Below are positions 1 to 37,588 of a stretch of 37,588 nucleotides of DNA, piece by piece. Position 1 is the stretch's first letter; each line of letters starts with the position of its first letter. Below the pieces are notes generated by a model. That model did not search any database. It was given only the letters and a program-made list of their open reading frames with translations, and was not told the origin of the DNA. The stretch is from a virus: IMG/VR virus record IMGVR_UViG_3300005096_000107, positions 1 through 37,588 of that record; one strand, 5' to 3'. The position numbers were made by a program, and so were the translations under genes.

Positions 1-91
1 AAAGATAGTTTAGTAGCGAAAGAATTAAAGGGGATCGACGATGAAGACGATTAAAATTAACATAATAAAAAAAATGGAAATAACTAAAGTA
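1..91. repeat. Terminal direct repeat (left copy), circular-assembly overlap
   Basis: The first 91 bases are identical to bases 37498-37588. The gene starting at 37240 stops inside the right copy (TAA at 37549-37551, equal to 52-54 here), and the gene at 41 starts inside it, so reading continues across the join. The simplest reading is a circular or circularly permuted genome of 37497 bp, with an overlap left by the assembler. A true short terminal repeat is less likely but not excluded. Confidence 0.93.
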
Positions 92-703
92 ATAAGAAAA
101 AGAGGACGCATGAGATTAGCAGAAAATGTTAATTATCAATTGAGAGATAAAAATGGAGAGATTAAGCCGTTATTTGCGGTTAATAAATTAGGGCGTTTTA
201 TTTTGGAAAAAGCACGAAAAAACTTTGCAATCGGAAATGAAGAATCGATAAAAACAAAACTCGCATTATACGGTCTCCGTATTCCCGGAATAACAGGAAA
301 TTGGACAAACAAAATGCAAGTTTCAAATCTTGTTACAAATGCCGGTATGGCAGGCGTTGCTTCGCGTATAAACGGCGCCGGGGCAGAAGCAGCGTTTACA
401 TATATTGCAATCGGTATCGGCGCAACAGCGGCCAATGTAGCCGATACTACACTTGGGTCAGAAATTACGACAGGAGGCGGAGAACGCGCGAACTCAACCG
501 CTTCAAGGACAACGACAGATGTAACGAATGATACAGCGACGCTAGTAAATACTTTTAGTTTTACAGCGTCTTTCGCGATAACAGAAAGCGGAGTATTAAA
601 CGCAGCAAGCACCGGCGTATTACTTTGCCGTCAAGTATTTTCGGCCATCAATGTTGCTAATGGCGACAGTCTTCAGGTGACTTGGGATGTTGATGTTGAT
701 TAG
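41..703 (+). CDS. Small virion structural protein, paralogue of the 10941 gene
   Basis: Unrecognised protein of 220 residues. After a basic N-terminus it has a region rich in Ala, Thr, Gly and Ser ending in alternating hydrophobic beta-strand-like segments (QVTWDVDVD), typical of virion surface or fibre-associated proteins. It resembles the protein at 10941-11510: both have a V-x-N-L-x-V-T-x-A-G-type motif, then T-T-L-G-x-E and a Thr/Ser-rich beta region. ATG 41 has an AAGGGG motif seven bases upstream, but the paralogue's N-terminus (MQIKEKGKIKGEM) matches better from ATG 74 (MEITKVIRKRGRM), which also follows the A-rich pattern of most starts here. It lies between a coiled-coil gene and the fibre at 793 and is followed by a terminator. 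A virion role is inferred. Confidence 0.8.
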   Translation: MKTIKINIIKKMEITKVIRKRGRMRLAENVNYQLRDKNGEIKPLFAVNKLGRFILEKARKNFAIGNEESIKTKLALYGLRIPGITGNWTNKMQVSNLVTNAGMAGVASRINGAGAEAAFTYIAIGIGATAANVADTTLGSEITTGGGERANSTASRTTTDVTNDTATLVNTFSFTASFAITESGVLNAASTGVLLCRQVFSAINVANGDSLQVTWDVDVD

Positions 704-728
704 TATAATAAGTTGCGCTCAATAAATA

Positions 729-764
729 AACAAATGGGCGCCTATTGTTTGGCGCCCATTTGTT
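729..764. terminator. Strong hairpin terminator, 14-bp stem
   Basis: AACAAATGGGCGCC at 729-742 pairs perfectly with GGCGCCCATTTGTT at 751-764 around an 8-base loop. It sits between the stop at 703 and the promoter of the next gene and ends the preceding unit. No long U tract follows, so it may act from both sides or need a factor. Confidence 0.75.
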
Positions 765-773
765 ATATAAAAT

Positions 774-781
774 GTTATAAT
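774..781 (+). promoter_or_regulatory. Promoter of the repeat-fibre gene, TG-extended -10
   Basis: TATAAT at 776-781 is preceded by TG at 773-774 (TGT-TATAAT). No convincing -35 is seen. Eleven bases separate the hexamer from ATG 793, which predicts a 5' leader of only about 5 nt. It lies directly after the 729-764 terminator, so the fibre gene has its own promoter. Confidence 0.6.
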
Positions 782-792
782 GTATGTAACTT

Positions 793-2886
793 ATGCTAAA
801 AAAATATATAACAAAACAGAATACATATATAAAAGATATTCAAAGCGACCCAAGAGAAAAAATTGAGGTTGAAATTGGTGACGCAAAACAAAAGAAGTTT
901 ATACCACAATTCAAGACAAAGCATTGGGACAACGAAACCAATTTTTCACTTCGATATATAGACGACTTGAGCGGAACGGTTAGACAGGTTGGAAATAAAA
1001 TCGAGTATATAAAAGCCAAAGAGGAGGTACACTTTTATGACAAGCCAAATGCAGGCGAAAAAGGAGGATACGAAATTGAGGTGTTATTGAAAGAAAAGCC
1101 GGCAAGTAATAAAATACAATTTTCAATACAGACAAAGGGGCTTAATTTTTATTATCAGCCACCACTCACAGCACAAGAAAAAAAAGACGGCGCAGAGCGA
1201 GCAGAAAATGTTATTGGCTCGTATGCAGTTTATAACAAGGTAAATAAAGGCAACTATATTGGCGGAAAGAATTATGCAACAGGCAAGGCATTTCACATTT
1301 ATCGTCCAAAAATTATAGACAAAAATGGTGTAGAAGTATGGGGTGGATTAAATATTGACGAAAAGAAAGGGTCACTCACAGTGACAGTGCCACAGCAATT
1401 TCTTGATACTGCGGTATATCCGATATTGGTTGACCCAACTTTTGGATATACGAGTATTGGGGCGTCATATCAGTCAACATCAAGTTCTTATACATCAGTA
1501 CAAAGATTAGAAAAATACACAGTTGCAGACAATTTCACTCTTGATAGTTTATCTGCGTATATGTACAAAAGTACAAGTACCGTAGGGTGTAAATTGGCAC
1601 TGTATGATGACACATCAAATAAACCAATAAATAGACTGGCACTTTCAGCCCTATTTTATCCAACGACAACAAAGGCGTGGATTACAAAAGCATTAACAAC
1701 ACCATCACAGACAGCAGGAGACTTTTGGATAAGTATATCAGGTTATGCCAACGGAATTGGAGGAGGTAGTCTTATTGCCTACGATACTGTTGCAAGTATC
1801 AATTACACAGCGGCGGCTGATGATTCTGAAGCAATAGATGCAGACCCATACGCAGGCGGTACTGGATATAGTTATACACGACAATTCTCTTTTTACGCAA
1901 CATACACAGTAGCAAGCAACAATTTCACAAAAACATTATCAGAAGCCATTGCACTTACAGATACCAAAACATTAAAATCGCAAAAAACTTTTAGCGAGGT
2001 TTTAACTTTGGTTGCAATAATAAAAGCAAAAGCAAATAAAAAATTAACAGAAGTAATAACTTTAATAGACACGCAGGCAATCATAGGAACCTTTTATAAG
2101 ATATTCAGTGAAACAATTATAATCACGGATACAATAAGCAAGGCATTTTTGTTTATAAAAACATTCCTAGAAAATATTAAATTAGTTGACACTATAAAAA
2201 AACAAACAACAAAAATATTTAAAGAAATAATCACACTTGTAGAGAGTACTGGATTTCAAGTAAACAGAATTTTTACAGAAACGATTATTTTAGTTTCAAG
2301 CATTTTGCGCAAGACGCAAAAAAGTTTTAAAGAAACAATAACTCTTGCAGATACAATAAAAAAAGTAATAACATTATTCAGGACAATAACAGAAACGATA
2401 ACATTGGTGGATACATTGACGCGTCAATTAAATAAAATAAAACTATTTACTGAAACGATAACAATAGTTGATAATGTAAAAAAACGAGCGAGTCGCACAT
2501 TGACCGAAACAATAACAGTGATCGACACATTAACAAATACAACAATAAAATTATTTTCAGAAACGATAACATTGGTGGATAATTTGATTAAGAAAACACA
2601 GAAAACGATGATCGAAACAATAACATTATCAGACAATATAAGAATACAAATATCGCGAGTATTTAAAGAAACAATAACGGCAACAGATAATTTAACGAGT
2701 GTAATAAAAGGAAAATTCAGCAAAGGGAAAACGGTATTATTAACAACCATTGAAAATAGTGTCGCGATAATTAAAAAGGCAAAAGCGACTATTCTTAATA
2801 CTTCAAAGATTGATAAAAATGTGTTAAAATTAAAGAGTCGAGATAAACACATATTAAAAAGCAAAGATAATAAGCATATATTATAA
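793..2886 (+). CDS. Tail-fibre-like protein with 14 repeats of 18-20 residues
   Basis: A 697-residue protein with two parts. Residues 1-220 form a beta-rich region rich in Trp and Tyr, ending in a YPILVDPTFG motif, the style of phage fibre N-terminal domains. Residues 220-375 are another Ser/Thr/Tyr-rich beta domain. Residues 376-641 are about 14 tandem units of 18-20 residues with consensus K-x-F-x-E-T-I-T-L-x-D-T-x-x-K. The C-terminus is strongly basic and rich in Lys and His. Period and composition suggest an elongated homotrimeric shaft. Related short repeats end the hub protein at 9408-10928. The gene has its own promoter and is followed after 5 bases by the gp36-like gene. Receptor-binding or fibre function is inferred from architecture. 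Confidence 0.75.
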   Translation: MLKKYITKQNTYIKDIQSDPREKIEVEIGDAKQKKFIPQFKTKHWDNETNFSLRYIDDLSGTVRQVGNKIEYIKAKEEVHFYDKPNAGEKGGYEIEVLLKEKPASNKIQFSIQTKGLNFYYQPPLTAQEKKDGAERAENVIGSYAVYNKVNKGNYIGGKNYATGKAFHIYRPKIIDKNGVEVWGGLNIDEKKGSLTVTVPQQFLDTAVYPILVDPTFGYTSIGASYQSTSSSYTSVQRLEKYTVADNFTLDSLSAYMYKSTSTVGCKLALYDDTSNKPINRLALSALFYPTTTKAWITKALTTPSQTAGDFWISISGYANGIGGGSLIAYDTVASINYTAAADDSEAIDADPYAGGTGYSYTRQFSFYATYTVASNNFTKTLSEAIALTDTKTLKSQKTFSEVLTLVAIIKAKANKKLTEVITLIDTQAIIGTFYKIFSETIIITDTISKAFLFIKTFLENIKLVDTIKKQTTKIFKEIITLVESTGFQVNRIFTETIILVSSILRKTQKSFKETITLADTIKKVITLFRTITETITLVDTLTRQLNKIKLFTETITIVDNVKKRASRTLTETITVIDTLTNTTIKLFSETITLVDNLIKKTQKTMIETITLSDNIRIQISRVFKETITATDNLTSVIKGKFSKGKTVLLTTIENSVAIIKKAKATILNTSKIDKNVLKLKSRDKHILKSKDNKHIL

Positions 2887-2891
2887 AAAAC

Positions 2892-3812
2892 ATGAAAACA
2901 CTTATTGCACCAACAGAGGATTTTATTAAGGTAGAGCGAGGACTACTCGACGCGGATGTTAGCGCCGGTTCAAATGTCTCGATTACTTTATTAAACAATG
3001 ACGGCCTTAGCGAAAATGGCTTTGTTGTTATTGGTACTGAAGGGTCAGAAAAAGCAGAGATACAGCAAATCAATGCAGCCGTGACAGCCGGCACAACAAT
3101 TCAAGTTGCCACATTAAAATTCGATCATAAAAAAGGCGAGCCGATAACTCTTTACAGATACAACCAAAGGAAGTTTTACGGTTCATTAACAAAAACCGGA
3201 ACATACGCAGAATTAACAGCGGACGGCTCGCCAAAAAATATACAAGTAGACGACCCACAAGGAACAATACTTGAATACACCGGAGCAGAAGGATATTTAT
3301 ATTTCAAATCAACTTATTACAATTCACAGACAACAGACGAAACAGACACAGCAGACAGCGAAGCAGTAGAAGCAGACGAAAGCAAAAGATATACTTCGCT
3401 TTACCAAATCAGGGTACAAGCCGGACTAACAAATAATCCCTTTATCAATGACGGACGAATTGAGCGAAAAAGAAAGCAAGCGGAAAACGAGATTAACTCG
3501 GCGATTTTTGCGCGGTATCCACTCCCCTTGTCAGAAGTCCCCCCATTGCTTAATACCATTTGCGATTTATTGGCTGCCGGATATATAAATTTTGAAGAGT
3601 TTGGCCCGGACGGCGAAGGTAAAAAATGGCTAGGCGAAGCGCGCGGAATACTAAAAAGAATAATGGACGGAACGCAACGACTTATTGGAACAGACGGCAG
3701 CGAACTTTCAACAAATTCAAACACCGGAAAATTACACAGTTTTCCACAAAACGACGGAACAGAAGACGCGGACACGCCGGAGCGTTTGTTTAGCATTGAT
3801 AAAGAATATTAA
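2892..3812 (+). CDS. Head-tail connector, Mu gp36-like (DUF1320 type)
   Basis: A 306-residue protein. From about residue 167 it matches the gp36/DUF1320 family of head-completion adaptors: a helical stretch rich in charged residues, then a signature region ARYPLPLSEVPPLL near residue 205 and a helix containing the G-x-A-x-x-I-L-x-x-I pattern. The first 95 residues are an extra beta-rich domain, and residues 140-165 form an acidic Asp/Glu/Thr linker. The C-terminus is polar and probably disordered. Family members bind the portal face of the capsid and receive the tail. In its neighbourhood are a gpG-like protein and a tail terminator, split by an inserted antisense HNH gene. Confidence 0.8.
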   Translation: MKTLIAPTEDFIKVERGLLDADVSAGSNVSITLLNNDGLSENGFVVIGTEGSEKAEIQQINAAVTAGTTIQVATLKFDHKKGEPITLYRYNQRKFYGSLTKTGTYAELTADGSPKNIQVDDPQGTILEYTGAEGYLYFKSTYYNSQTTDETDTADSEAVEADESKRYTSLYQIRVQAGLTNNPFINDGRIERKRKQAENEINSAIFARYPLPLSEVPPLLNTICDLLAAGYINFEEFGPDGEGKKWLGEARGILKRIMDGTQRLIGTDGSELSTNSNTGKLHSFPQNDGTEDADTPERLFSIDKEY

Positions 3813-3817
3813 AAAAA

Positions 3818-4300
3818 TTAGCGATTATCATAACGCCTATGACAACCAACACACAAAGAAATATAATCAGAAAGACGACGCTTATATTTACCGTCAATAT
3901 TAGCCCATTCTTTGGCTTGTTTAGAGCAAAAAACACATTGTCTTTCAGTCGCTTTCCCTTTATGTTTTCTTATCCAAGTATGCAGACCTTGATAACCAAC
4001 ATTTTTACCTTTCCAACAAGAATGTTTTTTGTCGCCAAAAAACTTGCCTTTACAAGAGGTAGAACAAAATATGGCAGTTTGCTTTCTGTAAGCATGGACT
4101 TCAAATTGTTTTTTGCAAAACCTACAGATTTTAATGATACGCTTTTTAAGCGATTTATTGATTTCACTTTGATATTTCTTTTGGGCTTGATAACGACATT
4201 CAAGAGAGCAAAAATGACGGTCGTACATTTTGCGCGAAGGATATATATAAACAACTTTGCTACAATGAAAGCAGGGAATATTTTTACCAGTTTTAACCAT
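3818..4300 (-). CDS. HNH homing endonuclease with zinc ribbons, antisense
   Basis: A 160-residue protein on the - strand. It has two N-terminal CxxC-type zinc ribbons (CFHC with CSLEC, CRFC with CSTSC), then an HNH domain with CWKG, LHTWIRKHKG, CVFCSKQA, a WANIDGKYKR segment and a terminal LCVGCHRRYD. This is a common family of free-standing phage HNH endonucleases. It sits between two + strand head-completion genes, only 5 bases from the upstream gene, which fits a homing insertion. It has a private promoter (TTGACT, 17 bp, TAGAAT) with exactly six bases to the ATG, so a leaderless mRNA is predicted. Confidence 0.88.
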   Translation of the reverse strand: MVKTGKNIPCFHCSKVVYIYPSRKMYDRHFCSLECRYQAQKKYQSEINKSLKKRIIKICRFCKKQFEVHAYRKQTAIFCSTSCKGKFFGDKKHSCWKGKNVGYQGLHTWIRKHKGKATERQCVFCSKQAKEWANIDGKYKRRLSDYISLCVGCHRRYDNR

Positions 4301-4306
4301 GGCAGT

Positions 4307-4335
4307 ATTCTATGATAACTGCTATTCAAAGTCAA
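4307..4335 (-). promoter_or_regulatory. Leaderless promoter of the antisense HNH gene
   Basis: On the - strand, TTGACT (4335-4330), a 17-bp spacer, TAGAAT (4312-4307) and then six bases to the ATG at 4300. Transcription should begin at or next to the A of the ATG. The -35 overlaps the start codon of the + strand gene at 4335. Confidence 0.75.
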
Positions 4336-4799
4336 TGACATTTGCTTTAAGTTGGGTTATAGAAGGCGAGCAACAACTACTCCGAAACTTGCGCGGAGTA
4401 AAAGAAGGTATGGGAAATTGGAAGCCGGCGTTTAGAAAAACAGCAAGAGAATTAAAAAAAGTTTTTGCAAACGATGTTTTCGCGACAAAGGGAAAAGCAA
4501 TCGATGAAGACTGGCCACCATTAAAACCGGCATATCTCGCAAAAAAAAGAGCAGACGGATATTCAGCAACACCACTTATCAAAACCGGTAAAATGCAAAA
4601 GGCGTTTAGGACACAATTTGACGCAAATAGCGCGACAATATGGAACGCAATAAAATACGCAAAATACCACCAATCAAACAAGGCACGATCGAGCAACCTT
4701 CCGCGCCGCGCGATGATGAAGATAGGTAACGACCAAAAAACAATGATAGTTAAGATTTTCCACACCCACTTTATCAAAAAACTTAAAAGAGTGGTATAA
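4335..4799 (+). CDS. Virion morphogenesis protein, Mu gpG / tail-completion like
   Basis: A 154-residue protein of the phage virion morphogenesis family (gpG/gpS type). Visible hallmarks are an N-terminal helical region (RGVKEGMGNWKPAFRKTA), a DWPPLKPAYLAKK segment in the middle followed by LIKTGKMQKAF, and a KYAKYHQ motif preceding a basic region and a PRRAMMKIG segment, all typical of the family. It joins the head and tail. I chose ATG 4335 (MTFALSWVIEG) because the protein then begins like its family. An earlier ATG at 4299 would add 12 atypical residues overlapping the HNH promoter. The next gene's -10 overlaps its 3' end. Confidence 0.8.
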   Translation: MTFALSWVIEGEQQLLRNLRGVKEGMGNWKPAFRKTARELKKVFANDVFATKGKAIDEDWPPLKPAYLAKKRADGYSATPLIKTGKMQKAFRTQFDANSATIWNAIKYAKYHQSNKARSSNLPRRAMMKIGNDQKTMIVKIFHTHFIKKLKRVV

Positions 4800-4806
4800 T
4801 AAAAAT
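4795..4806 (+). promoter_or_regulatory. Leaderless promoter of the tail-terminator gene
   Basis: TGG-TATAAT (hexamer 4795-4800, extended -10) lies over the stop codon of the previous gene, with exactly six bases (AAAAAT) before ATG 4807. No good -35 is visible. Confidence 0.65.
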
Positions 4807-5310
4807 ATGGAAATATACAAAGACCCCATAATTAAAAAATATATAGACCTTATCCAAAGCGTGGTTGGAATGAGTTTTTTTAAGGGCGTATATTATGGCG
4901 ACCCGATAAGAGTACCAGTCAGCAATTTGCCGGCGCTTATAATTTCAAAGGACGAAACACGAGTAAGCAATTTAACAAACGCAGACGACGAACACTTAAT
5001 CGCGCTTACCCTAACAGTAATTACAGACATTCGCGCGGACATACAGGACGACAAATCAATTGCACCCGGAACAGCGACGCTTTATGACATCATGGAAGGA
5101 AGAGAAAGCGCCACATTGAAATTAAAAGCAAAATCGCTTTTACATATTTTGAGAAATAATTTAAGCGTCGATACTGCCCTCGGTTTGAGAACAGACCTTG
5201 GAAGTATTACACGCGTGGATTATGGAATGACAGTTGGAAAACGAGAACAAGAAGCGTGGGCAATAGAAGCTCAATTAGAATTTATCGCACATTTTACCCA
5301 ATTGAGATAA
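4807..5310 (+). CDS. Tail terminator / minor tail protein
   Basis: A 167-residue protein. The pattern of a short helix, a NLPALIISKDETRVS segment, a strand LTVITDIRAD, a long helix (LKLKAKSLLHILRNNL) and a final strand AIEAQLEFIAHF fits the fold of phage tail terminator or tail-completion proteins, which close the tail tube and bind the head connector. Its place between the gpG-like gene and the tail tube gene supports this. An HNH gene has been inserted just downstream. No close family name can be assigned by eye. Confidence 0.65.
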   Translation: MEIYKDPIIKKYIDLIQSVVGMSFFKGVYYGDPIRVPVSNLPALIISKDETRVSNLTNADDEHLIALTLTVITDIRADIQDDKSIAPGTATLYDIMEGRESATLKLKAKSLLHILRNNLSVDTALGLRTDLGSITRVDYGMTVGKREQEAWAIEAQLEFIAHFTQLR

Positions 5311-5327
5311 TGCAGTATAATTAAAAT
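5293..5327 (+). promoter_or_regulatory. Leaderless promoter of the HNH-AP2 gene
   Basis: TTTACC (5293-5298), 17 bp, TATAAT (5316-5321), then exactly six bases to ATG 5328. The -35 lies within the end of the preceding gene. Confidence 0.75.
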
Positions 5328-5807
5328 ATGAAAATAATCCCATTAACACAAAACAAAAAGGCAATTGTAAGTGACAAGGATTATAAAAAATTGTCAGTTT
5401 ATAAATGGTTTTATAGTAATGGATATGCAAAAAGGGATATATGGAAAAATGGAAAAAACAAAAGAATATATATGCACCGTGAAATTGCAAAAACACCGAA
5501 AGGAATGTTTACAGACCATATAAATTTTAACAAACTTGATAACAGGACTAAAAATTTACGAGTATGCACCAAAGGACAAAATCAAGCAAATACTGTTAAA
5601 AGAATAGATAATACATCAGGATTTAAGGGCGTGACTTGGTATAAGCGAGATAGAAAATGGCGCGCACAAATTGGCTTTAAGGGTCTTGTAAAACAACTTG
5701 GCGATTTTATAGATAAGGTCGAAGCAGCAAAAGCATATAATAACGCAGCAAGGTTGTATTTTGGAAAATATGCTATAATTAACAATATAAATAAAATAAC
5801 AATATGA
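5328..5807 (+). CDS. HNH homing endonuclease with AP2 DNA-binding domain
   Basis: A 159-residue protein. The HNH core carries YMHREI near residue 50 and TDHINFNKLDNR with catalytic Asp63-His64 and the Asn-Arg pair, followed by the usual NLRVCTKGQN strand. Residues 98-150 form an AP2/ERF-like module with GFKGVTWYKRDRKWRAQI and a final helix VEAAKAYNNAAR. HNH-AP2 proteins are free-standing homing endonucleases. It interrupts the tail cluster between the tail terminator and the 5804 gene, has its own promoter and overlaps the next gene by ATGA. The overlap means that, if it was inserted, it now contributes coupling to its neighbour. Confidence 0.9.
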   Translation: MKIIPLTQNKKAIVSDKDYKKLSVYKWFYSNGYAKRDIWKNGKNKRIYMHREIAKTPKGMFTDHINFNKLDNRTKNLRVCTKGQNQANTVKRIDNTSGFKGVTWYKRDRKWRAQIGFKGLVKQLGDFIDKVEAAKAYNNAARLYFGKYAIINNINKITI

Positions 5808-5995
5808 TTAAAGTCACAAGCACAAAGACAATTGATTTCCCGGGTTTAAAGTGGGGAATTACAAAAGGCGACGAAAGAGAATTGCCGAAAGATAAAGAAG
5901 CACAAAAAATAATTTTAGAACATCCATTGATTTCAGAAGTAAAAGGAACAACAGGAAATACAAACGACGCCAAGGACGAAGGCGGCGATAAATAA
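5804..5995 (+). CDS. Small tail-module protein, unknown
   Basis: A 63-residue protein: a compact beta-strand part (IKVTSTKTIDFPGLKWGI), a short helix and an acidic disordered tail. It is similar in outline to the two half-domains of the 34737 protein, which share the order strand, G-x-x-x-E-L-x-x-x-x-A, then a short strand. It overlaps the HNH-AP2 gene by four bases (ATGA) and lies directly before the tail tube gene. A TATAAT at 5774-5779 preceded by TGC may serve it. Function unknown. Confidence 0.65.
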   Translation: MIKVTSTKTIDFPGLKWGITKGDERELPKDKEAQKIILEHPLISEVKGTTGNTNDAKDEGGDK

Positions 5996-6021
5996 TTATC
6001 AATAATTAACATAAAAATATT

Positions 6022-7002
6022 ATGGCAAAAACAGGCGGAAGACAAGTAAATATTGGACTAGGTATCGAGTCAGCAGCCGGAACAGCTGTTGCGGAAACAA
6101 TCTTTTTACCATGGACAGGTTTTAGCGTTCAAGCAATCGCAGAAAAAGAGTTGTTTAATTCAGCGCGAGGCATAAGAAATATGGCCTCCAACTCAATGAT
6201 AAAGCGTAAATATGCGCAAGGTTCGATCAGCGCAGTAGCAAATGTAGCAAACGCTCCATACTTCTTTGGTATGGCGCTTGGAACGGTTGCAACAACAGGC
6301 CCGGTAGACAGCGCGTACGAGCATACTTGCACAGTACAAAATATAAACGCGTCAATGAAGACGGCAACGCTAACGATTGAAGATGGCGCAATACAAACAG
6401 CGCAATATACGAATGTTGTTTGCGACAGTTTAAATCTTGAAGTTTCAGACGGATACGCTTCGATCACAATGGAAGTTATCGGACAATTTGTGACAACAGA
6501 TACAATTTCAGAAAGCTACACGGAAGAAACAGAATTTGCGTATCACAACATGACGATTAAATTTGGGACTTCGGTATCGAACGCTTCAAGCCAAAGCGCA
6601 ACACCGATTAAAAGTTTCAGTTTAAACATTGCAAATAATGTTCAACTTGACGAAGCATTTTTGAGCGGAGCAAATACAATTATAAGCGGAGGACTTATTG
6701 CCGGGTCAATGCAAATTACCGGTTCATATTCGTTACATTTTGAAGACACAACAGAACTTGCAAAATACAAAGCGAACACAAAAAACGCAGCCGTCATTCA
6801 ATTTACCGGCGCAACAATCGGCTCGGCAGAAAGCGAGGAAATAAGAATTAACCTTGCAAAACTTGTATTAACAAGCCCCCCGGTCGAGTACAACATTGAC
6901 GGGCTATTGGTGCTTAACCAAGAGTTTGAAGTGGAGTACGGAGCAACAGACAGTGAAATAAGCGTCGTTGTAACGAACGAAGACGCAGGAAGCAATTATT
7001 AA
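6022..7002 (+). CDS. Major tail (tail tube) protein
   Basis: A 326-residue protein rich in beta-strand, Thr, Ala and Gly, with the start MAKTGGRQVNIGLGIESAAGTA typical of phage tail tube proteins. It then has a long beta region with alternating polar and hydrophobic residues (LNLEVSDGYASITMEVIGQF) and a C-terminal LVLTSPPVEYN segment. Tail tube subunits stack as hexameric rings around the tape measure. The position directly before the G/GT chaperone genes and the tape measure is the standard siphovirus order. The C-terminal region may include an added Ig-like domain. Confidence 0.82.
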   Translation: MAKTGGRQVNIGLGIESAAGTAVAETIFLPWTGFSVQAIAEKELFNSARGIRNMASNSMIKRKYAQGSISAVANVANAPYFFGMALGTVATTGPVDSAYEHTCTVQNINASMKTATLTIEDGAIQTAQYTNVVCDSLNLEVSDGYASITMEVIGQFVTTDTISESYTEETEFAYHNMTIKFGTSVSNASSQSATPIKSFSLNIANNVQLDEAFLSGANTIISGGLIAGSMQITGSYSLHFEDTTELAKYKANTKNAAVIQFTGATIGSAESEEIRINLAKLVLTSPPVEYNIDGLLVLNQEFEVEYGATDSEISVVVTNEDAGSNY

Positions 7003-7022
7003 AATTAACTATTTAAAAAAAC

Positions 7023-7364
7023 ATGAGTGAAAATATAAGAGATACAAAAGAACTTAAAATCGGAATACATACAATCATAGTAAATACCTATATTACAGGA
7101 AGAGAATTGCGCAACATTGAAAGCGCGATGATGGACAAATTGGAAATGAGCCAAAAAGACGGCACGCAAGAAATTACCGGCTTCAAAGGTAGTATGTTGT
7201 CAGATCGACAAGATATGCAAATTAAAGCCGTTGTCGTTTCAGTTGACGGAGTAACAGAAAATATTATTGACGCGGTGCTTGATTTGCCGGCAACAGAGAG
7301 CGAGCAAATAATGGATTATGTAAGAACACTTACAGAGCCAAAAAAAGAACAGGCCGACAACTAA
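7023..7364 (+). CDS. Tail assembly chaperone (gpG-type, lambda)
   Basis: A 113-residue, mainly helical and acidic protein between tail tube and tape measure, the position of the G chaperone of lambda-like tails. The coding sequence ends shortly after a CC-AAAAAAA-G run at 7338-7347, which lets a fraction of ribosomes shift into the -1 frame and make a longer GT protein. The short form is thought to coat the tape measure during tail assembly. Identification rests on position, size and frameshift site. Confidence 0.8.
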   Translation: MSENIRDTKELKIGIHTIIVNTYITGRELRNIESAMMDKLEMSQKDGTQEITGFKGSMLSDRQDMQIKAVVVSVDGVTENIIDAVLDLPATESEQIMDYVRTLTEPKKEQADN

Positions 7365-7558
7365 AAGCCATTACCGATTACATAGACGGTAAGTTGTCCG
7401 GCGATATGGTAATTATAGAAGTTTGTCAGATTTTCTCATGGGATTTTTATACTTACCTTGCTCAACCTTCATGGTTTCTTGATTTGATTATTGAGAAAAT
7501 GAAGATCGACGCAAAAAAATCAGAAGCGGAATTTAAAAAATCAAGGCAAACAAAATAA
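7023..7558 (+). CDS. Tail assembly chaperone GT fusion by -1 frameshift
   Basis: The zero frame reads CCA AAA AAA GAA at 7338-7349. A slip of one base back on the heptamer A AAA AAA (7340-7346) continues as AGA ACA GGC CGA and stays open to a TAA at 7556-7558, giving a fusion of about 178 residues. The added 70 residues include ITDYIDG, a Trp/Phe-rich stretch (FSWDFYTYLAQPSWF) and a basic helix. The extension has no independent start near its beginning; an internal ATG lies at about 7404. Its distance to the tape measure ATG is 6 bases. This matches the lambda G/GT arrangement, in which the T part recruits tail tube protein. Confidence 0.8.
7340..7346 (+). other. Slippery heptamer A AAA AAA for -1 frameshift
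   Basis: Seven consecutive A, phased as A AAA AAA in the zero frame and followed by G, form a standard -1 slippage site. The zero frame stops at 7362-7364 and the -1 frame is open for 70 further codons. The +1 frame closes within about 15 codons. Confidence 0.8.
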
Positions 7559-7564
7559 AAAATT

Positions 7565-9403
7565 ATGGCAATTTTTAACGACCAATCATTGCGAATAGTT
7601 ATCAAAGCCAAAGACGAGGCGAGCAAGGTTTTTAATAACCTTGAAAAAAAACTCAAGAAGTCAGGCGAAGGTATGAAGTCAGCCGGTAAATCTTTATCGG
7701 TTGGCTTGACTGCTCCATTGATAGCACTTGGCACGGCATCAGTAATGGCCGCCGGAAACTTTGAAAAATCACTTGGCGACCTTTCAACACTTGTCGGAAA
7801 AGGAACGGATAGCATGGCGACATTTGAAAAAGGGCTAAAAGATGTAATGAAGAGAGTACCAAAATCAGGAGACGAACTTGGAGCGGCAGCATATCAAATT
7901 GTTTCCGCCGGAATATCAGACGCAAGCGAAGCTTTAATGGTTTTGGAACAATCAGGAAGATTGGCTGTTGCAGGTTTGGGAGAAACAAGCGAAGCAGCCG
8001 ACCTTATGACATCAGCCATTAACGCTTTTGGTTTGGAAGCAAGCAAATCAAACGAGATTGCAGATGTTATTTTTAAGACAGTAAAAAACGGTAAAACGAC
8101 TGTTGCAGAATTGGCGCAAAGTTTTGGAATGGTTGCGCCGGTTGCTGCTGAAATGGGTGTATCATTTGAAGAATTACAAGCAGCGACAGCGGCGCTAACA
8201 ACATCAGGATTAAAAACATCAGTCGCGCAACAGCAAATCCGCGCCGCTATGTCTTCCCTATTAAAACCAACAAAAGAAGCAATAGAACTTTTTGATGTAT
8301 TGGGTGTTAAATCATTCAAGCAACTTATCAAAGAAAGTGGCGGAATGGTTGGAGCGTTTAAAAAATTAAAAGAAGCAACAGCAGGGGATGAAATGCTATT
8401 GGCAAAAGCTGCCGGTTCAGTTGAAGGACTTGGCGCAATTCTTGCATTAACAGGAAACCAAGCAGACGCATTCACGACAACAATGAAAGATATTAAAGAA
8501 GGAGCAAATGCTGTTGACGAAGCATTTTTGGCGCAGAAAGAAACTTTTAACGCATTATGGCAAGATATGAAAAATAAATTAAATGTTGCCATGATCGAAC
8601 TCGGAACGGCAATAATGCCAACAGTAAAAGATATAATGGAGCAAGTAGCAAAAGTTGCAGGAAAATTAGCGACATGGTTTGGCGAACTTTCCCCAAAAAC
8701 ACAAAAATATGTGCTTATTGGTATTGCGCTTGGGGTTGCACTCGGCCCGGTGTTATTTATTCTCGGACAAATTGTTTTAATTGCTCCAGCGGTTGGCGCA
8801 GCGTTTACTTTAATGCTAGGTCCGGTAGGACTTATTATTATTGCACTCGCAGCGATTGTATATTCAATAATAACAGTTATTAAACATTGGGACATGATAA
8901 AGGAAATAACCGGCGAAGTTATTGAAAATATGAAAGGGAAAATGCAGGCATTCGCAAAATTCTTTATCAACATATGGGAAAAAATAAAACAAACAACAAA
9001 TGATATTTGGAGTGGAATTAAAAAAACAATAAGCTCGACAATTGATTATATTACAAGAAAAATACAGTCGATCATTAACGCATATAATAGAATGAAGTCG
9101 ATTGTATCAAGACCGATAAAAGCAGCAGGCAGTTTTATTTCAGGCGCGGCTTCAAAGATAGGAGGTGCGCTTGGCTTCGAACACGGCGGACGAGTCCCCG
9201 GGCCTAAAGGGCAACCAGTACCAATTATGGCGCACGGACAAGAGCAAGTAATACCGGCAAATCAATCGCGTGGAGGTGGGTCGAATTTAAATCTTACAAT
9301 AAATAATCCGCAGTTTAGAAATGAGGATGACGAAGAACGCATGAAGCGAATGTTGGACACTTACTTTAGACCGCTTCTTGTCAACCATAAAATAAGCGCG
9401 TAA
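7565..9403 (+). CDS. Tail tape measure protein
   Basis: A 612-residue protein. Residues 1-45 are a charged helical start, followed by a TP901-type core at about 45-330 rich in Ala, Leu and Glu (AAYQIVSAGISDASEA, TTSGLKTSVAQQQIRAAM). A strongly hydrophobic block at about 380-438 (VLIGIALGVALGPVLFILG) is typical of tape measures that insert in the host membrane. The C-terminal part has a Gly-rich GFEHGGRVPGPKGQPV segment and MAHGQEQVIPA, common near tape measure ends. The length sets tail length: at roughly 1.5 angstrom per residue a tail of about 90 nm is expected, a siphovirus-like size. Confidence 0.93.
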   Translation: MAIFNDQSLRIVIKAKDEASKVFNNLEKKLKKSGEGMKSAGKSLSVGLTAPLIALGTASVMAAGNFEKSLGDLSTLVGKGTDSMATFEKGLKDVMKRVPKSGDELGAAAYQIVSAGISDASEALMVLEQSGRLAVAGLGETSEAADLMTSAINAFGLEASKSNEIADVIFKTVKNGKTTVAELAQSFGMVAPVAAEMGVSFEELQAATAALTTSGLKTSVAQQQIRAAMSSLLKPTKEAIELFDVLGVKSFKQLIKESGGMVGAFKKLKEATAGDEMLLAKAAGSVEGLGAILALTGNQADAFTTTMKDIKEGANAVDEAFLAQKETFNALWQDMKNKLNVAMIELGTAIMPTVKDIMEQVAKVAGKLATWFGELSPKTQKYVLIGIALGVALGPVLFILGQIVLIAPAVGAAFTLMLGPVGLIIIALAAIVYSIITVIKHWDMIKEITGEVIENMKGKMQAFAKFFINIWEKIKQTTNDIWSGIKKTISSTIDYITRKIQSIINAYNRMKSIVSRPIKAAGSFISGAASKIGGALGFEHGGRVPGPKGQPVPIMAHGQEQVIPANQSRGGGSNLNLTINNPQFRNEDDEERMKRMLDTYFRPLLVNHKISA

Positions 9404-9407
9404 AAAA

Positions 9408-10928
9408 ATGGCAATTACTCTTACAGTCGGTGGAACAGATTTTAAGCCACAATACAAAACAAATTCAGCAAAGATTACAGAAAACCTTCAAAATAGGGGT
9501 AATACTATGTCGCTACAAATTATTAAAAAAAGTAGCGACAGCGCGCCAGAAGAAGGCAAGGAAATAATTTTTAAAGACGGAGCAAGATATTTATTCGGCG
9601 GTTTTATTTCAAGAGTTGAGCCGACAGAAATAGGGGTTGGAGATTTGATTACTTATTTTGTAGAAGCGACAGATTACACTTATATCATTATCAACAAAAA
9701 CGCGCAAAAAACATACACAAGCCAAACACTCAATGCAATTGTCGCGGATTTATTAAGCACTTATGTCGATAGCGGATATGGACTTACAATGACAGGAGTT
9801 GACACAGGCCCAACGATCGACAGCATAAGTTTTAACCATATCACTTTAAGAAAAGCATTTGAAAAATTAGGAAAAATTACCGGGTATGAATGGTGGATAG
9901 ATTACCAAAAAGATATAAATTTCAAAACAAAAAGCTCGGTGTCCGCGCCGGAAAGCATAACGGATAGCTCAAAAAATCACGAAAGCTTGAATATTAAGAC
10001 GGATGTTTCGCAAGTACGAAATTCAATTATTGTCCGGGGCGGAAAAGAAGAAACGAGTACATATTTTTCGCAAACAATTGAAGCGGACGGTGTCGCGCGT
10101 GAATGGCAATTAAGAGAAAAACCAACAGCAATCGAATATATTAAAGAAGCAACAGTTGCGCAAAATTTTGGCGAAGACCCGACAGACGAAGAAACAGGCA
10201 ACGATTACATGTTTAAGAAAGCGGAAAAATATGTGCGCGTTGTCACCGCAGACCCGACACCGGTAGCCGGAACAGATATTGAAGTTTCCTATAAATATCA
10301 AATCCCGGTTATTGTGTTACTCCAAAGCGCGTCAAGCATTATTGCAATGACAGCGCTTGAAGGTGGCGACGGATTACACGAATATACAATTATTGAAAGC
10401 TCGATCAAGTCAAAAGCGGAAGCAAGGCAACGCGCATTAAAAGAATTGGCGGAATATGCAAATCCGATTGTTACCGGACAATTTAAAACACGCACAGGAT
10501 TACTAACATCCGGCAGTATTTTTCAGCCGGGGCAAGAACTAACAATCAATTCGCCAAGTTGGGGAATTTCAACAGATACAAAATATCTTATTCAAGAAGT
10601 TATTATTACCCTTGTTGAGGACGGCACAAATATAGAGTATAATTATAATATAAGATTTGGGGGTAGATTATTGGACGCAGCGAGTTTTCTTGAAAGCTTG
10701 GCAAGCAAAGAAGACCCAATATTTGCAACCGAAGAAATTGACACAATAAAAGCGATAACGGAAGAAATGAGTATAGCGGAAACGATAGAGCGCGACAGTT
10801 TATTAAAATCAATCACAGAAAGCGCCACAATAGCCGAAAGCATTAGCAAGGTAAATAACACGCCACCCTTCCAGTGGGGGCCTGGTGGGTCGCCACAATT
10901 CGTATGGGGGGCGTCAGAATGGGCTTAA
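9408..10928 (+). CDS. Tail hub / tail-associated protein with fibre-like C-terminus
   Basis: A 506-residue protein directly after the tape measure. Its N-terminus is beta-rich with an FGGFISRVEPTE turn, and the middle has the QTLNAIVADLLSTYV and YEWWIDYQKDINF pattern of gp27/gpD-like hub proteins. The middle part also contains NSIIVRGGK and a KAEARQRALKELAEYANPI helix that recur in baseplate hubs. The last 70 residues carry two short repeats (AITEEMSIAETI, SITESATIAESI) resembling those of the fibre at 793, and a Trp/Pro/Gly-rich end. The hub forms the ring at the tail tip. Confidence 0.8.
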   Translation: MAITLTVGGTDFKPQYKTNSAKITENLQNRGNTMSLQIIKKSSDSAPEEGKEIIFKDGARYLFGGFISRVEPTEIGVGDLITYFVEATDYTYIIINKNAQKTYTSQTLNAIVADLLSTYVDSGYGLTMTGVDTGPTIDSISFNHITLRKAFEKLGKITGYEWWIDYQKDINFKTKSSVSAPESITDSSKNHESLNIKTDVSQVRNSIIVRGGKEETSTYFSQTIEADGVAREWQLREKPTAIEYIKEATVAQNFGEDPTDEETGNDYMFKKAEKYVRVVTADPTPVAGTDIEVSYKYQIPVIVLLQSASSIIAMTALEGGDGLHEYTIIESSIKSKAEARQRALKELAEYANPIVTGQFKTRTGLLTSGSIFQPGQELTINSPSWGISTDTKYLIQEVIITLVEDGTNIEYNYNIRFGGRLLDAASFLESLASKEDPIFATEEIDTIKAITEEMSIAETIERDSLLKSITESATIAESISKVNNTPPFQWGPGGSPQFVWGASEWA

Positions 10929-10940
10929 TTAAATAATATT

Positions 10941-11510
10941 ATGCAAATAAAAGAAAAAGGAAAAATAAAAGGAGAAATGACAGTATCAATTTATGATACA
11001 ACAAGTCGAGAAGCAAACACGCTCGAGCAAACAATCGTCGATCTTATAAATGGCCCGCGATTTCAAGGATACAGAGAAAAATATTTATCGCTCGTAAAAG
11101 AAATGCGCGAGTTATTTTTGGTGCGAGAGTATAAAGTTACAAATCTTATTGTCACAGCCGGTCGATCCGTCGTCGCTCAAAGATTGGCAAACGACACGAC
11201 ATATACCGGAGTAATAAATTACGGCGCGTTAGGCACGGCTTCAACGACACCGGTAAACGGAAACACAACACTCGGCACGGAAGTTTTTAGAAAAGTTGTT
11301 GCGTCAGCAAGCGATACATCAAATCAAGCGTTTATTGATTTCTTTTACAGCAAGGCAGATACAAACGGAACATACGAAGAGTTTGGAACTTTCATTGACG
11401 GCACGGCAACGGTTGACACCGGACAAATGTTTACGCACGCGCTTACCGGAGGCTGGGTAAAAACATCAAGCGAAAGTATGACGGTATCATGCACTTATAC
11501 AATTACTTAA
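10941..11510 (+). CDS. Virion protein, paralogue of the 41-703 gene
   Basis: A 189-residue protein. It shares layout and motifs with the protein at 41-703: a short basic N-terminus, a helical segment, NLIVTAGRSVVAQRLA, then TTLGTEVFR and a long Thr/Ser-rich beta part. It lies in the distal tail cluster between the hub and the tail-collar protein, so a tail-tip or fibre-adaptor role is likely. A second ATG at 10977 is too close to its GGAG motif to be preferred. The exact family is unknown. Confidence 0.75.
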   Translation: MQIKEKGKIKGEMTVSIYDTTSREANTLEQTIVDLINGPRFQGYREKYLSLVKEMRELFLVREYKVTNLIVTAGRSVVAQRLANDTTYTGVINYGALGTASTTPVNGNTTLGTEVFRKVVASASDTSNQAFIDFFYSKADTNGTYEEFGTFIDGTATVDTGQMFTHALTGGWVKTSSESMTVSCTYTIT

Positions 11511-11514
11511 AATT

Positions 11515-11850
11515 ATGGCAAAACAAGATTTAACAATTGAAATTACTTTTAATTACGACCCGGCATTAAACGACGGAAAACCGGCGCATATTTTCTTATT
11601 TCAATTGCTTAATAAATTAAACAGAGAAATACCAATCACGGCAGTAAAATATAAGACAAAAACAAAAACTTTTGCAGACCCGGAAACGGATTTGCCAAAA
11701 GTTGCCTTGCGCAAGGTCGACAGCGTGAGTGATACAGATTTACCAAAAAAGCCAAAATGGTTGAAAGACAAAACAGAATTAAAACCGGGAACGAATGAGA
11801 ATGTCGCGAAGCGAATTGGCGAAGGTAAAAAAATAATAAGAACAAAATAA
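11515..11850 (+). CDS. Small basic protein of the tail cluster, unknown
   Basis: A 111-residue protein, Lys-rich, with an N-terminal beta/helix part (DLTIEITFNYDPALNDG, IFLFQLLNKLN) and a basic, likely disordered C-terminus (LKDKTELKPGTNENVAKRIGEGKK). It sits four bases after the previous gene and four before the collar protein, inside one transcription unit. No family recognised. Confidence 0.65.
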   Translation: MAKQDLTIEITFNYDPALNDGKPAHIFLFQLLNKLNREIPITAVKYKTKTKTFADPETDLPKVALRKVDSVSDTDLPKKPKWLKDKTELKPGTNENVAKRIGEGKKIIRTK

Positions 11851-11854
11851 AAAT

Positions 11855-12370
11855 ATGGCAATAAAAGCAGGTAGTGACGGTGTAGCAAGTGACTTTGATT
11901 TCTTACTAGGAGTAGTTTTACCTTATGCAGGTTCAACAGCCCCGGCAAGTTGGGCTTTATGCTACGGACAAGCAATATCAAGAACAACCTATGTCGATCT
12001 ATTTAATATCATAGGTACAACTTTTGGCGTGGGCGACGGCTCAACAACATTCAATGTCCCGGACATGAGAGGCAATTTACCGCTTGGCAAAGATAATATG
12101 GGTGGAACTTCGCGAGATAGAGTCACACACGCAAATGCTGATGTTGTTGGTGGAGAAGAAGGAGCAGAAACACATATATTAACAGTCGCAGAACTTGCAG
12201 CACACACGCACGGAATATTAGCTCAATCTGGGAGTAAGGATATTGGTGCCGGGGCGTTTACTGTTTATTTAGGTGGTTCAGGAACAACAGCTTCAACTGG
12301 AGGCGATACAGCACACGAAAACATGTCCCCATATATGACATTAAATTACATAATAAAAGTTACCGCATAA
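11855..12370 (+). CDS. Tail collar domain protein (Mdp-like)
   Basis: A 171-residue protein of the phage tail-collar (PF07484) and microcystin-dependent-protein type. It has the marks of the domain: LPYAGSTAPASWALCYGQ, then YVDLFNIIGTTFGVGDG, FNVPDMRGNLPLG, and a final AAHTHG with NMSPYMTLNYIIK. Such proteins form a short fibre or tail-tip adhesin that binds the host surface. It is the last virion gene before the lysis cassette. It begins four bases after the previous stop. Confidence 0.92.
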   Translation: MAIKAGSDGVASDFDFLLGVVLPYAGSTAPASWALCYGQAISRTTYVDLFNIIGTTFGVGDGSTTFNVPDMRGNLPLGKDNMGGTSRDRVTHANADVVGGEEGAETHILTVAELAAHTHGILAQSGSKDIGAGAFTVYLGGSGTTASTGGDTAHENMSPYMTLNYIIKVTA

Positions 12371-12371
12371 T

Positions 12372-12584
12372 ATGAATATCTTTGAAACATTAACAAACAG
12401 CCAAAACCCAACCATTGCAATTTTAGCAACAATTGTTATGCTTCTTTCCGGCATTATCGTTTATCAATGGCGATACACAATGAATAACACAGTACCAAAA
12501 TGGATTTGGGATGAGTTTGTGGCGAAGGTCGATAAACTTATCGAAACATCAACCATTATAAAAGAGAGAATTGGAAGAAAATAA
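12372..12584 (+). CDS. Single-pass membrane protein of the lysis cassette
   Basis: A 70-residue protein with one hydrophobic segment (about residues 14-34: AILATIVMLLSGIIVYQW) and a charged amphipathic C-terminal helix. It precedes the endolysin with only one base between it and the collar gene, a typical place for a BhlA/XhlA-like holin partner. PKWIWDEF is conserved-looking but I cannot assign a family. Confidence 0.6.
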   Translation: MNIFETLTNSQNPTIAILATIVMLLSGIIVYQWRYTMNNTVPKWIWDEFVAKVDKLIETSTIIKERIGRK

Positions 12585-12585
12585 A

Positions 12586-12768
12586 ATGATAATGATAATT
12601 GAAATATTGTTTGTGGTGGTAATTGCCGGGTCAATAATGCTTGCGAGTTTGAGCGTGACTACAATTCGCGGAATAAGCAAGCGGCCTTGTAATGGGGAAC
12701 TTAAACAATTAGCGCACCTTGACGGCACGATCGACAAATTTAACCAAATAATCAATAAAACAATATGA
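12586..12768 (+). CDS. Small membrane protein, holin or spanin candidate
   Basis: A 60-residue protein. A strongly hydrophobic N-terminal segment (MIMIIEILFVVVIAGSIMLAS) is followed by a short polar C-terminus. ATG 12586 is chosen over a TTG 15 bases earlier because it starts directly with the membrane segment. The stop TGA overlaps the endolysin ATG (ATGA), implying coupled translation. Confidence 0.6.
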   Translation: MIMIIEILFVVVIAGSIMLASLSVTTIRGISKRPCNGELKQLAHLDGTIDKFNQIINKTI

Positions 12769-13457
12769 GCAAAATCACAATAAAAAGCACGCCAAATCAA
12801 TACGCCTTAGAAGGCGATGTATTGGCAATTATATTGCATACAACACTTGGCAAATATGAAGGAGCAGTCGAATGGCTCATGATGTCCCCGGAAGAGCGAG
12901 AATTAAGAACAGGCAGAAAGTCGTTCAGCTCCGCAAATGCCGTTTTTGGCCGTTTAGGAGAGATTACAGAGCTTGCGCCACCCGATAGGGGGACTTGGCA
13001 CGCCGGGATAGTTTACAAGCCTTCACGGCGCGCAAAAGCAATATTGCCAAAGACAATATTTGGAAAACTAAAAAACCCAAACAGGCGGACACTCGGCCTT
13101 GAAATAGCGTCAGGATATGATGTCGATAATGACGGAACACTTGAAAATTGGGAGCGGTTATATACACCCCAAGCACTCAAAGAATGCGCATGGTATATTC
13201 TCAATGTGATCGAGCCAAAAACAGGAAAACAATTTGGCAATCAGAATATCCTAACGCATTTTGATATTGATAATAGGAAGCCAAAGATTGAGATACAGAG
13301 AGCAATGATACTTATGGAATTATCAAAACAAAGGAAAGAAAAAGAAAGTCCAACAGTAGAAAAACCGGCGTCGGTCGAGCCGGAAAAGAATATAATTATC
13401 AGCATGAAGGAAGGCGAAAAAACACAGAAGTTTATTTGCCAACCTTTTAAGAATTAA
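12765..13457 (+). CDS. Endolysin: N-acetylmuramoyl-L-alanine amidase (Amidase_2)
   Basis: A 230-residue amidase that cleaves the bond between muramic acid and L-alanine in peptidoglycan. Zinc ligands appear as His25 (ILHTT), His79 (TWHAG) and His165 (LTHFDID), with a Lys-containing segment just after. The pattern of an FGRLGEITEL strand, a PNRRTLGLEI strand and a helix PQALKECAWYIL fits the T7-lysozyme fold. The C-terminal 40 residues are a basic and acidic tail without a known wall-binding domain. No signal peptide is visible, so it needs a holin. It overlaps the previous gene by four bases. Confidence 0.9.
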   Translation: MSKITIKSTPNQYALEGDVLAIILHTTLGKYEGAVEWLMMSPEERELRTGRKSFSSANAVFGRLGEITELAPPDRGTWHAGIVYKPSRRAKAILPKTIFGKLKNPNRRTLGLEIASGYDVDNDGTLENWERLYTPQALKECAWYILNVIEPKTGKQFGNQNILTHFDIDNRKPKIEIQRAMILMELSKQRKEKESPTVEKPASVEPEKNIIISMKEGEKTQKFICQPFKN

Positions 13458-13462
13458 AAAAA

Positions 13463-13648
13463 ATGGGAATAACAAAACTTTTTGAAAGCGCGAGCAAAAT
13501 AGTATTTATCGTAATGACACTTGCGGTTGTGGCAGCATTATTTACAGGCAAGATTACCGGCGACCAATTTATGGTTTTGGCAGGTATGACATTTGCTTTT
13601 TATTTTTCAAGCAAAGGGGACACATCAAAACAATTCGCAGGGAAATAA
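13463..13648 (+). CDS. Holin-like two-TM protein
   Basis: A 61-residue protein with two hydrophobic segments (about residues 13-29 and 36-49), a Gly turn between them and a short polar end, the size and form of small class II holins. It is the last gene of the late unit, five bases after the endolysin, and is followed by a structured RNA element and a terminator. Confidence 0.65.
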   Translation: MGITKLFESASKIVFIVMTLAVVAALFTGKITGDQFMVLAGMTFAFYFSSKGDTSKQFAGK

Positions 13649-13653
13649 TGATA

Positions 13654-13786
13654 ACGAGCGTATCGCTGGGCGCTTCAATTTTAAGACCTCGGGGCGCTTG
13701 CCTTAATAAGTTTACGCTCATGTATCTTGTCTTCTATTGCTCGGGAGTGAGGCGGTACTGGTTGAAGTGTCCAACGATACGCTCGT
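13654..13786 (+). ncRNA. Long-stem structured RNA element after the lysis genes
   Basis: A perfect 12-bp stem (ACGAGCGTATCG 13654-13665 with CGATACGCTCGT 13775-13786) is continued after a small internal loop by a second 11-bp helix (GGGCGCTTCAA 13668-13678 with TTGAAGTGTCC 13762-13772, two G-U pairs). The wobbles favour the + strand transcript. About 80 bases inside carry short possible hairpins. A terminator follows at 13797, so the element could be the 3' end of the late mRNA or a separate small RNA. A 91-codon reading frame overlaps it but does not look like a protein. Confidence 0.6.
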
Positions 13787-13796
13787 CGACAGAAAT

Positions 13797-13826
13797 AAAA
13801 AACGCTCCGACACGCGAGCGTTTTTT
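13797..13826. terminator. Intrinsic terminator
   Basis: AAAAAACGCTC pairs with GAGCGTTTTTT around an 8-base loop. The GC core is followed by a T run in the + direction, and the A run would serve the opposite strand. It ends the late/lysis transcription unit. Confidence 0.85.
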
Positions 13827-13834
13827 ATTTTGCA

Positions 13835-13916
13835 ACTCCCCTATCCCCCACCCATGGGGTACCTCGATTTTCACTCTTCTCGAATTATTGCAACCACCAC
13901 GGCAGGGTAGGGGAGT
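13835..13916. other. Second hairpin element in the noncoding region
   Basis: ACTCCCCTA (13835-13843) pairs exactly with TAGGGGAGT (13908-13916), and CCC/GGG extend the stem past a bulged T. The enclosed sequence has a CCATGG palindrome near 13853 and a TCGA pair. There is no T tract. It may be an RNA element or an origin hairpin; its role is unknown. Confidence 0.5.
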
Positions 13917-13948
13917 GATTTAACCCTTATTATAAGCCATTTGGCAGG

Positions 13949-13957
13949 TTATCCACA
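13949..13957 (+). promoter_or_regulatory. DnaA box, perfect consensus
   Basis: TTATCCACA, the high-affinity bacterial DnaA box. It is located 17 bases upstream of a -35 box in a noncoding region. The same box and spacing recur at 15525. Confidence 0.7.
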
Positions 13958-13974
13958 GTTTTAACTCATAACGC

Positions 13975-14003
13975 TTGACAACAAATCACAACAAGCATAA
14001 ACT
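13975..14003 (+). promoter_or_regulatory. Early-region promoter with consensus -35
   Basis: TTGACA (13975-13980), 17-bp spacer, TAAACT (13998-14003). It lies 17 bases after a DnaA box and faces the early genes. The first recognised start is ATG 14092. An AGGAG motif near 14018 is not followed by a clear gene. Confidence 0.65.
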
Positions 14004-14091
14004 AAAGATAATCAAGAAGGAGTAAGCGCGCACATTAAAAACTCAACACACACTCCCCCATTATCAATTAAAAAAAAGAGCAAATAAAAAC

Positions 14092-14253
14092 ATGAAAAAA
14101 ATAATGGACAATATCACGGACATAATACTTTCAGCAATCGCGCTTTACTTTATCGGATTTCTTTTTATCATTCTGTTAGTCGCAATGGGATACCAAGGCG
14201 GCGACATGATAACAGAACATTACAGGTCGGTATTACAAAGTTTTATAAATTAA
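14092..14253 (+). CDS. Small membrane protein, unknown
   Basis: A 53-residue protein starting MKKIMDNITDII with one long hydrophobic helix (about residues 11-33, SAIALYFIGFLFIILLVAM) and a polar end. It is the first gene after the early promoter, preceded by an A-rich stretch. Function unknown. Confidence 0.6.
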   Translation: MKKIMDNITDIILSAIALYFIGFLFIILLVAMGYQGGDMITEHYRSVLQSFIN

Positions 14254-14263
14254 AATTACAAAC

Positions 14264-14662
14264 ATGAAAAATGAAATGGAATCAATCACGCCGGTTCAAT
14301 ATGGGGAGGGTATTAAAAAGGGATTTGGAGTAATACATAAACTTGACGAAAATCTTATATATCTTGTTTTGGGAATAGGCGAAAAAGTAAACGAGGAGGC
14401 AAAAACCAATGACGAGAAAATGGCAATTTTAGCATTTTGTTTAAAGGATTATGACATTGATAGTTATATATTAAAAACAAAAAACAAAATTACTGATAGA
14501 TTTATGAAACACCTTGAAGATGAATTTGGTAGTGGCATGTTTGCTAAAAGAAAAATCAATGAATACGACGATATAAAAGAAAAAAGATATGTTGAAGCAT
14601 ACAATGATTTTTCAAAAAGGTTAGAAAACAAAATTAAAAGTTTTAAACATAGTTGGATATAA
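14264..14662 (+). CDS. Hypothetical early protein
   Basis: A 132-residue, largely helical, charged protein. It has a hydrophobic LIYLVLGIG segment too short for a clear membrane span and a C-terminal part rich in Lys, Tyr and Glu. No motif recognised. It lies between a membrane protein and a zinc-binding protein in the early unit. Confidence 0.6.
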   Translation: MKNEMESITPVQYGEGIKKGFGVIHKLDENLIYLVLGIGEKVNEEAKTNDEKMAILAFCLKDYDIDSYILKTKNKITDRFMKHLEDEFGSGMFAKRKINEYDDIKEKRYVEAYNDFSKRLENKIKSFKHSWI

Positions 14663-14666
14663 AAAC

Positions 14667-14846
14667 ATGAGCATAATAAATTGTAAATATTGCGGTGGAT
14701 ACATAGACACAGACTTTGACGCGGAACACGAAGACATTTGCGAAGATAAACCGTGCGAAACATGTGACAGCACAGGAAAAGTCGCGGAAGGACAATTTGA
14801 CGACATAAGAGAAATTGATTGTCCGGACTGTAAAATAATCCAATAA
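14667..14846 (+). CDS. Small zinc-finger protein (DnaJ-like CxxC)
   Basis: A 59-residue protein with three CxxC pairs: CKYC near residue 6, CETC near 30 (followed by DSTGK, reminiscent of DnaJ zinc repeats), and CPDC near 52, plus a single Cys. It probably binds zinc. It starts after an A-rich stretch and ends one base before the next ATG. Confidence 0.65.
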   Translation: MSIINCKYCGGYIDTDFDAEHEDICEDKPCETCDSTGKVAEGQFDDIREIDCPDCKIIQ

Positions 14847-14847
14847 A

Positions 14848-15510
14848 ATGAGAACAACATATAACCCCGGAAAAATAAAGCCAATCATTCAAGTCGTCGC
14901 ACGGATACTTGAAAATGATTTGAGTTTACACGAAGACCATGATCGATTAATGGCCACCGTGTTTATAAATGTCCCGGAGTTAAAAGACAAGGCAAGGTGC
15001 GCGAATTGCGACGCTTCAATGGCTCAATATGAATACAATATGGATGTGCTTGATGTCGCGCTTGTAGTAGCAATGGGCGAAAGCGTATGCCAAGGAATTG
15101 AAGAAGGACAAGAATTTACAGAAGCAAATAAAATTCATATACCGACATTACAAGTTTCAGACGCAGTAAGACATAGGACAACAAAATGTGCGAAGTTGGG
15201 ACTTATCGCAAAAAATAACATAGACGGAAAAGATACAAGGGGAATATGGGTTATAACAAGGCGCGGATTTGAGGCCTTGAAGGGCGAAGAGATACCGGCA
15301 AGTACAATCGTTTGGCGCGGTAAAATTATTGATCGACCGGAAATGCAAACAACATTTGAAACGGTACGCAGAAAATACATAATACGGATACAAGATTACG
15401 AAAAAAGACATAGGGACACGCCAAGGGATGACCACCGCGACGCAATGGGCGCGTATGATAAAAACGATTGGGTCGAGGTTGCAGGATACCAAGAAGGTAA
15501 ATTATTTTAA
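14848..15510 (+). CDS. Hypothetical protein with CxxC and winged-helix-like part
   Basis: A 220-residue protein. The N-terminal helical region carries one CANC motif near residue 51. The centre (VSDAVRHRTTKCAKLGLIAK) followed by GIWVITRRGFEAL has the order helix, helix, then a beta wing that is usual for winged-helix DNA-binding domains. The C-terminal quarter is Arg/Asp-rich. It may be an early regulator or DNA-binding protein. No named family. Confidence 0.6.
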   Translation: MRTTYNPGKIKPIIQVVARILENDLSLHEDHDRLMATVFINVPELKDKARCANCDASMAQYEYNMDVLDVALVVAMGESVCQGIEEGQEFTEANKIHIPTLQVSDAVRHRTTKCAKLGLIAKNNIDGKDTRGIWVITRRGFEALKGEEIPASTIVWRGKIIDRPEMQTTFETVRRKYIIRIQDYEKRHRDTPRDDHRDAMGAYDKNDWVEVAGYQEGKLF

Positions 15511-15524
15511 CAGTAATAAAAAAG

Positions 15525-15533
15525 TTATCCACA
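15525..15533 (+). promoter_or_regulatory. DnaA box, perfect consensus
   Basis: TTATCCACA, 17 bases upstream of the -35 of the next promoter. The whole stretch from box to -10 is similar base by base to 13949-14003. Confidence 0.7.
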
Positions 15534-15550
15534 GGTTTAGAACATAACAC

Positions 15551-15585
15551 TTCACAACTAAACACAACTAGGATATAATAACAAT
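15551..15585 (+). promoter_or_regulatory. Leaderless promoter with near-consensus boxes
   Basis: TTCACA (15551-15556), 17 bp, TATAAT (15574-15579), and exactly six bases to ATG 15586. It is the best sigma-70-type promoter in the window. Confidence 0.82.
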
Positions 15586-15843
15586 ATGACAAAGAAAGAA
15601 GAAGAAAAGTTTATCGAGCCAAATAAATGGTATACATTAAGCGAAATGGTCGGAGCGCGTTTATTTCATTGGTGTAAAGATATTGCGACTTATAGGCGCT
15701 TTATCCTTGCAGACAGAGAAGCGCGCAACTTGCTTAAAACCGTAATTATTGGAGAAGGTCGGCAGAGCAAATATCAGATTAAAGGGAAGAATATTATTAA
15801 CTACTTGGTAAATGTCGAGGACGGCACATATCAAATTAAATAA
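15586..15843 (+). CDS. Small helix-turn-helix / excisionase-like protein
   Basis: An 85-residue protein. WYTLSEMVGARLF followed by ATYRRFILADREARNLLKTVIIG and a GRQSKYQIKGKNIINYL segment has the order of MerR/excisionase-type small DNA-binding proteins: two helices, a wing strand with Tyr-x-Ile, and a last helix. It is a candidate early regulator and is first in a unit driven by a strong DnaA-box-linked leaderless promoter. The family call is by pattern only. Confidence 0.6.
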   Translation: MTKKEEEKFIEPNKWYTLSEMVGARLFHWCKDIATYRRFILADREARNLLKTVIIGEGRQSKYQIKGKNIINYLVNVEDGTYQIK

Positions 15844-15847
15844 AAAA

Positions 15848-16114
15848 ATGGCCTATCAAACCATAACAATAAAAAACATGAACGAAAATATATCAAACAA
15901 ATCATTGACAACAACAATACTGCTCGCATTATTCCTTGGGATATGGGGCGCGCATAGATTTTACGCAGGAAAAACCGGGTCGGCAATCGCAATGCTATTA
16001 TTATCGCTTTCAATGGTAGGGCTTATGATAACTAGCATTTGGGCGTTTGTAGATATGATTATAATAATCATGGGGAACTTCAAAGACAAGGAAGGAATGC
16101 TTATTAAAAACTAA
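15848..16114 (+). CDS. TM2 domain membrane protein
   Basis: An 88-residue protein with the TM2 domain (PF05154): a first membrane helix TTTILLALFLGIWGAHRFY, the diagnostic G-x-x-x-H-R-F-Y-x-G turn (GAHRFYAGK), and a second helix pair ending WAFVDMIII. ATG 15848 is chosen because it follows AAAAAA like its neighbours; an upstream GTG/TTG extension overlaps the previous gene. TM2 proteins are common in bacteria, of uncertain function, and unusual in phages. Confidence 0.82.
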   Translation: MAYQTITIKNMNENISNKSLTTTILLALFLGIWGAHRFYAGKTGSAIAMLLLSLSMVGLMITSIWAFVDMIIIIMGNFKDKEGMLIKN

Positions 16115-16124
16115 CAATAAAATT

Positions 16125-16559
16125 ATGAGTAAAATTAAAACATTAGAACAATACACCGGAGCAATGTTGGAGGTCGTTAAATACAGGAAAGAGAACGAAA
16201 AAGTTTTGGACGAATTGGACAGTTTAAAAATCGCAGTACAGAACGCCGAAGAAGCATTAAAACTTGATGTCAAAGAAAATCATAAAACGACAATCGCAAA
16301 TGAATTTATCAAGGTGACATATTCCCCGGCATTCAGGAAGGGATATAAGTACGATGTGATTATGGAAAAGACAACGCCGAAAATGCGTAAAGCGCTTGAA
16401 GACGCAAACGCGATAACCCACAGCTTGGACAAAACAAAGTTTGAAGACTTGGTTGAAAAAGGAGTTATCCCGATTGAAATTAAACAAGCAGCATTCGAAG
16501 AAAAAGAATTAGCGCCACGCGTTAGCATTAAGGAAGTAAAAACAAATGAGCAAGAATAA
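16125..16559 (+). CDS. Hypothetical protein before the recombination genes
   Basis: A 144-residue protein. The first 65 residues form a charged coiled coil (KYRKENEKVLDELDSLKIAV), then a beta hairpin (NEFIKVTYSPAFRKGYKYDV) and helices. Its position directly upstream of the annealing protein and exonuclease, with a 14-base overlap, suggests a recombination accessory role, a position occupied by Gam- or Gp157-like proteins in other phages. There is no sequence match I can claim. Confidence 0.6.
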   Translation: MSKIKTLEQYTGAMLEVVKYRKENEKVLDELDSLKIAVQNAEEALKLDVKENHKTTIANEFIKVTYSPAFRKGYKYDVIMEKTTPKMRKALEDANAITHSLDKTKFEDLVEKGVIPIEIKQAAFEEKELAPRVSIKEVKTNEQE

Positions 16560-17334
16560 AAAAACAATAAAAAGAAAACCGCGAGCAAAGAAACAGAAAC
16601 TTATTGAAGTTTCAAGCCCGATTAAAAAAGGCGCAAAATTCTTTGTTGCTTCAGAAATGGCAGACGACCGCTTGATCGAGAAGGAAGTTTTGGGACAAGC
16701 AACCAAAACAATGGTATACGAGTATGAAAACGAAAAGGAGGAAGTTATAAGAGGCCTATCATATCACGGCGTGCGTGAAGCGGTCAGAGTGATTAACAGA
16801 ATGAAGACAAGCGGTCACATAATCCAAGTAAGCGACAGACCGCCGATTATTGATAGGAATGTAAGCATGCACGGAACGGACGGAGTTGAGGTACAAATAT
16901 ATGCAGTCGATCTTCAGAGCGGTGGCGGCTCATGGGGGATTAAATTTGAAGCGTGGCAAAAACCAATAAATGACGGAATGGGAAGTACAATAAATAATCG
17001 CTTCGCGCTTGAAATGGCATTAAGCAAGGCGCAACGAAATGCGATGTTTAACCTTTTACCGGTCGATCTTGTTGAAAAAATGATTATCCAATTATCAAAA
17101 GACAAGGAAGCGGTGGAAAAAATAAACGCGCCGAAGACAGAAACGAGAATAATAAAACCAAAGACAACCGGAAAAGATAAAATGTATACCGCGACACTTG
17201 AAAGAATTAAGAAAATAAAAGATAATAAAAAATCACTTGAAGGAGCATTAAAAAAGGTTGAGAATATGCCATTATCAGAAGAGCAACGCGGAAAAATAAA
17301 AACAATAATAAAAAGGTATATTGTAAGAATATGA
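16546..17334 (+). CDS. Probable single-strand annealing recombinase (ERF/Rad52-like)
   Basis: A 262-residue protein. A Lys-rich start leads into a conserved-looking core: GLSYHGVREAVRVINR, the beta segments VEVQIYAVDLQSGGGSWGI, and NNRFALEMALSKAQRNAMFNLLP near residues 145-168, which resembles the A-x-x-K-A-x-R-N-A motif near the end of ERF/Rad52-like domains. The C-terminal third is helical and basic. The next gene, overlapping by ATGA, is a PD-(D/E)XK exonuclease, the usual partner. Such proteins anneal single strands made by the exonuclease. The assignment is inferred from pattern and neighbour. Confidence 0.55.
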   Translation: MSKNKKTIKRKPRAKKQKLIEVSSPIKKGAKFFVASEMADDRLIEKEVLGQATKTMVYEYENEKEEVIRGLSYHGVREAVRVINRMKTSGHIIQVSDRPPIIDRNVSMHGTDGVEVQIYAVDLQSGGGSWGIKFEAWQKPINDGMGSTINNRFALEMALSKAQRNAMFNLLPVDLVEKMIIQLSKDKEAVEKINAPKTETRIIKPKTTGKDKMYTATLERIKKIKDNKKSLEGALKKVENMPLSEEQRGKIKTIIKRYIVRI

Positions 17335-17948
17335 GCAAATTAAAATTACCAAAGCCCTATATATCCCCTTCGCAGCTTATGTTGTTTGAGCGCGACCCTA
17401 TGGCTTATTATGAGCAATATTTCGTAGCAAGGGTTGACGAGCCAACGCAAAAAATGAGCTTCGGCAAAATCTTTCAAGAAGCGTGGTGCGACAAAAAATA
17501 CAATTATGAAAAGGAATTGCAAAAACACGGCTTTACTTCCGACAAGTTGCGCGTGATAAAAACGGCGTTATCCCACCCGGAAACAATCAGAATGGCCAAG
17601 AGCAAAACAGAAAAAACAATCACAATAAAGCACCCAAAAATTAAAGATTATAAATTACTTTGTATTTTAGACGGCGAAGATAACAACACAATTGTCGAGA
17701 ATAAAATGGGCGCGTGGTGGACAGATAAGACCGTTAAAGATAGTGTCCAATTAACTTGGCAAATGTTGGCCTTTTATGTGAAAAACAAAAAAATGCCAAA
17801 AATGAAATTACAAAGTTTTAACTCAAACAATGGCATACCGCGTATATTTGAAGTAAAAAGAACTAAAGCAGATTTTGAAAAACTTGTGGCAAGGATTAAC
17901 TCAATGATTACGAGGATAGAAGCCGGCGATTTTGAAAAATATAATTAA
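17331..17948 (+). CDS. PD-(D/E)XK exonuclease, Cas4/RecB-like
   Basis: A 205-residue nuclease. The N-terminus ISPSQLMLFERDPMAYYEQYF is the usual opening of PDDEXK_1 proteins, followed by MSFGKIFQEAW. The active-site set is visible as Asp114 (ILDGED), Glu123 and Lys125 (VENK), then a QLTWQMLAFY helix. It probably makes 3' single strands for the upstream annealing protein. The Cys cluster of iron-sulfur Cas4 enzymes is absent. It overlaps its neighbour by four bases and forms a two-gene recombination module. Confidence 0.82.
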   Translation: MSKLKLPKPYISPSQLMLFERDPMAYYEQYFVARVDEPTQKMSFGKIFQEAWCDKKYNYEKELQKHGFTSDKLRVIKTALSHPETIRMAKSKTEKTITIKHPKIKDYKLLCILDGEDNNTIVENKMGAWWTDKTVKDSVQLTWQMLAFYVKNKKMPKMKLQSFNSNNGIPRIFEVKRTKADFEKLVARINSMITRIEAGDFEKYN

Positions 17949-17949
17949 A

Positions 17950-18201
17950 ATGGCAAAAAAGAAAATCAAAGGAATAACAGTACATACAATAATTGGCAAA
18001 AAGGAAGAAATTGAATATCCGGAAAACAAAAGATTAAAACGAATGCAAGCGAAAGCGAACCGGATATATAAAGAAATGACAACAGCGATAAGAGATAGCG
18101 ACGAAGCACACGCGAGATTTCATTCAAGGTCGGTGGCGTATGCAAAATTATTATTAGAAATTGAAGCGGAAGCAAAAATGCCGAATTTCGGCGAAAGATA
18201 A
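17950..18201 (+). CDS. Small basic helical protein, unknown
   Basis: An 83-residue protein with a Lys-rich beta start (MAKKKIKGITVHTIIGKK) followed by two amphipathic helices (RLKRMQAKANRIYKEMTTAI and a second, Ala/Glu-rich one). ATG 17950 is preferred to a TTG 18 bases earlier because the latter overlaps the exonuclease gene. It lies one base after that gene. Function unknown. Confidence 0.6.
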   Translation: MAKKKIKGITVHTIIGKKEEIEYPENKRLKRMQAKANRIYKEMTTAIRDSDEAHARFHSRSVAYAKLLLEIEAEAKMPNFGER

Positions 18202-18207
18202 AAAATT

Positions 18208-18294
18208 ATGGAAAAACCAAAAAGAGAAATGATTGTGTTAATGGTTATACAGTTTATACTATTTATAGTAGCATTTACTTTGTTAATGACATAA
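18208..18294 (+). CDS. 28-residue membrane microprotein
   Basis: ATG at 18208 after AAAAATT, sequence beginning MEKPKREM followed by one hydrophobic helix (IVLMVIQFILFIVAFTLL) to the stop at 18292-18294. The spacing to the previous gene and the start context match its neighbours. Real but very small; function unknown. Confidence 0.45.
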   Translation: MEKPKREMIVLMVIQFILFIVAFTLLMT

Positions 18295-18321
18295 ATAGTA
18301 AACTTGTGATATAATAAGATT
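18286..18321 (+). promoter_or_regulatory. Leaderless promoter of the third HNH gene
   Basis: ATGACA (18286-18291, 5/6 of TTGACA), 18 bp, TGA-TATAAT (hexamer 18310-18315, extended -10), exactly six bases to ATG 18322. Confidence 0.78.
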
Positions 18322-18753
18322 ATGAAACTTTGCAGAGCATGTAAAAAGAAAGAAGTTTATAAGCCACCCGGTGGCGGATACCATTATTTTTGTAGAGATT
18401 GTACGAATAAAAATAGTAAAGAATGGAAAGAAAAAAACAGGATTAAAATTAACGAATATAATAGAAAGTATCAAAGAAAAGAAAAAGAGAATATCTTAAA
18501 AAAATATGGTGGAAAATGTAAATGTTGTGGAGAAACAGAAATTAAATTTTTAAGTATCGACCATATAAACGGTGGCGGAAATGAACACAGACGGGCAATT
18601 AAAAAAGAAACCGGTGGGACAGCTTCAATGTACAGGTGGCTCAAAAAAAATGGCTATCCAAAAAAAGAGTTTCAAGTACTTTGTTATAATTGCAACTTAG
18701 CAAAAGGGTTTTACGGAAAATGTCCGCACAAATTAAAAACTAAACATAAATAA
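18322..18753 (+). CDS. HNH endonuclease with zinc ribbons
   Basis: A 143-residue protein. An N-terminal zinc ribbon (CRACKKK, CRDC) and a Lys-rich linker lead to the HNH domain with CKCCGETE, SIDHINGGGNEHRR (Asp80-His81), YRWLKKNGYP, LCYNCNLAKG and a terminal CPHK. This is a widespread free-standing phage HNH family. It is inserted between early genes, with its own promoter and one base to the next ATG. A homing role is likely. Confidence 0.9.
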   Translation: MKLCRACKKKEVYKPPGGGYHYFCRDCTNKNSKEWKEKNRIKINEYNRKYQRKEKENILKKYGGKCKCCGETEIKFLSIDHINGGGNEHRRAIKKETGGTASMYRWLKKNGYPKKEFQVLCYNCNLAKGFYGKCPHKLKTKHK

Positions 18754-18754
18754 T

Positions 18755-19267
18755 ATGAGCGCAATATATCAAGATTACGAAAAAAAACGCATAGACCTTA
18801 TGGGTAAAATGCAGACCCTAAAAGAGTTTGAAGCAAGTGACGAAATAGTCGGGTTAGTATTTAACATAAGCAGGCAAATGATAGCCGACAACGGAAGTCG
18901 CGCGCAAAATGTAGACTGGTTATTACGCAAAGGAAACGAACTTGCGCAATATGCCGGGGTGCTTGACGGAAAAGCAAACGAAGCATGGGGAGAATATAAA
19001 ATCGCAGAAATTGCTTTTAAGTCAGTCCGGGACGCGTTAACTTTGGCAAGCAAAAGCGAATACGACACAGTCACGGCAGCCAAGGCGCACGCTTCACGAT
19101 CGACACAAGACTCGGAAGTCGACTCTATCGCGCGAGAGCAAAGAGCGAAAAATTATGCGACAGCGGCCGATATATGCAATCGAGTTGTGATGTTTATTCA
19201 GACCCAAGTCAGGTGGAGAGAGCAAGAGATTACTAAAACACGAATTAGCGAAAGGGGCAATCATTAA
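18755..19267 (+). CDS. Hypothetical coiled-coil early protein
   Basis: A 170-residue, almost entirely helical protein rich in Ala, Glu and Arg. It has a helical segment around ADNGSRAQNVDWLLRKGN and another SEYDTVTAAKAHASRSTQD, then a Trp/Arg-containing end. It may bind DNA or other early proteins, but no family can be named. Confidence 0.65.
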   Translation: MSAIYQDYEKKRIDLMGKMQTLKEFEASDEIVGLVFNISRQMIADNGSRAQNVDWLLRKGNELAQYAGVLDGKANEAWGEYKIAEIAFKSVRDALTLASKSEYDTVTAAKAHASRSTQDSEVDSIAREQRAKNYATAADICNRVVMFIQTQVRWREQEITKTRISERGNH

Positions 19268-19271
19268 AAAT

Positions 19272-19379
19272 ATGGAAAAAATAATTATCAACACAAAAAA
19301 GATAAGCAAAGAAAAATTGGAATGGTTGCTTGATTTCTTGATCGACAACAATATTGGTTATGAGATTATAAAAGATTAA
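19272..19379 (+). CDS. 35-residue small protein
   Basis: ATG 19272 after AAAAAT; MEKIIINTKKISKEKLEWLL then a short acidic end. It fills exactly the gap between two neighbours (4 and 2 bases apart), which supports it as a real gene. Function unknown. Confidence 0.5.
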   Translation: MEKIIINTKKISKEKLEWLLDFLIDNNIGYEIIKD

Positions 19380-19381
19380 AT

Positions 19382-19753
19382 ATGCGAAAAATACCGGAAA
19401 AAATGAAGCAAGAAATGTTAGCCGACCCGGAGTATCATATTTGCATGAGGCAGGCATACTTCAACGACCACATTTGCAAAGGAAGATTAACACTTGAACA
19501 CGCTTTTATTCACGCAGGAAAACAGATAAACGAAAAATGGGCGATTATATCAATATGCGCGTGGTCACATGATGTAGACGAATGGCAGGACGCCGGCAAT
19601 TTGGACAAAGACAAAAACCAATATATTGCATTGTCGCGCGCAACAGAAGAAGACTTGAGAGAATATCAAAAGACGAACTGGAAACAATTATTTAAATATC
19701 TTATTGGTAAATATGGTATTCCAAAACGCCCAACAAAGTTTGAACTTTTTTAA
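19382..19753 (+). CDS. HNH-like putative nuclease, early region
   Basis: A 123-residue protein. The centre reads CMRQAYFNDHICKGRLTLEHAF, then GKQINEKWAIISICAWSH, a Cys/His set arranged like that of small treble-clef nucleases: two Cys in the first part, L-x-x-H-A, Cys and His after the central strand. Proteins of this sort occur in phage recombination regions. Zinc binding and nuclease function are inferred from the pattern. Confidence 0.55.
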   Translation: MRKIPEKMKQEMLADPEYHICMRQAYFNDHICKGRLTLEHAFIHAGKQINEKWAIISICAWSHDVDEWQDAGNLDKDKNQYIALSRATEEDLREYQKTNWKQLFKYLIGKYGIPKRPTKFELF

Positions 19754-19763
19754 TTAAATATGG

Positions 19764-19769
19764 TATAAT
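19764..19769 (+). promoter_or_regulatory. Promoter of the 19781 hairpin RNA
   Basis: TGG-TATAAT (hexamer 19764-19769) with a weak TTGAAC 18 bases upstream over the end of the previous gene. Transcription would start near 19776, a few bases before a 10-bp stem, with no gene start for another 100 bases. Confidence 0.55.
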
Positions 19770-19775
19770 TGAAAA

Positions 19776-19860
19776 ATACATGTCAAGACGGTATAATGGG
19801 AGTGGGTAGCAATACCCCTTACATAGCCCACTATCGTCTTGACACGAGTGGGCCTTGTTA
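19776..19860 (+). ncRNA. Candidate small structured RNA with its own promoter
   Basis: TGTCAAGACG (19781-19790) pairs perfectly with CGTCTTGACA (19835-19844). Inside, ATAATGGG (19793-19800) pairs with CCCACTAT (19827-19834) with one mismatch, and GGGTA-GCAA-TACCC (19804-19817) makes an inner hairpin with a GNRA tetraloop. The result is a stacked three-helix rod beginning about 5 nt after the predicted transcription start. The 3' end is not defined. It precedes ATG 19879 by 34 bases, so a 5'-leader role is possible too. Confidence 0.55.
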
Positions 19861-19878
19861 GTTAAGAGCAAAAAAATT

Positions 19879-20280
19879 ATGAAAGAAAAAACAACACATA
19901 GAAAACTTATTGAATTTTTTTCAAACACAACATTAAAGACGCGCGGTTTCCGTCCGCGGATAAGTCCGAAAGACGCAAAGCAACTTAAAAACATTTTGGA
20001 CGCAAATATAATGCAACAGACACAGATTGAAAAAATGATATTATATTTTCTAGCAGATAAGAGTTATAAAAACCTAGGGCCGTCGATCGCGACAATAATG
20101 TCTTCAACGGTGTTAAATTCATTGATTAACAAAATGAGAAACAGAGAGCAATTTTACAAAGAACTGGACGAATATGTAACGCGGTATTTCAGCAGCAGTA
20201 TTCAAATTATCCAAAAAGAGCAAACGGTCGATATTGCTTCGCAATTGGAAGCGTTAAAATTAAAATTATCAATTAAGTAA
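19879..20280 (+). CDS. Hypothetical early protein
   Basis: A 133-residue protein, helical throughout. KLIEFFSNTTLKTRGFRPRISPKDAKQL leads to a central helical domain and a YVTRYFSSSIQIIQ segment. ATG 19879 (after AAAAAAATT) is preferred; an upstream start at 19855 lies in the structured leader. A role in replication or packaging cannot be decided. Confidence 0.65.
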   Translation: MKEKTTHRKLIEFFSNTTLKTRGFRPRISPKDAKQLKNILDANIMQQTQIEKMILYFLADKSYKNLGPSIATIMSSTVLNSLINKMRNREQFYKELDEYVTRYFSSSIQIIQKEQTVDIASQLEALKLKLSIK

Positions 20281-20287
20281 TAATAAA

Positions 20288-20608
20288 ATGGCAGAAGAAA
20301 AACAAGAAGAAAAAACACAAATTGAAACATTGGAAACAAGAAAATTCCAATATTCAAACAATGTCAATTTTGAGTTTGATATTGAAGTATCAAAACCCGA
20401 ATTAGCAGTCGCCGAAATTACCGATTTTATGGAACTCATGAAAAGAGCAATAACGGATTTGGAAAAGTTGCGCGAAACATACATTAAGAAGATTGAAAAA
20501 CCGGAGAACGAGAAAGTCAGCGAAGGGTCGAACGCCGACAAAGAAAAAAAAGAAGAGAAACAAATAAATGGAAACGAGAAAACAATTAAAGGCAAAGAAG
20601 CAGCGTAA
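20288..20608 (+). CDS. Acidic/charged hypothetical protein
   Basis: A 106-residue protein with highly charged ends (Glu/Lys/Gln) around a central segment FQYSNNVNFEFDIEVSKPEL and an amphipathic helix. The tail is a Lys/Glu-rich disordered stretch. Its last 41 bases overlap the next gene in another frame. Confidence 0.6.
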   Translation: MAEEKQEEKTQIETLETRKFQYSNNVNFEFDIEVSKPELAVAEITDFMELMKRAITDLEKLRETYIKKIEKPENEKVSEGSNADKEKKEEKQINGNEKTIKGKEAA

Positions 20609-20783
20609 AGATTACGAGAAAAAAAGAAACATTGCGAAAAACGCAGAAAAAAACGGACTCGTAGGACTTCAAGCCGGCGACGGAATTTTGCCAAAAAGTA
20701 AAAAAATCCGTTTAAGCAAAAAGACCTTGGCCATACAAAAAAAAGCACAAGGCAACGCCTTTCGAACGGCGACAAATTATTAA
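20568..20783 (+). CDS. Small highly basic protein
   Basis: A 71-residue, Lys/Arg-rich protein (KQLKAKKQRKDYEKKRN) with a Gly-containing middle (GLVGLQAGDG) and a basic end. Net charge strongly positive, so nucleic-acid binding is possible. The 41-base overlap with the upstream gene is large but the frame has the same composition as its neighbours. Confidence 0.55.
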   Translation: METRKQLKAKKQRKDYEKKRNIAKNAEKNGLVGLQAGDGILPKSKKIRLSKKTLAIQKKAQGNAFRTATNY

Positions 20784-20804
20784 AAATTAGCTATAATTAA
20801 AACT
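20769..20804 (+). promoter_or_regulatory. Near-leaderless promoter of the 20805 gene
   Basis: GCGACA (20769-20774, 4/6), 17 bp, TATAAT (20792-20797), seven bases to ATG 20805. Confidence 0.6.
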
Positions 20805-21227
20805 ATGGGAACAGAAACATTATTGACACCGGACAAAGATGTATTAACAGTACACCGCAACAATTTTCAAAAACAATTGATCGAGGCAGTTTTGGATTTA
20901 AAACGACATGAAATTATTAAGAAAGAAGACCCGACATTTCAAAGAAAAAATCCACAAACAGGAAAATACACCGGTATAGACGAAATAATGGAAACTCTTA
21001 GAAAGGCGGCAGTAAACGCGAAGGCTTATGTTGAAATTATTGACGAACTTTTGGCAATAAACGAACAAGGATTATTGCAAACAACATGGGAAAATGTCCA
21101 CGAAATACCAAGTCCGTTTAGTGGAAACGACCAAGAAAAAAAGGACGAAGCAGTAGAAGGAGAAAAAGTAGCACAAGCAATTGAAGAGCCAGTCGATGAG
21201 CCAACAGAAGAAGATACAAAGGAGTAA
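20805..21227 (+). CDS. Hypothetical early protein with acidic tail
   Basis: A 140-residue protein. Residues 1-100 form helices with HRNNFQKQLIEAVLDLKRHE and RKAAVNAKAYVEIIDELLA. Residues 105-140 are a Glu/Asp/Pro-rich disordered tail. It has its own near-leaderless promoter and is followed by a structured intergenic element. No family recognised. Confidence 0.65.
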   Translation: MGTETLLTPDKDVLTVHRNNFQKQLIEAVLDLKRHEIIKKEDPTFQRKNPQTGKYTGIDEIMETLRKAAVNAKAYVEIIDELLAINEQGLLQTTWENVHEIPSPFSGNDQEKKDEAVEGEKVAQAIEEPVDEPTEEDTKE

Positions 21228-21238
21228 TTAACAATTTA

Positions 21239-21370
21239 TCAACCGACATTGTCGGTTGAGTCATGGCCTTGTGTAATAAGCGAAACAACGCCCGAATGGT
21301 ACAACAAATTATGTTGGTAACTGTAAAGAGCGAAAAGAACGCCAGTAATTAAGGCCATAATTCAACCGAT
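21239..21370 (+). ncRNA. Switch-like structured intergenic element
   Basis: Two mutually exclusive helices share one strand. GTCGGTTGA at 21251-21259 can pair with TCAACCGAC just upstream (21239-21247, 9-bp hairpin) or with TCAACCGAT downstream (21362-21370) as part of a 20-bp long-range stem (21251-21270 with 21351-21370, two mismatch or wobble sites). The loop of the long stem holds three small hairpins: GCG/CGC at 21280-21291 and 21330-21342, from a near-direct repeat, flank CAACA/TGTTG at 21302-21316. It lies after the 20805 gene and just before the promoter of the next gene. Confidence 0.55.
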
Positions 21371-21374
21371 AATG

Positions 21375-21389
21375 TGATATAATAATAAA
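21375..21389 (+). promoter_or_regulatory. Leaderless promoter of the zinc-ribbon gene
   Basis: TGA-TATAAT (hexamer 21378-21383, extended -10), exactly six bases to ATG 21390. It follows directly on the 3' arm of the long-range stem, which could influence it as DNA structure. Confidence 0.68.
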
Positions 21390-21545
21390 ATGGAAACAGA
21401 AATAAAATGTATCGAAAAAGATTGCGACAATACATTCTTGATCGAAGAAGGAGAGGCAAAGTTTTACACAGACAAAAACATGTGCTTGCCAAAGCGTTGT
21501 AAAGATTGCAGAATAAAACGACGCAATGAGCGAGAAGAGAAATAA
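21390..21545 (+). CDS. Small zinc-ribbon protein, zf-trcl type
   Basis: A 51-residue protein with CIEKDC, then a central E-x-x-F-Y-x-x-K segment and LPKRCKDCRIKRRNER, the typical layout of the probable zinc-ribbon family PF13451 (zf-trcl): C-x(4)C, Phe/Tyr, P-K-R-C-x-x-C-R. Zinc and nucleic-acid binding are likely; the exact role is unknown. Confidence 0.8.
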   Translation: METEIKCIEKDCDNTFLIEEGEAKFYTDKNMCLPKRCKDCRIKRRNEREEK

Positions 21546-21565
21546 ATTAACGAGCAAATAAGAGC

Positions 21566-21784
21566 ATGAAAATACAAAATGAGCAAAACAAAATAGTACT
21601 ATATTTCACACCGACAGTATTTTTACATACTGTTAACCAGTGGAAAAAAGAAGAAGATGAGCCATTTTCTTTCGATTTAATAAACGCTTATGTCGATCAC
21701 GACCAATTTTTGGCGCGGTTTGACTTGGGCGTTATTTTATTTGGGGTCGGAGTATCATTAAAAATTAACTATTTTGACAAGTGA
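21566..21784 (+). CDS. Hypothetical protein
   Basis: A 72-residue protein with alternating beta strands (KIVLYFTPTVFLHTV, ARFDLGVILFGVGVSLKI) and a Trp-containing acidic middle. The hydrophobic C-terminal strand could be a beta hairpin rather than a membrane span. Its TGA stop overlaps the GTG start of the next gene. Confidence 0.6.
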   Translation: MKIQNEQNKIVLYFTPTVFLHTVNQWKKEEDEPFSFDLINAYVDHDQFLARFDLGVILFGVGVSLKINYFDK

Positions 21785-22098
21785 AAATATTTGAGCAAAT
21801 ACCATTCCCGGAAAGAATAACAAAGCCGTCAGCGCTAACATTGGTATTGCAAGAAAGAATAAAGTACATGTTTGGGATTATCGTTGAGCCAATAATTATC
21901 AGACACCCGGGCAGTTTTTATAAGACAAGAGATTTCCGATATTGTTGGTCAATGAAAACAAAATGCAGTAAATATGAAATTGCGTGTTATGAGCCGGCGA
22001 CAATAATGGCAGAAAAAAAAGCTTGGCGCGTATTAGACCAAATTAGTTTACTCGAATATAAAAATAACGGTCGAATTATCGGAAAAGTAATTTATTAA
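21781..22098 (+). CDS. Hypothetical protein, GTG start
   Basis: A 105-residue protein starting with GTG inside the GTGA overlap with the previous gene; this is the only clear non-ATG start in the window. It is a basic protein with KYMFGIIVEPIIIRH and a pair of Cys residues (CSKYEIAC) and ends in a beta-rich stretch. No family recognised. Confidence 0.6.
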   Translation: MKIFEQIPFPERITKPSALTLVLQERIKYMFGIIVEPIIIRHPGSFYKTRDFRYCWSMKTKCSKYEIACYEPATIMAEKKAWRVLDQISLLEYKNNGRIIGKVIY

Positions 22099-22102
22099 AT
22101 TT

Positions 22103-22765
22103 ATGAAAAATTATTTAAGCAAATGTTGCGAAGCGGAAAGCACAACGATTGCAGCACCTTGCCCTAGATGTGGAGAACTTTGTGAATGGATTTTAACCAC
22201 CAAAGACCAAACAGAAAAATGGACTTGTCCTTGTGGAAAACCTGCCGAACCTTTTGAGTGTTGCTCCAAGGAGTGCGATAAAAAATATAGTATGAATACG
22301 GACGAGGTTGAAACATCAGACGAACTGGAAGACATAATAAAACTTGTTTTTCCGGCAGGAATGAAATTATCAACCCTTGACGGAGACTCGAGAGATGTTG
22401 AAACAAGATTGAGGGATTTGTTTGAGAAGGTGCGCAAGGAGAAAACTAAAAACACAGACGATATTTCAGATGGCTACCATACTTTTGGAGAACTTTATGA
22501 ACATAAAATAACTTTGTTTATTGCGTTGTGTAAGCAACTTTATGGGGAGGGCATTGTTTGGAGGTCTAAACTACATTCTGATGGAAGTTCTTTTGAGGGG
22601 CGGTTTATTCTTGGGATGAATCAAACAAAAGGCAGACAAATAACATATCATCTGCCACTTGAAAAATGGGAAGAAACAGATTTTGCACAAACATTGAAAA
22701 AAGCCCCGGAATTTGATGGACATACAAGCGAAGATGTTTTAAAAAGAATTAAGAAATTTAGTTAA
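22103..22765 (+). CDS. Zinc-ribbon protein with WDGHTSEDV-type domain
   Basis: A 220-residue protein made of two parts. Residues 1-65 hold at least five Cys pairs (CCEA, CPRC, CPCGK, CCSKEC) arranged as zinc ribbons. Residues 120-220 belong to a well-known phage family that reads DGYHTFGELYEHKITLFIAL, then WRSKLHSDGSSFEG, a GRQITYHLPLEKWEE strand and the terminal EFDGHTSEDVLKRI. The function of this family is unknown; the fused zinc ribbon is less usual. It lies among early genes of unknown role. Confidence 0.75.
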   Translation: MKNYLSKCCEAESTTIAAPCPRCGELCEWILTTKDQTEKWTCPCGKPAEPFECCSKECDKKYSMNTDEVETSDELEDIIKLVFPAGMKLSTLDGDSRDVETRLRDLFEKVRKEKTKNTDDISDGYHTFGELYEHKITLFIALCKQLYGEGIVWRSKLHSDGSSFEGRFILGMNQTKGRQITYHLPLEKWEETDFAQTLKKAPEFDGHTSEDVLKRIKKFS

Positions 22766-22803
22766 ATGAAAAAGTTTATAAGAGAAGTAGAAAATATAAA
22801 AAC

Positions 22804-22992
22804 ATGAAAAAACAAACAACAAAGCAAATGTTAAACAGACTTGAAAAATTACAGGAAGAACTTTTTAATTTGCGCGACGGTCAAAGCACAATTATCAGGC
22901 GTTTAGCAATTTTCAGGGAGACAATGAAACTTATTGATTTAATCCGTCTTCAAATATATGGAAAAAGTAAAATAGGTAAAGGACAGGTATAA
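22804..22992 (+). CDS. Small coiled-coil protein
   Basis: A 62-residue basic helical protein (MLNRLEKLQEELFNLRDGQ, then an Ile/Arg-rich helix). A 13-codon open frame with an ATG at 22766 lies upstream and is not scored. The stop is one base before a palindrome at 22994. Confidence 0.55.
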   Translation: MKKQTTKQMLNRLEKLQEELFNLRDGQSTIIRRLAIFRETMKLIDLIRLQIYGKSKIGKGQV

Positions 22993-22993
22993 A

Positions 22994-23014
22994 ATAGGTA
23001 TAGAGTATACCTAT
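22994..23014. promoter_or_regulatory. Palindrome, operator or attenuator candidate
   Basis: ATAGGTATA-GAG-TATACCTAT, a 9-bp perfect inverted repeat with a 3-base loop, starting one base after the previous stop. Its high A/T content makes it a poor terminator and a better protein-binding operator. Confidence 0.45.
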
Positions 23015-23021
23015 CAGCAAA

Positions 23022-23086
23022 TTAAAAAGTAGTCAGTCTATATTTTTAACGATATTTTACAGATTAAGAGTAGTTAAAAAGTAGTC
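23022..23086. repeat. Pair of 13-base direct repeats
   Basis: TTAAAAAGTAGTC at 23022-23034 and again at 23074-23086, 52 bases apart, ahead of the tandem RNA element. Possibly binding sites; role unknown. Confidence 0.5.
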
Positions 23087-23103
23087 TTCAGCACATTAAA
23101 AAA

Positions 23104-23220
23104 ATAATACATTCAATACTGGGAAAGGGTAATGTGGCGGTGTTTTAATATACACTGGTCAATTAACGACCCGACGAGAAAAATCACATAACCACTCGTC
23201 CCCGGTATTGAGTGTATTAT
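23104..23220 (+). ncRNA. Tandem structured RNA, copy 1
   Basis: A long closing helix P1 (23104-23123 with 23201-23220, 20 bp with two G-U pairs) encloses a hairpin P2 (CGGTGT 23138-23143 with ACACTG 23152-23157), a short helix (GTC 23158-23160 with GAC 23168-23170) and hairpin P4 (GACGAG 23173-23178 with CTCGTC 23195-23200), which abuts P1. The loop of P4 contains AATCACATAA and the P1-P2 joint contains TGTGGCGG; TGTG (23133-23136) can pair with CACA (23185-23188) as a pseudoknot. Copy 2 has the same parts in the same order, with compensatory changes. No known family recognised. Confidence 0.75.
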
Positions 23221-23221
23221 A

Positions 23222-23332
23222 CATTCAATGCTTGGAAAACGGTATTGTGGCGGTGGTATAATTTTTTCATTGGTTATTCATAAGCCGGGCAAAAACAATC
23301 ACATAATGTTTTGTCCCAAGCATTGAGCGCAT
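23222..23332 (+). ncRNA. Tandem structured RNA, copy 2
   Basis: The same fold as copy 1. P1 core is TCAATGCTTGG (23225-23235) with CCAAGCATTGA (23316-23326), a perfect 11 bp; P2 is CGGTG (23251-23255) with CATTG (23268-23272), two G-U pairs; P4 is GGCAAAA (23288-23294) with TTTTGTC (23309-23315), again directly beside P1. The unpaired blocks TGTGGCGGTG and AATCACATAA are kept, and TGTG (23246-23249) with CACA (23300-23303) is possible. It ends about 19 bases before the Shine-Dalgarno of the next gene, so it may form part of the 5' leader of that gene. A TATAAT at 23257-23262 inside is probably fortuitous. Confidence 0.75.
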
Positions 23333-23350
23333 AAGCACTCAAATCAAAGT

Positions 23351-23360
23351 AAAGGAGGTG
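23351..23360 (+). promoter_or_regulatory. Full Shine-Dalgarno site of the 23366 gene
   Basis: AAAGGAGGTG with five bases to ATG 23366, close to the anti-Shine-Dalgarno complement. Most genes in the window have only A-rich upstream stretches, so this site is exceptional and shows that the phage uses SD initiation for this gene. Confidence 0.8.
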
Positions 23361-23365
23361 TCGCC

Positions 23366-23632
23366 ATGTTTTGTTATATGTGTTTGACAGATTGCGAACA
23401 GTTGTACAAAACGAAAGGCGAAGAAATTGTACTTTGCAAAAGTTGTTTGGCAGAAGCTCGATCATACTTTATCGTAAAATGCGAAAAATGCAGCGCGGTA
23501 GGTATGCTCGATAAAACCAGCGCAAACGAAAGATTATTGAAAAGAGGTGGAATAAATTGGAATGAAAAAGCGGAGGTTGTAATATTCCACACAAATAGTT
23601 GTTGTAATTGCGTTGGCACAGGTTGGGCGTAA
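23366..23632 (+). CDS. Zinc-binding protein downstream of the tandem RNA
   Basis: An 88-residue protein with CYMCLTDC, CKSC, CEKC and CCNCVGTG, four Cys pairs, so probably two zinc sites. The last is DnaJ-like. It contains no catalytic motif. It is the only gene with a full Shine-Dalgarno and a leader of more than 100 bases, which holds the tandem RNA, so it could be controlled by it. A hairpin (GGGAGT/ACTCCC) follows. Function unknown. Confidence 0.75.
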   Translation: MFCYMCLTDCEQLYKTKGEEIVLCKSCLAEARSYFIVKCEKCSAVGMLDKTSANERLLKRGGINWNEKAEVVIFHTNSCCNCVGTGWA

Positions 23633-23644
23633 AGAAAAGGTCCG

Positions 23645-23670
23645 GGGAGTACCGTAAACTCCCTTATTTA
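23645..23670 (+). terminator. Possible weak terminator
   Basis: GGGAGT (23645-23650) pairs with ACTCCC (23658-23663) around a 7-base loop, followed by TTATTTA. It would end the 23366 transcript. Confidence 0.5.
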
Positions 23671-23747
23671 CAAATAAAATTCAGTTGGTTGACAATTGAA
23701 TTTACAATTAAAAAGGTCGGATTTATTAGTTAAGTAGAAATAAAAAA

Positions 23748-23909
23748 ATGTTAGAAACAATATATCGAAAAATTGCTAAAATTATACCAAACAAATTACG
23801 GTATTTTATAGTTATGGACAGTTGGGCAAAAACTACAACAGGAAAATATGGAGACACAATGCCAATTACATTAACAGTAGACGAAATGCTTAATCGTATA
23901 GATAAATAA
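23748..23909 (+). CDS. Small protein of the WAxATTGKY type
   Basis: A 53-residue protein. It has a basic start, RYFIVMDSWAKTTTGKYGDT, and a short helical end (TVDEMLNRIDK). This resembles a family of short phage proteins with a W-A-x-x-T-T-G-K-Y signature. Function unknown. A weak promoter (TTTACA 23701, 17 bp, TATTAG 23724) may precede it. Confidence 0.6.
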   Translation: MLETIYRKIAKIIPNKLRYFIVMDSWAKTTTGKYGDTMPITLTVDEMLNRIDK

Positions 23910-23918
23910 TTAAAAAAA

Positions 23919-24080
23919 ATGAAAAATATCACACCAAAACGAATTAAGTACACAAAAAAAATTATACCGGAACAAATCAAGTCCACAAAAAAAGAACTAA
24001 AATCATTATTGGCTTTAGCCGATAGAGAAATTAAAGAATGGAAAAAATTTAAAAAAGAGATTGAGAATAAAATAAAATGA
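23919..24080 (+). CDS. 53-residue basic helical protein
   Basis: MKNITPKRIKYTKKIIPEQI followed by a Lys/Glu-rich helix to the end. It ends in TGA at 24078-24080 overlapping the ATG of the methyltransferase (ATGA), which supports it as a translated, coupled gene. Function unknown. Confidence 0.6.
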   Translation: MKNITPKRIKYTKKIIPEQIKSTKKELKSLLALADREIKEWKKFKKEIENKIK

Positions 24081-25456
24081 ATAAAATAATACACGGCGAC
24101 AGCCAAGAAGAATTAAAAAAATTAGAAAATAATTCTGTTGATACAATAATAACAGACCCGCCGTACGGCCTTTCTTTCATGGGTAAAAAATGGGATTACG
24201 ATGTACCAAGTGTAGAACTTTGGCAAGAATGTTTGAGAGTATTAAAGCCGGGCGGAACAGCTTTAATTTTTGCCGGGTCACGAACTCAACACAGAATGGC
24301 CGTAAATATTGAGGACGCAGGATTTGAGTTGAAAGATACAATCATGTGGCTTTATGCGACTGGCTTTCCAAAAGCAGCAGACATCAGCAAACAATTAGAT
24401 AAAAAGTTTGGGGCAGAGAGAGAAATTATTTCAACAAAAATAAGAACTACCCACAAAAAAGGAACATCTTACGAATGGGCAGGCGGAAATGAAACAGAGC
24501 CAGCAACTTCAGAAGCAAAACTTTGGAATGGTTGGAAGTCACACGGATTAAAGCCGGCATACGAACCAATCATTGTGGCAATGAAACCAAACGAAGGAAG
24601 TTATTCGAACAACGCACTAAAACACGGAGTAAGCGGATTAAATATTGACGGCGCGAGAGTTGGAAAAGAAATAATGATAAACAGACCGGCAGGAAATAAA
24701 GCCGGCGGAAATAGTTTAAATATGAGCGTCGCAGGAATGCCACAGAATGCAAAATCACAAACATCAGAAGGACGCTTCCCGGCTAACATAATCTTTGAAT
24801 GTATTTGCGACGAGGTAATAACCGAACCAACAGAAACAAAAGACCCGGAAGAAGTAAAAGGCGGAATTTGGAGCAAGTCAGAAGGCAAGCCAGCCGGCAG
24901 AATTTATAAAGGCGGAAGCCAAATACACACAAATCCGAATTGCCCTTGCTACATGTTGGACGAACAAAGTGGGACAAGTAAAACTTCGCCAAGACCAATC
25001 GCAGACGGTAAAAAATTAGACAAAGACGGCAATTGGGGATTTAAACGAATGCCACATAATATTTCCGACAAGGGTGGCGCTTCGCGTTTCTTTTATGTAG
25101 CAAAAGCAAGCAAGGCGGAAAAAAATATAGGATGTGAAGAATTAGAAGAAAAACAAACAAAGGGAGGAGGCGGAATGAATAACACAGAAGATGATGTATG
25201 CGGAAAATATGGAAGCATTAAATCAACTGGACACAACCACCATCCGACAGTAAAGCCAATAAAACTTATGGAATATCTTTGCATGCTAACAAAGACACCG
25301 ACAAGCGGAATTGTCCTCGATCCGTTTGCCGGGTCAGGAACAACAGGCCTTGCATGCGTAAACACAGGTCGAGACTTTATCTTAATTGAAAGAGAACAAG
25401 AATATATTGAGATAATAAAAGCAAGATTAAAAATAACACAAAATAAATTGATATGA
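24077..25456 (+). CDS. DNA methyltransferase, N6-adenine/N4-cytosine, beta class
   Basis: A 459-residue methyltransferase that moves a methyl group from S-adenosylmethionine to an amino group of adenine or cytosine. DPPYG at residues 27-31 is the catalytic motif IV. DPFAGSGTTG with FAGSGT at 417-422 is motif I, which binds the cofactor. The order IV before I marks the beta class. The large middle part (residues 120-380) contains the target-recognition region and several Cys-containing segments. Family members in phages protect genomes from host restriction. It is followed by a small gene overlapping by four bases and by a C5 methyltransferase; no restriction enzyme is visible. Confidence 0.93.
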   Translation: MNKIIHGDSQEELKKLENNSVDTIITDPPYGLSFMGKKWDYDVPSVELWQECLRVLKPGGTALIFAGSRTQHRMAVNIEDAGFELKDTIMWLYATGFPKAADISKQLDKKFGAEREIISTKIRTTHKKGTSYEWAGGNETEPATSEAKLWNGWKSHGLKPAYEPIIVAMKPNEGSYSNNALKHGVSGLNIDGARVGKEIMINRPAGNKAGGNSLNMSVAGMPQNAKSQTSEGRFPANIIFECICDEVITEPTETKDPEEVKGGIWSKSEGKPAGRIYKGGSQIHTNPNCPCYMLDEQSGTSKTSPRPIADGKKLDKDGNWGFKRMPHNISDKGGASRFFYVAKASKAEKNIGCEELEEKQTKGGGGMNNTEDDVCGKYGSIKSTGHNHHPTVKPIKLMEYLCMLTKTPTSGIVLDPFAGSGTTGLACVNTGRDFILIEREQEYIEIIKARLKITQNKLI

Positions 25457-25623
25457 AGTATATAAAAATTACAGGTAAAGATGTGTTTTGGGGAAAAGAA
25501 GAAATAAAACAAAGGGACTTAATAGATTTAAAAGCCGGGAGAGTAGATGTAATTATTAACATAGAGGACTGTACATTTTTTAACTCGGAAAAAAACGAGT
25601 GGGAAAAAATACCACAAGATTAA
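25453..25623 (+). CDS. Small protein between the two methyltransferases
   Basis: A 56-residue acidic protein starting MKYIKITGKDVFWGKEEIKQ with strand-helix-strand composition. It overlaps the N6/N4 methyltransferase by four bases (ATGA) and ends four bases before the C5 methyltransferase, so it is translated in the same unit. Function unknown. Confidence 0.6.
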   Translation: MKYIKITGKDVFWGKEEIKQRDLIDLKAGRVDVIINIEDCTFFNSEKNEWEKIPQD

Positions 25624-25627
25624 AAAC

Positions 25628-26674
25628 ATGAAAAAAATAAAAGTATTAAGTTTATTTGACGGTATAAGTTGCGCGCAAGTTGCCTTGCGGTCGCTAGGAT
25701 ACAATCCGGAGTATTACGCGAGCGAAACAGATAAATACGCGCTTGAAGTTACGGAAAAGAATTATCCAAAAACGATACAACTAGGCGATGTTAAAAAAGT
25801 AAAATTGGATATGGTAAATAACAAGATACCAGTCGATTTACTTATTGGCGGAAGTCCTTGTCAAGATTTAAGTATTGCTAAAAATAACAGAGAAGGGCTA
25901 AAGGGAAAACGGAGCGGTTTATTTTGGGATTATGTCCGTATTTTGAAAGAAGTAAAACCGAAATACTTTGTTTTGGAAAATGTCGCAAGTATGTCAAAAA
26001 GCGCGAAAGAAGAAATAACGAAAGCACTAGGAGTCGAGCCAATCATGATCGACGCTAAACTCGTATCGGCTCAACAACGCAAAAGATTATTTTGGACAAA
26101 CATTGAAGGAGTGGAGCAGCCCGAAGATAGACAGATTTATTTAAGTGATATTTTGGAAAGTGGGGAAGCGGTCAAAGAAAAAGCATATTGTTTAACAAAA
26201 AGTCAAAAGGACTTTATAAACGATTTTATCAAAAGACATCAAGGCAATTATGTTTTTAAAGATAAGCCGATAAGAATAGCAAGCATTGGAAAAGGTGGAC
26301 AGGCAGACAGGATTTATTCAATCCATGGCAAGAGCGTTTGTTTATCAGCAAAGGGCGGAGGACGCGGCGCGAAAACTGGATTATATCTTATAACCGGTGC
26401 TGCTGTTAGAAACCAAGTAACAAAAAGAGGAATTGAAGAGCAATTAAATATAAGAAAAGACGGCAAATCCAATTCAATGGCAAAAGTTTCAACGGATAGC
26501 TTGGTAGTATTAAGAGATTATTTTCGTCCGCTAACATCCGTGGAATGTGAAAGATTACAAGGTTTGCCGGAGAACTTTACAGAAGGAGTATCAAAGACGC
26601 GCCGGAAGGAAACATTAGGTAATGCGTTTAATGTTGAGGTAGTAAAACACATATTAAAAAACATGAAGATTTAA
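25628..26674 (+). CDS. DNA (cytosine-5)-methyltransferase
   Basis: A 348-residue C5 methyltransferase. Motif I is LSLFDGIS (residues 7-14), motif IV is GGSPCQDLS with the catalytic Cys78, motif VI is ENV with Glu117, motif VIII is QQRKRLFW around 148-155, and motif X is GNAFNVEVV near the end. The section between motifs VIII and IX (about 165-290) is the target-recognition domain. It marks cytosines in the phage DNA, probably to escape restriction. It overlaps the 3' end of the opposite-strand gene by four bases. Confidence 0.95.
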   Translation: MKKIKVLSLFDGISCAQVALRSLGYNPEYYASETDKYALEVTEKNYPKTIQLGDVKKVKLDMVNNKIPVDLLIGGSPCQDLSIAKNNREGLKGKRSGLFWDYVRILKEVKPKYFVLENVASMSKSAKEEITKALGVEPIMIDAKLVSAQQRKRLFWTNIEGVEQPEDRQIYLSDILESGEAVKEKAYCLTKSQKDFINDFIKRHQGNYVFKDKPIRIASIGKGGQADRIYSIHGKSVCLSAKGGGRGAKTGLYLITGAAVRNQVTKRGIEEQLNIRKDGKSNSMAKVSTDSLVVLRDYFRPLTSVECERLQGLPENFTEGVSKTRRKETLGNAFNVEVVKHILKNMKI

Positions 26675-26835
26675 GCATAACAGATATTATGCACGACTTC
26701 CTTATAACGATTGAATGATATATAAAAACCGCAATCCTTTTCATGGACACAGTAAATAATCCGAAGTCTTCTATCTAACGATAGAGCGCCGGAACATTTG
26801 GGGCATTTCTTTTTTCGCAAGTTATTCCAATACAT
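26671..26835 (-). CDS. Antisense zinc-ribbon protein
   Basis: A 54-residue protein on the - strand, starting MYWNNLRKKKCPKC. A CPKC pair and two further Cys (YCVHEKDC) form a zinc ribbon. An earlier ATG at 26865 would add ten residues with odd Cys content. It is convergent with the C5 methyltransferase, with stop codons overlapping by a few bases. Upstream on the - strand TTTACA, 17 bp, TATGTC and 7 bases to the ATG form a possible leaderless promoter. It is one of two genes on this strand. Confidence 0.6.
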   Translation of the reverse strand: MYWNNLRKKKCPKCSGALSLDRRLRIIYCVHEKDCGFYISFNRYKEVVHNICYA

Positions 26836-26969
26836 ACAAACAGACATACCACAACACCAATACAATGTAAACAGATTATGCTACTATAAGAATACGGATT
26901 AAAGAAACAGTCCGCAAAAGACATACTTTGAGAAAAAGGGGATATGTGTTGTAATTAAAAGGTGTAGGG

Positions 26970-26984
26970 TATAATTAAGGGAAT
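26970..26984 (+). promoter_or_regulatory. Promoter of the packaging unit
   Basis: TATAAT at 26970-26975, nine bases before ATG 26985; the predicted 5' leader is about 3 nt. A TTGTAA 15 bases upstream is at suboptimal distance. Confidence 0.55.
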
Positions 26985-27488
26985 ATGATAAAAGCAAAAA
27001 AAACAGAAAAAAAGAGGGGGGATAGAAAACCAAACAAAAATGATATTTATAATCGTTTTGTCCATTGGCAGGCTTTGACGAGCAAAGAAAGAAAAGCCGA
27101 AGGCATAGCAACCGCGCAAATGTTTGCTAAACATTATGGAGTTGACGAAGACACTTTGACCCGGTGGAAAAAACGACCGGACTTTCATGCGCTAAAAAGA
27201 GAAGCGCAAATATTCAGATTAAGCGACGCAACGGCGGATGTTTTGGAAGGATTAAAAGAACGATGTACAAGATACGGCATGGCATACGATGTTGAATTAT
27301 TTTTGCTTTATGTTGAAGGTTGGGATAGAAAGCATGTGCTTGAAATATTGCAAGAAGTTAAACTAGGCGACGGCGACATACGCTCATTGGTCGAACATTT
27401 GCCGGAAAATAAACAAAAGCATTTTTATGACACACTCACAAACCTTATCGCAGAAGCAGAGCAAGCAAGAAAAATTGCAAGAGCTTAA
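26985..27488 (+). CDS. terS: Terminase small subunit
   Basis: A 167-residue protein directly before the large terminase. A basic N-terminus leads to a helix-turn-helix (AKHYGVDEDTLTRWKKRPDF, residues 45-64) of the phBC6A51/TerS type, then helices (ATADVLEGLKERC) and a coiled C-terminal oligomerisation region. TerS recognises the packaging site and activates TerL. It overlaps the TerL gene by 62 bases. Position and domain support the call. Confidence 0.82.
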   Translation: MIKAKKTEKKRGDRKPNKNDIYNRFVHWQALTSKERKAEGIATAQMFAKHYGVDEDTLTRWKKRPDFHALKREAQIFRLSDATADVLEGLKERCTRYGMAYDVELFLLYVEGWDRKHVLEILQEVKLGDGDIRSLVEHLPENKQKHFYDTLTNLIAEAEQARKIARA

Positions 27489-29004
27489 AGACGCAGTCGC
27501 GAATAATCCGAATAATCCAAATCTCTTTTTTGATACATATAAAGAAAAGCCAATCACGCTATTAAAAATATATTACCCGACTATTTTATGGCCTAAAAAG
27601 TTTAGATACATTTTCGCGCAAATATGGTTAAACAAAGCCGGAAAGAAAATAATTATAACTGGGCCCCGTGGAGGTGGTAAAAGTGTACTCATGGGCGCGC
27701 TAGGTTTTTGTTTTTGGTTTCTTAAAAAACGGTCGATCGTTGATATGGGCGGCTCATTGGCGCAAGCGAAGATTGTTTATGGATATTTTTCAGGCATTGT
27801 ATTTTCAACAGAACCGGCATTAAGGTTTTGCAAAAAAGACCCACTCATGGAACATACGGAAAGCGAAGAAGGAAATTACTTTAAAGCATTGCCGGCGTCA
27901 CCGAAAGCCGTCAGAGGCCCGCACCCCGATATATTGCTAGGCGACGAAGTTTGCGAAGCAAAGGACGAGATTATAGCGGACGCGTTACCTATGGTGACTT
28001 CAAGCGAAAATCCCCTAACAATTTTAACTTCAACTTTCCATAAGATATTTGGAGCATTCCAAGAAATATGGGACAAAGCGCCCGAACTTGGGTACACGCG
28101 TTTTTCTTGGGATATTTTCGATGTAACAAAATCATTTGATAAAGCAATATGGAAAGACCCGGAACTAAACAGACGAATACCGGATTTGCATAAACTGGAA
28201 GAACTGGCGAATGGTAGAACTGGCGACCCGGAAGGTTGGGTGCGCATAGAAAACCTTATTGACGCTTGGCAAGGTAAACGAACGATCGACTGGTTTTTGG
28301 TAGAATTTATGGGAACAAGACCAAGCGCGAGCGGATTGGTAAACGACCCGATAGATGTTGAAGCAGCTATGTTTGATAGCAAGGCAGAAACAAGGTATAA
28401 TTATGTTATAGGCGCGCAAGTAGTTGGCGGCCTTGACTGGGGATTTTCAAGTATGACTTCATGGGTTACACTCATGAACCACGCGGACGCGGTAAAAGTC
28501 CAATTGAGCGAGGAAAATTACACACAGGTTTCAAGTGAAATAATTATTGAAGATGTTTGCGACGATGTTAAAAAATTTGGAATAAATATTTTATATGCGG
28601 ACAGCGCCGGAAAGTTTGAGAATGACGCGTTGCAAAGAGAATTGCTTAAAAGGCGATTGCGTTGTAAAGTTATAGAAGTAAACTTCAGAAAAGAAAAAGA
28701 AGGAATGCTAGGAAATTACCGCGCACATTTCCAAAGACGCAAAATGAAAATACCCATAATTTTTCAAGAGACAAAATGGCAACATAAACGATATAGATAT
28801 ATTAAAGGAACAGACAAGCCAGTTAAAAAAGACGACCATATACCGGACGCGACAATGTGCGCATTACAGCATTGGCCATTAGGAAAAGAACGCGGACATT
28901 TCAAAAATCCACCGGAGCAAGGAAAATTAGACGAAGACACAATCACAAACGACCCACTTTTTGCACAGTCGACAAGGGGTGGACTACTTGACAAACAACA
29001 TTAG
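27427..29004 (+). CDS. terL: Terminase large subunit, ATPase and nuclease
   Basis: A 525-residue packaging motor. ATPase: Walker A GPRGGGKS at 79-86, Walker B ILLGDE with Asp173-Glu174, and coupling motif ILTSTF near 198. Nuclease of RNase H fold: Asp337 (GLDWGF), Asp392 (YADSAG) and Asp474 (IPDATMC). Length is normal. It pumps DNA into the prohead and cuts it. The start lies 62 bases within TerS in a different frame; no later ATG before the Walker A region is plausible. It ends with TAG, 31 bases before the portal gene. Confidence 0.95.
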   Translation: MTHSQTLSQKQSKQEKLQELKDAVANNPNNPNLFFDTYKEKPITLLKIYYPTILWPKKFRYIFAQIWLNKAGKKIIITGPRGGGKSVLMGALGFCFWFLKKRSIVDMGGSLAQAKIVYGYFSGIVFSTEPALRFCKKDPLMEHTESEEGNYFKALPASPKAVRGPHPDILLGDEVCEAKDEIIADALPMVTSSENPLTILTSTFHKIFGAFQEIWDKAPELGYTRFSWDIFDVTKSFDKAIWKDPELNRRIPDLHKLEELANGRTGDPEGWVRIENLIDAWQGKRTIDWFLVEFMGTRPSASGLVNDPIDVEAAMFDSKAETRYNYVIGAQVVGGLDWGFSSMTSWVTLMNHADAVKVQLSEENYTQVSSEIIIEDVCDDVKKFGINILYADSAGKFENDALQRELLKRRLRCKVIEVNFRKEKEGMLGNYRAHFQRRKMKIPIIFQETKWQHKRYRYIKGTDKPVKKDDHIPDATMCALQHWPLGKERGHFKNPPEQGKLDEDTITNDPLFAQSTRGGLLDKQH

Positions 29005-29017
29005 TAATTTTTTATGG

Positions 29018-29023
29018 TATAAT
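29018..29023 (+). promoter_or_regulatory. Promoter of the portal/head unit
   Basis: TGG-TATAAT (hexamer 29018-29023, extended -10), twelve bases before ATG 29036. A TTGACA at 28988 is 24 bases upstream, too far to be the partner -35. Confidence 0.5.
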
Positions 29024-29035
29024 TAAAATAAGAAT

Positions 29036-31396
29036 ATGGCTAAAGAAATAAAAACAAAAGAAGTTGTCCGTCCACCGCTCGGAGTTTCCGGCACAAACAT
29101 TTTTTCTGGAATTATAACCGAAGAGTACAACTCCGAACTTTCGGACATTAAGGGAATAAAGATTTATGATAAAATGCGCAAGTCAGACGCAACCGTTAGG
29201 GCTGCCATATCGGCTTGCCAACTTCCTATACGCCGGGCAAATTGGTTTGTTGAGCCGGCAAGTGAAGACGAAAAAGATATTGAGATAGCAAAGTTTATTG
29301 AGAGAGCATTATTTGACGAGATGACTATTACTTGGGACGACTTCTTGCGTCAAGCGCTTTTGATGTTGCCATTCGGCGTAATGGTATTTGAAAAAGTTTT
29401 TGAGATAAAAGATATTGACGGAACGCAGCATGTTGTTTGGAAAAAGTTTGCGCCACGAATGCCAGTCAGTATTACTCATTGGGAAACAAAGGCAGGCGGT
29501 AAAGGAATACAGCAAATAGCGCCAAATCTTACTGAAAATATTTCAATACCAATTGAAAAACTGCTTGTATTTGTCAATGAGATTGAAGGCGAAAACTGGT
29601 GGGGTACTTCATTGCTCCGCGCCGCTTATAAGCATTACGATATAAAATATAAAATTGAAAAGATTGACGCGGTAGCACACGAGCGACAAGGACTCGGAGT
29701 ACCATTTGTAAAAATGCCAGTTAACTATTCGGAGTCAGATGTTACGCGCGCAGTAAAGGTATTGCAAAACTTACGAGCAAGCGAGCAAGGTTATTTATTA
29801 GAGCCGGACGATATGGAAGTAGAATTTAAAGACATGAAAGGTTTGACAGTCCGCGACCCTTCAAGAACAATTGCATACCATAATAGGGAAATTGTGCTAT
29901 CAGTTTTAGCGCAATTCCTCGATCTCGGTAGTGGCTCAACCGGTAGTCGCGCATTATCAGAAGACCACACAAGTTTGTTTTTGCAGTCAATTGAAACAAT
30001 CGCAAATAACTTTGCCGAAGTTGTAAATAAATATGCCATTAGAGAGCTTGTTGATTTAAACTTTGAGAATGTAGAAGCATACCCGAAACTGGACTATAAC
30101 GGAATTTCAAGAGTCGACACAGAAAAACTTTCAACAGCATACCAGCGCTTTACTCAAAGCGGTGGATTAAAAGCAACCGAAGCAGACGATAAATATATTC
30201 GCGAATTGTTATCTTTACCGGAAAATACAAACGAAGATAAAGAAACGAAAAAAGTGGAAGATAAAAAGATTGAGGACGCAGCCGACGAACTAGGAATGTC
30301 AGAGTTTCTTAATAAAAAAAAAGTATCGCCAACAGAAATTGAGAAAGCAATAAAAAATGTTTTATCCGGAATGGACATGGCCGAACAAATTGACTTTACC
30401 GCAAACAAGATTGAAGCAATAAAGGAAATAAAAAAACACCGTGAATTGTTTTCAATGGCAACTTCGGTATTGGCGCAAGAATATAGTATTTTGACTTGGC
30501 GCTATTTTCAAGAGCATAATGACTTTGACGGTTGGAGACCACTTACATTCGCAGAAAAGAAAGTAAATTTAAAAAGTATTCAATCTCAAATAAATAAACT
30601 TGAAAATAATTTAACAGTAGAGAGCAAGAAGATACTAAACACAGCGAAGGACGATTACCTTAAAAAATTAACACCGCTTATTGAAAAGCGAAATGTCGCC
30701 GCCATAAAAAAACTAGAAGCAAAGTTTACTTCAAAATACACAGCATTGTTAAATGACATAATGCGAAAAGCATATAACTTTGCAAAAAATAATGCGGCGC
30801 GCGAAATGGGAGTTAAAGCCCCGGCGGACAATCAAGATGTTATACGCTCGATCAGCATAGGCGCGGACACAATAGCCGCCAAACAGGCACAAGCAATTAC
30901 AGACAATGCAAAAATTGTTTTAGTTGATAAATTGGCTAAAGGCGAAAGCACATCAAACATAGTTGGCGCAATGGACGCGGCCATTGTAAAAGTTATTGAC
31001 AAAGTAACGAGAGATACCGCGAACATAGTAATTGCCGGACATATTAACCTTGGAAGAAAAACTGTATTTGATAAAAATCAAAATAAGATTTATGCGCTTC
31101 AGAGGTCAGAGATACTGGATAGCAAAACATGTAATTTCTGTTTGAGTATTGACGAGAGAATTATTAAGAAAGACGACCCATTGGGAAAGACAGGTATTTT
31201 CCACAGTAGTTGTCGAGGCATATGGGTTGAGATATTGGAGGACGAAGAAAGCAAGCCAAAGATTGGCGGAGTACCAAACAGCATACGAGATAGAGTTGGC
31301 GACGCGACAAATGAATTACTACAACCCAAAAAACCGATAGTAAAACAGAGAAGCTCGGCGTCAAAAGCAATCAATAAAGGAAAGGCAGGAAAATAG
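29036..31396 (+). CDS. Portal protein fused to MuF-type head protein
   Basis: A 786-residue protein with two functions. Residues 1-430 are a DUF935-type (Mu gp29-like) portal: IYDKMRKSDATVRAAISAC, a long segment with VMVFEKVFEI and WGTSLLRAAYKHYDIKYK, and the typical LGSGSTGSRALSEDH motif at about 301-315. After an acidic linker (about 395-420), residues 560-750 match the Mu gpF/MuF C-terminal domain, with ADTIAAKQAQAI, ILDSKTCNFC near residue 695-704, and the closing GIFHSSCRG motif. In Mu these are separate adjacent genes. It forms the ring through which DNA enters; the MuF part may be packaged inside the head. A disordered basic tail ends it. Confidence 0.88.
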   Translation: MAKEIKTKEVVRPPLGVSGTNIFSGIITEEYNSELSDIKGIKIYDKMRKSDATVRAAISACQLPIRRANWFVEPASEDEKDIEIAKFIERALFDEMTITWDDFLRQALLMLPFGVMVFEKVFEIKDIDGTQHVVWKKFAPRMPVSITHWETKAGGKGIQQIAPNLTENISIPIEKLLVFVNEIEGENWWGTSLLRAAYKHYDIKYKIEKIDAVAHERQGLGVPFVKMPVNYSESDVTRAVKVLQNLRASEQGYLLEPDDMEVEFKDMKGLTVRDPSRTIAYHNREIVLSVLAQFLDLGSGSTGSRALSEDHTSLFLQSIETIANNFAEVVNKYAIRELVDLNFENVEAYPKLDYNGISRVDTEKLSTAYQRFTQSGGLKATEADDKYIRELLSLPENTNEDKETKKVEDKKIEDAADELGMSEFLNKKKVSPTEIEKAIKNVLSGMDMAEQIDFTANKIEAIKEIKKHRELFSMATSVLAQEYSILTWRYFQEHNDFDGWRPLTFAEKKVNLKSIQSQINKLENNLTVESKKILNTAKDDYLKKLTPLIEKRNVAAIKKLEAKFTSKYTALLNDIMRKAYNFAKNNAAREMGVKAPADNQDVIRSISIGADTIAAKQAQAITDNAKIVLVDKLAKGESTSNIVGAMDAAIVKVIDKVTRDTANIVIAGHINLGRKTVFDKNQNKIYALQRSEILDSKTCNFCLSIDERIIKKDDPLGKTGIFHSSCRGIWVEILEDEESKPKIGGVPNSIRDRVGDATNELLQPKKPIVKQRSSASKAINKGKAGK

Positions 31397-31405
31397 TTAT
31401 CCACA
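31397..31405 (+). promoter_or_regulatory. DnaA box, perfect consensus
   Basis: TTATCCACA, starting one base after the portal stop and 27 bases before the -10 of the next gene. It is the third exact copy in the window, all three outside genes. Confidence 0.65.
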
Positions 31406-31432
31406 GGGTTGTTGTTTTTCTATATTTTGTAG

Positions 31433-31448
31433 TATAATAAAAACATAC
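31433..31448 (+). promoter_or_regulatory. Promoter of the protease/scaffold gene
   Basis: TATAAT at 31433-31438, ten bases before ATG 31449; predicted leader about 4 nt. A TTGTTT is at 31412-31417, 15 bases upstream. Confidence 0.6.
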
Positions 31449-32717
31449 ATGAAAAAAGCAACAGAAAAAATTAAAAGACTGCCAATTATTTTTCCAATAG
31501 ATATTCATGCTTTTGCAGAAACGGCAAGTGAAGACGGAATACCAAAAGAGATACATGTTTTACCGGTAGGAAAATGGAACCACCCGGCATATGGCCCGAT
31601 AACGATTGATCGAAATGATATAGCAGAATTTAAAGACAATTTTGAAAACGGCTTGCGTAAAGGCATACCCATTACGGAAGGCCACGATAACGGATTTAGC
31701 GGCGAACTGCCAGCCATTGGTTGGTTTACAGAGCTTATCGATAGGGGCGCAAATGGATTATACGCAACTATTGAATGGACAGAAAAGGGAAAAACCCTAT
31801 TGTCCGAAAAAGCGTTTAAGTATTTTTCGCCAGAGTTTTATTCGGAATACGAAGACCCGGAAACAAGGCAAATATACGAAAATGTGCTTGTAGGGGGCGC
31901 ATTAACAAATAAGCCCTATTTCAAAGAGCTTGAAGCGGTCGTTTTAAGCGAACATAATATTAACAATCAATTTAATTTTAACGATATGAATTTACAAGAT
32001 ATATTAGCAAAAAAGGTTGAGGAACTTTCCGCAGAGGAAAAAACTTTTTTGCAAGAAAATAAAGAACAGTTAACGGACGAACAGAAAACAACTTTTGCAA
32101 CAGCACTTGAAGTTGAAAAAGAAGAGGAAAATAAAGAGGACGAAAACAAGGAAATAGAAACCGAAGAAAAAAAGGAAGAGGAAAAAACAGAAGAGGAAAA
32201 CAAGGAAGAAGAAAAAGCACCGGAAGGCGATGACGCCGGTGGAGAAGAAGGCGGACAGCAAGACGCTTCAGAAGGTGTTATTGTAAAAGACGGAATGATA
32301 CAAATGAGCCAAGGCGCTTATAAGACACTTGAAAAGAAAGCAAACGACGGATACGAAGCAGCAGAAAAGTTGAGAATGTCAGAGATTAGAAACGAAGCAA
32401 ATAAACTTGTCTTTTCAGAGCAGAACTCGAAAGGACGATTTTTGCCGGCACAAAGCGAAAAAGTATTTAGCTTTATGAAGGCATTGGATGAAGGTCAGAG
32501 AAAAGCATTTGCTGAAATAGTTAAGACTATTCCGGAAGCAAATCTATTCGGAGAAATTGGACACGGTGGAGGCGCAGAAGGAACAGCATTTGCGGAGATC
32601 GATAGCAAAGCAAAAATACTTATGAGCGAAGACAAGGCAATTACTTACACCGACGCTGTAAAGCGCCTATGTGACGAAAACCCGGCACTCGCAAGCAGGT
32701 ACGAAATGGAGAAATAA
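31449..32717 (+). CDS. Prohead protease with scaffold, Mu gpI-like
   Basis: A 422-residue protein. Residues 1-175 are an I-like protease: PVGKWNHPAYGPITI, ITEGHDNGF with probable catalytic His79, PAIGWFTEL and SPEFY, then the GGALTNKPYF end of the domain. Residues 185-300 are a Glu/Lys-rich coiled and disordered region, and the remainder is helical, which fits the scaffold function that is fused to or nested with the protease in Mu-like phages. It shapes the prohead and then cleaves itself. A Met at 31987 (MNLQDIL) could start an internal scaffold-only product. Confidence 0.87.
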   Translation: MKKATEKIKRLPIIFPIDIHAFAETASEDGIPKEIHVLPVGKWNHPAYGPITIDRNDIAEFKDNFENGLRKGIPITEGHDNGFSGELPAIGWFTELIDRGANGLYATIEWTEKGKTLLSEKAFKYFSPEFYSEYEDPETRQIYENVLVGGALTNKPYFKELEAVVLSEHNINNQFNFNDMNLQDILAKKVEELSAEEKTFLQENKEQLTDEQKTTFATALEVEKEEENKEDENKEIETEEKKEEEKTEEENKEEEKAPEGDDAGGEEGGQQDASEGVIVKDGMIQMSQGAYKTLEKKANDGYEAAEKLRMSEIRNEANKLVFSEQNSKGRFLPAQSEKVFSFMKALDEGQRKAFAEIVKTIPEANLFGEIGHGGGAEGTAFAEIDSKAKILMSEDKAITYTDAVKRLCDENPALASRYEMEK

Positions 32718-32745
32718 TTTATCAATTTAATTTCTAAAAAAAACT

Positions 32746-33120
32746 ATGTCACAAGCATTAAAAGATTTTGAAAAGACGGGAAACGCCGGGGAAAGCATGA
32801 CAGCTAACCAGTATTACATTGTCCAGTTGTCAGCAGCCGGCGATATTGAAGTAGGAGAAGGAGCAACCGACCTTTTGGTTGGCGTGCTTCAGAACAAGCC
32901 AGCGTCAGGCGAAGCGGCTTTATACCGTTTTGCAGGAACGACAAAAGTTGTTGCTAGCGCAGCGGTTGCAATTGGCGCTAAACTAACAACAACCGCAGCC
33001 GGTAAAGCAGTTACAACAACAACAGCCGGAGATATGGTCGTAGGAATAGCACTCGAGGCAGCAGCCGCAGACGGCGACATTATCGAAATGCAACTTATGT
33101 TTTTTCATTACAAAGCATAA
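32746..33120 (+). CDS. Capsid cement / decoration protein, DUF2190-like
   Basis: A 124-residue protein rich in Ala, Gly and Thr, with the layout of DUF2190-like capsid stabilisers: an N-terminal part with AGESMTANQYYIVQL, GVLQNKPASGEAALY, and a later Ala/Thr-rich GAKLTTTAAGKAV and GIALEAAAADGDIIEM. It binds the outside of the capsid. Its place between scaffold and major capsid genes is standard. Confidence 0.85.
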   Translation: MSQALKDFEKTGNAGESMTANQYYIVQLSAAGDIEVGEGATDLLVGVLQNKPASGEAALYRFAGTTKVVASAAVAIGAKLTTTAAGKAVTTTTAGDMVVGIALEAAAADGDIIEMQLMFFHYKA

Positions 33121-33148
33121 TATTATTAGTTTAATTCTTTAAAAAACT

Positions 33149-34066
33149 ATGTTAACAAGAACCGATGTAGTAGTAGACCCAGTATTGTCAAATGTGTCCA
33201 AGGCATACAAGAACGAAATGTACATTGCGGACATTATATTTCCCGGCTTTAAAGTAGCCAAGGAAACCGGCAAATACTACCAGTACGATAAAGCAAAATT
33301 CAGAAGGAACACAACAAAGCGCGCAGCCGGCGCAAAGGCAAATGAAGTTGAGTACGGACTTTCAACGGCTTCATTCACGACAGAAGACCACGCTTTGAAA
33401 GAGAAGACACCTTGGGAAATAATTAGGCAAGCAGATAGCGCGCTTAATCCCGAAATGGACGCGACAGAAAATATCACGGAGCAGTTGTTGATCGACAAAG
33501 AAGTTGCACTTGCGACATCAATGGCAAGCACCGCCACGATTACGCAGAATACAACTTTGTCCGGAACTTCACAATGGAGCGATTACACGAACTCCGACCC
33601 TATCGGCGATGTGAAGACAGCGATTACTACCGTTCAGAAAGCAATCGGACGCAAGCCAAATACAATGATTATCGGTAAGGAAGTATTTGACAAGCTTTCA
33701 GACCACCCGGATATTGTAGAGAAAGTTAAGTATTCACAATTGGGAGTACTTACAGAAGATTTGCTAGCGCGTATCTTCAATGTCTCAAAGGTCATTGTTG
33801 CAGAAGCGATTTACAATTCAGCAACAGAAGGAGCGACAGACAGTTTAGGTTATATTTGGGGCAAGCACGCATGGCTCGCTTACATTACGCCTTCAGCTCG
33901 CTTGCGCTCGATCACACTTGGTTTCACTTTCAAATATGAAGATAGGAAAGTTAAAAAGTGGGATGACGAAGACGCAGAAGCAAGGTTTGTCAGAGCGAAC
34001 GAGAACTATGTACAAAAGTTTGTTGCAGCAGAAGCAGCTTACTTGATTAAGAACGCAGTCGCTTAA
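33149..34066 (+). CDS. Major capsid protein
   Basis: A 305-residue protein with the HK97-like capsid layout: an N-terminal strand region (YKNEMYIADIIFPGFKVAKETGKYYQYD), a spine-helix region (DKEVALATSMA), a Thr-rich loop, KPNTMIIGKEVFDKLSDHP, an APS-type FNVSKVIVAEAIYNSA segment, a WGKHAWLAYITP strand and the closing VQKFVAAEAAYLIKNAV helix. It is similar in style to Mu-like and GpE-type capsids. Codon use and position predict very high late expression. A structured RNA element follows. Confidence 0.9.
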   Translation: MLTRTDVVVDPVLSNVSKAYKNEMYIADIIFPGFKVAKETGKYYQYDKAKFRRNTTKRAAGAKANEVEYGLSTASFTTEDHALKEKTPWEIIRQADSALNPEMDATENITEQLLIDKEVALATSMASTATITQNTTLSGTSQWSDYTNSDPIGDVKTAITTVQKAIGRKPNTMIIGKEVFDKLSDHPDIVEKVKYSQLGVLTEDLLARIFNVSKVIVAEAIYNSATEGATDSLGYIWGKHAWLAYITPSARLRSITLGFTFKYEDRKVKKWDDEDAEARFVRANENYVQKFVAAEAAYLIKNAVA

Positions 34067-34089
34067 ACTTTATTGGTTAGTTTTAGGAC

Positions 34090-34152
34090 TATGGTGGGGC
34101 TTATGTCCCCCATACTCGGCCATTCCGACCGGCTGAGTATAGAGGACATAAG
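34090..34152 (+). ncRNA. Switch-like hairpin element after the capsid gene
   Basis: A 9-bp stem (CTTATGTCC 34100-34108 with GGACATAAG 34144-34152) encloses a 10-bp hairpin (ATACTCGGCC 34112-34121 with GGCTGAGTAT 34131-34140, one G-U). The alternative hairpin TATG/CATA plus GGGG/CCCC at 34090-34114 uses the 5' arms of both, so the two structures exclude each other. It lies between the major capsid gene and the next gene and has no T tract. It may adjust relative expression or protect the capsid mRNA. Confidence 0.5.
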
Positions 34153-34175
34153 ACCGCTGTATTAACTACAAAAAA

Positions 34176-34718
34176 ATGTCAGATAGAAAATTTAGTCAAA
34201 GAGTAAACGCGCCGGATTTCAAAATGAAACGAGGCACAGTTACGCGTCAAGACGCGTTAACAGTAAAGAAAATTGCGACGGCAGCATTTGATACCGCAGA
34301 TAACGATAGCTCCGGAGTATCAAACAAAACAATCGCAGCCCACGGATTAGGTGTTTACTTGCCGGATAATGCAATTATTACAAACGCTTGGTACGATGTT
34401 ATTACAACATTCACAAGCGCGACAGACGCCGGAACAATTGCGATTAAGTTGCAGACAGCAAATGACCTTGTTTCAGCACTTGCAATATCGGACGCGTCAA
34501 ATATTTTTGACTCCGGATTACATGGAACATTGACAGCCGGAACAACGACATTGACAGAAGCAACACCGAACACAAGAACGCAAATTGTAAACGCAACAGA
34601 TATTATCGCCGGATTTATTAAATTAACGGCAGAAAGAGAAATTACAATTACCGTAGCAGTTGAAGCATTAACAGCCGGTAAATTAGTAATTTTTGTGGAG
34701 TATGTTATTAGTGACTAA
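34176..34718 (+). CDS. Virion-associated beta-rich protein, unknown
   Basis: A 180-residue protein with a basic start, an Ala/Thr-rich middle (NAIITNAWYDVITTF, AGTIAIKLQTANDL) and a strand-rich end (ELTAGKLVIFVEYVI-like pattern). The form suggests a jelly-roll or similar surface protein. Its position after the capsid protein suggests a head decoration or fibre protein. No family recognised. Confidence 0.7.
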   Translation: MSDRKFSQRVNAPDFKMKRGTVTRQDALTVKKIATAAFDTADNDSSGVSNKTIAAHGLGVYLPDNAIITNAWYDVITTFTSATDAGTIAIKLQTANDLVSALAISDASNIFDSGLHGTLTAGTTTLTEATPNTRTQIVNATDIIAGFIKLTAEREITITVAVEALTAGKLVIFVEYVISD

Positions 34719-34736
34719 CAATTAAAATAAAAAAAT

Positions 34737-35255
34737 ATGAGCATATTTAAAGTAAAATCAAACATAAAGCACAACGGACGAGAATATTTAAAAGGTCAAG
34801 AAATTGAGCTTGAAGAAAATATCGCAGAAACATTATTGAGCGACGGAATAATTACAGACCCAAGCGAAAATATTGAGAACGAAGAACAGGAAACACCGCA
34901 ACCGCCAGTAAACAATGTAACGCGTGATGGCGACAATGTTGAGGGCGGAACGACGATCGAACCGGGGAAGGTCGAAAAGCCACAACCGGGAGACAATCTT
35001 GACAACGAAGATAACGCGCCGGAAGAAAAGAAAGAAGGAATGCTAAATAAATTTTTCGGCGGAAATAAAGACGAAACAAAATCAGCATTCAAAGTCCTTG
35101 AAGGTGTAGAATATCCAGCAGGAACAGCACACGAAATTGGCGCTGTAATTGAATTGACAGAAAAAGAAGCGAGCGAGTTTGCTGAAGGGTTGATCGAGAA
35201 GGTTGAAAGTGGCGACAATGTTGAGGGCAACGAAAATTCAGGAGACAATCTTTAA
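34737..35255 (+). CDS. Head-associated protein with duplicated domain and acidic linker
   Basis: A 172-residue protein with two related 40-residue halves. Residues 3-42 (FKVKSNIKHNGREYLKGQEIEL) and 115-160 (FKVLEGVEYPAGTAHEIGAVIEL) share the order strand, G-x-x-x-x-G-x-x-I-E-L, then a helix E-x-x-A. Between them is an Asp/Glu/Asn/Pro-rich disordered linker and a short NKFFGGNK segment. The half-domain also resembles the 63-residue 5804 protein. Small domains of this sort are found near capsid genes. A strong terminator follows. Confidence 0.7.
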   Translation: MSIFKVKSNIKHNGREYLKGQEIELEENIAETLLSDGIITDPSENIENEEQETPQPPVNNVTRDGDNVEGGTTIEPGKVEKPQPGDNLDNEDNAPEEKKEGMLNKFFGGNKDETKSAFKVLEGVEYPAGTAHEIGAVIELTEKEASEFAEGLIEKVESGDNVEGNENSGDNL

Positions 35256-35266
35256 TCAAAAGATTG

Positions 35267-35305
35267 CAACAAGCCCTATTCATATTTTTTTGATAGGGCT
35301 TGTTG
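35267..35305. terminator. Strong hairpin terminator, 13-bp stem
   Basis: CAACAAGCCCTAT (35267-35279) pairs perfectly with ATAGGGCTTGTTG (35293-35305). The loop has a run of seven T, and TTTAAA follows. It divides the capsid genes from the next set. Confidence 0.85.
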
Positions 35306-35328
35306 TTTAAAAATTAACAAATAAAACT

Positions 35329-35679
35329 ATGTCAGTAGATTTCACAAAACATTTGAAAAGGTGGGTTGGGCTAGGCGAACAACTGGACAGGGTAAACGAC
35401 GGCGTGCGCGCATACGACGACGATTATAATTACGAGGTAATTAAAACAGCGACGACCACAACAGTAAAACCGGGCGCCGGGTTTATAAAAGAAATACGAG
35501 TGATTGGCGGAACTTTGGGCGCCGTGACTATTTACGATAATACCGCAGGGAGTGGAACAGAAATTGCACCAAGTAGCACGCCCGACAAAGGTCAAGTGTT
35601 GAAAAAGTCATGCCAATTTACTACAGGACTAACTATTGTAACGGCGGCAGCAACTTATATTGTAATTAGCTACAGATAA
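35329..35679 (+). CDS. Small beta-rich virion protein, unknown
   Basis: A 116-residue protein. KHLKRWVGLGEQLDRVND is a short helix, and the rest alternates Thr-rich strands and Gly turns (GFIKEIRVIGGTLGAVTIYD). Its composition is that of a virion accessory or fibre protein. It follows a terminator and has an A-rich start region (AAAACTATG). Confidence 0.65.
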   Translation: MSVDFTKHLKRWVGLGEQLDRVNDGVRAYDDDYNYEVIKTATTTTVKPGAGFIKEIRVIGGTLGAVTIYDNTAGSGTEIAPSSTPDKGQVLKKSCQFTTGLTIVTAAATYIVISYR

Positions 35680-35683
35680 TAAA

Positions 35684-35935
35684 ATGGATACATACAAAAT
35701 CACAGCATACAACAGAACAACAGGAATTGTCACAGTTGATTTTTCTGTAGGCGGAGAAAACTTTAAAGGAATAGAATTATCAAATATGCCGACAACCGAT
35801 GTCCTTAGCGTAACAACATTTTTGTCACAATATGCAAAAGCATACAAGAGAGGCAAAAACATTGAGACCAAAAAAAGAGAAGACATAACAACGGATGTAA
35901 AAGCGTTGTTAAATAAAGTAGTGGAGTTAAATTAA
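35684..35935 (+). CDS. Small hypothetical protein before the fibre
   Basis: An 83-residue protein. A beta start (YKITAYNRTTGIVTVDFSVGG) is followed by a helix rich in Lys/Tyr and a final basic helix. The spacing is 4 bases on both sides, in one transcription unit with the LamG-type fibre. Function unknown. Confidence 0.65.
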   Translation: MDTYKITAYNRTTGIVTVDFSVGGENFKGIELSNMPTTDVLSVTTFLSQYAKAYKRGKNIETKKREDITTDVKALLNKVVELN

Positions 35936-35939
35936 AATT

Positions 35940-37235
35940 ATGCCAAGAACAACAGCAACAAATAGATTAAACATAGGAAGACTTTTGTCTAAAGATTTTA
36001 ACGATGGAACAATACAAGGATATTCAAGCGGAAGTAATGTTGGAAATAAATTAAGGGTTACAGATTGGGACACTTCAGTTTATTACCCGATACAATTTAA
36101 TGAAGATGTTATTTACAAAGCAAAGGTTACTCCAATTTCTGTTAGTGGAGCAGAGCAATGGAGAAGCGCGCGATTAGCCGTTAGATACCAAGACGATAGC
36201 AATTACTATTTTCTCCAAATTTTGCCAAACGACAACACAATGCAAATTTGGAGAAGGGTTTTAGCAACTGAAACATTGATTGCAACAAGTGGCGCAATTA
36301 GTGTCAGTTTAGGAACAGCATATGAAATTGAATGGAAGATAACTGGAAATGGTGGAAATACAAAACACACGATTACCGTTGACGGAGTGGAAATAATAAG
36401 TGAAACGACGGACGCAGGAAACACAGTCCTTAATAAAGGATATTTTGGATTTAGAAATAATGGAGCGGTGGCAGATTTTGACGATGTAACACTTGATTTA
36501 GTTACAACCCCAACACGAACCGCGATAATCAACAACCAAAAATCCCTAGACATCGCTGGCGACGGAGTTGATGATTACGCTCAACTAACACCGAACTCAA
36601 AGATTACAGATATTGAAGGCACGCAAGCAATAACTATTGATATAATCATTAAGTTTAATCAGTTATCTTCTGCCAAAGGTTCAGGGCAGATATTTATTAA
36701 AAAAGGACATTCCGTTGCTCCTTGGCAGTCTTGGTATATGCAAATGGGAAGCGACGATAAAATATATTTTGCAATCGTAAATGCAAGCAGTTCAGAAGTT
36801 TCCGCAGTGAGCAATAATGCTTTAGAAACAGACAAATGGTATCACATTGTAGGAAGATATGACGGAACGAATATAAAATTAACAATTGATAATGTTGCAC
36901 AAACCAATCAAGCCCAAACAGGCAACATCTTTGTTTCAGATTTATGGTTAAGATTAAGCGACACAGCGTTAGTCAGAAGTTTTAAAGGACTCCTTGATAA
37001 TGTCAGACTCTATAACAGAGTTTTGACAGACGCAGAAATTAGCGACAGATTTAATTATTGCAAAGACATACGAGACGGACTTGTGGCGGAATGGGATTTT
37101 AACGAAGGCTCGGGGACTGTTGCAATAGATATAACAAGTGGTAAAAATCATTTTACATTAAACGGAAGTGTTAGTTTTTCTTCAGACATTTTTAGGACAG
37201 GTCGTAAATTAGCAAGCCCAAGAACGGCAGTATAA
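35940..37235 (+). CDS. Fibre / adhesin with two LamG-like lectin domains
   Basis: A 431-residue protein. Residues 1-190 look like a jelly-roll domain (concanavalin-A-like), with LAVRYQDDSNYYFLQILP, HTITVDGVEIISE and GYFGFRNNGAVADFDDV. Residues 200-375 are a second LamG/laminin-G-type domain: ITIDIIIKFNQLSSAKGSGQ, KWYHIVGRYDGTNIKL, SFKGLLDNVRLYNRVLTDAEI. The end resembles the opening of a third (GLVAEWDFNEGSG). Such domains bind sugars, so this is a strong candidate for the receptor-binding protein. Position between head genes and the 793 fibre is unusual. Confidence 0.85.
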   Translation: MPRTTATNRLNIGRLLSKDFNDGTIQGYSSGSNVGNKLRVTDWDTSVYYPIQFNEDVIYKAKVTPISVSGAEQWRSARLAVRYQDDSNYYFLQILPNDNTMQIWRRVLATETLIATSGAISVSLGTAYEIEWKITGNGGNTKHTITVDGVEIISETTDAGNTVLNKGYFGFRNNGAVADFDDVTLDLVTTPTRTAIINNQKSLDIAGDGVDDYAQLTPNSKITDIEGTQAITIDIIIKFNQLSSAKGSGQIFIKKGHSVAPWQSWYMQMGSDDKIYFAIVNASSSEVSAVSNNALETDKWYHIVGRYDGTNIKLTIDNVAQTNQAQTGNIFVSDLWLRLSDTALVRSFKGLLDNVRLYNRVLTDAEISDRFNYCKDIRDGLVAEWDFNEGSGTVAIDITSGKNHFTLNGSVSFSSDIFRTGRKLASPRTAV

Positions 37236-37239
37236 AAAT

Positions 37240-37551
37240 ATGTATAAAGCAAAAATTACAAACATAGAAAGAGTACGACACCAAGCAAACAATAGCGAGT
37301 TTTTAGATGTTTCTTTTGACATTATTGACGAAGAAGGAAAAATCAAAATATCAAAGCGTATTGGCTTGGATATGAATTGCACAAAAGAGGAAGTAATAAA
37401 GGAAGTCAATAATCATATTGAAGAACATAAAAGAGAGGTCGAAATTAAAAAAATAGAAAAAGAAAAAGAAAAAGTGGATAAGAACTTTAAGGATATAAAA
37501 GATAGTTTAGTAGCGAAAGAATTAAAGGGGATCGACGATGAAGACGATTAA
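37240..37551 (+). CDS. Small protein with C-terminal coiled coil
   Basis: A 103-residue protein. Residues 1-45 form a beta-rich domain (KAKITNIERVRHQAN, FLDVSFDIIDEEGKI); residues 48-95 form a charged coiled coil rich in Lys/Glu. The gene crosses into the 91-base terminal overlap, and its last 54 bases (including stop) appear again at 1-54. A virion accessory or fibre-chaperone role is only inferred from position. Confidence 0.7.
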   Translation: MYKAKITNIERVRHQANNSEFLDVSFDIIDEEGKIKISKRIGLDMNCTKEEVIKEVNNHIEEHKREVEIKKIEKEKEKVDKNFKDIKDSLVAKELKGIDDEDD

Positions 37552-37588
37552 AATTAACATAATAAAAAAAATGGAAATAACTAAAGTA
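37498..37588. repeat. Terminal direct repeat (right copy)
   Basis: Identical to bases 1-91. Together they show the contig closes into a circle of 37497 bp. Confidence 0.93.

Follow-up and report, generated by a model that had tools for sequence, protein, structure and literature searches.

A covarying, pseudoknotted RNA family of uncultured phages and its probable role in phage gene control

The tandem RNA pair and the genome around it

The DNA analysed here (the window, 37,588 nucleotides) carries an identical direct repeat of 91 bp at its two ends and, within its 37.6 kb, genes for portal, terminase, head protease and tail tape-measure proteins. Those genes that could be identified are all on the + strand. 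The window is a tailed-phage genome, complete or near-complete, stored as a virus record. Many of its gene starts have no Shine-Dalgarno sequence and show TATAAT-like boxes about 6-20 nt before the ATG (e.g. the starts at 4807, 5328, 15586, 18322, 29036 and 31449), and from these boxes the phage appears to use leaderless mRNAs. Set against this habit, the leadered gene at 23366 is exceptional. The preliminary description of the locus had singled it out as the one gene with a full Shine-Dalgarno sequence and, among about 55 open reading frames (ORFs) examined, AAAGGAGG indeed precedes this ORF alone. The same description called the gene product zinc-binding. A cysteine-rich ORF with CxxC motifs does stand behind the full Shine-Dalgarno sequence, but it is specific to the window, with no relatives found in Pfam, PHROG or viral_contigs.

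Directly upstream of this gene lie two abutting copies of a structured RNA, each about 115 nt long (23104-23220 and 23217-23334). No terminator was found between the pair and the ORF. The elements of the locus are as follows.

23104..23123, +, copy 1, P1 5' strand; pairs with 23201-23220 (MFE and centroid fold)
23127..23130, +, copy 1, P2 5' strand GGGT; pairs with ACCC at 23169-23172 (fold and family covariation)
23133..23137, +, copy 1, pseudoknot 5' strand TGTGG; pairs with TCACA at 23184-23188 (5 of 5 pairs covary in the family)
23138..23158, +, copy 1, P3 hairpin with base CGG...CTGG; length and sequence vary across the family
23169..23172, +, copy 1, P2 3' strand ACCC (fold)
23173..23200, +, copy 1, P4 hairpin GACGAG/CTCGTC, loop AAAAATCACATAACCA including TCACA at 23184-23188 (fold and covariation)
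23201..23220, +, copy 1, P1 3' strand (fold)
23217..23235, +, copy 2, P1 5' strand; pairs with 23316-23334 (inverted repeat I25) and overlaps the P1 end of copy 1
23240..23243, +, copy 2, P2 5' strand CGGT; pairs with GCCG at 23284-23287 (sequence and cmsearch alignment)
23246..23250, +, copy 2, pseudoknot 5' strand TGTGG; pairs with TCACA at 23299-23303
23251..23273, +, copy 2, P3 hairpin (fold)
23288..23315, +, copy 2, P4 hairpin GGCAAAA/TTTTGTC, loop including TCACA at 23299-23303 (fold and cmsearch alignment)
23316..23334, +, copy 2, P1 3' strand (fold and inverted repeat)
23351-23358, full Shine-Dalgarno sequence AAAGGAGG before the ORF at 23366
23366..23632, +, ORF of 88 aa, cysteine-rich (CxxC motifs)

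Compared with dinucleotide shuffles, copy 1 folds far better than expected (z = -7.1) and copy 2 moderately so (z = -2.5). The compensatory changes first read by eye between the two copies hold up throughout. That is, P1 exchanges an A-T for a G-C pair (CAATAC/GTATTG against CAATGC/GCATTG), P4 changes from GACGAG/CTCGTC to GGCAAAA/TTTTGTC, and P2 is kept (GGGT/ACCC against CGGT/GCCG, the latter with one U-G pair). P1 reaches beyond these six pairs, with 20 bp in copy 1 and about 17 bp in copy 2, and in both copies the 3' strand of P4 runs directly into it; in other long-P1 members of the family described below, the 5' flank likewise pairs with the stretch immediately 3' of P4. The blocks TGTGGCGGTG and AATCACATAA are identical between the copies and have no other exact occurrence in the window. 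The TGTG-CACA pseudoknot proposed between them is real and one pair longer (UGUGG/UCACA), joining the P4 loop (which holds AATCACATAA) with TGTGG of the P2/P3 internal loop; it covaries across the family.

Several further sequence features were observed in the window. The two copies might alternatively pair with each other, since the P1 3' arm of the first and the P1 5' arm of the second are complementary (ATTGAGTGTA/TACATTCAAT, within 23201-23235). Upstream of the pair are an operator-like perfect palindrome (ATAGGTATA-GAG-TATACCTAT, 22994-23014) and a repeat, TTAAAAAGTAGTC, at about 23023 and 23075. Similar 63-nt intergenic stretches with the DnaA-box-like GTTATCCACAG precede genes at 13948-14010 and 15524-15586.

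An RNA family, its fold and its distribution

The original observation of a tandem pair is correct and understates its content, for the pair belongs to a real RNA family. A search with the exact blocks (TGTGGCGGTG-gap-AATCACATAA) returned two further phage contigs, both with the whole architecture. Relaxed patterns gave about 25 genuine contigs and later more than 100, and a pattern with changed pseudoknots gave a further large set among the matches listed. Most matches to TGTGGTGG (all except copy 1 at locus L039) were discarded as chance or coding matches, as were L040-L042, L069, L082-L084, L107 and similar loci. With look-alikes removed, the family comprises at least 149 distinct copies; a lack of relatives beyond this phage, which the preliminary description had named as a refutation, does not apply. 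When 12 sequences from a subgroup other than the window's were used to train a covariance model, the model matched the window at the two copies and nowhere else (E = 3.4e-4 and 5.8e-4) and also recovered the remaining subgroups. Immediate tandem pairs, found in the window, L039 and L203, are the exception rather than the rule among the copies listed.

The common architecture consists of an optional closing stem P1, P2, a variable hairpin P3, a hairpin P4 and a pseudoknot between the P2/P3 loop and the P4 loop, in the strand order P1 P2 PK P3 P3' P2' P4 PK' P4' P1'. The consensus is roughly NGGU-AW-[UGNNN]-YGG-P3-CUGGUYA-N7-12-NCCN-P4-AA-[NNNCA]-UA(AAA)-P4'. P1 is not universal; it is strong in the window-like subgroup, measures 6 bp in the TGAGAG/CTCTCA subgroup and was undetected in many copies.

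Covariation, the other check that had been proposed for the locus, gave a clear answer. Across 83 representatives, 98.4% of base-pair cells can pair, against 30-51% in slid controls with the 3' partners shifted by 1-3 columns. Compensatory changes occur at 15 of the 19 pairs (7/7 in P4, 3/4 in P2 and, in representatives selected by a descriptor that demanded pseudoknot pairing, 5/5 in the pseudoknot). Cells changed on both sides number 335 compared with a shuffled mean of 86, a value reached in none of 500 shuffles. Because the descriptor demanded this pairing, the unbiased test of the pseudoknot is a scan with open 5-mers, in which both were left free except that the usual central T plus central A was forbidden. 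The 5-mers were fully complementary in 91 of the 92 matches listed with a P4 of at least 5 bp, where chance would give about 0.7% with G-U allowed. The variants include TGCGG/CCGCA, TGCGT/GCGCA, TGCAG/CTGCA, CGCGG/TCGCG, TGAGG/TCTCA and TGATG/CATCA, so the pseudoknot is not invariant and its compensatory variants are numerous; the UGUGG/UCACA of the window is a minority form and UGUGG/CCACA is commoner among the matches listed. Altogether, the family RNA is a three-way junction (P1, P2/P3 and P4) of about 70-115 nt, locked by a 5-bp pseudoknot, and selection maintains RNA of this fold on the coding strand of phage operons.

Viral contigs host all listed copies except those of L039, whose contig was assigned to a Nanoarchaeota MAG and in which two tandem copies are followed by a homing-endonuclease-like gene. 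This locus was the one real match when genome_contigs was scanned with a narrow form of the motif, a form that may miss other cellular copies. Broader patterns found nothing in 396 Bacteroidota genomes and, in 371 genomes of the L039 phylum, the L039 contig alone. Blastn with many family members against cultured phages and plasmids returned chance pieces only; the matches in Klebsiella, Vibrio (VnaP, VPMCC14) and LR756502 were rejected since the motif was absent on inspection by eye. The preliminary description recognised no known family, and Rfam 15 (4227 models) agrees: the window and 31 other loci gave no gathering-level match at the motif, and permissive filters gave matches there at chance level. 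No published description was found in open-licence full text. The RNA family is thus previously uncatalogued and almost exclusively viral; the novelty lies in the family, as structured phage RNA is a kind already known. As it is nearly absent from the sampled cellular genomes, it could serve to flag contigs as viral.

Genomic context, terminators and alternative readings

Position is the most regular contextual feature of the family. An upstream stop codon lies within 30 nt before the RNA core in 104 of the 140 copies with an upstream ORF, and the distance peaks sharply at 12-13 nt, although the upstream ORFs (51-456 aa) are unrelated. Long-P1 copies, those of the window included, do not follow a stop codon in this way. 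A pseudoknot shortly past a stop codon is the typical site of a recoding signal, and replication and recombination genes as neighbours would suit a DNA-level element (a hairpin of replication, recombination or packaging). That the family is either of these is highly improbable. Recurrent G-U pairs and unpaired bases conserved on one strand fit RNA better than DNA. Recoding was rejected for want of a frame-extension signal: open frames extend only briefly past the stop (medians of about 18, 15 and 19 codons in the three frames), and the RNA also occurs with no stop codon nearby.

Neighbouring genes were called by script, as were terminators. Many of those with an assigned function belong to replication and recombination (exonucleases, exonuclease VIII, Sak4, SSB, Gp2.5, RusA, NinG, dCMP deaminase and DNA polymerase), and neighbour families recur in at most 2 of 56 upstream and 1 of 33 downstream non-redundant proteins. 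The family has no one downstream gene in common. The preliminary description had offered a tandem aptamer riboswitch or a phage ncRNA as the main options; the structured, covarying and pseudoknotted phage RNA in that reading stands, and an aptamer or riboswitch is one candidate role for it. In the TGAGAG/CTCTCA phages (L005-L033, e.g. L030 and L027), a small hairpin, TTATCGGTAACGATAA, sits right after the RNA/P1 and before the ATGs of differing small ORFs, a pattern that suggests cassette exchange at this site.

Some copies lie in arrays of untranslated RNAs. The order in L095 is tmRNA, family RNA, tRNA and tRNA-Met; L100 and L149 share these tRNA neighbours, and in L098 a copy lies between tRNAs and apparent RNA modules with a repeated linker. 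These array copies in L095 and L098 have no obvious single regulated gene, which counts against control in cis. A promoter-like sequence stands between the family RNA and the next unit in L017 and L034, with a manA RNA beyond it. Copies in tRNA/tmRNA arrays and copies ahead of a separate promoter-like sequence argue against a simple one-gene riboswitch. Both settings, together with the inconstant downstream gene, would suit a stand-alone ncRNA cut from polycistronic transcripts and acting in trans on host or phage machinery through protein binding or as a decoy. We consider this unlikely, since most copies begin 12-13 nt past a stop, with no space for their own promoter, and the structured core, not free seed segments, contains most of the conserved bases.

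The surroundings of these copies hold other features. About 300 nt between the phage tmRNA and the family RNA in L095 (1424-1735, +) are probably structured and have no Rfam match. The L098 array (6500-7500, -) runs from tRNAs into several RNA-like modules including the family RNA, with the repeated linker GAGTCTTTGAAGATT, written GAGTCTTTGA(A)GATT; besides one intact copy, it holds a degenerate one (6588-6501) that retains mainly P4. In L034 (4830-5110, -), three tandem copies of another repeat of 75-90 nt (ACAGAAAGTTTTTTAGG...) follow the family RNA, and beyond them come the promoter-like sequence, the manA RNA and a terminator. In L017 (3790-3910, -), a tRNA-like sequence (TTGAGAG...CTCTCAA acceptor) lies between the family RNA and manA; neither ARAGORN nor Rfam at the gathering threshold calls it.

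In the 100 nt that follow the RNA, intrinsic terminators on its strand reach 1.98/kb, about 30 times the background of about 0.06/kb at a distance of 1-4 kb; 16 were found among 80 representatives. A gene for a family A DNA polymerase comes next after 35 of the 149 copies listed. In 31 of 32 cases a hairpin of -16 to -32 kcal/mol stands between the RNA and the polymerase ATG, which usually lies 47-75 nt past P4 and often a few nt past the T-run; some of these hairpins have no good T-run. The linked polymerases are 63-96% identical (21 tested). They form one clade, so the association represents one lineage and not many independent events. Cultured phages hold no relative of this clade above 30% identity, which fits the absence of the RNA from them.

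Enriched terminators and the immediate post-stop position would also be expected of a 3'-UTR element protecting or defining the 3' ends of upstream phage mRNAs, and L269, L274 and L276 each have two copies about 460 nt apart, each behind its own gene. This explanation is very unlikely: the terminator of the polymerase lineage lies so close to the following start codon that little space is left for another promoter and transcription presumably continues, and the long-P1 copies, those of the window among them, follow no stop codon.

An antiterminator would require the 5' flank to pair with the left arm of the terminator. Such pairing did not exceed background (median p 0.45), and that with the RNA core was weakly above it. 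A universal role of P1 as antiterminator was rejected on this ground, convincing overlap of P1 and terminator being seen by eye solely in L088 and L170. In these two, the sequence before the RNA (CAGTGGGGAATAA in L088, GTGGGGAT in L170) can pair with the left arm of the pre-polymerase terminator; this resembles a riboswitch antiterminator and is not general in the polymerase lineage.

A self-cleaving ribozyme that processes phage polycistronic RNA would, like theta ribozymes, combine gene-independence, a compact conserved core with a pseudoknot, and placement between genes and inside tRNA arrays. This candidate is quite unlikely: HDV-like ribozymes form a nested double pseudoknot, with a strand order other than that of the family RNA, none of the ribozyme families in Rfam matches, and terminator coupling would be unexpected.

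Proposed function and comparison with known systems

The family RNA is probably a new control element for phage genes. From its fold and position we infer control in cis over transcription into the next gene, or over translation in the case of the window. That the RNA controls downstream transcription in this way, acting like a riboswitch or like HK022 put, is a proposal whose chances we put at about even. The RNA would be transcribed together with phage genes, typically starting about 12 nt past the upstream stop, and would fold while leaving RNA polymerase; once folded, it would decide elongation through the hairpin or terminator just downstream. It could do so in the manner of a riboswitch, as an attenuator gated by a ligand, or in that of put, through action on RNA polymerase itself, and the gene so controlled in one phage lineage would be the family A DNA polymerase. 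The output in the window may be translational instead, given the strong ribosome-binding site of the downstream gene and the lack of a terminator between. More tentatively, and somewhat short of even, the family may constitute a novel type of RNA switch in uncultured phages, either a riboswitch or an antiterminator that works without protein, by which genome-replication genes, DNA polymerase included, are gated; the window would then have a tandem pair of such switches.

Each route has features in its favour. The conserved, junction-centred core and the leader architecture of the polymerase genes suit a riboswitch. As in riboswitches, there is a conserved structured core backed by covariation. 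A terminator or strong hairpin could serve as expression platform in the polymerase lineage, with competing antiterminator pairing by the 5' flank unsupported. The putatively regulated genes show a replication/recombination theme and include one polymerase clade, with no common gene family and with copies in tRNA arrays. The gene-independent context, the coupling to terminators and the occurrence in arrays of untranslated RNAs together speak for an action on RNA polymerase like that of put.

A compact pseudoknotted RNA found in many uncultured phages, firmly backed by covariation and missing from Rfam, gives direct access to phage gene control that had not been catalogued, and its consensus is specific enough for immediate annotation of the family. 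Should it indeed gate replication genes, it would be an RNA switch that governs whether the phage genome is copied. Should it act directly on RNA polymerase, it would join the protein-independent antiterminators, of which very few are known.

Among known systems, the manA (RF01745) and wcaG RNAs are orphan riboswitch candidates of marine phages (PMC2864571). The family resembles them as structured RNA of marine phages, and manA lies a few hundred nt away in L017 and L034, but its sequence and fold are different. Identity with manA was rejected, as the matches at these two loci are separate downstream elements and not the motif. Theta ribozymes of phages (HDV-like) are reported to lie between genes and in tRNA arrays (PMC10879173). 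They share with the family a small pseudoknotted RNA, some copies of which adjoin phage tRNA genes; the family differs in strand order, with no nested double pseudoknot, and in that most of its copies are not beside tRNAs. The EAR/epsC motif is a cis-acting processive antiterminator of Bacillales, located in bacterial exopolysaccharide operons. Like the family RNA, it is a structured RNA inside an operon; unlike it, EAR is bacterial, and Rfam gave no match to it at the motif.

The put RNA of phage HK022 is a processive antiterminator of about 70 nt with two stem-loops near early promoters (PMC9378689). The likeness is considerable: both are phage RNAs of about 70 nt with a cis mode of action (in our case proposed), in operons with terminators ahead of genes, and HK022 has two copies per phage (putL and putR), which may be compared with the pair in the window. 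A position in cis upstream of terminators in a phage operon is found in a subset of our copies and not in the window. The hallmark of a put-type antiterminator is read-through that needs the beta' zinc-binding domain. In architecture the two part ways, put having two stem-loops, whereas the family RNA is a three-way junction with a covarying pseudoknot that usually follows a stop codon.
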